Origin: Crambe crambe
Lineage: Eukaryota; Porifera; Demospongiae; Poecilosclerida; Crambeidae
Length of the DNA: 64,000 bases
Assembly: GCA_963924555.1 (NCBI GenBank)
Contig: OZ004589.1
Coordinates: 5,828,001-5,892,000 of the forward strand
Reading direction: 5' to 3'
Each line of letters begins with the position of its first letter. Within the stretch, counting starts at the first letter, position 1. This document shows, in pieces, positions 1-64,000 of this stretch. The position numbers and the translations under genes were made by a program. The notes under the pieces were generated by a model. The model was not told the DNA's origin and searched no databases. It saw only the letters and a list, made by a program, of their open reading frames with translations.

Positions 1-920
1 ATTACTAAGTAATATATAAATGCGCGCACCATGAAATAGCCAAATTCGCAAAAAATATATATATAGCACGTTCGCGTGATAGCGTGGATGATTTCTCACG
101 ATCCTTCGCCATCCGCTCACGGATGAAGTTCGCGCGAATTGACGTGAATTGACGTAAATACATGTAGTTGCACAAACATCGCTAGATTATGCGCGCGCGC
201 AAAGTTTAACACAGGTAGCTATTATACAGCATTTTGGACACTAGGCTTATCTAAGTGCATTAGGCTCATCTAGGTGCTTTGTGGTACAGCATTGCTTCCT
301 GCCTGGCTGGAATCACGACTTACATACTTATAACTCAACAGCAAATAACCTAACACAAGTGGACCTCAACCAGCAAGTGAGTATGTGTCCATCACATCAA
401 CCCCCTCATATCATAGTGTCAAAATGAATGAAGAAATAACTCTCCCCCTTCTCTATTTTCACACACACTATGAACATTTCAGCCACAAGTACCCATCCTT
501 TATTGCAGTCTACCACAAGTGAGAGAAACCACCTCATATCATAGGGCCACCTGTCCACAGAGAACCTTTCATAAGTGGTGAGGTTAGCTGTGGACAGGTG
601 GCCCTATGGCGGCACTATAGTCCATTTTCTCATACAAGGTTATTACTGTTAGAAACAGTATTTCTTTATTCTTGTGTGCAACTTATAAGCCCTTGATACT
701 ACTTCTATTTTACAAGTAGGAATTGCACGGCCTGCCACTCAAACATCTAATAGAGGTTAGTTATGGTCACTACAGTATAGTCAGCCTCACTGCATTGTGG
801 TAATATCATCATCTAGGCTGGTTCTGGTGGACTGTAATTGCATTCTCATTACTAGCCATTCTCTTTGCCTCCTCTTGTAAGTTATGCCATTTATAACCTC
901 ATCTGCTAATAATAGTAATA
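1..920. other. Spacer without recognisable gene
   Basis: I see no supported exon here. The stretch has CpG-rich short motifs near its start, a dispersed repeat containing GGCTTATCTAAGTG-like words around 242-290, two copies of a CCTCATATCATAG word (about 405 and 532), and the perfect hairpin listed separately at 541-607. Confidence 0.5.
541..607. repeat. Perfect 20-bp inverted repeat (hairpin)
   Basis: ATAGGGCCACCTGTCCACAG at 541-560 is matched exactly by its reverse complement at 588-607, leaving a 27-nt loop. It could be a tiny foldback element or a transcribed hairpin. No promoter or terminator role is shown. Confidence 0.85.
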
Positions 921-1879
921 ATGTTTCAGACATTGTACCATCCAGTAAAGGTGAGTGCACTGTGTTTGTTTCATGTATGTATGTTTCCTCACTGTATTCA
1001 GGACCTTCAGGTTCATGAATACTATCACTCCCTTAATATATTCACTATTGATTCCTGTATAGAGCAAACCTCTGTTGATCTGGGAAGGATTGATGCAACT
1101 ACTCGACTCGGTGAGTATAGTAATCTTCCTCATGCAGTTGGACAGAAATGATGTTTGACATATCTATAGAGTAACTAATGCCCCTTGGTTCTATCCACTG
1201 TACTGTAGATTTCAGGATGGTTGTCCATAAGGAATGAAAAATAGGTAGTGGTTTACAAGGACCTAAGAAACCCAATGAAGCTTCATACAAGGAGGATTTT
1301 GTTGTTGTTCTATCTCAGTTGAGGTTCTATACTCGAGGGTTTCATACACTACCTATGCAGTATGTATGTATTGTGAGTACACACAAGTGGAAGTATCTTT
1401 CACTTGTGCTGTATCTCATAAGATGCTGTGTCTTCACACACAGTATGAAAGTGCCAGGAAGTAAATTTGATGGGGGGACAACTTTGATACTAAAGAGTGT
1501 CCATTGTTATGCTTCTTTGTAATATGTTTTAGATAAACCTGAATTGAGTTCATTGGAGCATCTAAAGGGTCCTCACAGTGATGTCCGCATTATCCGTGAC
1601 AGTGGCGACTACCAAAAACTAGGAATCTGTTTGCTTAAATTACCAAATACAGCAGAATTAGAGGACATGGAAAGAGACTGCTTAGGGAAAACTTACTGTA
1701 TAAAATTAGCCATTTTCAACAAGTGGTTACAAGGTCAAGGAGAGAAGCCTGTGACTTGGAAAACACTGATTTATGTACTTGAAGAATGCATGCAACTGGT
1801 AGAATTGGCCATGGATGTAAAACTCATCATAGCATCAATACAGCAGAAAACTCCTGATGATGAGATACTTGCACGTTAG
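921..1879 (+). CDS. Small death-domain protein (three-exon model)
   Basis: Exons proposed at 921-944, 1002-1110 and 1533-1879. The first intron (945-1001, starting GTAAAG) is only 57 nt. The second donor (GTGAGT at 1111) is in phase 1 and joins in frame at an AG ending at 1532, forming an Asp codon followed by KPELSSLEHLKG. The last exon encodes about 115 residues that look like a death-fold domain: the core contains LAIFNKWLQGQG followed by VTWKTLIYVLEEC, the usual late helices of death domains that bind partners in apoptosis and NF-kB-type signalling. The stop is at 1877-1879. An alternative donor just before the stop could lead to another exon near 1990-2042 (ends before GTAAGT). The start Met at 921 is tentative and upstream exons are possible. 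In sponges such domains occur on adaptor and NLR-like proteins; that link is inference. Confidence 0.6.
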
Positions 1880-2627
1880 TATAATGATCGCACCAAGCAG
1901 ACATTTACTTAACCTCTTTTTGCTGCACACGCATGCATACTTGAGGTCATTACTGTGATTGAATAGTCTGAATTATTCTTATTATTGCAGGGGCTTCCTC
2001 AACTGTTACTCCTCGCTAGACCAACTTCAGGACAATCTAGTGGTAAGTCATCTAAGTTCTGAATACTTCCATAATTTTACTAGTAAGCAATCTCTCATGT
2101 CCTGAATGACTAAATGCAGGTCCTTCTGTTAACCCTTTACCTGATTAGGTGATCACACACGTACACAGTGCAGCCGGCCGGCCAGGTCCTTCTGTCAACC
2201 CTTTACCAGATGAGGTGGACGGCCAAGTTTTGTAATTATTTTGTCACGACTTCTATTCATGATTGAAATTTTAATATTCAGACACCACCACCCCTACCAC
2301 TACTTGTGTTCATTACACAAAAATTCTTTTATCAATTTATTATAATATACATTGTAATAATGAGAAGAGAAAACAAGTCGTGATTGAGGGAAGGATTGTG
2401 AGTACATTGACATGGGACTAGGAGAGGGAAAGAAAGGAATGGATTCTTGATTTGGAGTGTTCTCTACAGAACCAAAATTTGAATGAGGAGAAGCCCCCAT
2501 CACTGGCACAGGGACTGACAGTGGGCTCATGCACAAAAGAAGGAGGGTGGTGAGGTAGAGACAAGCTCCTGGAGAGAGTTGGGTTGCTGAACAGAGGGGG
2601 ATTATGGAGCTTATTTTGGGGACTCAC

Positions 2628-2811
2628 ATCATAAGTGGAATACCCACTGTCTGATTTGTAACTAGCCAACAAGAACAACTTGGATTCAATCTCAGCAGAG
2701 TGGAGAAACTGGTCAATCTGCTCACCAGACCAATCCTCATTCTCCGCTGGGAGTCCTAAATGTTTGATGAACTTATTATCCACGATGCTGCTGGGTTTGA
2801 TGAGGTGCCCC
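2628..2811 (-). CDS. Possible exon of an unknown gene
   Basis: On the minus strand an open stretch lies between an AG ending TTATCAG and a donor GTGAGT. It encodes residues such as LGLPAENEDWSGEQIDQF and ESKLFLLASYKSDSGYSTYD, which look like real protein rather than shadow frames: acidic, with a DSG-type phospho-degron-like motif. Reading continues open past the donor into a proline/serine-rich tail. I do not recognise the family. It could equally be the antisense of the plus-strand fragment that starts nearby. Confidence 0.3.
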
Positions 2812-2998
2812 TGATAACAGGGATATCAACGATGAAGAAGAGGGGGAGCAGAGAGATATCTGTCGTCCCAACATTCCAAGGTGTGGCTGGATCCCATCGA
2901 GCAATGGAGAATTGATAAGGAATCGGAAGAGACTGTTAAAATAATTATGGAGATGACCCCTTACCTAACACCACTAGAATGGGACATTGTTGTCTGAA
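2800..2998 (+). pseudogene. 3' exon-like fragment, copy 1 (frame broken)
   Basis: The frame starting GAPDNRDIND and the frame ending TPLEWDIVV then stop form one C-terminal-looking segment. Copy 2 at 6965-7078 matches it (GAPDDRDINEEEQRD ... VDLIKQWRI). Compared with copy 2, copy 1 lacks one A in a CCAAAGG run near 2880, so its frame shifts there. Differences between the copies are often synonymous in this frame, which supports past coding on the plus strand. Family unknown. Confidence 0.4.
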
Positions 2999-2999
2999 C

Positions 3000-3840
3000 T
3001 TGTACTGTGCTAGGGTTAGTATATTAGTACTGTGATTTAACTACTTGCAAAGTGTGTCTCATAAAATCATTTGAGGGGGAAAACAATGACATACTGCATA
3101 TAGTCTGTTCTCTCCAATAGTCCACACCTCCCAATAGTCCATTCTCTATAATAGTCCACTCTGACTCATGTGCTTTGAGGTACACACAGCATCTTTACAT
3201 GTATGTAGTGATAGAGGTCCACACAGTCTTAGTTTGCAGCATGCATGCACTTGAAGCTGCACTCACAGTTTGAAGTATGAGTATCTGAGAGAATAGTTCA
3301 TATCAAAGTCAGTGTCAGTGAGATTGTGTGACTGAAATGGTTCTAGAAGAGGAGCAGCAATGCATAAACATCCCTCCAGTTAGTGCTCTTGTGAGTGCAA
3401 GTACCTTGTGGTTCACCAACTGACTCTGAGATAAAATTAATATTGGAAGAGTCAAACGAGCTGAATCCTAAAACTGTAACTAACTGATCTGCCTATGGAC
3501 CATTTCCCCTTCTCCCTAATAGTCTGAACTATAATAATACATTAAAGAGAACAGACTGGAACACCATCAATTTTAAAGATCATAATGAAGTTCTCATGGG
3601 GAGGAGGAGGACAATGCTCCCTTACTACAATTATATGGGGAGGCTATTGCCCCCTTGGTGCCCCCCATGCCCCCCCCTGTGACGAAACACAGGGAGTTAA
3701 GGACCTTGTGTATAAGCCAGGAGGGTGTGGGAGTTTGACAAACTCACATCATGTAGTTGTATAGAGAGTCATTAGTACTATACTCACCCCTCTAACATGC
3801 ATTGATATGGCACAGAGAAATACAATGGAATTGGACCATG
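3000..3840. other. Spacer without recognisable gene
   Basis: No supported exon. A short triplication of AATAGTCCA words lies at 3117-3160, and G/C homopolymer-rich sequence lies at 3598-3680. Confidence 0.5.
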
Positions 3841-3849
3841 AATCAAATT

Positions 3850-4440
3850 ACAGGGTTTTCCCCATAGTGTTGTATCAAGTGGTTATTACAGGGTTTTCCT
3901 CACAGTATTTGTACTGTCTTATCAAGTGGTTATTACAGGGTTTCCTCACAGTATTTGTACTGTCTTATCAAGTGGTTATTACAGGGTTTTCCTCACAATA
4001 TTTGTACTGTCTTATCAAGTGGTTATTACAGGGTTTTCCTCAGTATTTGTACTGTCTTATCAAGTGGTTATTACAGGGTTTTCCTCAGTATTTGTACTGT
4101 CTTATCAAGTGGTTCTTACAGGGTTTTCCTCACAGTATTTGTACTGTCTTATCAAGTGGTTCTTACAGGGTTTCCTCACAGTATTTGTACTGTCTTATCA
4201 AGTGGTTATTACAGGGTTTTCCTCACAATATTTGTACTGTCTTATCAAGTGGTTATTACAGGGTTTTCCTCAGTATTTGTACTGTCTTATCAAGTAGTTA
4301 TTACAGGGTTTTCCTCAGTATTTGTACTGTCTTATCAAGTGGTTCTTACAGGGTTTTCCTCACAGTATTTGTACTGTCTCATCAAGTGGTTATTACAGGG
4401 TTTTCCTCACAGTATTTGTACTGTCTTATCAAGTGGTTAG
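3850..4440. repeat. Minisatellite, about 13 units of 44-47 bp
   Basis: A unit containing TATCAAGTGGTTATTACAGG followed by GTTTTCCTCACAGTATTTG is repeated head to tail about 13 times. Units vary by presence or absence of a CA pair and by TTATTAC versus TTCTTAC. All three frames stay open because of the repeat, so the long open frames here are not evidence of protein. There are no unique spacers, so it is not a CRISPR. Confidence 0.95.
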
Positions 4441-4716
4441 TTATGGTAATTAATACTTTAAGTGGTCCTTCCATCTAAAGAATGTTTGGGATGATCCGCA
4501 TGTGAGGAATAATTCTCTGTATGTGGAGTAACTTTCTATGTGCAACTGATTGAAATGTTCTGATCAACACATCAGCTTAACCGAAAGGTGGTATGTGCCT
4601 AAATTTAACAGGGCGAAGGTCAAAGTTTATAATTAAAAAAAAGTGGTGGGTAAATACCTGACCTAAGACTCCACCCATGAGTGCAGCTGACTCTCAGGCC
4701 CATATATATACTCTAA

Positions 4717-4717
<1 letters not shown>

Positions 4718-4768
<51 letters not shown>
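4718..4768. repeat. (TA)n microsatellite
   Basis: A run of about 25 TA dinucleotides. It is followed by a dispersed word CACTCTAAAATGCCCCAGGC that recurs near 26753 and 55958, also beside TA-rich sequence. Confidence 0.95.
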
Positions 4769-4770
<2 letters not shown>

Positions 4771-4957
4771 TCTAAAATGCCCCAGGCACTAGCATATGTA
4801 CAGTATGTGTATGCATAATACAGTATATAGTGAACACTGGGACCAGTTATTTTCCTTAATGGAGGGGGTTCCACTCTTCAGAGGTTCACTTTGTATTGGC
4901 AGTATATATGGTTTGGTTCCTTGGAAAATGTCCCTAATAGGGTAGGGAGGTTTTTTG

Positions 4958-6861
4958 CACTGTGTCCTGAGTTCACTATAGTCAGGTCAATTCTGTCAGA
5001 TTTTTCATGAAATTGAAAAAAACTGGACCAAAGTGTATAAACTTGCACAGTGATTTATCATTGTATACTGAAGCTTTTTGGAAGGGGTTCCATTTATTTC
5101 TTCTCACAGGATCAGAAATATGAAGTTTCCAACATTTTGTATCTTCCATTGCGATATGCACGAAAATTTTATTTTTCGCGCGACCAATACAATGTATGGT
5201 GAAAACGCGCGAATATTACAAAGCGCGAAAATATATTAGGCGGTTTGCAGGTGTCAAAGTGATTGATGGTCCTGCGATTGTACATTCATTGTCCACCTCC
5301 ACTGTTAAAACATTTGACCAATATGCTGATGAAATATTTGTACCGTGGACTGTAGACGCACTTCACAACTGCGATAGGATCGACATTGTTTGGGATCTTT
5401 ACAAAATGTCCAGCCTCAAAGAATCAACCAGGCAGAAGAGAGGCAAAGGTATTAGAAGAAAAGTTAGTGGACAAGCCAAGCTACCAACTAATTTTCCAGA
5501 CTTTCTTCGTGATGCAAAGAACAAAGAAGAACTTTTTAGTTTCCTTTCTAGCAGAGCATCCACCCACATTTACCCTGTTGGGAAAGAAGTTTATATCACA
5601 TCAGGTATGATACTAATTGTAGATTTGCAAATTACAGTCATGAATATTATGTTCACTTAATTTACAGGTTCATCTGTAGTCTGCCAAGGAACCAGTAGAA
5701 CTATGATGGAATGTGATCATGAAGAAGCAGACACCAGAATCTGTGTACATATAATGGATGCATTGGATAATGGAGCAAAGAAAGTCTATGTAAGAACTGT
5801 AGATACAGACGTCATTGTTGTACTTGTGGGAGTTTTCAGTGAACTACAGAAGAAATGCACAGATATTGATGTATGGGTAGCCTTTGGCATGGGTAGGCAC
5901 TTTCACTTCTACCACGTTAATACCATCTGCCAGCATCTTGGTGAACGGAAATCCAAAGCCTTATATACCTTATTTTCATGCTTTCACCGGCTGTGATACG
6001 AATTCTCAATTTCTTGGTAAAGGGAAAAAATCAGCATGGACATGCTGGAAATCGCTAGATGCTGCTACTGAAGCATTTCTTCATGCTTTTGAAAATCCAT
6101 TTCAGTTATTGGAGATATCTTCACCCACATTTACTCTGCTTGAGAACTTTACATGTATCCTGTATGATAAAACTACCTGTATTTGTCATGTGAATGAATT
6201 GAGACAAGAGCTTTTTTCCAAGAGAGCAAAATTGATGGAAAATATTCCACCAACACAGGTATTGCTATACCCCTAATCATAGTCTTTGTGTTTGTTCACC
6301 ATGTTTTATTATTTTAGGCTGCATTAGTTCAGCATTGTAATAGAGCTCTTTACCAGGTATCAATATGGACTACCTCTCTGAGAGCACAACAGAATTGCCC
6401 ATTGCCTGATGGATTTGGCTGGAAGGTGGAAGACAATAAATGGAAACCAGTGTGGACAGATTTACCAGAAGTAGCAAAAGCCTGCCAAGAACTCTTGAAG
6501 TGTGGCTGTAAGGCTCATCCTCTGTGTACCAGAAGATGCAAGTGCAGAGATGCAGGTCTCTCTTGCACAGCATTGCGTAATTGTGGGGGACATTGTGACA
6601 TGTGAACAATATAATTATTATTTTCGCTTTTTAAAATTTTGCTATATAAAGTCTATTGATCGCGAAAATTTAAAAGATCGCGCATATCGCAAAACAATTG
6701 ATAAACTTCCTCTGTGCCTCATTTCTCACCAAAAAAGCTAAGCAGGTGGCACCCCTTCCAAATTGCTTTAGTATAGGCTAGTAAATAAGTTTTATGCTTT
6801 GGTCCAGAAATTTTTGATCAAAATCAGAATTGACCTGACTACTAAGAGAGGTCCCACTGTA
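4958..6861 (+). mobile_element. Candidate DNA transposon with ~200-bp inverted repeats around a CXC-domain gene
   Basis: Sequence left of the gene (about 4958-5195) is matched, inverted, by sequence right of it (about 6640-6861). Shared blocks include AGTCAGGTCAATTCTG, CTGGACCAAAG, GGAAGGGGT and TTGCGATATGC plus a CG-rich inner segment. The arms are diverged but colinear over about 200 bp. The outermost right end reads GGTCCCACTGT; the left end is less certain, and I could not fix a target duplication. The only gene inside is the three-exon CXC-domain gene, so it is the obvious transposase or cargo candidate. Ends are approximate. Confidence 0.6.
5196..6605 (+). CDS. Tesmin/CXC-tailed protein, metazoan family of unknown function (three exons, one frameshift)
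   Basis: Exons 5196-5604, 5668-6258 and 6318-6605 join with matching phases (GT-AG at every junction). The middle part has CDHEEADTRIC and RTVDTDVIVVLVG, an acidic pattern reminiscent of FEN1/Asteroid-like or PIN-like nucleases, then FHAFTGCDTNSQFLGKGKK. The C-terminus has clustered cysteines (CGCKAHPLCTRRCKCRDAG, then CGGHC) like the Tesmin/TSO1 CXC DNA-binding fold. I recognise this as a family common in cnidarian and sponge genomes, usually longer at the N-terminus. Here the conserved part begins after a TTTGCAG acceptor-like site near 5250, so this copy is probably 5'-truncated. A single-base frame change near 5965 interrupts exon 2. The flanking inverted repeats suggest it is carried by a transposon. 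Confidence 0.65.
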
Positions 6862-6964
6862 CAACTGCTCCAGTTGTAGGTGGCTAGACTTATCTAAGTG
6901 CTTTGTGGTAAGCATTACAGCTTCACTTACATAACATATGAGTGTGGGTTTTGATGCTACACAC

Positions 6965-7078
6965 AGAGGTGCCCCTGATGACAGGGATATCAATGAGGAG
7001 GAGCAGAGGGATGTCTGTTGTCCCGATATTCCAAAGGTGCAGGTGGATCTCATCAAGCAATGGAGAATTTATACCTAA
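6965..7078 (+). pseudogene. 3' exon-like fragment, copy 2
   Basis: An acceptor-like ACACAG is followed by a frame reading GAPDDRDINEEEQRDVC and VDLIKQWRIYT, then a stop. It parallels the fragment at 2800-2998, without that copy's missing base. A dispersed GGCTAGACTTATCTAAGTGC word lies just upstream. Function unknown. Confidence 0.35.
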
Positions 7079-7079
7079 A

Positions 7080-7700
7080 GGAGAAGAAACCACTAATTAA
7101 AGACTGTACTTACTCTATCCCCAAATTTCAATATCTCCTGATTAAAGGGACTGCCTCACAACTAGTTTTTAGACCATGAAAATTTGAGCTATCATCCTAC
7201 AAGTGCCTAGTTACCAATGAACTCAATCAGGTCAAGAAGCTCGTTACTACAGGACATTAAAAACAAAACATGGTGGGAAAGAAGTATACAATTGGATGAA
7301 TCTTCTAGAGAAAGAAATGAAGTAAAGAGGAAGCAAGAGACTTCTTCCTGACCTGAGGTTAGTTTAAGGAGGTGAGCATCTGCTGGAGGAAGCAAGAGAG
7401 AAAGTGCGTACCCTACTTTGAGGTCAATCATTAGGCAGGCCACATTAATCTTTCTCCCAAGAAATGTAGACAAGTGGTTTTATGTTTGCTTGTTTTACAA
7501 GTAAGGACACTTGTGATGGAGTAGGAAAGGAAGAAGATTTTACTCGTTGAAACACACAAGAATCTCCCTTAGCATTGTCCCCCTTTAACTTTACTGCTTC
7601 TCACCTTGTGTTTCAACTTGGTGTTGTTGGCACTGGGCAGGTAGGGGTGATGTCCTCAGTCTGTGTCGTCTCCAAGTGATTGGGCCTCTGCATGACCAGG
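7080..7700. other. Spacer; weak open frames only
   Basis: Short open frames exist on both strands (plus at 7216, minus at 7207-7473), but none shows a domain or clear splice signals. Confidence 0.4.
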
Positions 7701-7707
7701 GACTGCC

Positions 7708-7899
7708 TCACTTGAGGGGTTGAAGTCTAGCCAAGGGAGACCACTTTAATGTCACTGCTGGGTGGACGACCTGTGAGTGGATCGCCAGCCTCTTGCGTGA
7801 GAAGAAGCTGAGTTCACAGCCAGGGTGGGGGCAGTTGTACCCATGTTGGTGAAGTGCACGTTGTAGACACTCTCTGAGGCAAATTTCTGGTGGGAACAA
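7708..7899 (-). CDS. C2H2-like zinc finger fragment
   Basis: The minus frame contains YNCPHPGCELSFFSRKRLA followed by IHSQVVH, that is C-x4-C, a hydrophobic core, then H-x4-H: a single classical-type finger. Only about 60 residues are open and no partner exons were found, so this may be one exon of a larger gene or a fragment. Antisense shadow coding is not excluded. Confidence 0.35.
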   Translation of the reverse strand: MFPPEICLRECLQRALHQHGYNCPHPGCELSFFSRKRLAIHSQVVHPAVTLKWSPLARLQPLK

Positions 7900-8207
7900 T
7901 ACTGGATGACAAGGTGGTCTTTCTTCTAAGTTAAAGTTCCTTTGATCTGACCACCCTTGGAGTCCTGATTAGAGGGTGGTGGGTAGATTGTATTGATATG
8001 CATCGGAACGTTTTCTTGCAGTCATGATGACTCCTTACCCCAGGAAATAATAACCGACTCTAGTAATACTATTTAGTCAAGAATAACTTTAATACTGTAT
8101 TCCTTCACAGAGGGTTTCAGGTCTGTGTCCAGGGAGCCTGAATCTGCTTAGCAGCTCAGACAAAACACCTTCAACTAGGCTATAGTTGTATTCTTCTGTG
8201 GGCTGAG

Positions 8208-8454
8208 AGTCTGGCATCACTAGTCTCGCGCGGGCCAGACTCTGAGTCTGGCCCGCGCGAGACTAAGCTTTTCTAGCCCTAGCCCTCCCCCCAAAAAAGA
8301 AGAAAAGCTGGGCTGGCGACGCCAGACTAGTAGGCTGAGGACAAGAAGCAAGGTTGAGATGTGCCATCACTTATCTGTACAGTTGCTAGCCAAGGTAAAG
8401 TGATGTAGTGTCTGGCATAGCACTAGCTGTCGGTGGGCGGTGCTATGCCAGACT
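8208..8454. repeat. AGTCTGGC-type foldback sequences
   Basis: At 8221-8242 and 8244-8265 a 22-bp CG-rich arm (TAGTCTCGCGCGGGCCAGAC, then TC) is repeated perfectly inverted with a 1-nt spacer, an almost ideal cruciform. At about 8411-8454, GTCTGGCATAGCAC pairs with GTGCTATGCCAGAC around a short loop. Both carry the AGTCTGGC/GCCAGACT ends of the MULE-like family described elsewhere in the window. Confidence 0.85.
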
Positions 8455-8596
8455 AGTGAAGGGGTGTGGCAACACAGGTTCCGGACACTTCCGCAGCACT
8501 GGATCCAGTGCTAGTGCAAGTGTCCGGGAACGGTTCACCAGGTTGCGTCATCCATCGTCATCTACTTAATTGCCTCTTATAGCTTACTTCAGTACC

Positions 8597-9611
8597 ATGG
8601 CACCCGAACAGGTGAGCTGTACACAACCAAATCTGTACGGTGACGTATTCCAACTGAATGATATTCGCTCCTGTATAAGGGACATGCGCAGTACAGATAC
8701 ATGGATGCTCTAAATTTAGCACTGTATCAGCAAAGAGTTTCTCCCCTGTTTTAATAATGTATGCACATTATTGAATCAACCTGCAATTCTCTTCATCGGT
8801 ACTGTGCTGTACAAAATCAGGCTACTTACAACGATGTGCACATTAGTGATTAAGTATTGTGCCAATTTTGAGTGGGAAGTAATATTGCTGAAAACACAAA
8901 GAAATTGGACATTAAATGGTCGCCTGAGGCCGAGAATCTTCGTGGGAAATATAGGTAGCTAAGTAAGATTGTAATAACTCACTTATACCAACTTACTATT
9001 TAGACCCAGGCCATATAAGCTTCCTCAAGGCCACAGCAAACTTAGGTAACTAGGTAGTAGCTATTATTTTTTATTGCATTATTGTCATCATCATTATTGT
9101 TTAACAGTAATGAAAAAGAAAATATTCCTCAAGGGGACGAAACAGGATGGCTATCTACTAGAAAGTTAGCTAGCTACAAGGTCGCTTATATAGCAATGCA
9201 TATTTTTTCTGAATTTTAGAAGTAGACTCAAGAATCCACCAGATTTTATCTTAAAGCCTGGAGTAGATCAGTGTACCCCGAGAAGACAAAGGTTGGTTAA
9301 AGGTAGCTATATCATTATAGATATGAATGGCTTGAATATAATTACAGGAAATTCAAAGCCTTCCCAATTAGTTCTCCGTCCCCGAAACAGAAATGGTGAT
9401 GAAAGATATTGTTGTGAGGAATGCAAAACAGTAAGTGCAAGCAATTTTGGAAATTATTCATGTTAACTGATTATCCTATCAGTGGTACAGTAATGATCCT
9501 GTGTACTCAAGTGACAGTGAGCATCGACAATTGACATGCAGGCACAAGGAACCACCACGTCCACCAACACCACCTGGCCTTTGGGACATTAGCTTCCCAG
9601 ATGACTCTTAA
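8597..9611 (+). CDS. Small protein with CtIP/Sae2 C-terminal-like domain
   Basis: The two 3' exons are well supported: 9348-9430 and 9483-9611, joined in phase 0 at GTAAGT...CAG. They encode ERYCCEECKTWYSN, LTCRHKEPPRPPTPPG and GLWDISFPDDS, then stop. The CxxC, the later C-x-H and the PPTPP(G)LWDISF run match the C-terminal signature of CtIP/Com1/Sae2, cofactors of Mre11 in DNA double-strand-break end resection. Earlier exons are less sure: a start ATG at 8597 before GTGAGC, and segments 9004-9045 and 9220-9291 (RLKNPPDFILKPG). The last of these does not join the next exon in phase, so the 5' half of the model is incomplete. The protein appears much smaller than vertebrate CtIP. Confidence 0.5.
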
Positions 9612-9709
9612 AGTATTCATTGATAAGAACATGGTGTTAATGATTATCATAAATTAGTCTAAATCAGCATGAAATCGTAGGAGTAGCAGTAGTTATAATA
9701 ATTCCTTCT

Positions 9710-10099
9710 TCAGCATGGTTCTTCATCAAAGTCAGAGTTGACATAATTATTACTTTCATCAATATGCACATAACCATCCTCCTCTACCACTTCACTGGAT
9801 CCACTCTGTTCATTTTGTTCCATAAAGATACCACTCCCAGTATTGTTGTAATCAAAATGACTATCCTCTTCCATGATTGTAACCCATGTATCTTCACTAA
9901 TAGAACCATATTGCTTATCTATCCAATCCCTAAAAGCTGCATAGAAATTAGTGGATGGAACAAAGGAACTCTCTCTGATGAATTTTCTCTAGAGAGATGA
10001 AAATAAATCCATTTTTATTAGCATAGGCACATTGCACACTATTGACACTAACCAAGATGGCCAGATGATTAAGATAAATACTGCCATCAGTTCCACATT
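9710..10099 (-). CDS. Acidic protein of unknown family (two 3' exons)
   Basis: The minus strand has an uninterrupted frame from 9988 down to a stop at 9710 (92 residues) with no early Met. It begins RKFIRESSFVPSTNFYAAFR, continues DWIDKQYGSISEDTW, and ends in a strongly acidic tail (VVEEDGYVHIDESN, SDFDEEPC). A 64-nt intron with TGCTAAT as a good branch point precedes it. The exon before (10099-10053) reads CGTDGSIYLNHLAIL and joins in phase 0. Upstream exons lie beyond and were not found; a MITE sits at 10369. Length, composition and splice signals argue for a real gene, but I do not recognise the family. Confidence 0.5.
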
Positions 10100-10368
10100 C
10101 TGATGTGTCCAATTAGCTAGCTAACTAACTGCTGTATGTTTTACATGGAAGTTATGTAACTTAGCACTGAGTATGGTCTCTGAGCACATTTTGGTCTCCC
10201 CAGTGTGGAATCCGGTAGCTAAGCTACATGTAGCACTTCTGGATATTGATAATAAAAATGTATACTTTGAATTTACTTGACGGTTCCTTAGTATTATAAC
10301 TCTCTGAATTTCAAAGCATAATTGCGTGTTGATTTTGGTGGTGGTTCTTATGTATGTGTAATGCTCTA

Positions 10369-10535
10369 CAATTGAACCTCTGAATAATGGACACACTTGG
10401 GACCCATCCTTTTGTCCTTTGTAAAGAGGAATGTTATCGATAACTCTTTTGGAGGTTATTTTGTATATAGAGTGCATATTCTTAGATTGAGAGGTTTGTC
10501 CTCTTTCGGAGTGTCCTTTATCAGATGTTCCACTG
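10369..10535. mobile_element. pogo/Tigger-like MITE, TA target duplication
   Basis: The ends resemble CAGTGGAACCTCTGATAAAG and its inverse with GTGTCC subterminal, flanked by TA on both sides. It is non-coding (167 bp). Relatives lie at 14077, 22768 and 34822, with fragments at 18904 and 22322. Confidence 0.75.
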
Positions 10536-11306
10536 TATCAGTCACAAGTCATGTACGCACATACGGTATATTTCCAGTCCTTCAAGAACCAAACGCGAAG
10601 GTTCACAACTACTCGTGAATGCTCGCGAGCTCCTATATTTCATTACATACTTCCAGTATTCAGGTGGGATCATACATAATAATGCACTATTGTATGTGTA
10701 GGTGCAATATCTGAAGATCATAGAGAAGAGTGGCTACCAAGCTTTGCCTTGGGTTAGGTACATTACCCATAATGGAGGTAAGTTCCTGTTTTCAGGATAA
10801 TTAGCTAGTGTAATCATGTATAATCATGGCATTTCCCCCTCTCTACGTATTTCTCAGCTTGCATAACATGATTGAACACTGTTACTGTAACATTATTGTA
10901 GCTAATTATCACTGTTTAATTTGATAACATTGAGATAAGAATTTTACCTATTAGCTACTGGATCCTGGATGTTCTTCCTATTAGCAACCCTTTACCATAG
11001 CTAATAATTGTACCACTTTGACGAAGACCTGGTCCCCTATTCAGATCAGGTGTTAGCTACTGTAAATAATATCACACAGTCATATGAAATTGATTTACAT
11101 CATGGCACTAGCTACATGCACCTGCATGAATATTATGCAACTGGTTTTCTCGTCACATGCACTATCAGAAGTATAACTACAATGTGTTTGCTTAGCATGA
11201 TAATTTTTGTTTCTTTTGTTATTTTAGTAATCAAAATTCATAGAATAATAATAATAATTGAACAGCAATGATATGATCTGGTTGAAATGTTAAAGTTTGT
11301 TCCTCC

Positions 11307-12152
11307 TCAGGCAGAAGCAGCAGCTTTGACATTGCAGGACTTGCATCCACCATGGACAGTAGGACTCCAAGTGATATGGTAGCCAACTGGCTGAACCAGT
11401 CGTGTTGGTCCAAACAGTCCTCCAAAGATGAATGGCTCATATGTCTTCTCATATGTCTTAAGGTGCCAAAGGTAGCACTTAGGTGAAGATGGACTGGAGG
11501 AGGAATCTGAAGTCGAAGGCTTCTCTTCTTCAACATTTGCTTTCTTTGATTTCACTTCCTCCCCATCTTCATTTGCCGCCTTGGAGTCAGTTTCACTCTC
11601 TCCCTGATCAGGTGGTGTCTGATCACCTTCTGTCTGACTCTCTCCCTCTCCTTTATCTTCTGAAGGAGTGGATTGTTTGTAGTCCTCTGCAGTGGGTGAT
11701 GTAGATGGTTTCTTATCCTCAGGAGTGGACACACAGAGAGATTCCAAGAGATTAACCAATTCTTGCGTCTCTCGTAAATGTCTGTCGAAGCTTGACCATC
11801 TACATCCAAATGGCCTCCAAGATGGTTCCAGAATATGATCCCACAAGGAGACCCTCTGTCGTTGTGGCTTTGTCTGTCCAGTCTCCTTCCTTTCGCGACG
11901 GGAGGCAATTTGAAGTTTCCAAACATAGTCACTGGGGAGCTCAGAGAGAACTTCTTGGAACTCTTCCTCAGTAGAGAGAGTGATGAGGTCTCCATCAGAG
12001 TCGTGATACTGCAAGACGAGGTTGGTGGTCTCTTTTGCTGCTTCGGGGAAGAGAACAGCTATTTTCTCTTTGAGCTGGTCAAAAGTGAACTCTCCAGGAG
12101 TCACCTGGAACCTACGGGCTTCGAAACCATCATTAACTTTGAAGTACACCAT
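11307..12152 (-). CDS. PB1-domain protein, copy 1
   Basis: The frame of 281 residues starts at Met 12152 (MVYFKVNDGFEARRFQV). Residues 1-80 form a PB1 domain: KVNDG and FEARRF at the start, then QYHDSDGDLITL and EEEFQEVL, the acidic OPCA-type segment used for PB1-PB1 dimerisation in p62/SQSTM1, NBR1 and kinases. Residues 95-135 (SLWDHILEPSWRPFG) resemble the loose N-terminal region of small heat-shock proteins, a weak impression. The rest is an acidic Ser/Thr/Pro-rich linker and a short hydrophobic tail. No zinc finger or UBA follows, so it is not a full p62. Heat-shock-like motifs lie about 180-240 bp upstream. It may act as a stress-induced scaffold; that is inference. Confidence 0.75.
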   Translation of the reverse strand: MVYFKVNDGFEARRFQVTPGEFTFDQLKEKIAVLFPEAAKETTNLVLQYHDSDGDLITLSTEEEFQEVLSELPSDYVWKLQIASRRERKETGQTKPQRQRVSLWDHILEPSWRPFGCRWSSFDRHLRETQELVNLLESLCVSTPEDKKPSTSPTAEDYKQSTPSEDKGEGESQTEGDQTPPDQGESETDSKAANEDGEEVKSKKANVEEEKPSTSDSSSSPSSPKCYLWHLKTYEKTYEPFIFGGLFGPTRLVQPVGYHITWSPTVHGGCKSCNVKAAASA

Positions 12153-12261
12153 TGTGAAGGTCTTGGGTTATAAATGAAGTTTGATGCTTGATTATTCTGA
12201 GGACTTTAGCTATTTCTTTGGCTCTTTGCTCTTCAGGGTTGATTGGAGTGAGTTAGAAGCT

Positions 12262-12395
12262 GTCTTTAAATACTTCAAATATGAAGATACCAGAATGATC
12301 CATTGCTAGTTGTATACACCTTATGATTCCAGAAGTTACTAGAATGTTTGACTAGAAGCAAAGCCTTCTAGAATATTGTTCCAGTAACTTCTAGA
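12262..12395 (-). promoter_or_regulatory. Heat-shock-element-like promoter of PB1 copy 1
   Basis: On the minus strand upstream of the gene, GTATTTAAAGAC (about 12262-12274) is a plausible TATA-like box. Further out, TTCCAGAAGTTACTAGAATG (12327-12346) and CTTCTAGAATATTGTTCCAG (12364-12383) show alternating TTC/GAA at 5-bp steps, the pattern bound by HSF. The same motifs are kept in copy 2. A TATAAATA near 12445 on the plus strand could make this bidirectional, but no plus gene was found. Confidence 0.55.
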
Positions 12396-12499
12396 TCTAT
12401 AATCACGCGCATGCGTACGTGCAAGTGTTATAGTTGCGCGCGCGTATAAATACATCTTCATTGTTCCTCCTCTAGCTCTAGCTCTGGAGCCGGAGGCAG

Positions 12500-14077
12500 A
12501 CTCCGTAGGCTTCACTAGTCCCCCTACTCCTTCTCCTTCCTTGAGAAACAAGAAGTCCAGATTGATAAAGGGAATGGCATGACGTTCTCTCAGCCACTGA
12601 TCCAAGCAATAGAGCATAATTATTTTCGAAGAAGATTGTGTAACTTCAAGGATTGGGGGGAAAGTGGTTTTTTTATTACCTGTGGTTTTGTTTGAGCTTG
12701 TAATTTTCATACCTGTCTTCCGGCAAATCATACTTCATAGATGCAGATAAGGGGTGGCTTTGGGGGCTAAAGCACCCCCACATTTAGCAATACTATTGAA
12801 AATTTTATCAAATGCTAGCTATATGCATTCTACTATTGTTACGACAAATTCATTGGCAATATGTTCTATGGGGAGGGAATCAGTTTTCATCTTTGTTTCA
12901 GGATGCACATGTGTACCAAGAGGATCATGTGATAGCTATACCTACTACATATTTCTGACTAATGTGCATATTTCATGTTATTTTAGCTAACATTCCGAAG
13001 CTAAATGAATGAATTGATCTAGAAGATATATTATATATTTTTGGCCTCCTCACTCTGTCTGTGGGAGGAGGCACATCCACCTCCTGCAGCTGCTTATGCA
13101 GCCATACTGAAATGCATACTACTAGACAAATGCAATGCATTGTGGGGCGAGCCTGAGCTGAATGTGATGCATGTTCCCTTTTAGCAAGGGTGAAACAATG
13201 AGAATGGCCTCTCTTTCTGAAAACAATCTCTGGTCTGCATTCTCTGAGACTGGCCAGCTGTCTGTGACATCAACTGCTGACCTGCACTCTCCCTCAAGCG
13301 CTGTCTGTGATGTGCTGAATGTGATGCATGTGAGCTTTCTGAAGACAATCTCTGGTCTGCATTCTCTGAGACTGGCCTCTCTTTTCCTCAGCTGTCTGTG
13401 ACATCAACTGCTGACTTGCACTCTCCCTCAAGCGCTGTCTTTTCTCTGTAGCTGTGCTTTGAGCAGGATGCCTTGCCTTCTATCTCTTACTTTCTTCTTT
13501 CTGTTCAGCGGTCTTGCTAATTTGATCCATTCTTTAGTAGCTAGCTAGCATCTGCCATTCGATGCTTGAGGCATTCTTTTCTCTGGGCCAGCATTGTCTC
13601 TAGATTTCTCGATCTACGCTTCCTAAGATGTTCTCTCTGTTCAGCTAGCCTCTCTTAGCTTATAGCACAAAGTTCATTGCAAGGTCAAAACATACGCATG
13701 CTCAGGCTCGCCCCAATAATGGTATCAAGTTGGGGGAGGGGGATTTTTACCCCAAAGTGAAGATCAACCATTAAATTACTCACACATAATAGTGTCTTGG
13801 CATCTTCCATTGGTTTTAGGCTTTCATGGGGTATTGTATAGCCTCAAAGCATAGTCCTACCCACTATAGCTACAATAAAGCCATGGAGGTGAGGTCACTA
13901 TATTGAGGGACAGCAAAAAGTGTCACCGTTTTCCTCCAAGCAGATCTGGAAAAGAAAAAAATTCACGTTTACGTTAGTCGTAGTACAGTAGATTCTGTTC
14001 TGTAGCTGTGATAGCTACTTGAAGCATGCAATGCTTACTTGGTAATCTTCCTGTGAGTAAGTAATGATAGTGCTTGC
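12500..14077 (-). pseudogene. Decayed relative of the four-exon gene at 33274-34375
   Basis: Minus-strand pieces match that gene in order: 14075-14044 (THRKIT-like frame ending before GTAAGC), 13935-13880 (ICLEENGDTF), about 13830-13780 (MEDAK before GTGAGT) and 12735-12672 (DRYENYKLKQNHR before GTAATA). A further piece near 12620-12530 reads LYCLDQWLRERHAIPF, also present in the second duplication near 24986-24890. Splice sites survive in part, but the frames are interrupted and a 570-bp element sits in the middle. It lies directly upstream of PB1 copy 1. Confidence 0.5.
13144..13714. mobile_element. Non-autonomous element with 15-bp inverted ends
   Basis: GGGGCGAGCCTGAGC at 13144 is matched exactly inverted at 13700-13714. 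Inside, a segment around CAATCTCTGGTCTGCATTCT is duplicated in tandem (about 13225-13300 and 13345-13440). No coding frame of note. Target duplication not clear. Confidence 0.65.
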
Positions 14078-14181
14078 TGGAACCTCCAAACAATGGACAC
14101 ACACCAGCCTTTTGCCTTAGTAAAGAGATTGTCTTAATTCTTTTGGAGGTTTTATCCTCTTTCAGAGCAAGGTGCCACCGT
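14077..14181. mobile_element. pogo/Tigger-like MITE, short copy
   Basis: Ends CTGGAACCTCC and GGTGCCACCG with GGACAC subterminal; about 105 bp. It matches the first third of the copy at 34822, so it is internally deleted. Confidence 0.6.
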
Positions 14182-14189
14182 ATATACGT

Positions 14190-14960
14190 ATGGATGTTTG
14201 CTGAGTAACATATTTACATATAACTTTGAAGGTAGCTAGTAGGCCCGTGGATTGGAAACAGTGGAATGGAATACAGTGCACAGGAGGAGACATGATCATG
14301 TTGATCATCTGTTACTATACTATGGATGTTTGCTGAGTAACATATACATATCACTTGAAGGTATATATAGCTAGCTAGTAGGCCCATGGATTGCAGGAAC
14401 AGTGGAATTGAATACTGGACTAGAATACTACCAATACTATTGATCTAGCTAATAGCTAGCTAGCTATAGACCCAGTTAACCTACAATTCATTTCTTCAAT
14501 GCTAATAAACATGCCCGTACCAATAATTATTTATTGCTCCTCAAATCATGTATGATAGCTATACGTAAGTGATTGTTATTACTGAAACCTAATATAGAAC
14601 TAGCTAGTAAAATCATGCAGCTCTTGAGTATTGTATCTGTCATTATTATGCTGAATCCAACATCCATATTGCTTCCATATTACCATCTGGTCAGACTGAT
14701 AGCTACTGTAGCTATAAACTATAATTCTCAGATATTGCTCAACACTTCTAGATATATATACTCAAAAAATGATGCCAGCATTATTTATCTGGGCCTACTA
14801 TAGCTACCTTCAAGTGATATGTAGATATGTATTTTCATTACTCAGCAAATATCCTCAGGGAACCATAGTAATAACAGGTGATCAACATGATCTCCAACCC
14901 TCTGCAAAAAGCAATTTTTTCATGGTTATGTTTAACACAAAGCTGCTACATCCACCTTTA
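14190..14960. repeat. Direct and inverted duplications around a GCTGAGTAACATAT motif
   Basis: A segment reading ATGGATGTTTGCTGAGTAAC followed by AAGGTAGCTAGTAGGCCC occurs near 14193 and 14328 in tandem, and inverted near 14795-14860. This gives a loose foldback about 700 bp long. No gene is seen inside. Confidence 0.65.
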
Positions 14961-14974
14961 ACTGCATCACACTG

Positions 14975-16570
14975 ATGCATGTTATAGATTCCTGCATCTG
15001 AATTGGTACAATTGTTGCTAGCAATCACAGATTTAATACCAATGCAATATAGCTAGAACATGCAAGGTCGGATTCCACCAATCTACTGAATCTAGACACC
15101 CACATCTAGGTCAACATTTTTAGTATAATTGATACTGAAAGAAAAGATGCCTGAAGCTTTTCTGGGAAAGACTGAAATTGAGCCTGAGCCTAAAGCTTCT
15201 AGCTAGCACTAGCAGTAATGTTACGTCTTTTGAGTATACTCAAAGCATTATGCAGAATTTGAGAATAGCTAGCATGAGTGAGCCCTAATGCTCACTTAGG
15301 GGTACGTACTGGTGTCGCGGTTTATTCTGTCGCTGTCGCGGCGACAAAATTTCACTGAAAATAATTATGTCGCTCGGCGACACAATTACAATTTACTAAT
15401 CTCGCGTAGCCAGACCCAATTCTTCCCCCGCCCCCAAGAAAAAGGGGTCTGGCTAGATTTCATCGCTCCTGTGAGATTGTATCGCTCTTATCAGGCCAGT
15501 ACAGTCTGCGAGACATAGGAGTAGCCTAGGAGTTCATGCTCGATTCCATCAGCAGCTTTAGGGGAGCAGTAACTTGCAAGAAGGCATTGAAATTGTCACA
15601 GGTGGCAAAGTAATCCCGAAGCCGCCAAGTCTTACTGGGAGTCCCAGAATTTAAGTAAGCGAATGTATGACTTATTGCAGGTTGGTTGTCAGGAGGAGTA
15701 GGTGGATACAATTTGTTTACACAACTACATAGAACATGAAAAGATCAGGTTTCTTAGGTCCTTGTAACCCACTAGCTACCTACGTATTTCTCCTTATGGA
15801 TAACCATCCTAAAATCTACGCTATCTGTAAAACATTAGAAGGTTGTTCTATAGCTGTAGCTACGTCTGAATATTGTTTATCCCAGCGGACAATTTTCACC
15901 AGTGAATACTGTCCCCCTAGGACATAATTTACTGTCCCCCTCAGTGAATAATGAAATCCTCAAGGCTGAAGAATTGTCATTGCATGGATGTGAGAAAGAG
16001 ATTGGTGGTTTTCTCCAGTCTAGCTATAAAAATCACCTTGGAAGAAGCGTGATGAAACTCTAGCTATATATGTCGAATGCCGTAACTAAATTAATAATGG
16101 CTTCATGGTAACCATTTGGACCCCAAAAATACTAGCACTTTGAGGTCCCCCTGGGGGCCCCATTTCACTAGTGATATATGGCCGGGAGCCCCATATCACG
16201 GGGGGCCCTATATCGCTCCTACACCGGTATATTTGTGATGTAGAAATCCATTTATGTTAAAATACTACCATGTATGCAAAAGTATTCCTGCTAGGGTATG
16301 ACCCTAAGATAAATCAATAGTACCTTGTGGAGCAAAAAAATTAATGTACATAATAAATTTATGAACCACCATAACTTTGGAACCAAAGGAGTAGATAGAT
16401 ACTAAATATGCTGGTGCAATAACACCTTAGTGGCTCTTGCAATAAGAAGTGGATTGGGCATTATCATATTATGGATTGGTCAATAGGTGTGCAATATTGA
16501 GCCTATTGCATGGAGAGGAGGGCCAATCTAGTCAAGTACATAGCTAATAAGTAATATGTAGTTTTCTTTT
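14975..16570. other. Spacer; one weak minus frame
   Basis: Holds a segment at 15740-15830 (TTCTTAGGTCCTTGTAA...) that is repeated inverted at 1215-1290, a GTCTGGCTAG foldback fragment near 15400-15460, and a minus open frame at 15711-15526 (SKTWRLRDYFATCDNFNAF) that could be an exon but has no clear partners. The first exon of the J-protein gene should lie here or further left but was not identified. Confidence 0.4.
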
Positions 16571-16576
16571 ATAAAG

Positions 16577-19500
16577 ATTCCTTGGATGCATTGCCTAATA
16601 TGAGGGATGCCAATGTAAGTACAGAAACTTCTGCTTCACAGGCTGCCAAGGACTATACAGATGACCAATGCAGTGCTGTCCAACGGTATTAAGTAGCTAT
16701 AGGAGCAGTTAAAATAAACGCAGTGACTATACAGTTCCGGTACTGGAAGCGCTTTAATTTTACTAGAGTTCCGGTTACGCCTATGTATTATTAAAAGAAA
16801 AAGTAGCCGCTAGGGCTAGGCTAGGGCTAGGGACCAGGCTAGAGAGAGGAGGGCTAGGGGCTAGGCTAGGCTTGGCTATGGCTCCTCAGCGAGTGCAGCG
16901 AGCATTAGGTGTATGGGACGTACTATTCACACACTGTTGTGACTCCAAGGCTAGGCAACACTCGCCCAGCTTGCAGTGCAGGCCCAAAGGGCTCCCTAAG
17001 GCAACCAAAGAGTTTGAGGTTAGAAGTATAAATATCGCTTTCAAACAAGTGTTTGCAGTGTTGCCACTGTAGTGCATTGGTTATAGTGCCCTGGCCTTTG
17101 GAACCGTCAGGCCATGGGTTAGAATCCCCGAATTGCTGTTTCTTTTTTTCTTCTTTCAGATTTTCAATCTTCGAAAATTTTCTAAGTGCCCACAATCGGA
17201 ACTCTATCTAGTAAAAATTAAAGCGCTGCCGGTACCGGAACTGTATGTAGTCACTGCCTAAAATAAATGAATTGGAGTTCACACTAGATTATTGAACAGA
17301 CTTTCCATGTAGCACTGACCCTGTATATGCATGCCCTCAGATATAGTCACCTCTAATGATTCATTATGGTGACTTTCTATCATAATAACTTATAGGGTAC
17401 TTCATCATAAGGATTACTATAATATTTTGGATGTTTCTCGAGGTGCTTCTACTGCTGATATCAGAAAGCAGTATAAGAAGTTAGCCTTGATACTTCATCC
17501 AGATAAAAATAGAGCACCTCAATCAGATGAAGCATTCAAAGGTATGAAAGGTTGAAAGGCTGATTTTCATCTAAACCTCACCACATATTATTGTGATATT
17601 CTTTATTCATAAAGCTGTGAGCAATGCATATTCAATTCTGAGTGATGAAACTCGTCGAAATCACTATGATCGATATGGTGAAGATTATTTAAGACCAAGC
17701 ATACCTGCTCAACCAGATCTTTCCCCTGAAGAATTATTTCAAAAATTTTTTAGAGAGAGATATTATACATACACATATAATGGTGGGTTAGGTAGCTATA
17801 TCATTGTTTACTATAATATTATATTCAAACTCTGATAACTATAGGAAGCTCTTTTGCTCACAGTGGTAGTGGACAAACAAGTGATCATCATCAACCTGAT
17901 GTACATAATTTTTTATACCTATAGCTTACAGATCACCAAAGGTGCATGGGAGATGACTTCCAACTAGAGTCTATTTGCATTCACCTTGCCCCTTGATTAT
18001 TCACTATCACTGCTACGTATAACTTTATCAATTCTTTCAAATTTCAAGCACTAGCAGAGAGAGTGGCTAAGCAGCTCTCTATTGATGCATTAAACTAGAA
18101 ATTTGGTTAAGAATCGAGAATGTTATAGCAGTTATAGTGAATGATCAAGGGGCAAGGTGAATGCAAATAGACTTTAGAAGCTATATAGGTATAGCAAAGT
18201 GTAAGATGTTACTACATGTATATTGCAGTTCTCCCTTGGGGCTGAATGTTGCCAGTGACCTCTAATAGCTATATATGATATTAAATTTAATTCATAATCC
18301 ATTGGGACTTTAATATAACTAAGTCTCTCCCACCTTTGGTATAGCTACTTAAGATAGCTATTAAGGAAAATAATTATTTTTTGTTTTATCTTTGATTTAG
18401 GCAGAAGATAAAATTCATATAAATTATTGCAGAGTATGTCCAATAGTACTTGTAGTGATAATATCCATGATTGGACTGTACCTCTATCCTGAAGAGTCAA
18501 TTCCATTTTCTTTACATAAAAATAGGTAAGCAGTCTATAGCAGCTGATCATACTTTTCATGTAACTATAGCTACACTAGCTAATTATTGTTATTAGAGAA
18601 TACAGTGTAAAGAGAGTAACAAATGATTTTGGAATGCCTTACTTTCTGAAGGTACAGTATAATAGCTAACAATTATTATGGTGTGAAACATTTTTATATA
18701 ATATAATTATTTTATAGAATAACTTTGAATATAAAGATCAAAATATGAAGCAAGAGGTTGAAAAAAATGTTCTCGCTGAATATATATGGAGATTAAGGAA
18801 TATATGTGAGACTCATCACAACAAAGGTAAACATTTTGATGAGGCAGGAAAAAAAATGATGTGTCTGTATTTATTTTAGCTACACAAAACTCAGAATTAA
18901 CTTGTGAGTGTCAATCTGAATAATGGACACCCTTGGGACCCAGTCCTTTGTAGAGGGTTAGGAAGTATAGAGTGTATAAACAAAGGTAATTTAGATTGAC
19001 CATTCAACATAGGGGTATAAATAAGGGTGGCAGCCCTCCCACCTTTTTGATTAATCATTATTGACACCATCTGGCATGGTATGCGATTTGAGTTCACCAG
19101 ATGGACATGGCTTCACTATCTTGAAGTCCAAAGGGTGCTAGCAAGTGTGCATTCACAAGCCTGAATACTGGAGCCAGCCAGTCTCATTTTTTTCAAGCAA
19201 TTAATTAGCTAGCTACTCATGATGGAGAAAAAAATGGCTATTTTGACTGTGCATTCCAATAACAAATGAATATTGTGTACTCCTATTTGTGACCACACCC
19301 ACTGGTCCTGAGGTTGCATTCCAATAACAAAATTAATGAATATCGTGTATTCCCATAAATAAAATTTTTATGAATACTTTTATGACCATGCCCACTGGCC
19401 CTGTAGTATACCTCACAGGGCCAGCCACTCAAGGCAATGTGACTAGCTATTATAGAGTTGTGTCACAAGTTAGCTACTTGACTAGCTATAATTATTCTCT

Positions 19501-20053
19501 TTTAAGGTGCTTTACTTTTTGGGTATGACTGTAGGTGTGGCTTATGTGGCCCCTCCTTACTTAAAATTTGCCTAATGCAATTCATATTACAGTGGACCCT
19601 CACTAATCCAAAGATTTGGATTAATGAATGCCAGGGGAGTAGCTTATGATTTGGTGGGGCAAATGACCTACCATACACTTTTTACTGACCACACCCATTT
19701 TCAGTCATACTGTTTCCATGAAGTTTTTTTACTGGGGCAAGTACCCCAGTTGCCCTAATGGTAGCTACTCCTCTGAATCCATACAGTTTGAATGAAACAC
19801 TTTCTAGTTTCCATTTAATGCACCTCAAAATAGCCGTGAACATCATTAAAATAGCGAATTGTAAAGGTTCAGATTAAAGGGGTTTGGATTAGTGAGAGTT
19901 CACTGTATAAGAAATCTATTTTTCAATCATTAGCTAGCTATAGCTATGCTTCACCAATATCTAACTCTTTTTTTTTTCATTACAGAGTATCGATCAAGAA
20001 TATGCATGAAATTGAGAGAAATGGCGTCATACATAAAAAAACATCATATTTAG
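16577..20053 (+). CDS. DNAJB12/DNAJB14-type ER J-domain co-chaperone (5' end missing)
   Basis: Eight exons join in phase: 16577-16685, 17396-17541, 17615-17782, 17845-17900, 18401-18525, 18597-18651, 18718-18826, 19986-20053 (about 277 residues). They encode [11 protein letters not shown], then a J domain ([28 protein letters not shown] with the HPD that stimulates Hsp70, [11 protein letters not shown]). A linker follows, then a membrane helix ([18 protein letters not shown]) and a DUF1977-like tail ([24 protein letters not shown]). This order is that of DNAJB12/B14, tail-anchored-like ER proteins that recruit cytosolic Hsp70 for membrane protein quality control. The N-terminal exon(s) were not found. 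Introns carry several MITEs; the last intron is over 1.1 kb. The donor at 17901 (GTACAT) is weak. Confidence 0.85.
16720..17259. mobile_element. MITE with ~50-bp inverted ends, near-perfect 9-bp target duplication
   Basis: CAGTGACTA then CAGTTCCGGTAC and AGCGCTTTAATTTT on the left recur inverted on the right. It is flanked by AAAATAAAC (16711-16719) and AAAATAAAT (17260-17268). It sits in an intron of the J-protein gene and contains a tRNA-like segment. Confidence 0.7.
17055..17136 (+). repeat. tRNA-like segment (decayed tRNA or SINE head)
   Basis: TAGTGCATTGGTTATAGTG resembles an A box and GGGTTAGAATCCCC a B box, with CTTTGGA at the anticodon-loop position (Gln-like). The acceptor and anticodon stems do not pair well, so it is not a working tRNA gene. 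It is carried inside the 540-bp MITE. Confidence 0.5.
17966..18176. mobile_element. MITE with ~40-bp inverted ends in a J-protein intron
   Basis: AGTCTATTTGCATTCACCTT then GCCCCTTGAT at the left is repeated inverted at the right. An isolated end of the same family occurs at 36711-36740. Confidence 0.75.
19590..19905. mobile_element. Tigger/pogo-like MITE, TA target duplication
   Basis: Ends CAGTGGACCCTCACTAATCC and its near inverse (GGATTAGTGAGAGTTCACTG), flanked by TA on both sides; 316 bp, non-coding, in the last intron of the J-protein gene. Confidence 0.8.
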
Positions 20054-20133
20054 GACTATTATTGTTTGTAATAGCTATCTAGCAATTAGATCTACATATC
20101 TATTTGTATGACTGCAAGGCACAACAGCTATAA

Positions 20134-20640
20134 TCAGAGAGTGCGGTAGCACTCTCTATGTAGGGATGACTCGGACGGCCGCGCGCGCCGCCTATAGACT
20201 AATACAAAAGTGAAATTCCAGTTCCCCCACTTAGACCTAACAAAAGCTACTGTGAATGATTATCCAGCCTACTAGAGCCTACTACAATATGCAGACCAAG
20301 TTTCAGGACCAGGGAGCTTACCGTTTCAGAAATACGGCAAGCAGGTAAATCGCTATATTCTTCTTCTTCTCTATTATTATCAGAGAGTGCGGTAGCACTC
20401 TCTATGTAGGGATGACTCGGACGGCCGCGCGCGCCGCCTATAGACTAATACAAAAGTGAAATTCCAGTTTCCCCACTTAGACCTAACAAAAGCTACTATG
20501 AATGATTATCCAGCCTACTAGAGCCTACTACAATGTGCAGACCAAGTTTCAGGACCAGGGAGCTTACCGTTTCAGAAATACGGCAAGCAGGTAAATCGCT
20601 ATATTCTTCTTCTTCTCTATTATTATTATTATTATTATTC
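20134..20640. repeat. Hairpin-headed unit, two tandem copies (256-bp period)
   Basis: Each unit starts TCAGAGAGTGCGGTAGCACT, a 9-bp-stem hairpin, followed by CTCTATGTAGGGATGACTCG, and ends in a CTTCTTCTCTATTATT run. A third copy lies at 53263-53508. The shared head and microsatellite tail are reminiscent of Helitron/Helentron non-autonomous elements, but no CTAG 3' end was identified. Confidence 0.8.
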
Positions 20641-21153
20641 TTCTTCTTATTATTATTCTTCTTAGACAACCATATCTCTCGAACCACTCAAGCTACAGCT
20701 ATGATTTCTGGACAAATCCACTCCAAATTCTACGAACTACGATCTTTTCTACTCGTTGATCCTCGAAAGAGTCGATGAAAAAGGAGACACTAAGGAGCAC
20801 AGCACTCGACTAATTCAATTAGGAAGCCATCTTTTCTATAATACGCATGCGCATGTATTTGAATATCCAATTATTCGAAATCATAATATTACTCAGCTGT
20901 CTCTAGCTAGCTAGCTAGCTCTAGCTGATGATAGACTACTGTATCGATTCGGGGATTTAGATTCACCACGGTAGACTCTATTTCAGCATCTTCGACCTCC
21001 AAGTATGGCTCAACAACACAACACCTTGACTCGATAAATGATTGGGCTGGTATGCTATTGGAGAACTTCTTTCATCTGTCCCTGCATACACATAGAAGAA
21101 TGAACTCTAATCATAGCTAAAACCATAAAAGAGAGGAAAAAAGACCAGGAACA

Positions 21154-21458
21154 AGTAAGGGAAAAAGCATTTCGTGAAATGAAAAAAAGATGTAGGGATG
21201 ACCACTGCTCAAAAAAGTAAGGAAACAAGAAGGATGGAAATAGGATCAATCTTTGTTCTGTATATCCAGCCAACAATCCCTACATATACGTCAGGTAACT
21301 TCAGATTATAGTGTAGTAATGTGTGTATATGTAGGGATTGTTGGCTGGATATACAGAACAAAGATTGATCCCATTTCCATCCTTCTTGTTTCCTTACTTT
21401 TTTGAGCAGTGGTCATCCCTACATCTTTTTTTCATTTCACGAAATGCTTTTTCCCTTA
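21154..21458. mobile_element. Long palindrome (foldback element), copy 1
   Basis: Arms of about 130 bp, near-identical and inverted, around a ~35-nt centre; subterminal motif GATGTAGGGATGACCACTGC. Copy 2 at 21981-22285, copy 3 at 55114-55397. Confidence 0.9.
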
Positions 21459-21980
21459 TTATTATTATTCTTCTTCTTATTATTCTTCTTAGACAACCAT
21501 ATCTCTCGAACCACTCAAGCTACAGCTATGATTTCTGGACAAATCCACTCCAAATTCTACGAACTACGATCTTTTCTACTCGTTGATCCTCGAAAGAGTC
21601 GATGAAAAAGAAGACACTATGGAGCACAGCACTCGACTAATTCAATTAGGAAGCCATCTTTTCTATAATACGCATGCGCATGTATTTGAATATCCAATTA
21701 TTCGAAATCATAATATTACTCAGCTGTCTCTAGCTAGCTAGCTAGCTCTAGCTGATGATAGACTACTGTATCGATTCGGGGATTTAGATTCACCACGGTA
21801 GACTCTATTTCAGCATCTTCGACCTCCAAGTATGGCTCAACAACACAACACCTTGACTCGATAAATGATTGGGCTGGTATGCTATTGGAGAACTTCTTTC
21901 ATCTGTCCTTGCATACACATAGAAGAATGAACTCTAATCATAGCTAAAACCATAAAAGAGAGGAAAAAAGACCAGGAACA

Positions 21981-22285
21981 AGTAAGTGAAAAAGCATTTC
22001 GTGAAATGAAAAAAAGATGTAGGGATGACCACTGCTCAAAAAAGTAAGGAAACAAGAAGGATGGAAATGGGATCAATCTTTGTTCTGTATATCCAGCCAA
22101 CAATCCCTACATATACGTCAGGTAACTTCAGATTATAGTGTAGTAATGTGTGTATATGTAGGGATTGTTGGCTGGATATACAGAACAAAGATTGATCCCA
22201 TTTCCATCCTTCTTGTTTCCTTACTTTTTTGAGCAGTGGTCATCCCTACATCTTTTTTTCATTTCACGAAATGCTTTTTCACTTA
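21981..22285. mobile_element. Long palindrome (foldback element), copy 2
   Basis: Same structure as the copy at 21154-21458, differing at a handful of positions (for example AAGTGAAAA for AAGGGAAAA at the arm end, mirrored in both arms). Confidence 0.9.
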
Positions 22286-22767
22286 TACATAATTATAATT
22301 GAACAAGTTGACATATATTGATTGGCAGAGTGTCCTTTATCGGAGGTGCCACCGTGTATGTAGTCACAAATTCATACTTTATCAAAGGTACACTTCTCAC
22401 TCAAGCTTGCCAGAGGAATGGAAACCTATTTACTGTTTTCACACCCAGGCCCACAAAGTCTGTTGAGCTTTAGGATGTGAAATTTCACAGTGTGTGCATC
22501 TCTCTCAATTTGAAAATTACTGAACCATCTCATAGCAATGGTAAACATTAGAATGCATAATAGCATAATAGAGTGTTTTTGTGTGCATAATAATATCATT
22601 AGACAATTCAAATGTTCAACTGTGGAGATTTTTATCCCAGTGCCTGCCGATGTAGATAGTCCACAGTTCAAGGTATGTCATAATAGGCACAGCAATAAGA
22701 TTTCTTGTGTCAAAGCATAATTGCATGTTGTTTCTGGTGGTGGTTCTTACGTATGTGTAATGCTCTA

Positions 22768-22932
22768 CAATTGAACCTCTGAATAATGGACACACTTGGG
22801 ACCCATCCTTTTGTCCTTCATAGAGAGGAATGTTATCGATAACTCTTTTGGAGGTTATTTTGTATAGAGTGTATATTCTTGCATTGAGAGGTTTGTCCTC
22901 TTTCAGAGTGTCCTTTATCAGATGTTCCACTG
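22768..22932. mobile_element. pogo/Tigger-like MITE (duplicated copy)
   Basis: Same as 10369-10535 and brought here by the segmental duplication. An end fragment of the family is also at 22322-22352. Confidence 0.75.
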
Positions 22933-23743
22933 TAGCTATCAGTCACAAGTCATGTAACATGTACATAATCACTCCTAGGTGCCAGGAAAATACTAGTAAC
23001 AAATAAAATTGTTCAGAGGAGAGTGAAGAAGACCTCCAATCAAGGTGAAATATGTTTCACTATGTATTTCCAGTATTCAGGTGGGATCATACATAATAAT
23101 GCACTATGGAAAAAATTTTTTTTGCTAATCTTATATTCCTTGCATGTGTACGTAGGTGAGAAGAGTGGCTACCAAGCTTTGCCTTGGGTTAGGTACATTA
23201 CCCAAAATGGAGGTAAGTTTACTGTTTTCAGGATAATAAGCTAGCACAATCATGGCATTTTCCCCTCTCTACATATTTCTGTATATTATCAGCTTGCATA
23301 ACATGATTGAACACTGTTACTGTAACATTATTATCATTTAGATAAGAATTTTACCTATTAGCAACCCTTTACCATAGCTAATAATTGTACCACTTTGACG
23401 AAGACCTGGGCCCAAATGTCTGCTATTCAGATCAGGTGTTACTGTAAATAATATCGCACAGTCATATGAAATTGATTCTACATGCACCTGCATGAATATT
23501 ATGCAACTTGTTTTCTTGTCACATGTATTATCAGATGTACAACTACAGTGTGTTTGCTTAGCATAATAATTTTTCTTTTATAATCAATATTCATGGAATA
23601 ATAATAATAATTGAACAGCAATGATATGATCTGGTTAAAAATGTTTCTCCTCAGGCAGAAGCAGCAGCTTTGACATTGCACGATTTGCATCCACCATGGA
23701 CAGTAGGACTCCAAGTGATATGGTAGCCAACTGGCTGAACCAG

Positions 23744-24484
23744 TCATGTTGGTCCAAACAGTCCTCCAAAGATGAATGGTTCGTATGTCTTAAGGTGCCA
23801 AAGGTAGCATTTAGGTGAAGATGGACTGGAGGAGGAATCTGAAGTCGAAGGCTTCTCTTCTTCAACATTTGCTTTCTTTGATTTCACTTCCTCCCCATCT
23901 TCATTTGCTGCCATGGAGTCAGTTTCACTCTCTCCCTGATCAGGTGGTGTCTGATCACCTTCTGTCTGACTCTCTCCCTCTCCTTTATCCTTTGAAGGAG
24001 TGGATTGCTTGTTGTCCTCTGCAGTGGGTGATGTAGATGGTTTCTTATCCTCAGGAGTGGACATGTAGAGAGATTCCATGAGATTAACCAATTCGTGCGT
24101 CTCTCGTAAATGTCTGTCGAAGCTTGACCATCTACATCCAAATGGCCTCCAAGATGGTTCCAGAATATGATCCCACAAGGAGACCCTCTGTCGTTGCGGC
24201 TTTGTCTGTCTAGTCTCCTTCCTTTCACGATGGGAGGCAATTCGAAGTTTCCAAACGTAGTCACTGGGGAGCTCAGATAGAGCTTCTTGGAACTCTTCAT
24301 CAGTGGAGAGAGTGATGAGGTCTCCATCAGAGTCATGATACTGCAAGACGAGGTTGGTGGTCTCCTTTGCTGCTTTGGGGAAGAGAACAGCTATTTTCTC
24401 TTTGAGCTGGTCAAAAGTGAACTCTCTAGGAGTCACCTGGAACCTACGGGCTTCGAAACCATCATTAACTTTGAAGTACACCAT
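23744..24484 (-). CDS. PB1-domain protein, copy 2
   Basis: Met at 24484 opens a 246-residue frame nearly the same as copy 1 over the PB1 domain, the SLWDHILEPSWRPFG block and the acidic linker. Differences are mostly conservative (for example EEEFQEVL to DEEFQEAL). It ends earlier: copy 1 has a 12-bp repeat (KTYEKTYE versus KTYE), and copy 2 reaches a stop right after GGLFGPT where copy 1 reads on. Both copies keep an intact PB1 domain, so both may be functional. Confidence 0.75.
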   Translation of the reverse strand: MVYFKVNDGFEARRFQVTPREFTFDQLKEKIAVLFPKAAKETTNLVLQYHDSDGDLITLSTDEEFQEALSELPSDYVWKLRIASHRERKETRQTKPQRQRVSLWDHILEPSWRPFGCRWSSFDRHLRETHELVNLMESLYMSTPEDKKPSTSPTAEDNKQSTPSKDKGEGESQTEGDQTPPDQGESETDSMAANEDGEEVKSKKANVEEEKPSTSDSSSSPSSPKCYLWHLKTYEPFIFGGLFGPT

Positions 24485-24599
24485 TGTGAAGGTCTTGGGT
24501 TAACTTATTAACTTGTAAGTAAAGAATTATTCTGAGGATCTCAATGTTGATTTGAATGAGCGAAAGGCTATCTTTCAATACTTGAAGTATGAATGATCC

Positions 24600-24690
24600 A
24601 TTGCTAGTTGTATACACCTTATGTGATTCCAGAAGTTACTAGAATGTTTGACTAGAAGCAGGACATTGTTCCAGTAACTTCTAGAATAAT
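24600..24690 (-). promoter_or_regulatory. Heat-shock-element-like promoter of PB1 copy 2
   Basis: TTCCAGAAGTTACTAGAATG and TTGTTCCAGTAACTTCTAG are kept from copy 1 at a similar distance from the start codon, while surrounding spacer has diverged more. This supports function but does not prove it. Confidence 0.5.
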
Positions 24691-24999
24691 CGGAGTTCGC
24701 TCGCGCGTGTGCGTATATAATAGCATTATGTCATAGTTATTATTAATTCATTGTTATGTTATGCATTAGAATTTGGTAATCCATTACTTGTATCAAAAAC
24801 TGGATTATTTAAAGAAATCACTAGATTATCCTCTGGGGGGCGGACTCTAGCATTGTGTAGGGGGTTCTCAATAACAGCCCTCACTAGTCCCCCCACTCCT
24901 CCTTCTCTGCTGCAGAGAAACAAGAGTTCCAGATTGACAAAGGGAATGGTATGGCGTTCTCTCAGCCACTGATCCAAACAATAGAGCATATTTCTGCAA

Positions 25000-25240
25000 A
25001 TTAATGATGGAGAAGGCTAGAAAAAAAAGTGACTTTGTATGGCAATCCGTTCAAGACAATATTATCAAAGAAATATATGGGCATATGATCCTATATTTGT
25101 ATGCATGTAGCTACATTTTATATATGCTCAAAATTTCAACATATATATGTTCCTCGAAAGACAAGAAATATATATGGGCAAAATTTCAACATATAAAAAT
25201 ATTATTGACAAGAAATATATATGGGCAAAATTTCAACATA
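25000..25240. repeat. ATATATGGGCAAAATTTCAACATA-type repeats
   Basis: Several copies of an ATATATGGGCAAAATTTCAA word plus TGGCAATCCGTTCAAGACAA. The same words recur at 30990-31140 and 33000-33260, where they truncate the integrase-fold gene and abut the unknown four-exon gene. Confidence 0.8.
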
Positions 25241-25952
25241 TCAGAGAGTGCGGTAGCACTCTCTAAGTAGGGATGGCAGGTCAAAGTCCATAGGACAGTA
25301 TAAACTAAAAACTCTTCTTTCTCTTCTACCCTTACTCTACAGGTTCTCAGAAGGCTACAGTGAATTATTATATCTACAAAGAAGAGAGGAGAATGTTCAA
25401 AAGCCAAAAATTCATTCGCCAACATAAGAAAAAAACGAGTTCTAAAATTGACTTTTCGTTCTTTTTCTTTATCAGAGAGTGCGGTAGCACTCTCTAAGTA
25501 GGGATGGCAGGTCAAAGTCCATAGGACAGTATAAACTAAAAACTCTTCTTTCTCTTCTACCCTTACTCTACAGGTTCTCAGAAGGCTACAGTGAATTATT
25601 ATATCTACAAAGAAGAGAGGAGAATGTTCAAAAGCCAAAAATTCATTCGCCAACATAAGAAAAAAACGAGTTCTAAAATTGACTTTTCGTTCTTTTTCTT
25701 TATAATAATAATATCAGAGAGTGCGCTAGCACTCTCTAAGTAGGGATGGCGGGTCAAAGGTCATAAGACTGTATGAACTAAAAACTCTTCTTTCTCTTCT
25801 ACCCTTGCTCTACAGGTTCTCAGAAGGCTACAGTGAATTATTACATCTACAAAGAAGAGAGGAGAATGTTCCAAAACCAAAAATTCATTCGCTAACATAA
25901 GAAAAAAACGATGTCTAAAATTGACTTTTGTTCTTTTTCTTTATAATAATAA
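25241..25952. repeat. Hairpin-headed unit, three tandem copies (about 235 bp)
   Basis: Units start at 25241, 25472 and 25714 with TCAGAGAGTGCGGTAGCACT (GCGCTAGC in the third), then CTAAGTAGGGATGGC. The first two are nearly identical. The head is shared with the 256-bp units; the bodies differ. Confidence 0.9.
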
Positions 25953-26014
25953 TTGCAGCGAGCGAGCGAAGCGAGTGAGCTGACTCTCAGGTCATGACTC
26001 ATTGAAATTTTAAG

Positions 26015-26140
26015 TAATAGTTATTAACCAAGCGCTAGGTTTGTAGTCGAATTATAAGCACGAGGCCCGAGGGCGAAGCCCGAGGGGCGAGTGCTTATAA
26101 TTCACTACAAACCGCACGCGCGCGGTTAATAACTATTTTA
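26015..26140. mobile_element. Short foldback element
   Basis: TAATAGTTATTAACC and TTTGTAGTCGAATTATAAGC on the left are repeated inverted on the right around a GC-rich centre (CCCGAGGGCGAAGCCCGAGG). A GAGCTGACTCTCAGGTCATG word just upstream recurs at 51059. Confidence 0.8.
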
Positions 26141-26149
26141 TAGCCCGCG

Positions 26150-27310
26150 CGAGTGTACTACGCATGCTCAGTGCTTCTGTCTCTATAGCGATGTAGCTAC
26201 TTTTTGGCTGCTTACAAGAATATGGCCATCCCACTTCAACGTCGTGATTCGTATGGTACCGAACTATCTTTCACTCTATAACCCACCCACTCACTGTGTT
26301 GCCCACGTAGGGTAGGGGCACAGCGTCATAATTATGGTTGGACGCTGAATGGCAAGTAGGGCAGCTAGTGCAGAATACCAGCCACGCTGTTACACAGCTC
26401 GCAAGTTCTGCCTTTTATGCTGGCTACTCTCTGAAAAGCTTGTTGGGTTTGAAATGGGGAATGTGGTCAATGAATATCATTATAGCGCACCGTGTTCAAT
26501 GAATAATATTAAAATTCTTTTCTGAGAGTAGTTAGTATAAGGACAGAACTCTATACTGTCACATGCTCACCTTTCAGTCTAGTCACAACTCCTTAAAAGT
26601 ACAATATCAACTTTGCAGAATCTATATCTAACTTTTCCCTGTAAACACCACCCCAGGCTACAATTACATGCACTGTATCACATTTATAAATCCATGTAAA
26701 TCGGTCCGTTACCATGGCAACGGGCTATAAATATATATATATATCTAGGTCTACACTCCAAAATGCCCCAGGCGTACGTACGTACGTACGTGTCGTGCAA
26801 TAGTAGCGCCCCTGCGCGTGCACTTATGCGCATGCTCCAGTTGCAATTGCTTGATTGATTTCTACATCGCTTTGTATATAGCATGGTGGATAGTAGGGCT
26901 AGGCTTATCTAAGTGGATTGTAGGCACTAGACATATCTAAGTACTTTGTGGTAAGTACTTAGCTTTCTATGCATGCAGCTGCCTGCCACTTAGCTACATA
27001 ACACAACAGCAAAGCACAAATGAACTATCAGCTCAACATTTCTACAGCCTTTTGGGCAGCAGGCACAAGAGGCTTATCTAAGCGGCTTGTAGGCACTAGG
27101 CTTATCTAAGTGCTTTGAGGTAAGTATGTATGCAGCTGCCTGCCACCACTTACATGACTCTTAGCAATATCAAGCACTGAAGCCTATCAGCTACTTTAAT
27201 TGCTCACTGTCAAATGCTGCACATTGCTACAGATACTCAACAGCAAATGAAAATCGTTGAAGAATACTTGCTTGCTCGCTCGCTGTCAACTGAATGTTGA
27301 ACATTGCCCT
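26150..27310. other. Spacer with dispersed repeats
   Basis: No supported exon. Contains repeats of GGCTTATCTAAGTG (26905, 27062, 27100), a CGTACGTACGTACGTACGTG run at 26773, and the CCAAAATGCCCCAGGC word. Confidence 0.5.
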
Positions 27311-27752
27311 AGTAATAATAAGGATAATAAATATAAGATCGACGTACCGGCTTACTGGCTATAGTCATCAAAATTCTGCTTTGGCCATCTGTTAGAGCGG
27401 CACCTAGAGGCTGATCTTTTGCTATTAGTTTTGACTAAGGCTCTACTTCACTATTCGAGCACTCGGAACACTAGCCAATCTTTCGACGCCATTTTGAAGC
27501 GCACGTCGGTAGGGGGCGGGGCTTATGGGCGGAGCCACGTAAGCTTCTCAGTTTAATGGTTTAGGTAGCTAATTTTATTCTTATCTGATGATGTTCCAGT
27601 CACTCCTACAGTACAGATGCTCATCTTATAGTAGTATTATAGCCAGTACTTGGCTGTAGTGCCTCAGTTGAAGTGACGGTCACTACTGCCATTCAATTCT
27701 TTACATACACAAACTTACATTCAACTTCAAGCAATAAGAAAAAAGGATGGAA

Positions 27753-28013
27753 ACAAGTGAGCGCAAAAAATTTCTTCTAAATAAAAAGGTTAAGTAGGTA
27801 TAGCTTAAAATCTAGCTGGGCTATAATAATGTACTGCAGCCTCATATGAAAACAATCCCTACTTTTACAACTGCCATAGCTAGCTATAAGTAGTGGATGT
27901 AAATGTAGGGATTATTTTCATATGAGGCTGCAGTACATTATTATAGCCCAGCTAGATTTTAAGCTATACCTACTTAACCTTTTTATTTAGAAGAAATTTT
28001 TTGCGCTCACTTG
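27753..28013. mobile_element. Palindrome ended by ACAAGTGAGCGCAAAAAA
   Basis: Arms of about 115 bp inverted around a ~25-nt centre. The arm reads AAATAAAAAGGTTAAGTAGG after the end motif, and a TAATAATAA run abuts it. Confidence 0.9.
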
Positions 28014-29050
28014 TAATAATAAGGATAATAATAATAATAATAAGATCGACGTACCGACTTACTGGCTATAGTCATCAAAATTCTGCTTTGGCCATCTGTT
28101 AGAGCGGCACCTAGAGGCTGATCTTTTGCTATTAGTTTTGACTAAGGCTCTACTTCACTATTCGATAGCACTCGGAACACAGCTGCTAATCTTTCTACGC
28201 CATTTTGAAGGGGGCGGGGATTATGGGCGGGGCCACGTAAGCTTAAGTTTAGCTATAGCCAAGGTCTTCATTCATTATCTGATGATGTTCCAGTCACTCC
28301 TTGCTGAATTACAGTACAGCTGCTCATCCTATAGTAGCATTATAGCCAGTACTTGGCTGTAGTGTAGTCAGCTCACTTCACCATGCCGTGTACATGTCAT
28401 TTACATTGCTGTTGCTGTAAAGTTTTATATCAACAAAACTTAAATAGCTAAACAAATTCTTCAACCAGAGACACTGTATGTACCTACAAAAGAGGTTTAT
28501 GTAGAGCTGGCTTTGTATAGTACTGTACTGTAGCCTCCCTCATTCAACTTCAAGCACTAAGAAAAAGGATAGAAACAAGTGAGCGTAAAAAATAAAAAGG
28601 TTAAGTAGGGATAGCCTAAAATCTAGCTGGGCTATCTATAATGTGCTGCAGCCTCGTATGAAAAAAATCTTTGCGATATTACCTCATAAAAGGGGTGGGG
28701 CAATTAATAGCAGTTCTCCTCATATAACACCTGCACAGGATGTGGCCATTTGATGGCATCCACTATTATGATCACTACACCAAATGCATAAACTCCCCAT
28801 ACTCCTCCCTCAAGCAAGACATACGTACCATCTCAATAATTATTTCAGTGATCACATATGTAACAATTAGCTAATGCTGTTCACTTTTTAAAATGTTCAC
28901 TCCTTTCAGTACTCCATTACACTGCAGATGATCATCCTTCAAACTCTCCTCCCTGAACAGAATGAAATACTGATCATTAATAAATTTAGTTCAATCAAGG
29001 AAGCCTTTAGTGTCTATCAATTTTCATAATCACAAAGAAAAAGAATGCAA

Positions 29051-29499
29051 ACAAGTGAATGCAAAAAATTTCTTCGAAATAAAAATGTGAAGTAGGGATG
29101 CTATTATAACTGCAGCTTCATTATGAAAACCAAGTACTGCAGCATAGAAGCAGTATGGCCCAAAAATCTAGCTGGAATATGTATTATGACTGCATGCAAG
29201 AGAGTGAACTTAGTGAAGTGACCCTTACCCATCATCAAGTACAAGATACTATTCCTACTTCACTCCCATGATCAAGGGCCAAGGGAGTGAAGTAGGAATA
29301 GTATCTCGTACTTGATGATGGGTAAGGGTCACTTCACTAAGTTCACTCTCTTGCATGCAGTCATAATACATATTCCAGCTAGATTTTTGGGCCATACTGC
29401 TTCTATGCTGCAGTACTTGGTTTTCATAATGAAGCTGCAGTTATAATAGCATCCCTACTTCACATTTTTATTTCGAAGAAATTTTTTGCATTCACTTGT
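29051..29499. mobile_element. Long palindrome, arms about 215 bp
   Basis: Ends ACAAGTGAATGCAAAAAA, then AAATAAAAATGTGAAGTAGG and GATGCTATT. The arms are near-perfect around a ~15-nt centre. It is a strong cruciform or hairpin-RNA candidate. Confidence 0.9.
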
Positions 29500-30543
29500 A
29501 ATAATAATAATAATGTATAAGATCGACGTACCGACTTACTGGCTATAGTCATCAAAATTCTGCTTTGGCCATCTGTTAGAGCGGCACCTAGAGGCTGATC
29601 TTTTGCTATTAGTTTTGACTAAGGCTCTACTTCACTATTCGATAGCACTCGGAACACAGCTGCTAATCTTTCTACGCCATTTTGAAGGGGGCGGGGCTTA
29701 TGGGCGGAGCCACGTAAGCTTAAGTTTAGCTATAGCCAAGGTCTTCATTCATTATCTGATGATGTTCCAGTCACTCCTTGCTGAATTACAGTACAGATGC
29801 TCATCCTATAGTAGCATTATAGCCAGTACTTGGCTGTAGTGTAGTCAGCTCACTTCACCATGCCGTGTACATGTCATTTACATTGCTGTTGCTGTAAAGT
29901 TTTATATCAACAAAACTTAAATAGCTAAACAAATTCTTCAACCAGAGACACTGTATGTACCTACAAAAGAGGTTTATGTAGAGCTGGCTTTGTATAGTAC
30001 TGTACTGTAGCCTCCCTCATTCAACTTCAAGCACTAAGAAAAAAGGATAGAAACAAGTGAGCGTAAAAAATTTCTTCAAATAAAAAGGTTAAGTAGGGAT
30101 AGCCTAAAATCTAGCTGGGCTATCTATAATGTGCTGCAGCCTCGTATGAAAAAAATCTTCGCGATATTACCTCATAAAAGGGGTGGGGCAATTAATAGCA
30201 GTTCTCCTCATATAACACCTGCACAGGATGTGGCCATTTGATGGCATCCACTATTATGATCACTACACCAAATGCATAAACTCCCCATACTCCTCCCTCA
30301 AGCAAGACATACGTACCATCTCAATAATTATTTCAGTGATCACATAATTATGTAACAATTAGCTAATGCTGTTCACTTTTTAAAATGTTCACTCCTTTCA
30401 GTACTCCATTACACTGCAGATGATCATCCTTCAAACTCTCCTCCCTGAACAGAATGAAATACTGATCATTAAATAAATTTAGTTCAATCAAGGAAGCCTT
30501 TAGTGTCTATCAATTTTCATAATCACAAAGAAAAAGAATGCAA

Positions 30544-30985
30544 ACAAGTGAATGCAAAAAATTTCTTCGAAATAAAAATGTGAAGTAGGGATGCTATTAT
30601 AACTGCAGCTTCATTATGAAAACCAAGTACTGCAGCATCGAAGCAGTATGGCCCAAAATCTAGCTGGAATATGTATTATAACTGCATGCAAGAGAGTGAA
30701 CTTAGTGAAATGACCCTTACCCATCATCAAGTACAAGATACTATTCCTACTTCACTCCCATGATCAAGGGCCAAGGGAGTGAAGTAGGAATAGTATCTCG
30801 TACTTGATGATGGGTAAGGGTCACTTCACTAAGTTCACTCTCTTGCATGCAGTTATAATACATATTCCAGCTAGATTTTGGGCCATACTGCTTCGATGCT
30901 GCAGTACTTGGTTTTCATAATGAAGCTGCAGTTATAATAGCATCCCTACTTCACATTTTTATTTCGAAGAAATTTTTTGCATTCA
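30544..30985. mobile_element. Long palindrome, duplicated copy
   Basis: Copy of 29051-29499 within the second 1.48-kb unit. Matching base changes in both arms (for example CATCGAAGCAG/CTGCTTCGATG) show that the arms evolve together or were exchanged. Confidence 0.9.
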
Positions 30986-31189
30986 TAAAAATATTATTGA
31001 CAAGAAATATATATGGGCAAAATTTCAACATACTCAACAGACAAGAAATATAATGGGCAAATTTTATATTATTACTCAAAAGAATATAATATTATGGGCA
31101 AATTTCAATATATATTCATTACTCAAAAATATTATATGTATGATAATTATTTGTCAACCAGGGAGGTCAAAGTTCAAACTTGTCCAGTA

Positions 31190-32672
31190 AGCCACATGCA
31201 AGTTCTCTAATCCATAATCACTCCGCACTCGAGAAGGGAACCCATACTGATGTCCACCACAAAGAAAACACTCTAGCACTGTTTCAGCTGAATTGTTATC
31301 TGAGCAGTTAATGTAGGTAATGAGCTGTGAGTAGCCATCAATTCCTAACAACACAACAGACAAAGATCAGTCTTATTGACCACTATAAACTAACAGCAGG
31401 CACTGTAAGAGTGTACTAAGTTGTACACCAATCCCTATTACTAACTTAAAGGTAATGTTTATTGACAGGTACAAGTTTACTATAATGTATATTATACTTT
31501 TGGATTTTTTAGCAACCTTAGCAGTGAAAATTTTCATATCTCTAGGCTCAGTCCTCTCCACTCAAGTATATAGCTATTCTTGAGCTGTAATCACATTCTT
31601 ATATCAATTTGAACTTTGAACTAACTAAATAAGTACCCTCTAATAAAGTGACCTTAAGGTAATTCTACAATCCAAATCTCCATAACCTGCCGTCTCACTA
31701 CCCACTACTCCCACTGTTCTATATTACATTATATACCTCCATGTATGACCAATTTCCACCTAATCAGTTTGTGCAGTCCATCGATATGCCTTCATTAAAA
31801 TATCGACCAATTATTCATAATACCTATTAATTAGATTTGCATACCATAAACTGTTGGGCGTAGGAACAGAATATCGTCTCCGGTATGTAGTTATTCTGCG
31901 TCAGATTATTTGGCTTAAAGGATCAACTCTGTGTAGAGAATCTGCTACCCTTCTACACTGGACAATAATTCCCCTCGCTTGAAGTCCACCTCGGATCATA
32001 GACAACCCTGAATTCACGGACTCCTGTGACAGAAAAAATGCATTAAAAATATTCCCCTTGGTTTTATAGAATCTTACCTGTACTAGTGAGCGTACAACAG
32101 TGTCTAGGTCATCGTCAGATATGTCGCTATAGTGACGCCCAGTCTGAAGTCCTAACTCAGTCCTCCTTCGGAATAAAGTTCTCTCTGATACTCCAAACAT
32201 TGCAGCCATAGAAGTATAGTTGAAACCCAAGTCTAGTAGTGTTGTGATCTGCTGTTCAGATATCACTACTGAGGGCCTTCCAGGTCTACCATCTCCTACT
32301 ACTGGGCAGGCAATAGTCAATGACATCCATGGATTACAATACAAATCCTCCAATTCCATTGTTCGATCAGAAAACAAAGTTGCAAAATGTTGCAGTATTG
32401 AAGAGAGGGCAATATAATCCTGCAGGTTTCTTGCAGCCTGCTGGGAAGAACTGTGTAACTCCTCTAAACGACCTGCAATGTAATCAATTACATTCTTATT
32501 GAGCTAGCTTTATGAGTGCCTCACCTGAAAGAACACGAAGCAGTTCTACAAACCCTTCGGCCCTGCGAGTCAATGACTCAGCCAAATTGATATCGGTAGT
32601 ATCGGTACTGCTTTCAAGCTGACGTACACAGGCTGGCACTGAGGCTATACACTGGCTTAACTCTGGATCCAT
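31190..32672 (-). pseudogene. HTH plus integrase-fold (rve-like) gene remnant with introns
   Basis: On the minus strand, coding blocks separated by GT-AG introns run from about 32672 (start MDPELSQCIASVP) through 32472-32078, 32023-31845, 31789-31737 and 31344-31190. The second block has a helix-turn-helix region (GRPGRPSVVI, FGVSERTLFRRRTELG). The later blocks have HIDGLHKLIRW, GIDGYSQLITY and PSRVRSDYG, the DDE-integrase pattern of a metazoan gene family of transposon origin. Its 3' half is missing where ATATATGGGCAAAATTT repeats begin, and it looks broken. I do not assign it to retroviruses or Polintons; a domesticated or DNA-transposon origin is more likely because of the introns. Confidence 0.65.
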
Positions 32673-32689
32673 TGCAATGTCTGAAGAAA

Positions 32690-33260
32690 GGTAAAAGGTC
32701 GACGCAGCACAGGCGTACGTGCCGGCGCCGCCGCGCCGGGGGAAGGTAACCTTTAACCTGATTAAACTTTGACCTCACTTGAAAAATATATATGTGACAG
32801 TCGAGGGTAGAAATCAAACTTTATTCACGTTTTAGTCAAAGTTTCCTTTTGTCATGACTGATGCTCTACAATACAATTTTCTGCCTTTCGAACTTTTTTT
32901 TTCAAAAGTAGAAAGCGTGAATAAAGTTTGATTTCTACCCTCGACTGTCACATATGTTGAAATTAGATCATGCAATGTCGAATGCAAATTGAACTTTTGA
33001 TCATATATAATCATGAAGTTACATGCACACAAATATAGGATCATATGCCCATGGATTTTTGTCTTTTGAGTGCTATGTTGAAATTTTGCCAATATTATTA
33101 TATATGTTGAAATTTTGCCCATATATATTTCTTGTCTTTTGAGGAACATATATATGTTGAAATTTTGAGCATATATAAAATGTAGTTACATGCACACAAA
33201 TATAGGATCATATACCCATATATTTCTTTGATAATATTGTCTTGAACGGATTGCCATAAC
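32690..33260. repeat. Inverted repeat and low-complexity spacer
   Basis: GTGACAGTCGAGGGTAGAAA near 32796 is repeated inverted near 32930-32955, a foldback of about 160 bp. Then follow ATATATGTTGAAATTTTG repeats shared with 25150 and 31020. Confidence 0.7.
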
Positions 33261-33273
33261 TTTGATTTAATAC

Positions 33274-34375
33274 CTATGGTTTTGTTTGAACTTGTAATTT
33301 TCATATCTTTCTTCCAGCACATCTGCCAAATCATGAAATCTATACTTCCCTGTGATAGTATCTAGTGTCCACATACAAAGAGATGATGACATAAAGTTAA
33401 CGGTTTAAAAGTCAACACTAATACTGGGACACTTATTTAATTACTCACCATCTAAAGCAACAGGCACAGCATATAGTGTTGTGATTACATGGTCTTTGGC
33501 ATCTTCCACTGGTTTTCCATAGGTTTTTATGGCATGTACCTGTGTGGCTAATATATGTAGGTAGTGCTAGATTAGGAAGCTTCGAAGACACTTAATTAGC
33601 CCCACCCACTAGCTACATGGGATTGTCTAGTGGGCAACTTGACAGTGGCGTATCTAGCGAGGTGCTCAGGGTGCTCGAGCACCCCCCTCAGCTGCTAGCT
33701 AGCTTTTTCAGTAGGCTCGCTTCTATAGTTATCTATCCTAAAGCTGATCATCTAGCAAGCAGTTTAATATTACACTCACAGAAAGAGCAGCATTGGGTCA
33801 GAGTTCAATAATCACATCGGTGAGGCGCATGCGCCCGGCACGTTTTACCCTAAATAATGCACATCTCGATCTAAAATTTCTGTGCTTCTTTATTCAGCCT
33901 GCACCTCACTTCTGATCCTGTACGCTGGTAAAGTAGGGTAGCTAATACTTAGGCCATCATCTGGGTATAATAAAGAGGATGTGGTTAATCAAAAGTGGGC
34001 GTGGTTCGAAAAAATTTCGCGCGCGCTTGCGCGCGCATTCTCTATCTAGCACCCTCCTAGCTCAAATTCTAGATACGCCACTGCTTGAGGTCACTAACCT
34101 ATAAGTTTCATCTTTGATTTGACGTGATTCAGGATTACTTTGGCTGGCTCTGCATTGTAGTCTGCAGGTATTGAGGGACAGCTAAAAGTATCACCGTTTT
34201 TCTCCAAACAGATCTGGAAAAGATTGACAGTCAATCTAGCTAGCTAACAGGTTCTGTTCTGTAGCTGATACTTGAAGCATGCAATGCTTACTTGGTAGTC
34301 TTTTGGTGAATAAGCGTCATTAGCTCGTCTCCTTCTCACCACCCCACAGGCCAGGGCTAAGCTGAGGCGTGACAT
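33274..34375 (-). CDS. Unknown four-exon gene (3' end lost or not found)
   Basis: Exons 34375-34292, 34213-34139, 33539-33449 and 33349-33274 join perfectly in phase. The protein starts MSRLSLALACGVVRRRR, continues DAYSPKDYQ, ICLEKNGDTFSCPSIP, VHAIKTYGKPVEDAKDH, VITTLYAVPVALDG and YRFHDLADVLEERYENYKF. The beginning could be a short signal-like segment followed by arginines. A decayed relative lies at 12500-14077, and there the next block reads LYCLDQWLRERH, so the full gene was longer. The family is not recognised. The open frame across four independent exons, with good donors (GTAAGC, GTAATC, GTGAGT, GTATTA), argues that it is or was a real gene. A hAT-like MITE sits in intron 2. Confidence 0.6.
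33643..34083. mobile_element. hAT-like MITE, 5-bp target duplication
   Basis: CAGTGGCGTATCTAG at the left is exactly inverted at the right (CTAGATACGCCACTG). CTTGA flanks it on both sides (33638-33642 and 34084-34088). Inside are GAGCACCCCC and GCGCGCGC tracts, no gene. Confidence 0.85.
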
Positions 34376-34399
34376 TGCTTGTAGATCCAGCCCCACCCA

Positions 34400-34815
34400 C
34401 TATCTTATTTCGCTTTGAAGCAATCACTCTTTTCGTGGCTAGGCCTTAGAAATTTAGGGCTCCAGAGGTTATGAAGTCCCCAGCCTTCCTACTTTTAGCT
34501 CAGATCAACGCTGCAACCCACCACCAGTGTCCAGAATAATGTGTCGCGCCCATTGAAGTAAAAGGTAATGATCGTCAAAGTTATGATCTTTAAAATGTCC
34601 TCATGTTTATTTGAGAGTAATATTCATGTCATAAGGTTTTTCAGTCTTTGGGTGGATTTCTTGCTTTGCTGATCTTCTAACACACTTCCATTCCCTTTTG
34701 CACACACCTAAACACAGTATGCTTATTGTCCAACCATGGCTACAGAGGTAGAGGACAGAGTTTTATTATTACATTGGCTTCCATACTCATGATTTCGTAT
34801 TGTACTTGGTTTCAG
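34400..34815. other. Spacer without recognisable gene
   Basis: Nothing supported; short unrelated open frames only. Confidence 0.5.
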
Positions 34816-34821
34816 TGCTTA

Positions 34822-35093
34822 CTGGAACCTCCAAACAATGGACACACACCAGCCTTTTGCCTTAGTAAAGAGGTTGTCTTCTTTTGGAGGTTATTTTGTA
34901 TTAACACCAAGATCATGGTATGGCAGATCAATGTACTAAAAAAAACAACACAAATTCATATGGCCAGAATGTCAGATTGGCTCATAAGTTAGGGTGGTGC
35001 ATTAAATAGAAAGGTACTTCATTTTGTTGAGAAGTTTGTTTATCCTCTTTCGGAGTGTCCTTTAATTATCGGAGGTGCCACCATATTATGTAG
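34822..35093. mobile_element. pogo/Tigger-like MITE, longest copy
   Basis: CTGGAACCTCCAAACAATGG at the left and CGGAGGTGCCACCA at the right, flanked by TA; about 272 bp. Longer internal sequence than the copies at 10369 and 14077. Confidence 0.7.
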
Positions 35094-35324
35094 TTATCAG
35101 CAGAGAACCACAAAATCAAAGGTACACTTCTCACTAGGTCCACAAGGTCTACACTCCCTCATCCCCTCCCCAGTGAGTGGTTCAATGAAATCGAGTAATT
35201 TTTACTCCAGGCTGATTGAACATCGGAGAGATAGCCAGTTTGATTTACACCTTTAAAATTTCCAGCTGGGTGGACTGGTGGCATGGCACATTGGATGGAT
35301 ATTCATATGGATTAACACCATACA

Positions 35325-35405
35325 TCACTGGTGGGACTTGATCTCACAGTCTCCCGCTTACAAGCCCAGAGTGCAAACCACTCACTGCCAGTGACTCTAC
35401 ACATG
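35325..35405 (-). repeat. tRNA-derived SINE-like head
   Basis: On the minus strand a 7-bp outer stem (TCACTGG...CCAGTGA) encloses A-box-like AGTGAGTGGTTTGCACTC and B-box-like GAGATCAAGTCCC. The anticodon stem does not pair, so it is not a functional tRNA. It is probably a SINE or a decayed tRNA copy. Confidence 0.5.
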
Positions 35406-35849
35406 CATGCATACATACATACATTAGGGGTGGTTGTGCATAATTTTACCGAGCAACAGCAAGTGTTTTTGCATAGAGCCATGTGCAGAAGGAGGGGATA
35501 AATTGAAGACTGCTGATCATATCTACAGCAATAGAAGGCCAAGACTTAAAATCTCTGGTTTTTCATTTCGAGGGGTTTGACTAAACTTGAGTCTTGAAAT
35601 AATATGTCTTCTGATGTTGTGGAGAGGAGAAGGCCATCAGGCCTGAACCACATACAAAGGAGTAAAGTCAGTAAGTTCTTTATTCCCTTCTTTTCCTGTC
35701 CTGGCCGGATGCAACGATCTCATGCAACGTCCCTTTACCCAACCTTGCAGAAATGGGTGTGGCAGCTTGTTTATGCTGTTGAGGGTGTGTTTATGAGCTG
35801 ATTACTAAGGCTCTAGCGATTGATTTTTTTCGGGGCTGAAGCCTTAAAA

Positions 35850-36174
35850 ATGGCTGAAACAACGACTCTGATAAATTGTACGGGACACCTGGAAACAGCA
35901 ATGCAGTCAGACAGGGAACTCGCGCATTTTCTCAATAGGGAAGGATTCATCACTGATGAGGTCTATACGGAAGTCAGCAGAGCAACATCAATGCAGACTC
36001 CACTTGAAAAGGCTGGTACACTCGTAGCTTGCATAAAAGATAAAGTCAAGCTCAACCCCAAGAGGTACCACACACTAGTGTGTCATCTCCGTCAAAACAA
36101 AAGGAAATATGAAGATATCGTGAGCATTCTTGATGAGGAGTACAAAAGAGTCAGTGATAGCCAAGATGATCATG
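35850..36174 (+). CDS. CARD-like death-fold exon
   Basis: Start Met (MAETTTLINCTGHLETAMQS) to a donor GTAAGA at 36175, ending in phase 1, so more exons follow. About 108 residues form one all-helical domain. DRELAHFLNREGFITDEVY and TPLEKAGTLVACIKDKVKL lead into PKRYHTLVCHLRQ and YEDIVSILDEEY. This is the pattern of CARD domains as seen in sponge and cnidarian NLR-like proteins. CARDs pair with CARDs in caspase and inflammasome-like complexes. A possible 5' exon at 35604-35669 (MSSDVVERRRPSG before GTAAGT) may precede it. Downstream exons were not found; a MULE-like element begins at 36343. Confidence 0.6.
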
Positions 36175-36342
36175 GTAAGAATATGTCTCAAGTGGATGTA
36201 TGATAGATAAAGGAATTTGCAGAGATCATACACATATTGCCGACATTATTATTTGAGATCATTTTTAACCTTATGGAGCCTGATAGTGATGATGACAATA
36301 ATAATTTCAAAAGGCTTAGTATAAGATACCATAATTCTACCC

Positions 36343-37337
36343 TAGCCTCGAACCCAGCCTCTCTTTTCCTTTTCTTGGGGGCGGGGGAAAAAGAGAGCCG
36401 GCCTGGTATCCACTGTTTGCGCATGCGCCAGTATCACTCGGATATTTTCGCTACGCGATCGTCATAATTAATGGGCGTGGTTGCACAACTAGTACAATGC
36501 TGCATAGTTTTACTCGTGCTCCTTTGCTGCTGCTCTTCGTTTCTCCTTGGAAAAACTTGGCAGAAGGAACAACACACACTGCTATCAAGGCAGTCTACGA
36601 TGGGAAGGATGTTTCTGTTTGTCTACCAAACTGGTTATAGTTCTAGCTACCAGACTCCCCTTCATAATGATGCTGGTGAAAGCGTAGTGCAGTACTGGTT
36701 GTCTCTCCACTAAAGTCTATTCGCGTTCACCTTGCCTCCGGAAGTAGCTGTGGTATAGTAAGCGATTTTTTAATTTGGGAATGGTTTCTGGGGTCAAAGG
36801 TCGGCCACGTGTCACCAAGTCGCGCATGCTCAAAAAACTTAGAAAATCTCTGATGCCGGATTCCTGTAACTTTGTCTTGAAGTCTAGTAACCTCAGCATT
36901 GACTTCTCGGCACCTCCTTTATCTGTTCATGGTCTCAAAAGCCTTCTGTTTGTAGGTGAAGCTTGGAACTTGATTAGCATGGCTAGAGTTGTGACCTTTG
37001 ACCTGTTGCTAAAATTCTGACACCATCAAGTTCCAAGCTTCACCTGCAAACAGAAGGCTTTTGAGACCATGAACAAATAAAGGAGGTGCCGAAAAGTCAA
37101 TGCTGAGCTTAATAGACTTCAAAACAAAAGTTGCTGGAATCTGGCATCAGAGATTTTCGAAGTTTTTTGAGCATGCGCGACCTGATGACCTTTAACCCCA
37201 GAAACCATTCCCAAATTAAAAAATCGCATGCATGAGATCTTCTGGCCGGACGTCATCGCATGCGTGTTTATTAATTATATGATTCAAAAATTGGCGCATG
37301 TGCAAACAGTGGATACCAGGCCCCCATGCCCATCCCC

Positions 37338-37368
<31 letters not shown>

Positions 37369-37397
37369 AAGGAAAAAAGAGGCTGGGTTTAAGGCTA
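36343..37397. mobile_element. MULE-like element, 10-bp target duplication, with nested palindrome
   Basis: Ends TAGCCTCGAACCCAGCCTCT and its near inverse, with about 100 bp of inverted homology that includes CCTGGTATCCACTGTTTGC. AATTCTACCC flanks it at 36333-36342 and 37398-37407. A long C-run then A-run (37328-37370) lies in the right arm. A 466-bp palindrome is nested inside. Confidence 0.8.
36762..37227. repeat. Long palindrome nested in the MULE-like element
   Basis: GCGATTTTTTAATTTGGGAA then TGGTTTCTGGGG at the left is inverted at the right; arms are about 205 bp with a ~45-nt centre. Open frames here are shadows of the arms. Confidence 0.85.
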
Positions 37398-37595
37398 AAT
37401 TCTACCCATGCACACTATGACATTGTGACATTAATCTAGGCTATGGTTTTTCGAAGATGCTAACCTAGCAATGATTAACCCTCAGCACGCATCGCGAGAG
37501 GATTACAGTAAGGTAGGCGGGGTATCTCCGGACATGGAACTTCACAAGAGTAAGTACTGAAATAATAACGCTTGAGGCCTTGATAGATGGAGAGT

Positions 37596-37853
37596 TCAGC
37601 TTCTTTTTGAACTTTGCTGCTTGATCATAGCTGCTTCCATTCCAAAGTTATCCTTCCCAATTGAAAGTTCGTCCGGAGTTAACCCCTGCCTACCTTTATA
37701 GTCTGTACATCCACCACACTGCCAGTAGCGATCAAAACGCTTCAATTCAGCCATAATGATGTCTAGACGATACTCTCCAGTATTTAAATTGAGCCGATCT
37801 TTGGATAAAGGCTTTATTCCAAAATATAATGCACACTCCAGACTGCCGACCAT
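37596..37853 (-). CDS. Possible small ORF or exon, unknown
   Basis: 85 residues, with CALYFGIKPLSKDRLNLNTG and DRYWQCGGCTDYKGRQG (a CxxC pair). The composition is protein-like, but there are no flanking splice partners and no recognised family. Confidence 0.25.
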   Translation of the reverse strand: MVGSLECALYFGIKPLSKDRLNLNTGEYRLDIIMAELKRFDRYWQCGGCTDYKGRQGLTPDELSIGKDNFGMEAAMIKQQSSKRS

Positions 37854-38026
37854 TACCTACTCTATTAGGCTGTGTGAGGCTACAAGGTAAGCTGATCTGG
37901 TGTAGAGCAACATAGAATATAATTAGCTAGAGTATCAGCCTACGACCGTGTTGCTCATGACAATATGTAGCCATTAGCTACCTCAGATTTCTCCAGGCAT
38001 GTGGACTCTGTAATAGAAACATAGCT

Positions 38027-38431
38027 TAGTCTCACGCGGGCCAGACTCACACGCAGAAGAGAGAGTCTGGTCAAACTTATGCACAGAACACGTAGTTGTA
38101 GGTACATGAGCGCGCGCGCGTAGTCTTTACTTGGTGAGCAGATAATTGCTGCCTCTTTATAATTATCTAGATGCATGCAATCAATAGCGATTGTCCCTTC
38201 ATGAATTTGTATTATTTTTAGAATTGAATAGCCAAGCCTATGTCCACCTCTTGAATAGCTTCAGGAAATCTTGAGCCATCTTTTTACTTGCACTATTTCG
38301 ACATAGTCATGACGTACTGTGACGCGATTTTTTGTGCGCGGTACGTGCTGCTGCTTACTCAGCAGAACAAAGTTGGTATAGGAGTTGGACCAGACTCTTC
38401 TGTGTGTGAAAGTCTGGCCCGCGTGAGACTA
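38027..38431. mobile_element. AGTCT-ended MITE with ~45-bp inverted ends
   Basis: TAGTCTCACGCGGGCCAGAC at 38027 is repeated inverted at 38412-38431. The flanks AACATAGCT and ATGCTAGCT match at 6 of 9 positions, a possible decayed 9-bp duplication. Confidence 0.7.
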
Positions 38432-41400
38432 ATGCTAGCTAGCTAGCTCAACTGCATGATACTTTTAAATAGCTACCACCTGCTCATCAGTTATCTGCTC
38501 AATATCTGTAATAATTAAGCATTTTCAGTGTGTGCTGAGGGATAGCACTTCAGTGCTTTTCATTGATGCAGTATTTGGTAAGGGTCGTCACTATTGCTCC
38601 ATACAATTGTAGCCTAACCCCCTCATCCCCATAGAACACATTTTAATATAAAATAAAAGTTGTGAAAAAGGTTTGAATTCTGGACAACACAAATCAGTTC
38701 TGGCTGTGGACTCATAGTCGATTAATGCTACAGTCTGAATTCCTTAATAACAGCAAAGCTCTCAGATCCTGTACATGACATTGAACATCAATCACTGTCC
38801 ACTGCAAAGCTTGGCAGCAGAAATTGGAGGCTTAATGCCAAATATAGCAAAGCCGTAATACAGTAAATTTGAAATGAGCAATCAAAAACACGTTTTACAT
38901 GGGGAGGGTAGGCCTATTCAAGTTCCTAACTTTGTCAGTTTTGTGTACATTCAGAACAGGGACAGACTTTAGGACAAACTAACAACGATTATACAACAGT
39001 TACTAGTCTGGCGTAGTCTCTGCTACACCAGACTACATGGCCTATTTTTTAAAATTTACCCTTAGTTCTATACTCACTTTCTTACTCTTCCATATGAACT
39101 TTGTTTGAAGAAAATCCATCCAGTAGATCCTAAGATACGAGCAATAGATTAGCCATATGACCTTTGACCTACTTTGGAAAAGTGGTAAAAGATATTAAAA
39201 ATTTCCTGTACAATTTCAGTTGTAAAATGTTATGTATCTCTCCTACTGGTATCGGATAAAATTTAGGAAAGAGCGCTTAATTTATAGTTTCATAGTTTTT
39301 TTAAAAAAATAGCCCAGAATCACTAGTATTATGCCTATAGCACTTCCGGTCGGCGATTTTAGACAAAGGAGGGTCTCACTCACCTGGGGATCAGATAAAA
39401 AAAATGCATGCACATAATAATTGCCACGCCCATGCATTTTTGGCAAAGACTTCACATTGGCGCTGCAGTATGTCAGGTTTGTCTTTGATATCAGTAGGCC
39501 TTGGGAGGGAAGGTTAGGCTAGCTTGGCTAATTTTCCTGTGAGTAGCTCGCTGGTCACCCCCACCCCCTAATATTTATGTGCATACTATGGTAGTATCAG
39601 ACTAGTCTCGTGCACCCACTATAAAAAGAGGCTCTATTTTATTGCCGCACTAGAAACAAAATCAGATATGGGTGAATTAGAAAAAGTAGTAGCAGAAAAA
39701 GACATTCACTTTGTGTTGCAGGATATGTATGACTAAAATGAGTAGCATAGCAGCGGTGGGTGGTGTTATGACAGACCAGCCTAGTGTGCAATTCTGAAAT
39801 TCTTAATCTGTTCTAGTTAAGATTGTGACTATATAATTTTACTAATAAGTACAACCAACCCTCTTTTCTGTCTCAGTTGATGAAGCGTCATCAGTCACAG
39901 TCTTTGCCATTAGGCTGATTGGTAGAGACAGTAGTCCCTAGGGGAGTGAACTTAGTTATTCTTTATGGGCTCCCCGGATTGGAATCATCTCTCTAGCAAT
40001 GATAGTGATGATGACAATAATAATTTCAGAAAACTAGTATAAAATTAGTTTGGTGGGAGGCAGTGATGTCCGTATATGCAGTCATTTTGTATCCACCTCA
40101 CTCTTTTTCACTTTTGTTGCACATATCACTCTTTAGGCCTAGCTAGCCAGATCGAGGTCTCTCTTTTTCAGGACACCTTAGAAGGAAGGCTGGCTGCTAC
40201 AGCGAGTTTTACCCATCCAGTCACATCCCCAATAGTCGAATGGAGGGGAAGACATAGACATCGGGGGGTTTGGCCCAGGAAATCGAGCCCTCCCTGCTCG
40301 CCCTGCTCATAGTTGCCCGGATTAACATAAACAATTAGTTTAAAAATTATTTCTATCTATTTTAAGCAACAATAATGATGCAATCTCTACGTAGCCCCCC
40401 CCCCCCCCCCCCCCCCCCCGCAGTGTATTTTAAGCTAGCTTTGGGAGAGAAAAAAGTGGTGGTAGCTTGCTTCAGGAGTGGATGAGATGTCCAGAAGCTC
40501 GATAAACTTCACGTGGATGTTGTTTGACACTGGCTTACTGCATGCTGACTTGACTCTGCTGGTAAATAGTATCACTATCATTTTACTAGAGTACTAAATT
40601 TCTTTGGTATTATATACAAAATGATGAGTTAAGAGAGAGGAACAGATGACAACATTGAAAATTTTTTTTACTAGCCCACCACCTTAAACTCAATAATGAC
40701 TATGTGCAACTAATGAACTTCAAAGAACCAAACGTGCAACAATGAACATTCAACCAACTCTATGGCTAGTGAACAAAAATAGATTTAGCATAACTTGTTT
40801 TTTTTCACTAAAATCACAATTTTTCCACTCTTTATTAGTTGGGTGGGTTGATGGGGGCATTTATGTAACAGCTATTTATAGTCAACCACAGGGGTAACTC
40901 CATAATCATATTCATCAAATGCCTACATCCCCACCTCTGGCTCCTCTTTGGCACTTATGTTAGTGGAAACATTCATGGTTGTTGGCCAAAGCCACTACAC
41001 CCACCATTTGATTTGAAGTGTAGAAGTTTGGGTTGTTGTGGATAATCCTCAAAACATTAAAGTTCAAGTGCCACTGATGTTACAGGTTCCATTAGTGGCC
41101 GCCCATACTTGCACAACATCTCAATGTGTAATGCTCAGATTTTGGTCTATAATTATAGCTATAAAAAGAAATTGTGGTACATAGCTTCTTGTTGTTGGAA
41201 AATATCTTGCTTTTATATAATAGCCCTAGTATCCATGGTTCCATTCCACCATTCCCTATGCTTGCATGTATCTGGTGAGCCATTATATTTTATTTATCTA
41301 TCCAAATTCCTGCAGGGAACGCAGAACAGCATCCACAATCTCCATGCCAAGATAAGTAAGCATATTACACCTACAGTACTACTAATGGCCAATTAGCTAT

Positions 41401-41750
41401 TGCCAGATCTTATTTTATGGTCAAGATAGCTAGCTATACAGCTGAACCTCTGTCTGCTGGCTGTAGATGATAAGCTACAGTGGCACAATAATATCTAGTG
41501 CAGAGGCACCCACAGCATATACGTACACACAGTACGCACATGCGTACCAAGAAAGCTAGCTGAATATATATAAATAGCTAGCTCTAGCATGCGCCTCATG
41601 CTAGCTGCACCTGTGCATTCACCTGACAGCTGCAGATGATGTACTTTTGTAGGCATTGCTAGCTGTACAAGCTAGCTACATTTTTCTGGCATGAATATAA
41701 CAAGTTATTTTTCAAGACCAGTCATTCTGTACGTAGTTCTGCTGCTATAT
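38432..41750. other. Gene-poor spacer
   Basis: No supported exon. Holds an AGTCTGGCGTAG foldback near 39004-39036, a TGATAGTGATGATGACAATA segment near 40003 that also occurs at 36280, a run of about 24 C at 40397-40420, and AT/AGCT-rich sequence to 41600. Confidence 0.5.
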
Positions 41751-41756
41751 GTGATA

Positions 41757-42033
41757 GATTGAAAGAAAAATTGCTTAAGGCAAGATTTGTGCCTAGCAAG
41801 ACATGGGTAGCTCCAAAGAGGCAATGTGGCCAAAAAACCGAAGTGTTTCTGCTGATTTCTTTAATCCAGATCTATATCCATGCATTCGCTGCAGTGTTGC
41901 AAAAGATGGTCTTTACTGTATTGCATGCATTTTATTTGGCTCTCAATTGAGTAATTATGCAAGGCAGCTTATCTCTAAGCATCAAAAGACCAGTGATCAT
42001 AAGCTAGCACAGCAAAGAAGTGTTGATTTGTAA
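41757..42033 (+). pseudogene. hAT-type transposase zinc-finger fragment
   Basis: One frame reads ARFVPSKTWVAPKRQ and a second, one base off, reads SADFFNPDLYPCIRC and KDGLYCIACILFG, ending in a short helical tail and stop. The C-x2-C...C-x2-C layout with KDGLYC matches the TTF/BED-like N-terminal finger of hAT/ZMYM1-type transposases. The frame changes once near 41830. No catalytic part follows, so it is a remnant. Confidence 0.5.
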
Positions 42034-42059
42034 TAAAGAAGCAGTGGAATAGGAGTAGG

Positions 42060-42420
42060 AATAGGGGGCCAGGTGGGCCACTGCCCCCCCTCCCCCCCAA
42101 TAATAATATGAACAGAGTATATTGAAAGTAAAAATAGCACCAAGGACCAAGCACCACCTGTGTTAAACATTGCACACGCTTACGTGGATTATTGCGTGCA
42201 AAATGACCGTGAAGACACGCCTGGTAGCGCCGGATTACGCGTTATTTTGGCCACTTTTCCCGCGGATTCACGTTAATGAAATCGCGCAAAAAAACCATGC
42301 AGCAAATTCATTGTAAAGCCCGCAAGGGATACATACAGAGAGAAAATAATGTGAAATAACCAGGCTCATGATGTGACATGATAGCTACAATAATAACTTG
42401 CTAAAGAGTTATGTGCAATA
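42060..42420. other. Spacer with CG-rich GCGGATTACG words
   Basis: A block containing GCCGGATTACGCGTTATTTT and CACGTTAATG words also occurs at 56550-56640, and more loosely at 60-170. It looks like a dispersed repeat; no gene seen. Confidence 0.5.
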
Positions 42421-42459
42421 TTGCTCTGAGTGATAGTGCCTTTTCAAAAGTTTTCTCAC

Positions 42460-42958
42460 AAGGGGTTATGAGAAGGTGCAGCAGGTGCTTGAGTTCGCAG
42501 CCAAGGTGAACTTTGGCAATGATCTGCAGGAAGGTTGCTCCTGCCGTACTTGTGGCCGCAAGCAGGGCAGGCAAAATCATCTGTGAACACTGGGATGGTG
42601 ATAACATGAAGGACTGTGGCAATTGCCCTGGTGCCTCGAATACCTTGCTCCCTGGCCTCGTCCCATAGTCTCATCCAGTTAATATCACGGGAGAGAGCAG
42701 CAAGGTTCTCACGTGAAGATACTAGGGACCAAATGTAGTCACGATCAGCAGCCTGGAGTTTGTCTTTGACTGCTCTCAGGGTAAGATGATTTTCAGAATT
42801 CTCTTTTTGCTGCAAATAACTTTTGTCAGATTGGTCTTATAAACCTGCTCCAGGAACTTGCACTGCTGAATCACTAGTGGCTCAGAATCTTTCTCCCTCA
42901 GACAGTTGAATACCTTCACACTGATGGACACTTTTTTGGGATGGAGGAGATGCAACAT
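42460..42958 (-). pseudogene. Fragment of an unknown cysteine-finger gene
   Basis: Minus-strand frames read LTLRAVKDKLQAADRDYIWS, DINWMRLWDEAREQG and VFTDDFACPACGHKYGRS. The LWD...CPACG layout is typical of a repeated sponge/cnidarian gene family of unknown role that is often transposon-linked. An upstream piece (VSISVKVFNCLREKD) is in another frame, either a separate exon or a frameshift. Its function is not known to me. Confidence 0.35.
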
Positions 42959-43569
42959 AGGTGGATATAAATGCGCAAGTTAATAATTATGCATATTAAA
43001 TAACAACGCAAGATTATAAGCAAGGTGCACGTGATGCAAAGTACACATGGCATCAACAGGTAAGCTTTTTTTATGTAAGCAGACTAGCTAATCTTGCTTT
43101 ATAATTAGGTACTTACTACTAGCTAACTATAAAGTTAATTATAGCTATAATGGCTATAGCTATAGCAGGGAGAAGGTGCTTCTCATACCCTGGCATACAG
43201 TCTAGTACTGGTTGATGTGAGGCAGTCTGTTAGGGCTCTTTGTGACAGGCTGTCTGATTGTATGTTGGGCTTTGTGGTCATGTGACTGTGACTGTAGGTT
43301 GGGCTTTGTAGTCGTGTGGCTGGCAGTCTGATATAATTATTATGTTGGGCTTTGCCCATTCCAAATTCTACCAGCTATGATATTTTCTACTCATTTATAG
43401 GATCCTCAAAAGAGTTGATTAAAAGGGAAACACTATAGGGCACCTAAGCAACTGCTGCTCCATTAATAGCTGAGGTAATTTTTTTGCCTCTTTGAGGTGC
43501 TTGCTTGAAAAGCAGGTATGCTTGGGGGATCTTCTAAGCTATCATGAAGATTAGAAGAAATCATTCGGG

Positions 43570-43940
43570 CCCAAAGGTGTAACTTAGGATTGCTGAGTGC
43601 TTCTCTTTTAATTTACTGAAAATGTCATCAACTTCTTCTTCCCTCTCCCTATGCTTTAAGCTTGATACTGAAGAGTCATCCCTTTTTCTCTTGCTTATAC
43701 ATACTTTCATCCTGCCTTCCATCACACCAAATTGTTATATCACCACTGGGATACTTGCTATACATGACTTTTAGGTCTTCTTCAATAGCAATAAACATTT
43801 TGGCATGCTTTCGACCTTCAAAGTAACCAACGTTAAAGGTCATTGAATTTAGCACTTGCTCCTTCAATTCTCCTATCAGTTTTGCATGTAGCATCACAAC
43901 TGACTCAAATTTAGAATGGAATTTGTGTAACTGTCTGAAA
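43570..43940 (-). pseudogene. Fragment of a WCDGR-motif transposon-type gene
   Basis: After an acceptor (TTTTCAG near 43940) the minus frame reads LHKFHSKFESVVMLHAKLIG, NVGYFEGRKHAKMFI and DITIWCDGRQDE. A frame one base off continues KRKRDDSSVSSLKHR and EEEVDDIFSKLKEKHS. I recognise this layout from N-terminal parts of repeated proteins in cnidarians and sponges. The frame change is near 43690. The cysteine-rich exon at 44690-44905 may belong to the same kind of gene, but it lies inside a separate mobile element. Confidence 0.45.
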
Positions 43941-44689
43941 ATTATATCATGCACTCTTTTTAGTTGGATTAATAATCTTCACCTTGTAAGTGAAGAACTC
44001 CTAAGAAATTCAGTTACATACCATAAATAAAACTACAACAGAATCATTACTACTCTTACTTGGACAGGAATTGACCTAGGAAGCACTTATAGAGTAACCA
44101 CACTGTTAGGAGCCCGAGAAGAATTGCACATCCTGCTGAAATTTGGTATAGCTAGCTAAGCAGTATTTACTGAGCATGTGTGCAATTCACATTGATGTTG
44201 GAGGTTCCACCAACGACGTCGTACAAACGCAAGGAAAACTAACAGTTTTTTCTAGCTTCAACTAGTTACCACACAACTCAAGTGGAAAAAACTGGCATGG
44301 ATCAAAAAACTAATTAATCACTAGCATGACATGGCACAAAAAATTGTGAACTCAGGGGTGATGACGTGGCACAAAAATTGTAAACTAAGATGTGATGATT
44401 GAATGTAGTTAGGAGCCTCTGGGTCCATGGAGGAGGTCCCTGACAAAGCCCTGTACCGAGCTATTTGCAACATCCATTTAACTTATGGCACATGTAGTCT
44501 GATGTTGCCGACCCTTTACCTTCCTTTTGGGTGGGGGAAGGGAAAGGGTCTGGTGTCGTTAGCATCAAAGACTTGTGCTGGTGCAACAATAGCTGCGCCC
44601 CAATCAGATTGCAGTATTGCTGATTATAGCATTCCAGGCACGTGGCAAGGGGAAGTGAATAAAAGCGGTTGAAAACTTTGCGTGAATCA

Positions 44690-44905
44690 ACCGTGGCCTA
44701 GTTTGAGACTGTAGCGTCTAGCTAAAGCATCCAGGCAGGGAGTAAGAACTATCAAGCCAGAACAGTTGCAGGTCATGGCAGGAATATTGGAGCGCGATGT
44801 CTTTGCTGTCACTTGCTCTGAAGTATTACCGCTTCCTCCAAGAACTCGTCTGTCCTTCTTTACAGCTGATTTGCCACAAGCCAGGCACAAGTCTGAAGTA
44901 GCCAT
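44690..44905 (-). CDS. Cysteine-finger exon captured in the MULE-like element
   Basis: From Met 44905: MATSDLCLACGKSAVKKDRR, then NIPAMTCNCSGLIVLTPC. CxxC near the start, a DRR basic stretch and two later cysteines resemble the N-terminal zinc-binding module of repeated cnidarian/sponge transposon-type proteins. The frame is open back to 45028. No transposase is present in the element, so this is cargo rather than machinery; whether it is expressed is unknown. Confidence 0.45.
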
Positions 44906-45035
44906 CTCGGTTGCATAGACCATATTTTCGCAACAACATTTGCGCGGATTTATTTTATCACGTGCCACTGTATAGTTTAATGGTTTAATGCAAATTCCTT
45001 CAGCACAAGTCGTTGATGCTAATGACACCAGACCC

Positions 45036-45405
45036 TAGTCTGGCGTAGCCAGCCCCAGGCACTTCCGGAACTCCAGCGCAAGGGTCTGGTAACACACAAT
45101 ACTTCGACTTGTTCCCGTTTAGCAGAAATCCTGCTAAAACGATGAATATCATTAACTGACGTGTTATGACGTTTAATGATGTGAGGTAGCTATGACAACC
45201 ATAATTATTATGGGATCGGGAGGCCATTTTTTTCTTCGCGCGAGGTGTTGCTATGACAATTAAACAAGACAATGTCATTTTACGACACTAAAACGTCATA
45301 TTTCATAACCAAAAAAATTAGGCTGGGAACAAGCCAAAGTATTGTGTGTTACCAGACCCTTACGCTGGAGTTCCAGAAGTGCTTGAGGCTGGCTGTGCCA
45401 GACTA
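45036..45405. mobile_element. MULE-like MITE nested in another, perfect 9-bp target duplication
   Basis: ACCAGACCC flanks it at 45027-45035 and 45406-45414. The ends TAGTCTGGCGTAGCCAGCC and TAGTCTGGCACAGCCAGCC (reverse of the right end) extend to about 85 bp of inverted homology, including GGGTCTGGTAACACACAATA. Non-coding. Confidence 0.95.
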
Positions 45406-45535
45406 ACCAGACCCCCCACCCACCAATAAAAGGAAGGTAAAGGGTCGGCAACGCCAGGCTATGGCACATGTGCATTGCAGCTGCATTGTGGTTTTTAGCT
45501 CGTTATTTTTCCTGTAAATACTCCAGCTAGTTGAA

Positions 45536-47060
45536 ATGGTTATTTGTATTGTTCCTGGGTGCTCCAAGCGTTCGGACAGAGATAAGAATGTAGCTTTTTT
45601 CAGACTTCCCACCATTAGAACTGGAAAGAATGAGGAGGAGTTTGGAGTTGAGCAGGAGAAGAAGAGCTGGCTATTTGGCTGCAATTGGTAGAGACTTACG
45701 TAAGTAATCATGATTTAAGAAATGTCAGAATTTGTTCCAAGCATTTTATTTCTGGAAGGCCAGCTTATTTGTTCGACCAATTCAATCCTGACTGGCTTCC
45801 CACATGAAGTGTGAGGTCTAAATGTGACATGAAAGCATTACATCAGTGTCATGACCGCTATCTCCAAAGAAAATCCAGAAATGCACGCATTCATGAACCA
45901 CCAATAGAACCAGTTAAATCATCAACAACACCAGTTACTTCCATTGATTCAGCACACATTCATGCAGCACCAACAGAAACAGTAAAATCATCTACAACAC
46001 CAGTTATTTCCGTTGATTCAATTAATGCATTGATTGAGGCAGATGAGCCATCAACTGATGATATACCTGCTACCGAAGTCAGCAGATACTCAGATGTACA
46101 GAGCCAAACTGAGGATAATATTGCAATGCTTACGAAACCATATGCTCTTTAAGGACTAAAGTTAGTAAGATTACTCCCTTCACTGAATTAACTCTACAGG
46201 ATCAGCAAAAGAAAATTATTAAGCACTACACAGGGTTACCTAGTTTTGAAGTACTTAAGGCAGTGTATGACTTTGTCTCCTCCAGTAGCAAATTTGGAAA
46301 CACAAAATTGGAACCATTTAGAGAGTTTGTGCTTACACTGGTGAAACTACGGCATAATTTCACTTACCAAGACCTTGCATATCGTTTTGATGTACACTAT
46401 TCTACTGTATCAAGGATTTTTTTGAAGTGGTTAACCATTATGGATATTAGGTTTGGTCCTTTGATTATCTGGCCCACAATTAAGAGAGATACTGTAGAAA
46501 ACTACACCAGAGTGCTTTCGTGAAGAATTTGGGTGTAAAGTGTGTGTGATATTGGTATTGAAAGACCATCCAACCTCCTTGCTCGTACATGGTCCTCATA
46601 TAAACACCACAATACTGTCAAATTTCTCATTGGCATTGCTCCTCAAGGTACTGTTTCTTATATTTCTGCTGCCTGGGGTTAAAGGGTGAGTGACAAGTAT
46701 TTGACTGAGAATTGTGGAGTTCTGAACAAATTGCTACCTGGTGATGATGTTGTATTAGCTGATCGGGTGCTGATTCAGTCAGTGCATTCCAGGCCAGGTT
46801 ACACATTCCAGCATTTACAAGAGGGAAGGACCAATTATCAGCAGCAGAAGTTGAAGAAACCAGATCTCTGGCTAATGTACGCATATACATGTAGAAAGAG
46901 TGATTAGTGCAGTACGCCAAAAGTTCTCCATTTTACAGGGAACACTTTCCATTGATGTGATCACAATGAGAGCTGGAGAGGAGTGTCCAATCGTTGATAG
47001 GATAGGCAGAGTTTGTTGTGCCCTCAGCAATATTTGTGACTCAGTTGTGCCGTTTAATTG
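45536..47060 (+). pseudogene. THAP-domain DDE transposase (ISL2EU type), decayed
   Basis: It begins MVICIVPGCSKRSDRDKN and VAFFRLPTI; in the next frame it reads LSRRRRAGYLAAIGRD, then VRICSKHFISGRPAYLF and FNPDWLP. This is a THAP DNA-binding finger (C-x4-C ... C-x2-H, with the P of FRLP) interrupted by one frame change near 45645. A Ser/Thr-rich linker follows (45811-46152), then an HTH (FTYQDLAYRFDVHYSTVSRI, 46263-46523). The catalytic region contains [28 protein letters not shown] and [12 protein letters not shown], where the aspartates belong to the DDE_Tnp_4 core. Several stops and frame changes break this last part. The end resembles DRIGRVCCALSNICDSVVP. Not functional as it stands. Confidence 0.75.
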
Positions 47061-47140
47061 ACTAGAGATCATAAATCCTCATCATTACGTCATTACATTA
47101 TAACATGATTACATAATAATATAATGATAATCTGTTAGTA

Positions 47141-48379
47141 TAGACCCCTTGCAATGGGCGGAGCTTAAATCACGCGCGGCCATCTTGGATTACAACTGCA
47201 ATAATGTAAATATGGCTTCTAGTGCATCCTACGAGTAGTAGTCAGCTTCTCCCAGGCTACAAAGACAGTTTGACTGATCAAAATTCAATAAAGAGGTATT
47301 TAAATAAGTTCAAGTCACTTAATTTATGAATTCCGAAGCAAAACTGGAAAGATGACGTTGATCTCTGGCCTAGCACAAGTTTCATCATCAATGTAGGGAT
47401 ATATTTCTTTTTTCACCCAACCTCTATACTCAGAAAGATTTGGAGAGCTACAAGAGCCTTGAATGCTATCAGCTGGATGAGTGAGTAGGTGATAAGAGAG
47501 TTTTATGCAGCCAAGGTCGCTGTTAGTCTCCAGCCGTGAAGGGTCTGGCTCATGAGACTAGATCACTGTGACTCAAAAGAAGTCATACACCATTGTGTGT
47601 GATTGATGTATCATATTGTGTCAATGGCAAAAGTGCAACATTAAAATTTAATGTGGAAAGCCTTCCGAACACCATCACCAGCTCTTGACCCACTTTATCT
47701 AGGTCTATAGGTCTACTTCTCATTCTCTTTCTCCATCACCTGAAGTGTAATAATGTAATAATGAATCCTTGTCTTTGAATGCCTCCATACATAAATTATC
47801 CCTTCGCATTTGTGTTTTAACCTCCCTTTTTGTACTAATCTGGCGTAACCTTTGTACATGCCGGGTTCAACTGGGGACCAAGACAGATATGAGTGAGGAT
47901 AAGAGTGGCAAAAATTAATGGGAAACGTTAGGCTGAAACAAGGTGAAAGCGATGAGGGATTACTGGACAGACTGATATTACAAAATGTAACTTCTTTCAG
48001 TTGAACTTTACAGTGTAGTTGAAGCATTTGCAATAGACAGCTAGTCTCATCATGCCCCAAATTCCTTGGAGGGAACCCAGTCTGGGTTAGTCTTATCACA
48101 CAAGTTACAACTGACTGGGCTTTCCAGAGATATAAAAAATGGTCTGAACATACAAACATACCCTAGCGTACTGGTAATTCCTGCTTTGTCTGCTCACTGT
48201 AGCTCACTGAATACCTTTTGGTTTGCTCTCCCTGATGAAAGGAGCTTGGAGATTTGTCCCTATCCCCCCTTCAACACACGCACAGAAGTTTACCATAGTC
48301 TTTCTATGCTACTGTAGTGCTAAGTTATAATCCAAGATGGCTGCGCGTGATTTAAGCTCCGCCCATTGCAAGGGGTCTA
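47141..48379. mobile_element. Non-autonomous element, ~57-bp inverted ends, TA flanks
   Basis: TAGACCCCTTGCAATGGGCG then GAGCTTAAATCACGCGC at 47141 is repeated inverted up to 48379 with two or three differences, flanked by TA. The interior has a minus open frame (47713-48159) without recognisable domain. It separates the two ISL2EU genes. Confidence 0.85.
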
Positions 48380-48453
48380 TAGTGTACATGATGTCCCTCT
48401 TTCTCCTCTTTCTTGAATATTCAGGAAGTAATCTGCAATCAGGGCAGTACCAT

Positions 48454-50693
48454 CTATATATCCTTTGGAACTGACTTTAGCTTCAAACATTTGGTATGAA
48501 ACCATTCAATTGAGCATTGAGCATTGTCACATCCAATCATTTCTGATGAGGCCGAGCCATCTGTGGGTTCTGACTGTTTACAGTAGCAGTAAAGATGTTT
48601 TGTGGGTTCTGTAGTTTTGCTGACTGAAGCTGAAGTACTAGCTGCAGATGTGCAAGTTCTTGGAGTGACATTTTGGATTGGTCTTGCGTACCACTTTCCA
48701 ACAAGTTCTGGTAAAATGCAGACCTTAAAGAAATATTCTGCTTTGCTGACACAGACATGCCAAAATTCAGGATCAGGGTGAATCCTTTCAATGTGCATGC
48801 TAGGACCACTTTCAGGAAATATGCAGACACAAAAATCGCAGTATGCTACTTCGCAAACAAAGATCTGTGTTTGCACTTGGTAATAGTAGGCATGCTTTTT
48901 ATCGAGATGAATTGAACCATCCACAACTATTAAACATGACTTGCTAAAAACAATCACATGAAAAGATACTGTCTGGGGAGGCACCAAGGTGTGGCCATTT
49001 GTATTCAGCTTAAAAATTTCTTTTTGAAACCTACGTTTCGGCTAGATCTCTAGCCTTCTTCAGGGTTTTTTTTTAGCTAGTATACTGCTCCAGTGCAAAA
49101 GTCTCATGTTGACAACCCCACTGTGTGGCTTGGGTGCATATCTTGTATGCCTCTGCATAACAGATGACCTTGATCAGTGATTGTGATGGCATAGCTGGAT
49201 CAGTATGGCAAGCTTGCTTCATACGAGATGCAGTAATTCTCCCTGCTCTGAATTTAAACCACAATTTAGATTCAGTTTGCTTCACTATTTCTTCTCTGAC
49301 AGCTTTAGCCATATCATTAATAATATTGATAGTAACAGAATCACAAACCAATAATAATTCTGAGTAGGTAAGAGCAAGATATTTTGATTCATATAGAGAA
49401 TGGAGGGGTGAAGGAAAATTGCCATTTCTGGTTTTCGGAATATACCTATCACAGAACTTCTGGACTACAGAAGGAATTGCTTGATTATTATCCGACTGAG
49501 AAAGAAGACTAAAGAATGACTGAAGTTCAGACGTATCTGGTGGGATCGCACTTTGTTTGGTGGATGGAGTGGATGAGGATGCTGATAAACTGCCAGTTGC
49601 AATAGAATTATCGATCTTATTTTTTTTACTGTTTGGGGAGGAAAAGTCTATATTTTTAACCTGCAAAAGGAATCTTATTTTGAAAAGTAGGAATAAGCCA
49701 TTGACATTCTTGCTGTGGAAGTATACGTAGGCTTGCCAGCAATCCTCACCACAGTCTCCAGGTGGAAGAGAATAGCAGCTATGTGAGTACAGACCTCACC
49801 GAGACCAGCCATGTACTTGCAATGAGTGCAGCAAACCTCTCCAGTTTCTTCCATGATGATCCAGCACATTAGAGGTGGTTCATTACAAGACTGAGAATGT
49901 CTAACCTATTATTCTATAATTAATTTGTATGGGCAATAATAGCTATACATTATTATACATACTTTTCCAGTGACAACATACTTCTCTCCTAACTTCCAAG
50001 TGGTTACATTCTTTATCCAGCCACTAGTAAACTGGTTGTATGCTTCCAGTGATTTATAGGCCTTGAATTGCTTTGCAGAGATCATGTAGCTAGTTTGGAG
50101 CACCAGGTAAGAAATTAGGTCTGCAGAAGTAAAGGGAGGAAGTGTGGGAGACTCGTTGCAGGGTTTCATCTAGGATCTTTTATTTGGGGGGGAAGAACTC
50201 CTTGGAATCCTTGACCACACCCACTTTTGTATGTACTACATGTTATTAAATTATTCTGTACTACTTTGGGATGTTACCTAATGGCAGCTAAGAATAATGT
50301 GAACAGACTTGGTGAAGAAATCCTGAATCATAGTGTTGGGCCTGGCCAGGAGCGGATCTGGCCAGCCAACTGACTTGAAGAGCGAGAGATACTTTAGAGG
50401 GCAAATATATTATTAATTCAAAGATCAACCAGCCTGAGTTAGATTACATCACTGTCCTTAAGTAGTCTAATTATGTGTGGGTGTGGTTAATGTTCAATAA
50501 TTAGTTGATTGCTTCCTGCTTCCCTGGTCTGGTAGGCTGTCCTGGTCCAACACATAGTATAGAAGGACCAGATAAACTGAATTCAGATGATTGATAGTTA
50601 GCTATCACTCAGTATTGGAAGGAGAAAAAAAAACTCGAAAAAGAATGATGTATGGCTGCTTGTAACTAAAAATTTTTCATGAGTTTTTTTGTT

Positions 50694-50725
<32 letters not shown>

Positions 50726-50906
50726 GGGGAGGAAGATTGAGGGTTTGGGGGAGGGGAAGCTTCCCCCCTGCACCCCCCAGTAGATGAAACCCTGCGTTGT
50801 GATTTTTTGTACTGATGCAGAACGGATCTATTCCTCCAAACAGTTGCAATTTCTGCATATATCTTAGTTTGGCTTCTAGCGGAAGTTTCTGAGCGTAGCA
50901 GGACAT
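48454..50906 (-). pseudogene. SWIM, YqaJ-nuclease and PHD protein of the ISL2EU transposon, decayed
   Basis: Minus strand from Met 50906 (MSCYAQKLPLEAKLRYMQKL). Next come TSYMISAKQFKAYKSLEAYN (to a donor at 49962), a SWIM zinc motif at 49905-49675 (VCCTHCKYMAGLGEVCTHIA) and NIDFSSPNSKKN. The YqaJ-like nuclease start follows (WFKFRAGRITASRMKQ, QWGCQHETFALEQY), then its later part (LDKKHAYYYQVQTQIFVCEV, LPELVGKWYARP) and a PHD finger (CYCKQ, MIGCDNAQCSIEWFHTKC). YqaJ is a lambda-exonuclease-like fold; the segment that should hold the central catalytic residues is missing between 49073 and 48987, where a GAAGAAGGCTAGAGATCTAG-containing repeat sits. A hAT-like MITE splits exon 1. Non-functional as it stands. 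Confidence 0.75.
50159..50794. mobile_element. hAT-like MITE, 5-bp target duplication, inside the YqaJ gene
   Basis: CAGGGTTTCATCTA at the left and TAGATGAAACCCTG at the right; CGTTG flanks at 50154-50158 and 50795-50799. Includes an uninterrupted run of more than 20 G at 50706-50729. Reading across the target site shows the host exon continued directly before insertion (KNHN then ESPTLPP). Confidence 0.9.
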
Positions 50907-50984
50907 AGTGTGTGGTTAGCTAGACAGATATACCGCAAAAATGCAGCTGCAGTAATTGTGCACCAAAATGGCCGCGCATGTTCA

Positions 50985-51007
50985 TGACGTCATCGTTCGT
51001 GACGTCA
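50985..51007. promoter_or_regulatory. Two CRE/ATF palindromes
   Basis: TGACGTCA occurs at 50985-50992 and 51000-51007, about 80-100 bp upstream of the YqaJ-gene start on the minus strand. They could have been its promoter sites; only the motif is seen. Confidence 0.4.
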
Positions 51008-51213
51008 CTGCAAACGAATCAGTTGAAAGGCCACCACAAATTCCTGTATTCAGCAAGTGAGCTGACTCTCAGGTCATGACTCTTTGAAATTGTTGCCGAG
51101 CGAAGCCCCCCTCCCCCCCATGCAAATTGAGATTTTGATACGTATGTCACATTTGATATGCATGTGCATATATTTGTTTCACCTTTGACCCCACAAATGA
51201 AACATACCCTTAA

Positions 51214-51846
51214 GGGTGGTGGCACATCTCACCCACACATGGTTGCTAAGGGGTCATATCTCCAAAACTACTTAAACTGCACATGGCTATAAAGCAGCTT
51301 AGTAATACTACACATACAAAAAATGAAGAAGCAAGGTCAAATTCTACAGGTGCTATGAACAGTTTTCAAATTCAAACTAAAAAGCATTACTTCTCACCAA
51401 CCACCAAACTTCACTGGCTGATTTTTGGTTTGTTGCTTTCTATCACCACTTTCTAAAAAATTACAGAAGGGTTTGTTGATTTCTATTTTACTTTTCGATT
51501 TAGCCCAGGAACTTAAATGCTCACTTTTGGGAACTCAAAAGTAAAGTAGATACCAACAAATCCTTCCGTAATTTTGTAGAGAGGGCTGCTAAGAAGCTCT
51601 AGGCCAAAAATCAGCCACTTAATTCCAGCGATCGGTGAGAAACAATGCTTTTTATCTCTAAAGAGTAAAAAAACTCATAGCACCTGTAAGAATTAACCTT
51701 TTTCCATTATTTTTAGTGTGTGTATTAGTGATATACTACCTTATAACTCTGTGCAATTTGAAGTCCATAGCTATAGTAATTTCGGAGTTATGTAAGAAAG
51801 ACTAAAATTTAATTGTTAGCACGTGCGTTGCTATGTGCCACCACCC
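51214..51846. mobile_element. TTAA-flanked foldback MITE (arms ~300 bp)
   Basis: TTAA at 51210-51213 and 51847-51850. Ends GGGTGGTGGCACAT and its exact inverse; inverted similarity runs almost to the centre (for example TTCTCACCAACC/CGGTGAGAA, AAATCAGCCA). The TTAA target and G-rich ends fit Kolobok- or piggyBac-type elements. Confidence 0.85.
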
Positions 51847-51921
51847 TTAACACTTAGCAACAAACAGCTAGAGCGGCTTATCTAAGTGGATTGTGGTATG
51901 CATTATACAGCCTCCTATGTA

Positions 51922-52015
51922 TCAGAGAGTACGATAGTACACTCTAAATAGGGATGGCACGGATTGCCCCATTGGACTAATACTCTTTCATAACTCCAGA
52001 ATACTTCCCCAGGGG
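51922..52015. repeat. Hairpin-headed unit, decayed and truncated
   Basis: TCAGAGAGTACGATAGTACA followed by CTCTAAATAGGGATGGCACG. Same head as the units at 20134 and 25241, with several changes. Confidence 0.65.
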
Positions 52016-52049
52016 CGGATTTAGGCAGTCTTCTTCCGTGTTCCAGAAG

Positions 52050-52100
52050 TAGTCTGGCGGCGCCGACTCTTGGAGGTAAAGGGTCGGTGCCGCCAGACTA
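52050..52100. mobile_element. 51-bp MULE-like foldback with 9-bp flanks (7/9)
   Basis: TAGTCTGGCGGCGCCGACTC to GTCGGTGCCGCCAGACTA; the flanks TTCCAGAAG and TTCCGGGAG match at 7 of 9. It is the smallest member of the TAGTCTGGC family seen here. Confidence 0.7.
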
Positions 52101-52119
52101 TTCCGGGAGCTGGAGACGG

Positions 52120-52930
52120 TCAATTATTTTTGATATTAGGTAAAGATCATCAATGCATACGCAGACTGTAGCTGTACACTCGAAGAGACTTGGAAGCATT
52201 ATTGAGAAAGGTAAGCACTTAGCATTTGGTTAGGTTTTAGTCAGTACAGTTTATTGCTAGCAGCCAGCTACTAGAATGCTATTAAACTACAGGCCACATG
52301 ATCACCATTCTTTATCAGCACCAACTTCGAAATTCTTATACCTAACATTGTGAAATGGGCGTAGCTGAGCAAAGGTGAGAATGGTCAGATAAATTTTTCC
52401 TGCGTGAAGTGATTTACCACTATCAATTTTAAGGGCTAGATCTGCCCCTGCTTCCCTCCTACAGTCAGCAGCTCCTAGTATCTTGAAGACAGAACACCTT
52501 CAATGTGCTAGGACTCAAGTATGAAGAGCAGAAGACAAAGCAGTATCATTTTACAGCAACTTCTAAAATCACCATTTTCATCTGGTCATTCATTGTCGTC
52601 ATCATCATCATCAAATAACTTATTTCAGAAGTGGTTCATTCAAATGTTATGCCACACTGCTCAAAATTGACTGTGCTATGATCCCTTACCTGTAACTCGA
52701 CATATACAAGAATAGCAAGTCATTTTCCAACTTGCTAGCTTTCATCCTACAACATGGCAGACATTTTTATGCCACGTGATTCTTGGACCTTGACCTCACA
52801 ACTGACTGGTGAATCTGTCATTTAGTTGATGTTGAAACCTCCAATGAACTACATAGCTATTTTAACTTGGATAGTGGATCACAGCATCCAGTTGCCTATA
52901 ATAAAATAATAGAGCACAAGTAAAGGGGAA
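52120..52930. other. Spacer without recognisable gene
   Basis: No supported exon; a TCATCATCATCAT run near 52597. Confidence 0.5.
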
Positions 52931-52937
52931 AAAAAAT

Positions 52938-53168
52938 ATCCTAATTAAAAAGTAGGGATGGCTGTGTGCAGTTCAAAAAAGGTGAACTTCAGTCAAGTAG
53001 CTAACCCCTTACCAAACTACGAACTAACTATTCCTACTTCACTCCCTTTATATCTCATCTTGGCTTATAAATTAGCTCGTAGTTTGGTAATATTGGTGAT
53101 GGGTAAGACTGAAGTTCATTCTCTTATTGCTGAACCATCCCTACTTTTCTTTTTTATTTAGGATAAAT
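52938..53168. mobile_element. Foldback element, internally shortened copy
   Basis: AAAGTAGGGATGGCTGTGTG at the left and CCATCCCTACTTTTC at the right; arms contain GTGAACTTCAGTCAAGTA and ACCAAACTACGAACTAACTA. A fuller copy is at 61575-61862. Confidence 0.85.
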
Positions 53169-53262
53169 TTTTTTTTTCCTTTATGCAGCTCCCATCACCA
53201 CGGCAATATCTTAGCCTAAGAAGTTAAAGTAGAAATGATTTTCACCAACTGCCAATTGAATA

Positions 53263-53510
53263 TCAGAGAGAGCGGTAGTTCTCTCTATGTAGGGATGACG
53301 TGGACGGCTGCGCGTGCCACCTATAGACTAATACAAATGTGAAATTCTAGTTCCCCCACTTAGACTTAAAAAAAGCTACTGTGAATGATTATCCAGCCTA
53401 CTAGAGCCTACTACAATGTGCAGACCAAGTTTCAGGATCAGGGAGCTCACCGTTTCAGAAATACGGTAAGCATGTAAATCACTGGATTCTTCTTCTCTAT
53501 TATTATTAAC
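53263..53510. repeat. Hairpin-headed unit, third copy of the 256-bp type
   Basis: TCAGAGAGAGCGGTAGTTCT then CTATGTAGGGATGACGTGGA, body and tail as in 20134-20640; another hairpin head follows at 53511-53535. Confidence 0.85.
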
Positions 53511-53669
53511 AGAGAGTGTGGTAGCACTCTCTATGTTTTTTGAATTTTTTTTTTTTTGGAAAGAAAGGTGTGGTCACTCTCACTCTCTATATGTAGGCCG
53601 GCTTGACACACAAAACGTCCACGCTCATAAATAATAATAATAATAATAATAATAATCCCTGCTTATTTT

Positions 53670-53775
53670 TCTCAGCTAACATGATAAAAATTCAATAGAA
53701 TTAGTTCTCATAAAAATTAGCTTAGTGGTTTGTTTCATAAGCTAATTTTTATGAGAACTAATTCTATTGAATAAT
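53670..53775. mobile_element. Small palindrome between (TAA)n runs
   Basis: ATTCAATAGAATTAGTTCTC then ATAAAAATTAGCTTA is inverted after a ~10-nt loop. (AATAAT)n runs sit on both sides. Confidence 0.85.
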
Positions 53776-53797
53776 AATAATAATAATAATAATCTTG

Positions 53798-54105
53798 ACA
53801 GCCATAACTCCCGACTGCTTTATCCTATATCTACGATCTTGGTACCATATTGAAGCTCTACACCTGATCTAAGGAATGGTATTGTTCAAATTGCTCAAGT
53901 CCTAACTGTCAATTGCCGTTCGAGTGCCTTCATGGACGCTTGACAGCCATAACTCCCAACTGCTTCATCCTATATCTACGATCTTGGTACATAATTGAAG
54001 CTCTACACCTCAGGTAAGGAATGGTATTGTTCAAATTGTTCAAATTGAAATAAAGCTCAAGTCCTAACTGTCAATTGCCATTCGAGTGCCTTCATGGATG
54101 ACTCA
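53798..54105. repeat. Tandem duplication of ~145-160 bp
   Basis: Two copies starting CTTGACAGCCATAACTCC and ending in CGAGTGCCTTCATGGA, with about 90% or better identity and a small insertion (CAAATTGAAATAAAG) in the second. Confidence 0.9.
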
Positions 54106-54210
54106 AAAAAAAAACTGTCTTGCTTGCTAAGTTGCGGTGGGTGTGGTAAGATTATTTGGTAAAGGGTCGTTCTTGACATCTTTAGCCATGCCCCATGAAA
54201 AAGTTAAGTG

Positions 54211-54560
54211 AGAGTAAAAACATTTCTTCTAAATGAAAGAGTGATGTAGGCTTGAGTACTGACTATAAAAAGTACAGAAACAAGGTGCTGGCTATGTACT
54301 GACCCTACATTGCTGCATGGACTGCTCTGCTAACTGTCATAAAATTGACATATACCCTACATTGCTGCAAGGTGTAGCCAAAAAGGATAGTATGGCAGCA
54401 GCAATGTAGGTTTTATATCAATTTTATGACAGTTAGTGTAGCAGTCCATGCAAGTGATGTAGGGTCAGTACATAGACAGCACCTTGTTTCCGTACTTTTT
54501 ATAGTCATGTACTCAAGCCTACATCACTCTTTCATTTAGAAGAAATGTTTTTACTCTCAT
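54211..54560. mobile_element. Foldback element ended by GAGAGTAAAAACATTTCTTC
   Basis: Inverted arms of about 150 bp (AAATGAAAGAGTGATGTAGG, then GTACTGAC and ACAAGGTGCTG) around a centre with GTAGCCAAAAAGGATAG. Its end motif (AAACATTTCTTCTAAATGAA) echoes the AAAAAATTTCTTCTAAATAA ends of the palindromes at 27753 and 29051. Confidence 0.85.
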
Positions 54561-54564
54561 TATT

Positions 54565-55397
54565 ATTCTTCTTAGATAACCGTATCTCTCGAACCACTCA
54601 AGTTACAGCTATATATATATATATATAATTTCTGGATAAATCTACTCCAAATTCTACCAATTATGATCTTTTCTACTTGTTGATCCTCAAAAGAGTCGAT
54701 GAAAAGGAGACACTATGGGCACAGCACTCAACTAATTTAAGTATTGGAAGCCATCTTTTCTATGATATGTACGCATGCGCATGTATTTGATATCCAATTA
54801 TTCAAAATTATAATATTACTCAGCTATCTATCTATCTAGCTAGCTAGCTAGCTAGTAATGATCATAGACTACTTTATCAACTCGGGGATTTTAGATTCAC
54901 CAATCCATCTACCGGTAGTCTCTATTTCAGCATCTTCGACCTCCAAGTATAGCTCAACGATAACACAACACCTTTACTTGTTGATAAATAATGATTGGGC
55001 TGCTATGCTATTGGAAAACTATTCTTCTTTCATCTGTCCCTGCATACACATAGAAGAATGAACTCTATACATAGCCAAAACCATAAAAGAGAGGGGAAAA
55101 AAGACCAGGAACAAGTAAGGGAGAAAACATTTTGTGAAATGAAAAAAGATGGAGGGATGACCACTACTCAAAAAGTAAGGAAACAAGAAGGATGCTATCT
55201 TTGTTCTGTATATCCAGCCAATAATCCCTACATATACGTCGGGTAGCTTCAGATTATAGTGCAGTAATGTACGTATATGTAGGGATTGTTGGCTGGGATA
55301 TACAGAACAAAGATTGCATCCTTCTTGTTTCCTTACTTTTTTGGGTAGTGGTCATCCCTACATCTTTTTTCATTTCACAAAATATTTTTTCCCTTAT
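54565..55397. repeat. Diverged third copy of the ~830-bp unit with its palindrome
   Basis: Matches 20626-21460 throughout, with more substitutions and a (TA)n insertion near 54612. The palindrome is at 55114-55397. Confidence 0.85.
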
Positions 55398-55605
55398 GTT
55401 ATATAAACATACCCTAGTTATGGCAAGTCATTAACGAGTAAGGTGGTCGTATTTTCACGAGCCATAGATGAGTGAAATTACAGCCTACAAATGAAATGAC
55501 TTGCCATATTCCACGACAAGTGATTTATTCTATACTTCATATACTTACAAAAGCATCTGTAAGTTGTTATGGTTAGCTATTTTGGTTATTTATTGCAATG
55601 TAGCA

Positions 55606-55760
55606 ATGTAATAGTATCTACATCAACTACGATGCCAGGAGGTTCAATTTCATCCTCATATGGTGCTATAAATGTACATGAAATGCATGGTTGTACCATC
55701 AACTTCTTTGCTGCACCTGTACCACCACAACCACTACATAGCTATATCACAAGCAAAAAA
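55606..55760 (+). CDS. Possible exon of a sponge immune-type gene
   Basis: After an AG at about 55605 the frame reads VIVSTSTTMPGGSISSSYG, AINVHEMHGCTINFFAAP and a PVPPQP stretch. An INVHxMxxCTIN motif reminds me of linker exons in sponge NLR-like genes, a weak memory-based link. No clear donor follows. Confidence 0.25.
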
Positions 55761-55769
55761 ACTTTCAAA

Positions 55770-57150
55770 ACATACTTGTATTATAGCTATATCTATTCAT
55801 GATTTCTTTTCATTGCATTACTCTAAGAAGACTTTAAATAATTATAGCCAAGGGAAAGAAGACCAAGGAAGGACTTTATAGCTAGTCCTATCCCCTGGGG
55901 GAGGACTTTATGCCAGTTAAGTACTACTGTACTAGGTGGAATATATACAGGTCTTAACACTCCAAAATGCCCCAGGTGTACGTACAATACATATCATGTA
56001 TATGCGTGCATAATTCGCATAATCAAGCTAGCTAGATTGTTTTCTACAGCCTTTTGTCATGGAGTGGTGCTATACAGGATATTGTGCACAGTCCTCATAG
56101 GCATAGTTTAACTATTACACAGAGAACGGCCTCACTCAGGCCGAGTACTACCATAGGAAGGTTAAAGGCAATTAACTGACAAGGAACAAAACTATTGTTT
56201 TGTTCTAGCCAATCTTTGCTAGAACAAAGATTTTTCCTTTTCCATCCTTCATCCAATGGTAACTTAGCAGATGGAGAATAGGTTAGTATATACAAGGGGC
56301 CACTCCCCTGAGTGACTAAACATATTTGGATGCCTGACCTTGCATCCCAACTGACATTCGTGTGCTGGGTCAGCTCCCCATGTGCCCTTTACCGAGCAAA
56401 GATGCCTGACCTGGCATAGCTCGTCTATCTGGGGGAGGAGACTGACCTGCCACCCTCCCCTCTTAACCAGCCCATATCGAACTTCGCGCGATATAGCGCG
56501 TAATAATGTGTTAATTTGCTGTCAAAATCGATGCGTAGTAACGTCATCTCACGTAAAAGTCGCGGATTACGTGTTATTATGGCCACGTAAATTCACGTAA
56601 GAGTGCCTTTTAGCGCACATTAACACGCAGTGCACGCTACGCTCGAATAGCGCATTTTCGCGAAGTTTAGTCCAATAATTTGGTGAAAGAAATATTTTTA
56701 GTGCTCATAAGAGATTAGCCAAGGCCATATCAACAAAAAATTAAATCCACCAAAAAAATGTAGAGCCACTGCGCGTACGCGTACAGATTCCGCAATTTCG
56801 CACGTTTTTGCATTGATGCATTGCGCGTATTCTGTAGCACGATAAAAGGAGTTTAACGGAGTTGATACGCGTAATAACGCGATTATTGTTAGATTGTGCG
56901 CTATTTCGCGCTAAGTTCTACACGGGAGGGGCCTGGAACAGCTTATGGCCTGACCCGGCCCTGACAATAGCTTAAGGCCTGACCTGGCCCTGCTAGCCCC
57001 TGGCAGCATGTGTCTGCGGGCTGCCTGGTGGACCCAGCACCGAACATACAGTAGGTAGGGGAGCATATGTTGGCTGAAACATCCTCCATGGGTGCTGTAC
57101 ACCACACTCCCCAACCACATGGACTATAGCACTATAGATAGAAGAGTTAA
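55770..57150. other. Spacer with dispersed repeats
   Basis: CCAAAATGCCCCAGGTGTAC word at 55960, an inverted pair around TTGTTCTAGCCAATC (56195-56235), and the CG-rich GCGGATTACGTGTTATT block (56540-56900) shared with 42190-42320. No supported gene. Confidence 0.5.
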
Positions 57151-60100
57151 TGATTACTGAACATATTATGTATTTGTGATTGGTATGATAACAATGACTG
57201 TGCATAGTGCATTGTGGAAGTCAGCAAGTGTGATGTGTGAGGTCTGGAGATACCACACTGCTGTGAGACATTGCCAAGGTGTCCTTATATACGTAGTGAA
57301 TGCTGTGGACTTCCAATGGCCCAGGATTTGTATGAGGGAGTCGCTAAGGCCCGCCCATGCTGCTGTTGTGGCTGCACCTATACGGAAGCTGTGGCCACTG
57401 AATTTGGAATCGTCTACCCCTATTAACCTTAGTGCCTCCCGCAGTGCTTTGACGAGCCGGGGTCTTGAGAGTGTTGAGCCGTCGTGGAAGAGAAAGAGAG
57501 GGCCGGATGATTGTTGACGGATGGCCAGATACCCCAACATTGCTGTGACTGGGCAGAGGATGGTCCCAGTAGTGCCTAAATGCAAAATTGCTCCAACCCC
57601 GAAGGTGGCGGTCTTGCTCCATTTTAAATGGACTGCCAAATGAGCTGGAGCCACATGTGAGTCCACAAACACATCTTCTGGTGAAAGCATGTCTGGTGTG
57701 AAGGCCTCCATGGATGGGCAGGTAAACTCCCCCACGCGCAGGAACCCCAAAAAGCCTAGGCAGAACGCTGCCCACAACATTGTCCTGTCGAAGTCTGGGG
57801 GTTGCTGTGACCATGCCTGGTGGATTCTATGGAGGAAGTTGGGGGTGATAGGCAGGCGGCTGCATTGGGATTTCAAACGACCCATCCTCCACGCACCCTT
57901 CAAAACATAGTCCAGGCGGGGAAAGGAAGACAGAGCTGGGTCTGGCAAGTTACTAGTTATCTGCAGGTGGTGGACGGCACTCAAGTATGACCGAATGGAT
58001 TGGTAACTAAGTGATGAAGAGACAAGAAAAGCTATGACTCTACATAGGATGTGGGTAAGGGGGTGAAATGGAAATGTGCACAGAATGCAAGATAGCGCTT
58101 CTTGCCTGTGGCATATGAGTTCAGTGTGGATTTGGCGACACCTCTCTCAAAGAGCGTAGAAACAATTGTGTCCAGCTCGGAGATCCCCAGTCTGGTCTGA
58201 TGGTCACCAGTAACTTGAGTAGTGAAGGAGGCACTAACTGTGGCATCTGGGGGGTGACAGAGAAAAATAGGGACAACTTATTGTGGGATAATGCATCTGC
58301 TGCTACGTTCTGTACCCCAGAGACATTTTTTGCTGAGTATTGAAAGTGAAAGTAGGCACTATAAAAAGAGAAACAACATAGCAGATGCATCAGCAGCGTG
58401 TTCTTGGATGCCCTTGTTTGAAGGACAGATACCACCACAATATTATCTGAGTGGAAACAAATGTGTTTTCCCGACCAATACCTTCCCCACATGGCTGCCG
58501 CTGCTACCACAGGTATGAGCTCTTTGGCCGAAATTTCTATGCCAGTCCAGGTGTCTGGCCAGTGCATCTGGAACCAACCAAGTCCACATGCCATCGCTCC
58601 ACCCGTAGCGAAGGGTTCGGGAGAGGGAAGAAGGAAGATCCATTCCAGCCTTGGAGAAAGCATTTCCACCAAGCTAGGTCTGCCCTGGCGCCAATACTGA
58701 GCCGGATGTAATGGTGGGGAGCTCTAGCCACGTGTAGCAGGCTGAATAGGCGATGCAAGAATGTGCGACCAGGCTGCACGACTGATGCAGCGTGAGAGAG
58801 ATGTCCAAGGAGAGATTCCAACTCCTTCCTTTTGCATACCTTTTTTATGGACCATGTCCAAAGGAGTGCTTGGAGACGCCTCACTTTCTCTGGTGGCAGG
58901 CGTAGCTCAAAGGATCCCGTGTCCACCAATATCCCCAAGAAGGTGACACATGTCGAAGGGCCCTGTGAGGCCACTGGGACACCGAGGCTCTGAAGAGGGA
59001 GAGTGCGAATAACAATGCCTCTGCGCCCTCTCTTGATTTTGGTGCGCCCATAAAGAGGAAATCATCGAGATAGTGGATCTGATGGCGGATTCCTGAACAG
59101 TGCAAGGCCCAAGCGAGCATATCGGCCACAGTGGAGAAGATCTTAGGGGCTGACCGGAGCCCAAAGGGGACTATATATGTCTCCCCCTCCCATGAAATGG
59201 CCAGCAGATGATGATCCTGTGGGTGGACCGGGATGATGCGGTAAGCATTCCTTAGGTCTATCTTTACCAGCTCTGCCCTAACACCCAGCTGCAGTACATG
59301 CTGGACTACATCGTCCACCTTGGAGTAGGTAATTGACGACAGCTTGCGGGAAATGCCATCATTCACACTGCAGTCCCATGGGGATGACAAATCCACAATC
59401 ATGCGCCACTTGTCAACCTGGTGGGACTTCGGAACCAAGCCTATTAGGCTAACATGGACCAAGGGAAGGAGTGATTCCTTTAGCGGCCCCACTAGTCGTC
59501 CAGCCTCCACTTCTGCCTTGATATGCTCACTGACTACCCGGGGATTTGCTGATGCCGATGGGTGGTTCTTCCGAGCAGAGCGAAGGGTGGAGCCCTCCTG
59601 TTATAACCAATATGGAATCCTGAGGACAGGCCAGCCTGGATGTAGGATGTGAATGTGAATCACTGATCTGGATGGGATCTGCGTCCAGTTGCTCAATACC
59701 ACTGGGGTCGGACAGGTTGGCCACTGTATTGATTTACACCCCTTACAGTCCTCAAGCTCCAGCAGGTCGCATATTGGCCAGAAGCAATATTTTCCGCTCC
59801 AAATGACACTGTGGTCATCGGTACCTGGGATTTCAGGTGTGGGTCCTGACCTGAGGGAGGAAAGCGGGATCGTTAAATATTCCCCTGCCCTGCCTGCCAC
59901 CCTGTACCCACAATTATGAATTAAACTACCCCTATCCCGTTAAGCTAGCTAGCCACTCCCCAGACACTAGCTAACCACGAAGCTTACATGTAATAATAAT
60001 TATACACTTAAAAGAACTAAATCAATCAACCAATTAAATCAAGCAGTCACTCATAATAATAATGATTAGAATAAATAACAATCCAAGTAACATCGGGTAG

Positions 60101-61020
60101 CTTTTTCTTTTTTTTTTTTTTTTTTTTTTTTGGTCACGCGCACGCAGGCCCATATCAATGGTGCAGAGCTTTATACTCTGAACTAGCAGGTGTCTTAGCA
60201 CAGTCCCGTGCCATATGCTTTTCTTGACAAGTTGCACAGATGTGCCTGTAAGTGCAGGTAGAGGGGTAGACACAGGCCCCCCTGTTCCATGACACACATG
60301 TATGCTTTAGGGACTCTGGTCATCGCTTTCACGCAAGTGTCCTGGAGCATGGTCCCTTGTTTGCTGGAGATATGTTAGGGCACATTGACAGGCATTGTGA
60401 TCCACTTCTCTGCAGAGGGTACAGTAAGTACTCGCTCCTCCCATCTGACCCACCAGGGTGGAGGCCTGGATCCCAGTGTTAAGGGTGTTTCACTGCGTGG
60501 ATGAGTCCAGTGCTGCCTGTTGGCGGAATACTCTATCATAGTCCAGCCAGCCCTTGCCACTGTGTCTCAGATAATCAGCCGGCCATATGCCAGCATGTGT
60601 TGGGTTGTGGAGTCCTGCGAGTGAATTGCAACGTAGGCTAGAAAATAATACATCCATGATGACAGGGAGGTGATGTCTCTAAGGCAGGGTCTGAGGGACC
60701 CGGTAAGGGGTATTGGCTATTGAAGGTCTCCAGCTGTTGCAGGAGTGAGATACTGTCAGATTGGAGGTCCCTGAAGTCCACATAGCGACCCAAACGAATC
60801 CTGTCCACCAGCTTCTGGGGGAAAGGCTCTGTAGCTGGGGACAAGCTGAGACCGGTGGCAATGGATGGATGCCCTGACAAAGGTGTAGCTCCAGCAGTGA
60901 CAGTGATGTCTCTGGGGCCAGACAGAAGAGGCACAGATGCAAGTGCTGCCGGGGCCGGGAGGGAGCCCAGAGAAGGAACCCCGGATGCGGATTGGCCTAG
61001 AAAACACAAGAGGGGATGCT
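57150..61020 (-). mobile_element. Fossil DIRS-type (tyrosine recombinase) retroelement
   Basis: Minus strand, in order: a Gag-like region with a cysteine/histidine knuckle (about 61010-60130), reverse transcriptase (about 59510-58880), RNase H (about 58970-58120) and a tyrosine recombinase (about 57985-57170). The RT shows the YxDD-type site and the recombinase the R...HxxR...Y layout. A tyrosine recombinase in place of a DDE integrase marks the DIRS order. I see no methyltransferase domain, so a Ngaro-like subgroup is possible. The coding part looks broken, with roughly three to five breaks. The recognisable domains suggest a moderate rather than ancient age. Terminal repeats were not resolved. 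Confidence 0.8.
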
Positions 61021-61359
61021 AAAGATAGGCTATGCAATTTAAGCAGAGTGCGATTAAGCCGCCTAAGACAAAAACTAAGGCCTGCTAACGTTGGAGCCTG
61101 TTGGAGACTCGGAAGAAAACATGACCAGAGCCCCTAATCACTCATGTGTCTAATCATCACTTCAGGTGGTAATGATTGGTGGGTTAACCATGTAACTGAC
61201 AGATCATCGCTTTTGGTGATGATGCATAGTTGTGGTTACAGCCATCCCGCAGGTTGCCAGCACAGCGCATGAAAAAGATAATATCCCAAGGGTACTATGG
61301 ACTATTATTAAATCCGACATGGACCAGTATAAGTAGGACAGGACACTATCGTGTTATTA

Positions 61360-61380
61360 CTCCCCCCCCCCCCCCCCCCG
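61360..61380. repeat. C homopolymer
   Basis: About 18 C in a row. Similar homopolymers occur at 37328, 40397 and 50706. Confidence 0.9.
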
Positions 61381-61574
61381 GACTATATATTAACTATAGC
61401 TATCTAACTAACATATGATTGACCAGCTAATACTATTTAAACTAGGGGTTTAAATAGTATTCAACATGGGTAGCTACTGGCCACCAGATATCCTGAGGTT
61501 TCACTGTATAGGCATAATAATAATATAGTCAGTAGTTTAATAACTCTTTTGAATAGTACTTAATAAAGGAAAAA

Positions 61575-61862
61575 AAAAAAGGAAAGTAGGGATGGCTCTT
61601 TGCAGTTCAGCAACAATAAAGTGAACTTCAGTCAAGTAACCCCTTACCCATCACCAATATTACCAAACTACGAACTAACTATTCCTATCACTCCCATGAC
61701 AGGCCAAGATGAGATATAAAGGGAGTGAAATAGGAATAGTTACGTAGCTCGTAGTTTGGTAATATTGGTGATTGGTAAGGGATTACTTGACTGAAGTTCA
61801 CTCTCTTGTTGCTGAACTTTTTAAACCGCACATAGCTATCCCTACATTTCTTTATTTAGAAT
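61575..61862. mobile_element. Foldback element, fuller copy
   Basis: AAAGTAGGGATGGCTCTTTG at the left and ATAGCTATCCCTACATTTCT at the right; arms of about 120 bp with GTGAACTTCAGTCAAGTAAC and CAATATTACCAAACTACGAA. It lies directly upstream of the NB-ARC-like exon. Confidence 0.85.
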
Positions 61863-61933
61863 TTTCTTTTATACGGTATTATTTTGAAGAGTTGTTGCCC
61901 ATTTTAAATTCACTATAATACTTTTTTTTACAG

Positions 61934-64000
61934 TGCAAAGTACATCATATACAATCTTGTGATGTTATTAGTGGCAATTTTTGTGATTAATCCTATTATA
62001 TTCGGTGATAGTTCTACTGGAACATCTTATTATTTGCCGATAATTACGCAGAAGCTAATCGGTAGAGAAGCAGATATGGACACAGTTATGAACTATCTGA
62101 ATGAAGTAAAATTGGTCACTCTGTATGGTTCTCCAGGATTTGGTAAATCTGAACTTGCTCTACATATTGGTCATGAATTGCTCAAAAAGGGAACTGATGT
62201 AATTTATCTTAAAGTAGTCAGTTATGAATCGATTGATGATCTAATTGACAGGATTATTACCAAAGAGAAACCTGATGGAAAGATATGGGCCGAAAGTAAA
62301 TCTGATGAAAAGATATTGAAGTGGGCCAAAAGTATCAATAAATTGACTCTAATGATACTTGATAATGTTGATGGGAAGGTCTGGGATAGAAAGGAATGGA
62401 AAATAAAATTCACTAATGATTTTGTTGATGTTTTATTGAGCCATTCGGAATTCCTGAGCATTTTAATAACCAGTCAGCATGAAATACAATCAACATATCA
62501 CAACTATCGCACTCATTGCTTACTTGAGCTCTCTTCAGAAAAATGTGCTGATCTCCTCACTCTATCTAAGAGGAATCCTGAATTAGATGTGACCAGTTCT
62601 GAATCACAGACAGTATGTGAGCTTGCAGGTAATGTGCCTCTTGTCATCAAGATTTTAGCTCGTAGTTTATCACCTTCCTTTACAGCCAAGGTTCTGATAA
62701 ATAGGATAAATGAGGAATCAAATCGGCTCTACTATTTCGAGAGAAAAAAAATTATGATTCTCACTCGACTTAAAGTCGCATATGAAGTTATTGAACGGGA
62801 ATATCAAGTGTGTGGTTATTTGCTTGTTGGACATCCACGATCATTCTCATTAGATAATGCTAAGGAGATTATTAACTCTTATATAATGAGAAGCATTGCT
62901 GATGATTTCCGTACAGAAGACTGTGTTACTGAGTTAATGGCAAGATCATTCATTCAACCACGTACCTCCAACAATGCAACGCTGTATGATTTTCATAAAC
63001 TTGTAGAACTGTTCCTTACAGAAGCAAGAAAAAATGAAACCATGGACAAAGTTCTTGAACAATTTTGGAAGTGTTATATTTTTAATTGCAGTAAGAAATA
63101 TAGGTCACCTTATTTGCATCATTTGGAGGATGACATCAAGTATCTAGCAACTGTTCTCAGAGAGCATAATGAATATTCTTACATTTTAGCTCCATTGGTT
63201 TTCTATTGGATAAGGAATTCTGATTTTCCTAGAGTCAAGGATTCTGAAAGTGCAAGTATTAAAGAAGAATTAACAGAAGTATCAAGAACTGCTATTAAGG
63301 CAAGCTGTGGACATATTAATTTTCAAGAATTCGATAAAAATCTTAGATTTATGTGGAGAAAACTATACTTATACTTATTTGAGGTGTGTGATGATAAAAA
63401 TGACTGGCCTTACTGGTATAAACATAAGAAAGGTAACTCTCTCTTTTACGTTCTCTTTATTGATAGATATTCCAGTGAAGCTGATATAATTCAGATGCAT
63501 TATGATAATCGACGATTAAACAAGTTAATGTGGTTAGGAAAAACACTTACAAAGTTGAATTATGACTATTATAATGGAAAACTTAATGATTCTATCATTC
63601 TGGGACTTGAATACTTTTCATATAATAAACAAGCCCATAATTCAACAATGGCTATAAGGCACCTTCGCAGAGCTTTGAATGATACCTCTAACTCAAGCTG
63701 CAAGGGAGTACATGACCTAATTATATATATAGCACTTTATCACATCTACACTATGAGAGAGCATGATGAACAAGGTGCTAAATCCAGTCTAGTTGGAATT
63801 ATTGAAATGATGAATTTTCAGCAGATTGATATGGGATGCTATACTGTTATCAGGGATGATATTATTATTCCATTTCTTCGATCAGTAAACGAAATCAAGC
63901 TTATAAAGCAGATTACCGAGAAAGATTGTACAAAGCCTGTTAACACACGTATCTGCAATATCATGAAAGATACATATCTAATAGCTAGCTCTTCATACTA
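61934..64000 (+). CDS. Large STAND NTPase (NB-ARC-like) exon, open to window end
   Basis: After a strong acceptor (TTTTTTTTACAG, exon from 61934) one frame stays open for about 689 codons with no stop. It starts with a hydrophobic helix (IIYNLVMLLVAIFVINPIIF, residues 4-24), then LIGREADMDTVMNYL, a Walker A loop GSPGFGKSELALH (residue ~65), Walker B LTLMILDNVDG (~137), a GxP-type motif AGNVPLVIKILARSL (~230) and a winged-helix end YDFHKLVELFLTEARK (~350). An alpha-helical repeat-like region follows (NSTMAIRHLRRALNDTS). This is the order of NB-ARC/AP-ATPase proteins that sense signals and oligomerise in cell death and immunity. A membrane helix before the NTPase is unusual. Met 61962 could be an internal start; upstream exons were not found, and the 3' end lies outside. 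Confidence 0.8.

What the first reader, a model, noticed from the sequence alone, without database searches (positions are those of the whole stretch)
4958..6861. A Tesmin/CXC-tailed gene of unknown function is enclosed by ~200-bp inverted repeats
Seen: colinear inverted blocks flank the gene on both sides and nothing else lies inside. Established: CXC domains bind DNA. As far as I recall, proteins of this layout (EADTR...TVDTD...FHAFTGCDT...CXC) are many-copy and mostly annotated as uncharacterised in cnidarians and sponges. Inference: the gene may be the transposase or nuclease of an undescribed DNA transposon group with PIN/FEN-like acidic residues, or a host gene caught by one. This is my best candidate for an undescribed system in the window.
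Basis: partly seen in the sequence, partly recalled or inferred. Interest (0 to 1): 0.8.

Follow-up and report, generated by a model that had tools for sequence, protein, structure and literature searches.

The report
Non-autonomous Academ-type DNA transposon remnant
A short jumping-DNA element that carries only the broken tail end of a longer transposon gene; it has clearly moved in this genome, but it probably belongs to a kind of transposon that is already described.

Summary
Window 4979-6841 (1863 bp) is a DNA transposon with ends TAGTCAGGTCAATTCTG...CAGAATTGACCTGACTA, long imperfect inverted arms and a 3-bp target duplication (CTA). Three empty copies of the target sequence elsewhere in the genome lack exactly the element plus one CTA. 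The 14-base end occurs 14+14 times in 143 Mb, 26 of 28 as convergent pairs; 11 of 14 elements read show a 3-bp duplication. The gene inside is not a complete transposase. It is the C-terminal part (FEN/XPG-like acidic residues plus CXC tail) of a protein that in longer relatives (frames of 433+1052, 1600 and 1846 aa) also has N-terminal sequence and a middle domain, related to Pfam DUF6589 in part of them. All three copies share a frame-breaking insertion. A sister family of 11 copies has the same ends, keeps the N-terminal part instead, has no nuclease match, and also moved. So the element is most likely a non-autonomous, internally deleted derivative moved in trans. Nuclease-like part, 3-bp duplication and size of relatives fit the AcademX lineage of Academ; no Academ reference protein could be compared. 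The FEN/XPG relation rests on motifs and sub-threshold PDB matches, not on a significant score.

The parts
4979..6841 (+). Whole element, 1863 bp, non-autonomous DNA transposon (family 1 copy)
   Evidence: Similarity with L010 (99.1%) and L011 (98.7%) ends at these bases; empty sites
4976..4978 (.). Target-site duplication, left copy (CTA)
6842..6844 (.). Target-site duplication, right copy (CTA)
4979..5235 (+). Left terminal inverted arm; outer 17 bp perfect (4979-4995)
6619..6841 (-). Right terminal inverted arm; outer 17 bp perfect (6825-6841)
5251..5604 (+). First coding piece of the gene remnant: VIDG...VWD...KRGKG part of the FEN/XPG-like region; left limit is a guess at a possible splice acceptor
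5605..5667 (+). Putative GT-AG intron, 63 nt, with an in-frame stop; inferred
5668..5960 (+). Second coding piece: HEEADTR and VDTD motifs
5960..5970 (+). Frame-breaking small insertion shared by all three family 1 copies, absent from the older relative L012
5971..6258 (+). Third coding piece: FHAFTGCDT...GKKSAW
6259..6317 (+). Putative GT-AG intron, 59 nt; inferred
   Evidence: exon limits from relatives
6318..6605 (+). Last exon with the CXC-like cysteine tail
   Evidence: no Pfam CXC match for this exon itself, sub-cut-off PF03638 matches in relatives

Best explanation
The element is an internally deleted, non-autonomous cut-and-paste DNA transposon, most likely of the AcademX lineage (Academ superfamily). 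A transposase supplied in trans by a longer relative recognises the TAGTCAGG...CCTGACTA ends, excises the element and inserts it at a 3-bp staggered cut, which becomes the 3-bp target duplication. Shown: ends, duplication, empty sites, multiple copies, deletion structure, broken gene. Inferred: mobilisation in trans, that the middle domain of the relatives is the RNase H-like (DDD/E) catalytic part, that the FEN/XPG-like region processes DNA during transposition, and that the CXC tail helps to bind DNA.
For: Ends and copies. 3-bp duplication in 11 of 14 elements, 4-bp match in 0 of 14, shifted controls 0, 0, 0, 1, 1, 1 of 14. Empty sites for the window copy with exactly one CTA (L143, L144, L145) and one empty site (L140) for the insertion shared by L010 and L011. 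Family 2 (11 copies, L013-L023): same ends, N-terminal part next to the CXC exon, no nuclease match. Longer relative L029 (4922 bp) has its own inverted ends TAGTGGGG...CCCCACTA, duplication TGA/TGA and frames of 433 and 1052 aa. Open frames of 1600 and 1846 aa with the same order of parts; DUF6589 at E 1.1e-16 in the 1846-aa one. AcademX: nuclease, 3 or 4 bp duplications (PMC10045372, passage); Academ listed among DDD/E superfamilies (PMC9587614, passage); mean length of curated Academ elements in a bivalve study 5565 bp (PMC10294476, passage) against 4922 and 5430 bp here.
Against: No Academ reference protein could be compared. L010 and L011 (one original site) show TAT/TAG and L015 shows TTC/AAT; the longer L030 shows AGT/ATA and L032 CCA/AAG. 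No longer element with the very ends TAGTCAGGTCAATT was found; the closest longer relative (L012, 88%) shows neither end, so the source of transposase is not identified. Ends of L047 and L048 were not determined. No significant FEN/XPG match in Pfam, PDB or profile comparisons.
Confidence: 0.8

Rival explanations
1. The short element is itself the complete transposon: the nuclease-CXC protein alone is a new kind of transposase.
For: The gene remnant lies alone between the repeats and the ends are precise. In L010 a second small change brings the frame back after about 22 altered residues, so most of the nuclease part is open there apart from the putative intron.
Against: All three copies share a frame-breaking insertion, and two of them, L010 included, have a stop in the last exon; family 2 moved with the same ends without a nuclease match; longer relatives contain further conserved domains.
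Confidence: 0.03
2. A host DNA-repair gene fragment was captured by an unrelated transposon.
For: Nuclease-like residues and a CXC-like tail resemble host domains.
Against: The same fragment is the C-terminal part of long proteins of the transposon family, one of which (L029) has its own inverted ends and duplication. The XPG_I search of the genome rang at three loci only, none of them one of these elements.
Confidence: 0.03
3. It is an internally deleted element of a different superfamily that also makes 3-bp duplications (Zator, PIF/Harbinger, CMC), or of one not yet named.
For: A 3-bp duplication alone does not decide; Zator also makes 3 bp (PMC10045372, passage). Membership in Academ was not tested by sequence.
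Against: Nuclease plus 3-4 bp duplication is the reported AcademX combination; no nuclease is recalled for Zator or Harbinger.
Confidence: 0.17

Closest known systems
AcademX lineage of the Academ superfamily (Kapitonov and Jurka 2010; Kojima 2020; both recalled, Kojima 2020 not held)
   Same: Nuclease-encoding DNA transposon with 3 or 4 bp target duplication (PMC10045372, passage); terminal inverted repeats; relatives of about 5 kb; XPG nuclease and a Cys8 zinc finger are recalled for Academ
   Different: The window element is 1.9 kb, keeps only the C-terminal part and is broken; membership not tested by sequence
Pfam DUF6589 (PF20231) proteins
   Same: Middle domain of longer relatives: L048 1.1e-16, L132 1.1e-16, L133 6.5e-16, L134 5.6e-16, L136 3.1e-11, all over the cut-off
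   Different: Not in the window element; no match in L029 or L047; L030 0.002, under the cut-off; 2 of 3 members of alignment A3, best 0.0013
FEN1/EXO1/XPG nucleases
   Same: Order and pair spacing of acidic residues (D, D, E-x-D, D-x-D, D) and a following GK motif; the few PDB hits of the wider profiles are all Exonuclease 1
   Different: No significant score; the first acidic residue is D or E; profile comparison with archaeal FEN1 no better than reversed controls

Membership tests
DNA transposon with terminal inverted repeats | Fixed ends in unrelated flanks, target duplication, empty sites | tested here: met
AcademX (Academ) | Target duplication of 3 or 4 bp | tested here: met
   3 bp in 11 of 14 elements; rule from PMC10045372 (passage)
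AcademX (Academ) | DDD/E transposase domain in the autonomous element | tested here: inconclusive
   Middle domain of 8 relatives with invariant D, D and D-x-A-x-E columns and DUF6589 matches; no comparison with a known DDD/E; absent from the window element
AcademX (Academ) | XPG-type nuclease in the same protein | tested here: inconclusive
   Six acidic positions invariant among 12 sequences; PDB hits only to Exonuclease 1 but at E 0.17-0.43; narrower profile hits HflX; hhalign not above control
AcademX (Academ) | Sequence relation to Academ reference proteins | not testable with these tools
   No Repbase; Kojima 2020 and Yuan and Wessler 2011 not held
FEN/XPG nuclease superfamily | PIN-like fold with H3TH | not testable with these tools
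   Model of a window piece without alignment failed (pLDDT 37.1); the tool's text does not admit sequences fetched by the fetch from genomes
Autonomous transposon | Intact transposase gene in the element | tested here: not met
Tesmin/TSO1-like CXC domain (PF03638) | Pfam match over cut-off | tested here: not met
   Window exon: no match. L132 0.0022, L048 0.0047, L136 0.0087, L133 0.069, L134 0.85, all under the cut-off; none in L029, L030, L047, L137. The name CXC is kept as a description of the cysteine pattern

The most novel reading that the evidence does not exclude
Three deletion derivatives keep different inner parts (family 1: nuclease; family 2: N-terminus; L032: N-terminal pieces and a longer C-terminal stretch), yet all keep the DNA of the CXC exon next to the right end. 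The last few hundred bases may therefore be a cis-acting end needed for mobilisation, possibly bound by the CXC tail of the full-length transposase, so that the DNA coding for the transposase's tail is part of its own recognition site.
Probability: 0.12. Interest if true: 0.45.

Novelty: new member of a known kind. Interest (0 to 1): 0.3.

Why it matters
This genome also offers exact empty sites and long open frames of the same family, which would make the role of the nuclease-like part in Academ-type transposition testable.

Tried and rejected
Structure prediction of a window piece (235 aa, single sequence) failed, mean pLDDT 37.1; no fold search was run on it. hhalign of the nuclease profile against an archaeal FEN1 profile (65 reading frames from 80 loci) gave 20.5 and, with 14 sequences, 21.5; with one side reversed the scores were 21.9 and 19.9; for the L048 lineage alone 13.7 against 16.8 and 12.4 reversed: no evidence. 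Pfam scans of window exons gave only matches under the cut-offs, best SRCR 0.0064. Pattern-based searches for relatives in viral contigs and prokaryote genomes, and tblastn in phages, found none. A profile of seven sequences (A2) hit only GTPase HflX in the PDB, E 0.16. Literature listings: DUF6589 in no held paper; Tesmin plus transposon terms, 15 of 18 papers listed, none relevant by title or abstract; Academ plus sponge, one listing on mollusc piRNAs, not opened; Academ terms. PMC3706591 was searched for Academ: none. Passages only were seen of PMC10799480, PMC10045372, PMC9587614 and PMC10294476.

Full report
What is there. Two further copies of the whole element were found (L010 and L011, both on C1); they are 99.1% and 98.7% identical to it and 99.6% to each other, and similarity stops at the same outermost bases, TAGTCAGG and CCTGACTA. 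L010 and L011 share flanks, so I count them as one insertion.

Ends. The 14-base end TAGTCAGGTCAATT occurs 14 times forward and 14 times reverse; the control (pattern read backwards) 1+1 times. 26 of these 28 form 13 convergent pairs, 1550 to 2048 bp from end to end; two are single (C3:3926524, C15:5477360). A fourteenth complete element, L014, has one changed base near each end. L032 on C15 has the exact end on one side and a diverged TAGTCAGGTCC end on the other, and no duplication (CCA/AAG). The inverted arms extend inwards over 257 and 223 bp.

Target duplication. Of 14 elements read, 11 have identical 3 bp on both sides and 0 have 4; chance is 0.018 per element from flank composition; shifted controls give 0, 0, 0, 1, 1, 1 of 14. 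Exceptions: L010 and L011 (TAT/TAG) and L015 (TTC/AAT). The window copy sits in a dispersed repeat; three empty relatives of it on C18 (L143, L144, L145) read GAGTTCACTAAGAG where the window reads GAGTTCACTA-element-CTAAGAG, an exact 3-bp duplication. For L010/L011 an empty site on C2 (L140) shows one extra base only; loss of a TA unit from a TA run at the right end would explain it (inference).

The gene. The window remnant is colinear with residues 647-1045 of the 1052-aa frame of L029. L029 (C8) is a 4922-bp element with ends TAGTGGGG...CCCCACTA, duplication TGA/TGA and overlapping stop-to-stop frames of 433 and 1052 aa. L030 (C6, 5430 bp, ends TAGTCCAGC...GCTGGACTA) has the same parts in several frames and no matching duplication (AGT/ATA). 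L012 (C3), 88% identical over 1392 bp, keeps remnants of the middle domain upstream, but the exact end motifs are not in the 8.8 kb read. Open frames of 1600 aa (L047) and 1846 aa (L048) show the same order by eye: Cys-rich N-terminus, middle domain, nuclease-like part, cysteine tail; their element ends were not found among the inverted repeats listed. The DUF6589 model has 110 matches in the genome and the nuclease piece 115; rows are matches, not elements, and lower bounds.

Two complementary derivatives. Family 1 (3 copies) lacks what precedes the nuclease. Family 2 (11 copies; L013-L020 are 98.8-99.5% identical to each other, pairs with L021, L022 or L023 90.9-98.7%) keeps N-terminal sequence next to the CXC exon and has no nuclease match. 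Both look dead as genes. Family 1 shares a small insertion that breaks the frame and is absent from L012; in L010 a second change restores the downstream frame after about 22 altered residues, L011 has a further stop, and L010 and L011 both have a stop in the last exon. Every family 2 copy has 2 to 16 stops in the stretches aligned to the L029 frames; some may lie in introns or be counted twice in overlapping alignments. Two families with different contents moved with the same ends and the same duplication length, so what they share is the ends, and the transposase probably came from elsewhere. The source element was not found.

Is the nuclease FEN-like? In an alignment of 12 sequences, 19-55% identical to the first, 15 columns are invariant; six are acidic: D55, E171, D173, D194, D196, D264. 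Order and pair spacing match D86, E158, E160, D179, D181 and D233 of FEN1 (numbering recalled). A profile of that alignment has three matches up to E 10 among 177,635 PDB sequences, all Exonuclease 1 (E 0.40-0.43; no stretch passes on its own), aligned at VFD and GCDYLSSLRGIG; a six-sequence profile has four, all Exonuclease 1 (E 0.17-0.18). A host FEN1 query finds 37 FEN/XPG/GEN/EXO1 sequences in that library (and three unrelated ones), a base rate of about 2 in 10,000. Against: a narrower profile hits only HflX; hhalign against archaeal FEN1 is no better than reversed controls; no Pfam XPG match; the XPG_I search of the genome rang only at three other loci. I take the FEN relation as likely, not shown.

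Comparison with the known. In passages seen, AcademX makes 3 or 4 bp duplications and encodes a nuclease, AcademH 9 or 10 bp and a helicase (PMC10045372); Academ is listed among DDD/E superfamilies (PMC9587614); curated Academ elements of a bivalve study average 5565 bp (PMC10294476). That an XPG nuclease and a Cys8 zinc finger mark the nuclease lineage is recalled. The fit is good, but no Academ protein was available, so membership stays probable.

Mechanism. A longer relative makes the protein; the middle domain probably cuts and joins strands, with target cuts 3 bp apart; the FEN-like part may trim flaps at excision or integration; the cysteine tail probably binds DNA. Only the outcome (ends, duplication, empty sites) is shown here.

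Verdict. A real, well-resolved transposon, ordinary in kind. Interest is modest.

Noticed in passing
window 3873-4439: Tandem array of a 47-bp unit, about 12 copies, with a 230-bp higher-order period, left of the element.
   Followed up: no
window 8221-8265: Perfect 22-nt inverted repeat with 1 nt between the arms.
   Followed up: no
window 11307-12167 and 23744-24499: Two closely similar minus-strand frames with MVYFKVNDGFEARRFQV, by eye like a PB1-type (p62-like) domain; about 12.4 kb apart.
   Followed up: no
window 57166-58146 and 58881-59600: Minus-strand frames that by eye resemble a tyrosine recombinase (GHSFRIGAAT) and a reverse transcriptase piece (YLDDFLFMG), as in DIRS-like elements.
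   Followed up: no
window 4859-4978 and 6842-6961: The insertion target belongs to a dispersed repeat: 44 matches listed for the joined flanks, several of the best on contig C18.
   Followed up: partly
L048 (C1:3932000-3938500); C1:4965887, C16:2823138, C3:5534080: A second lineage with nearly equal scores at four places (frames of 1846, 962, 891, 869 aa), which suggests recent copies; only L048 was read.
   Followed up: partly
G000:C15:5475517-5477373 (L032 3018-4874): A further deleted 1857-bp element with related ends, N-terminal pieces and the CXC exon, without a 3-bp duplication.
   Followed up: partly
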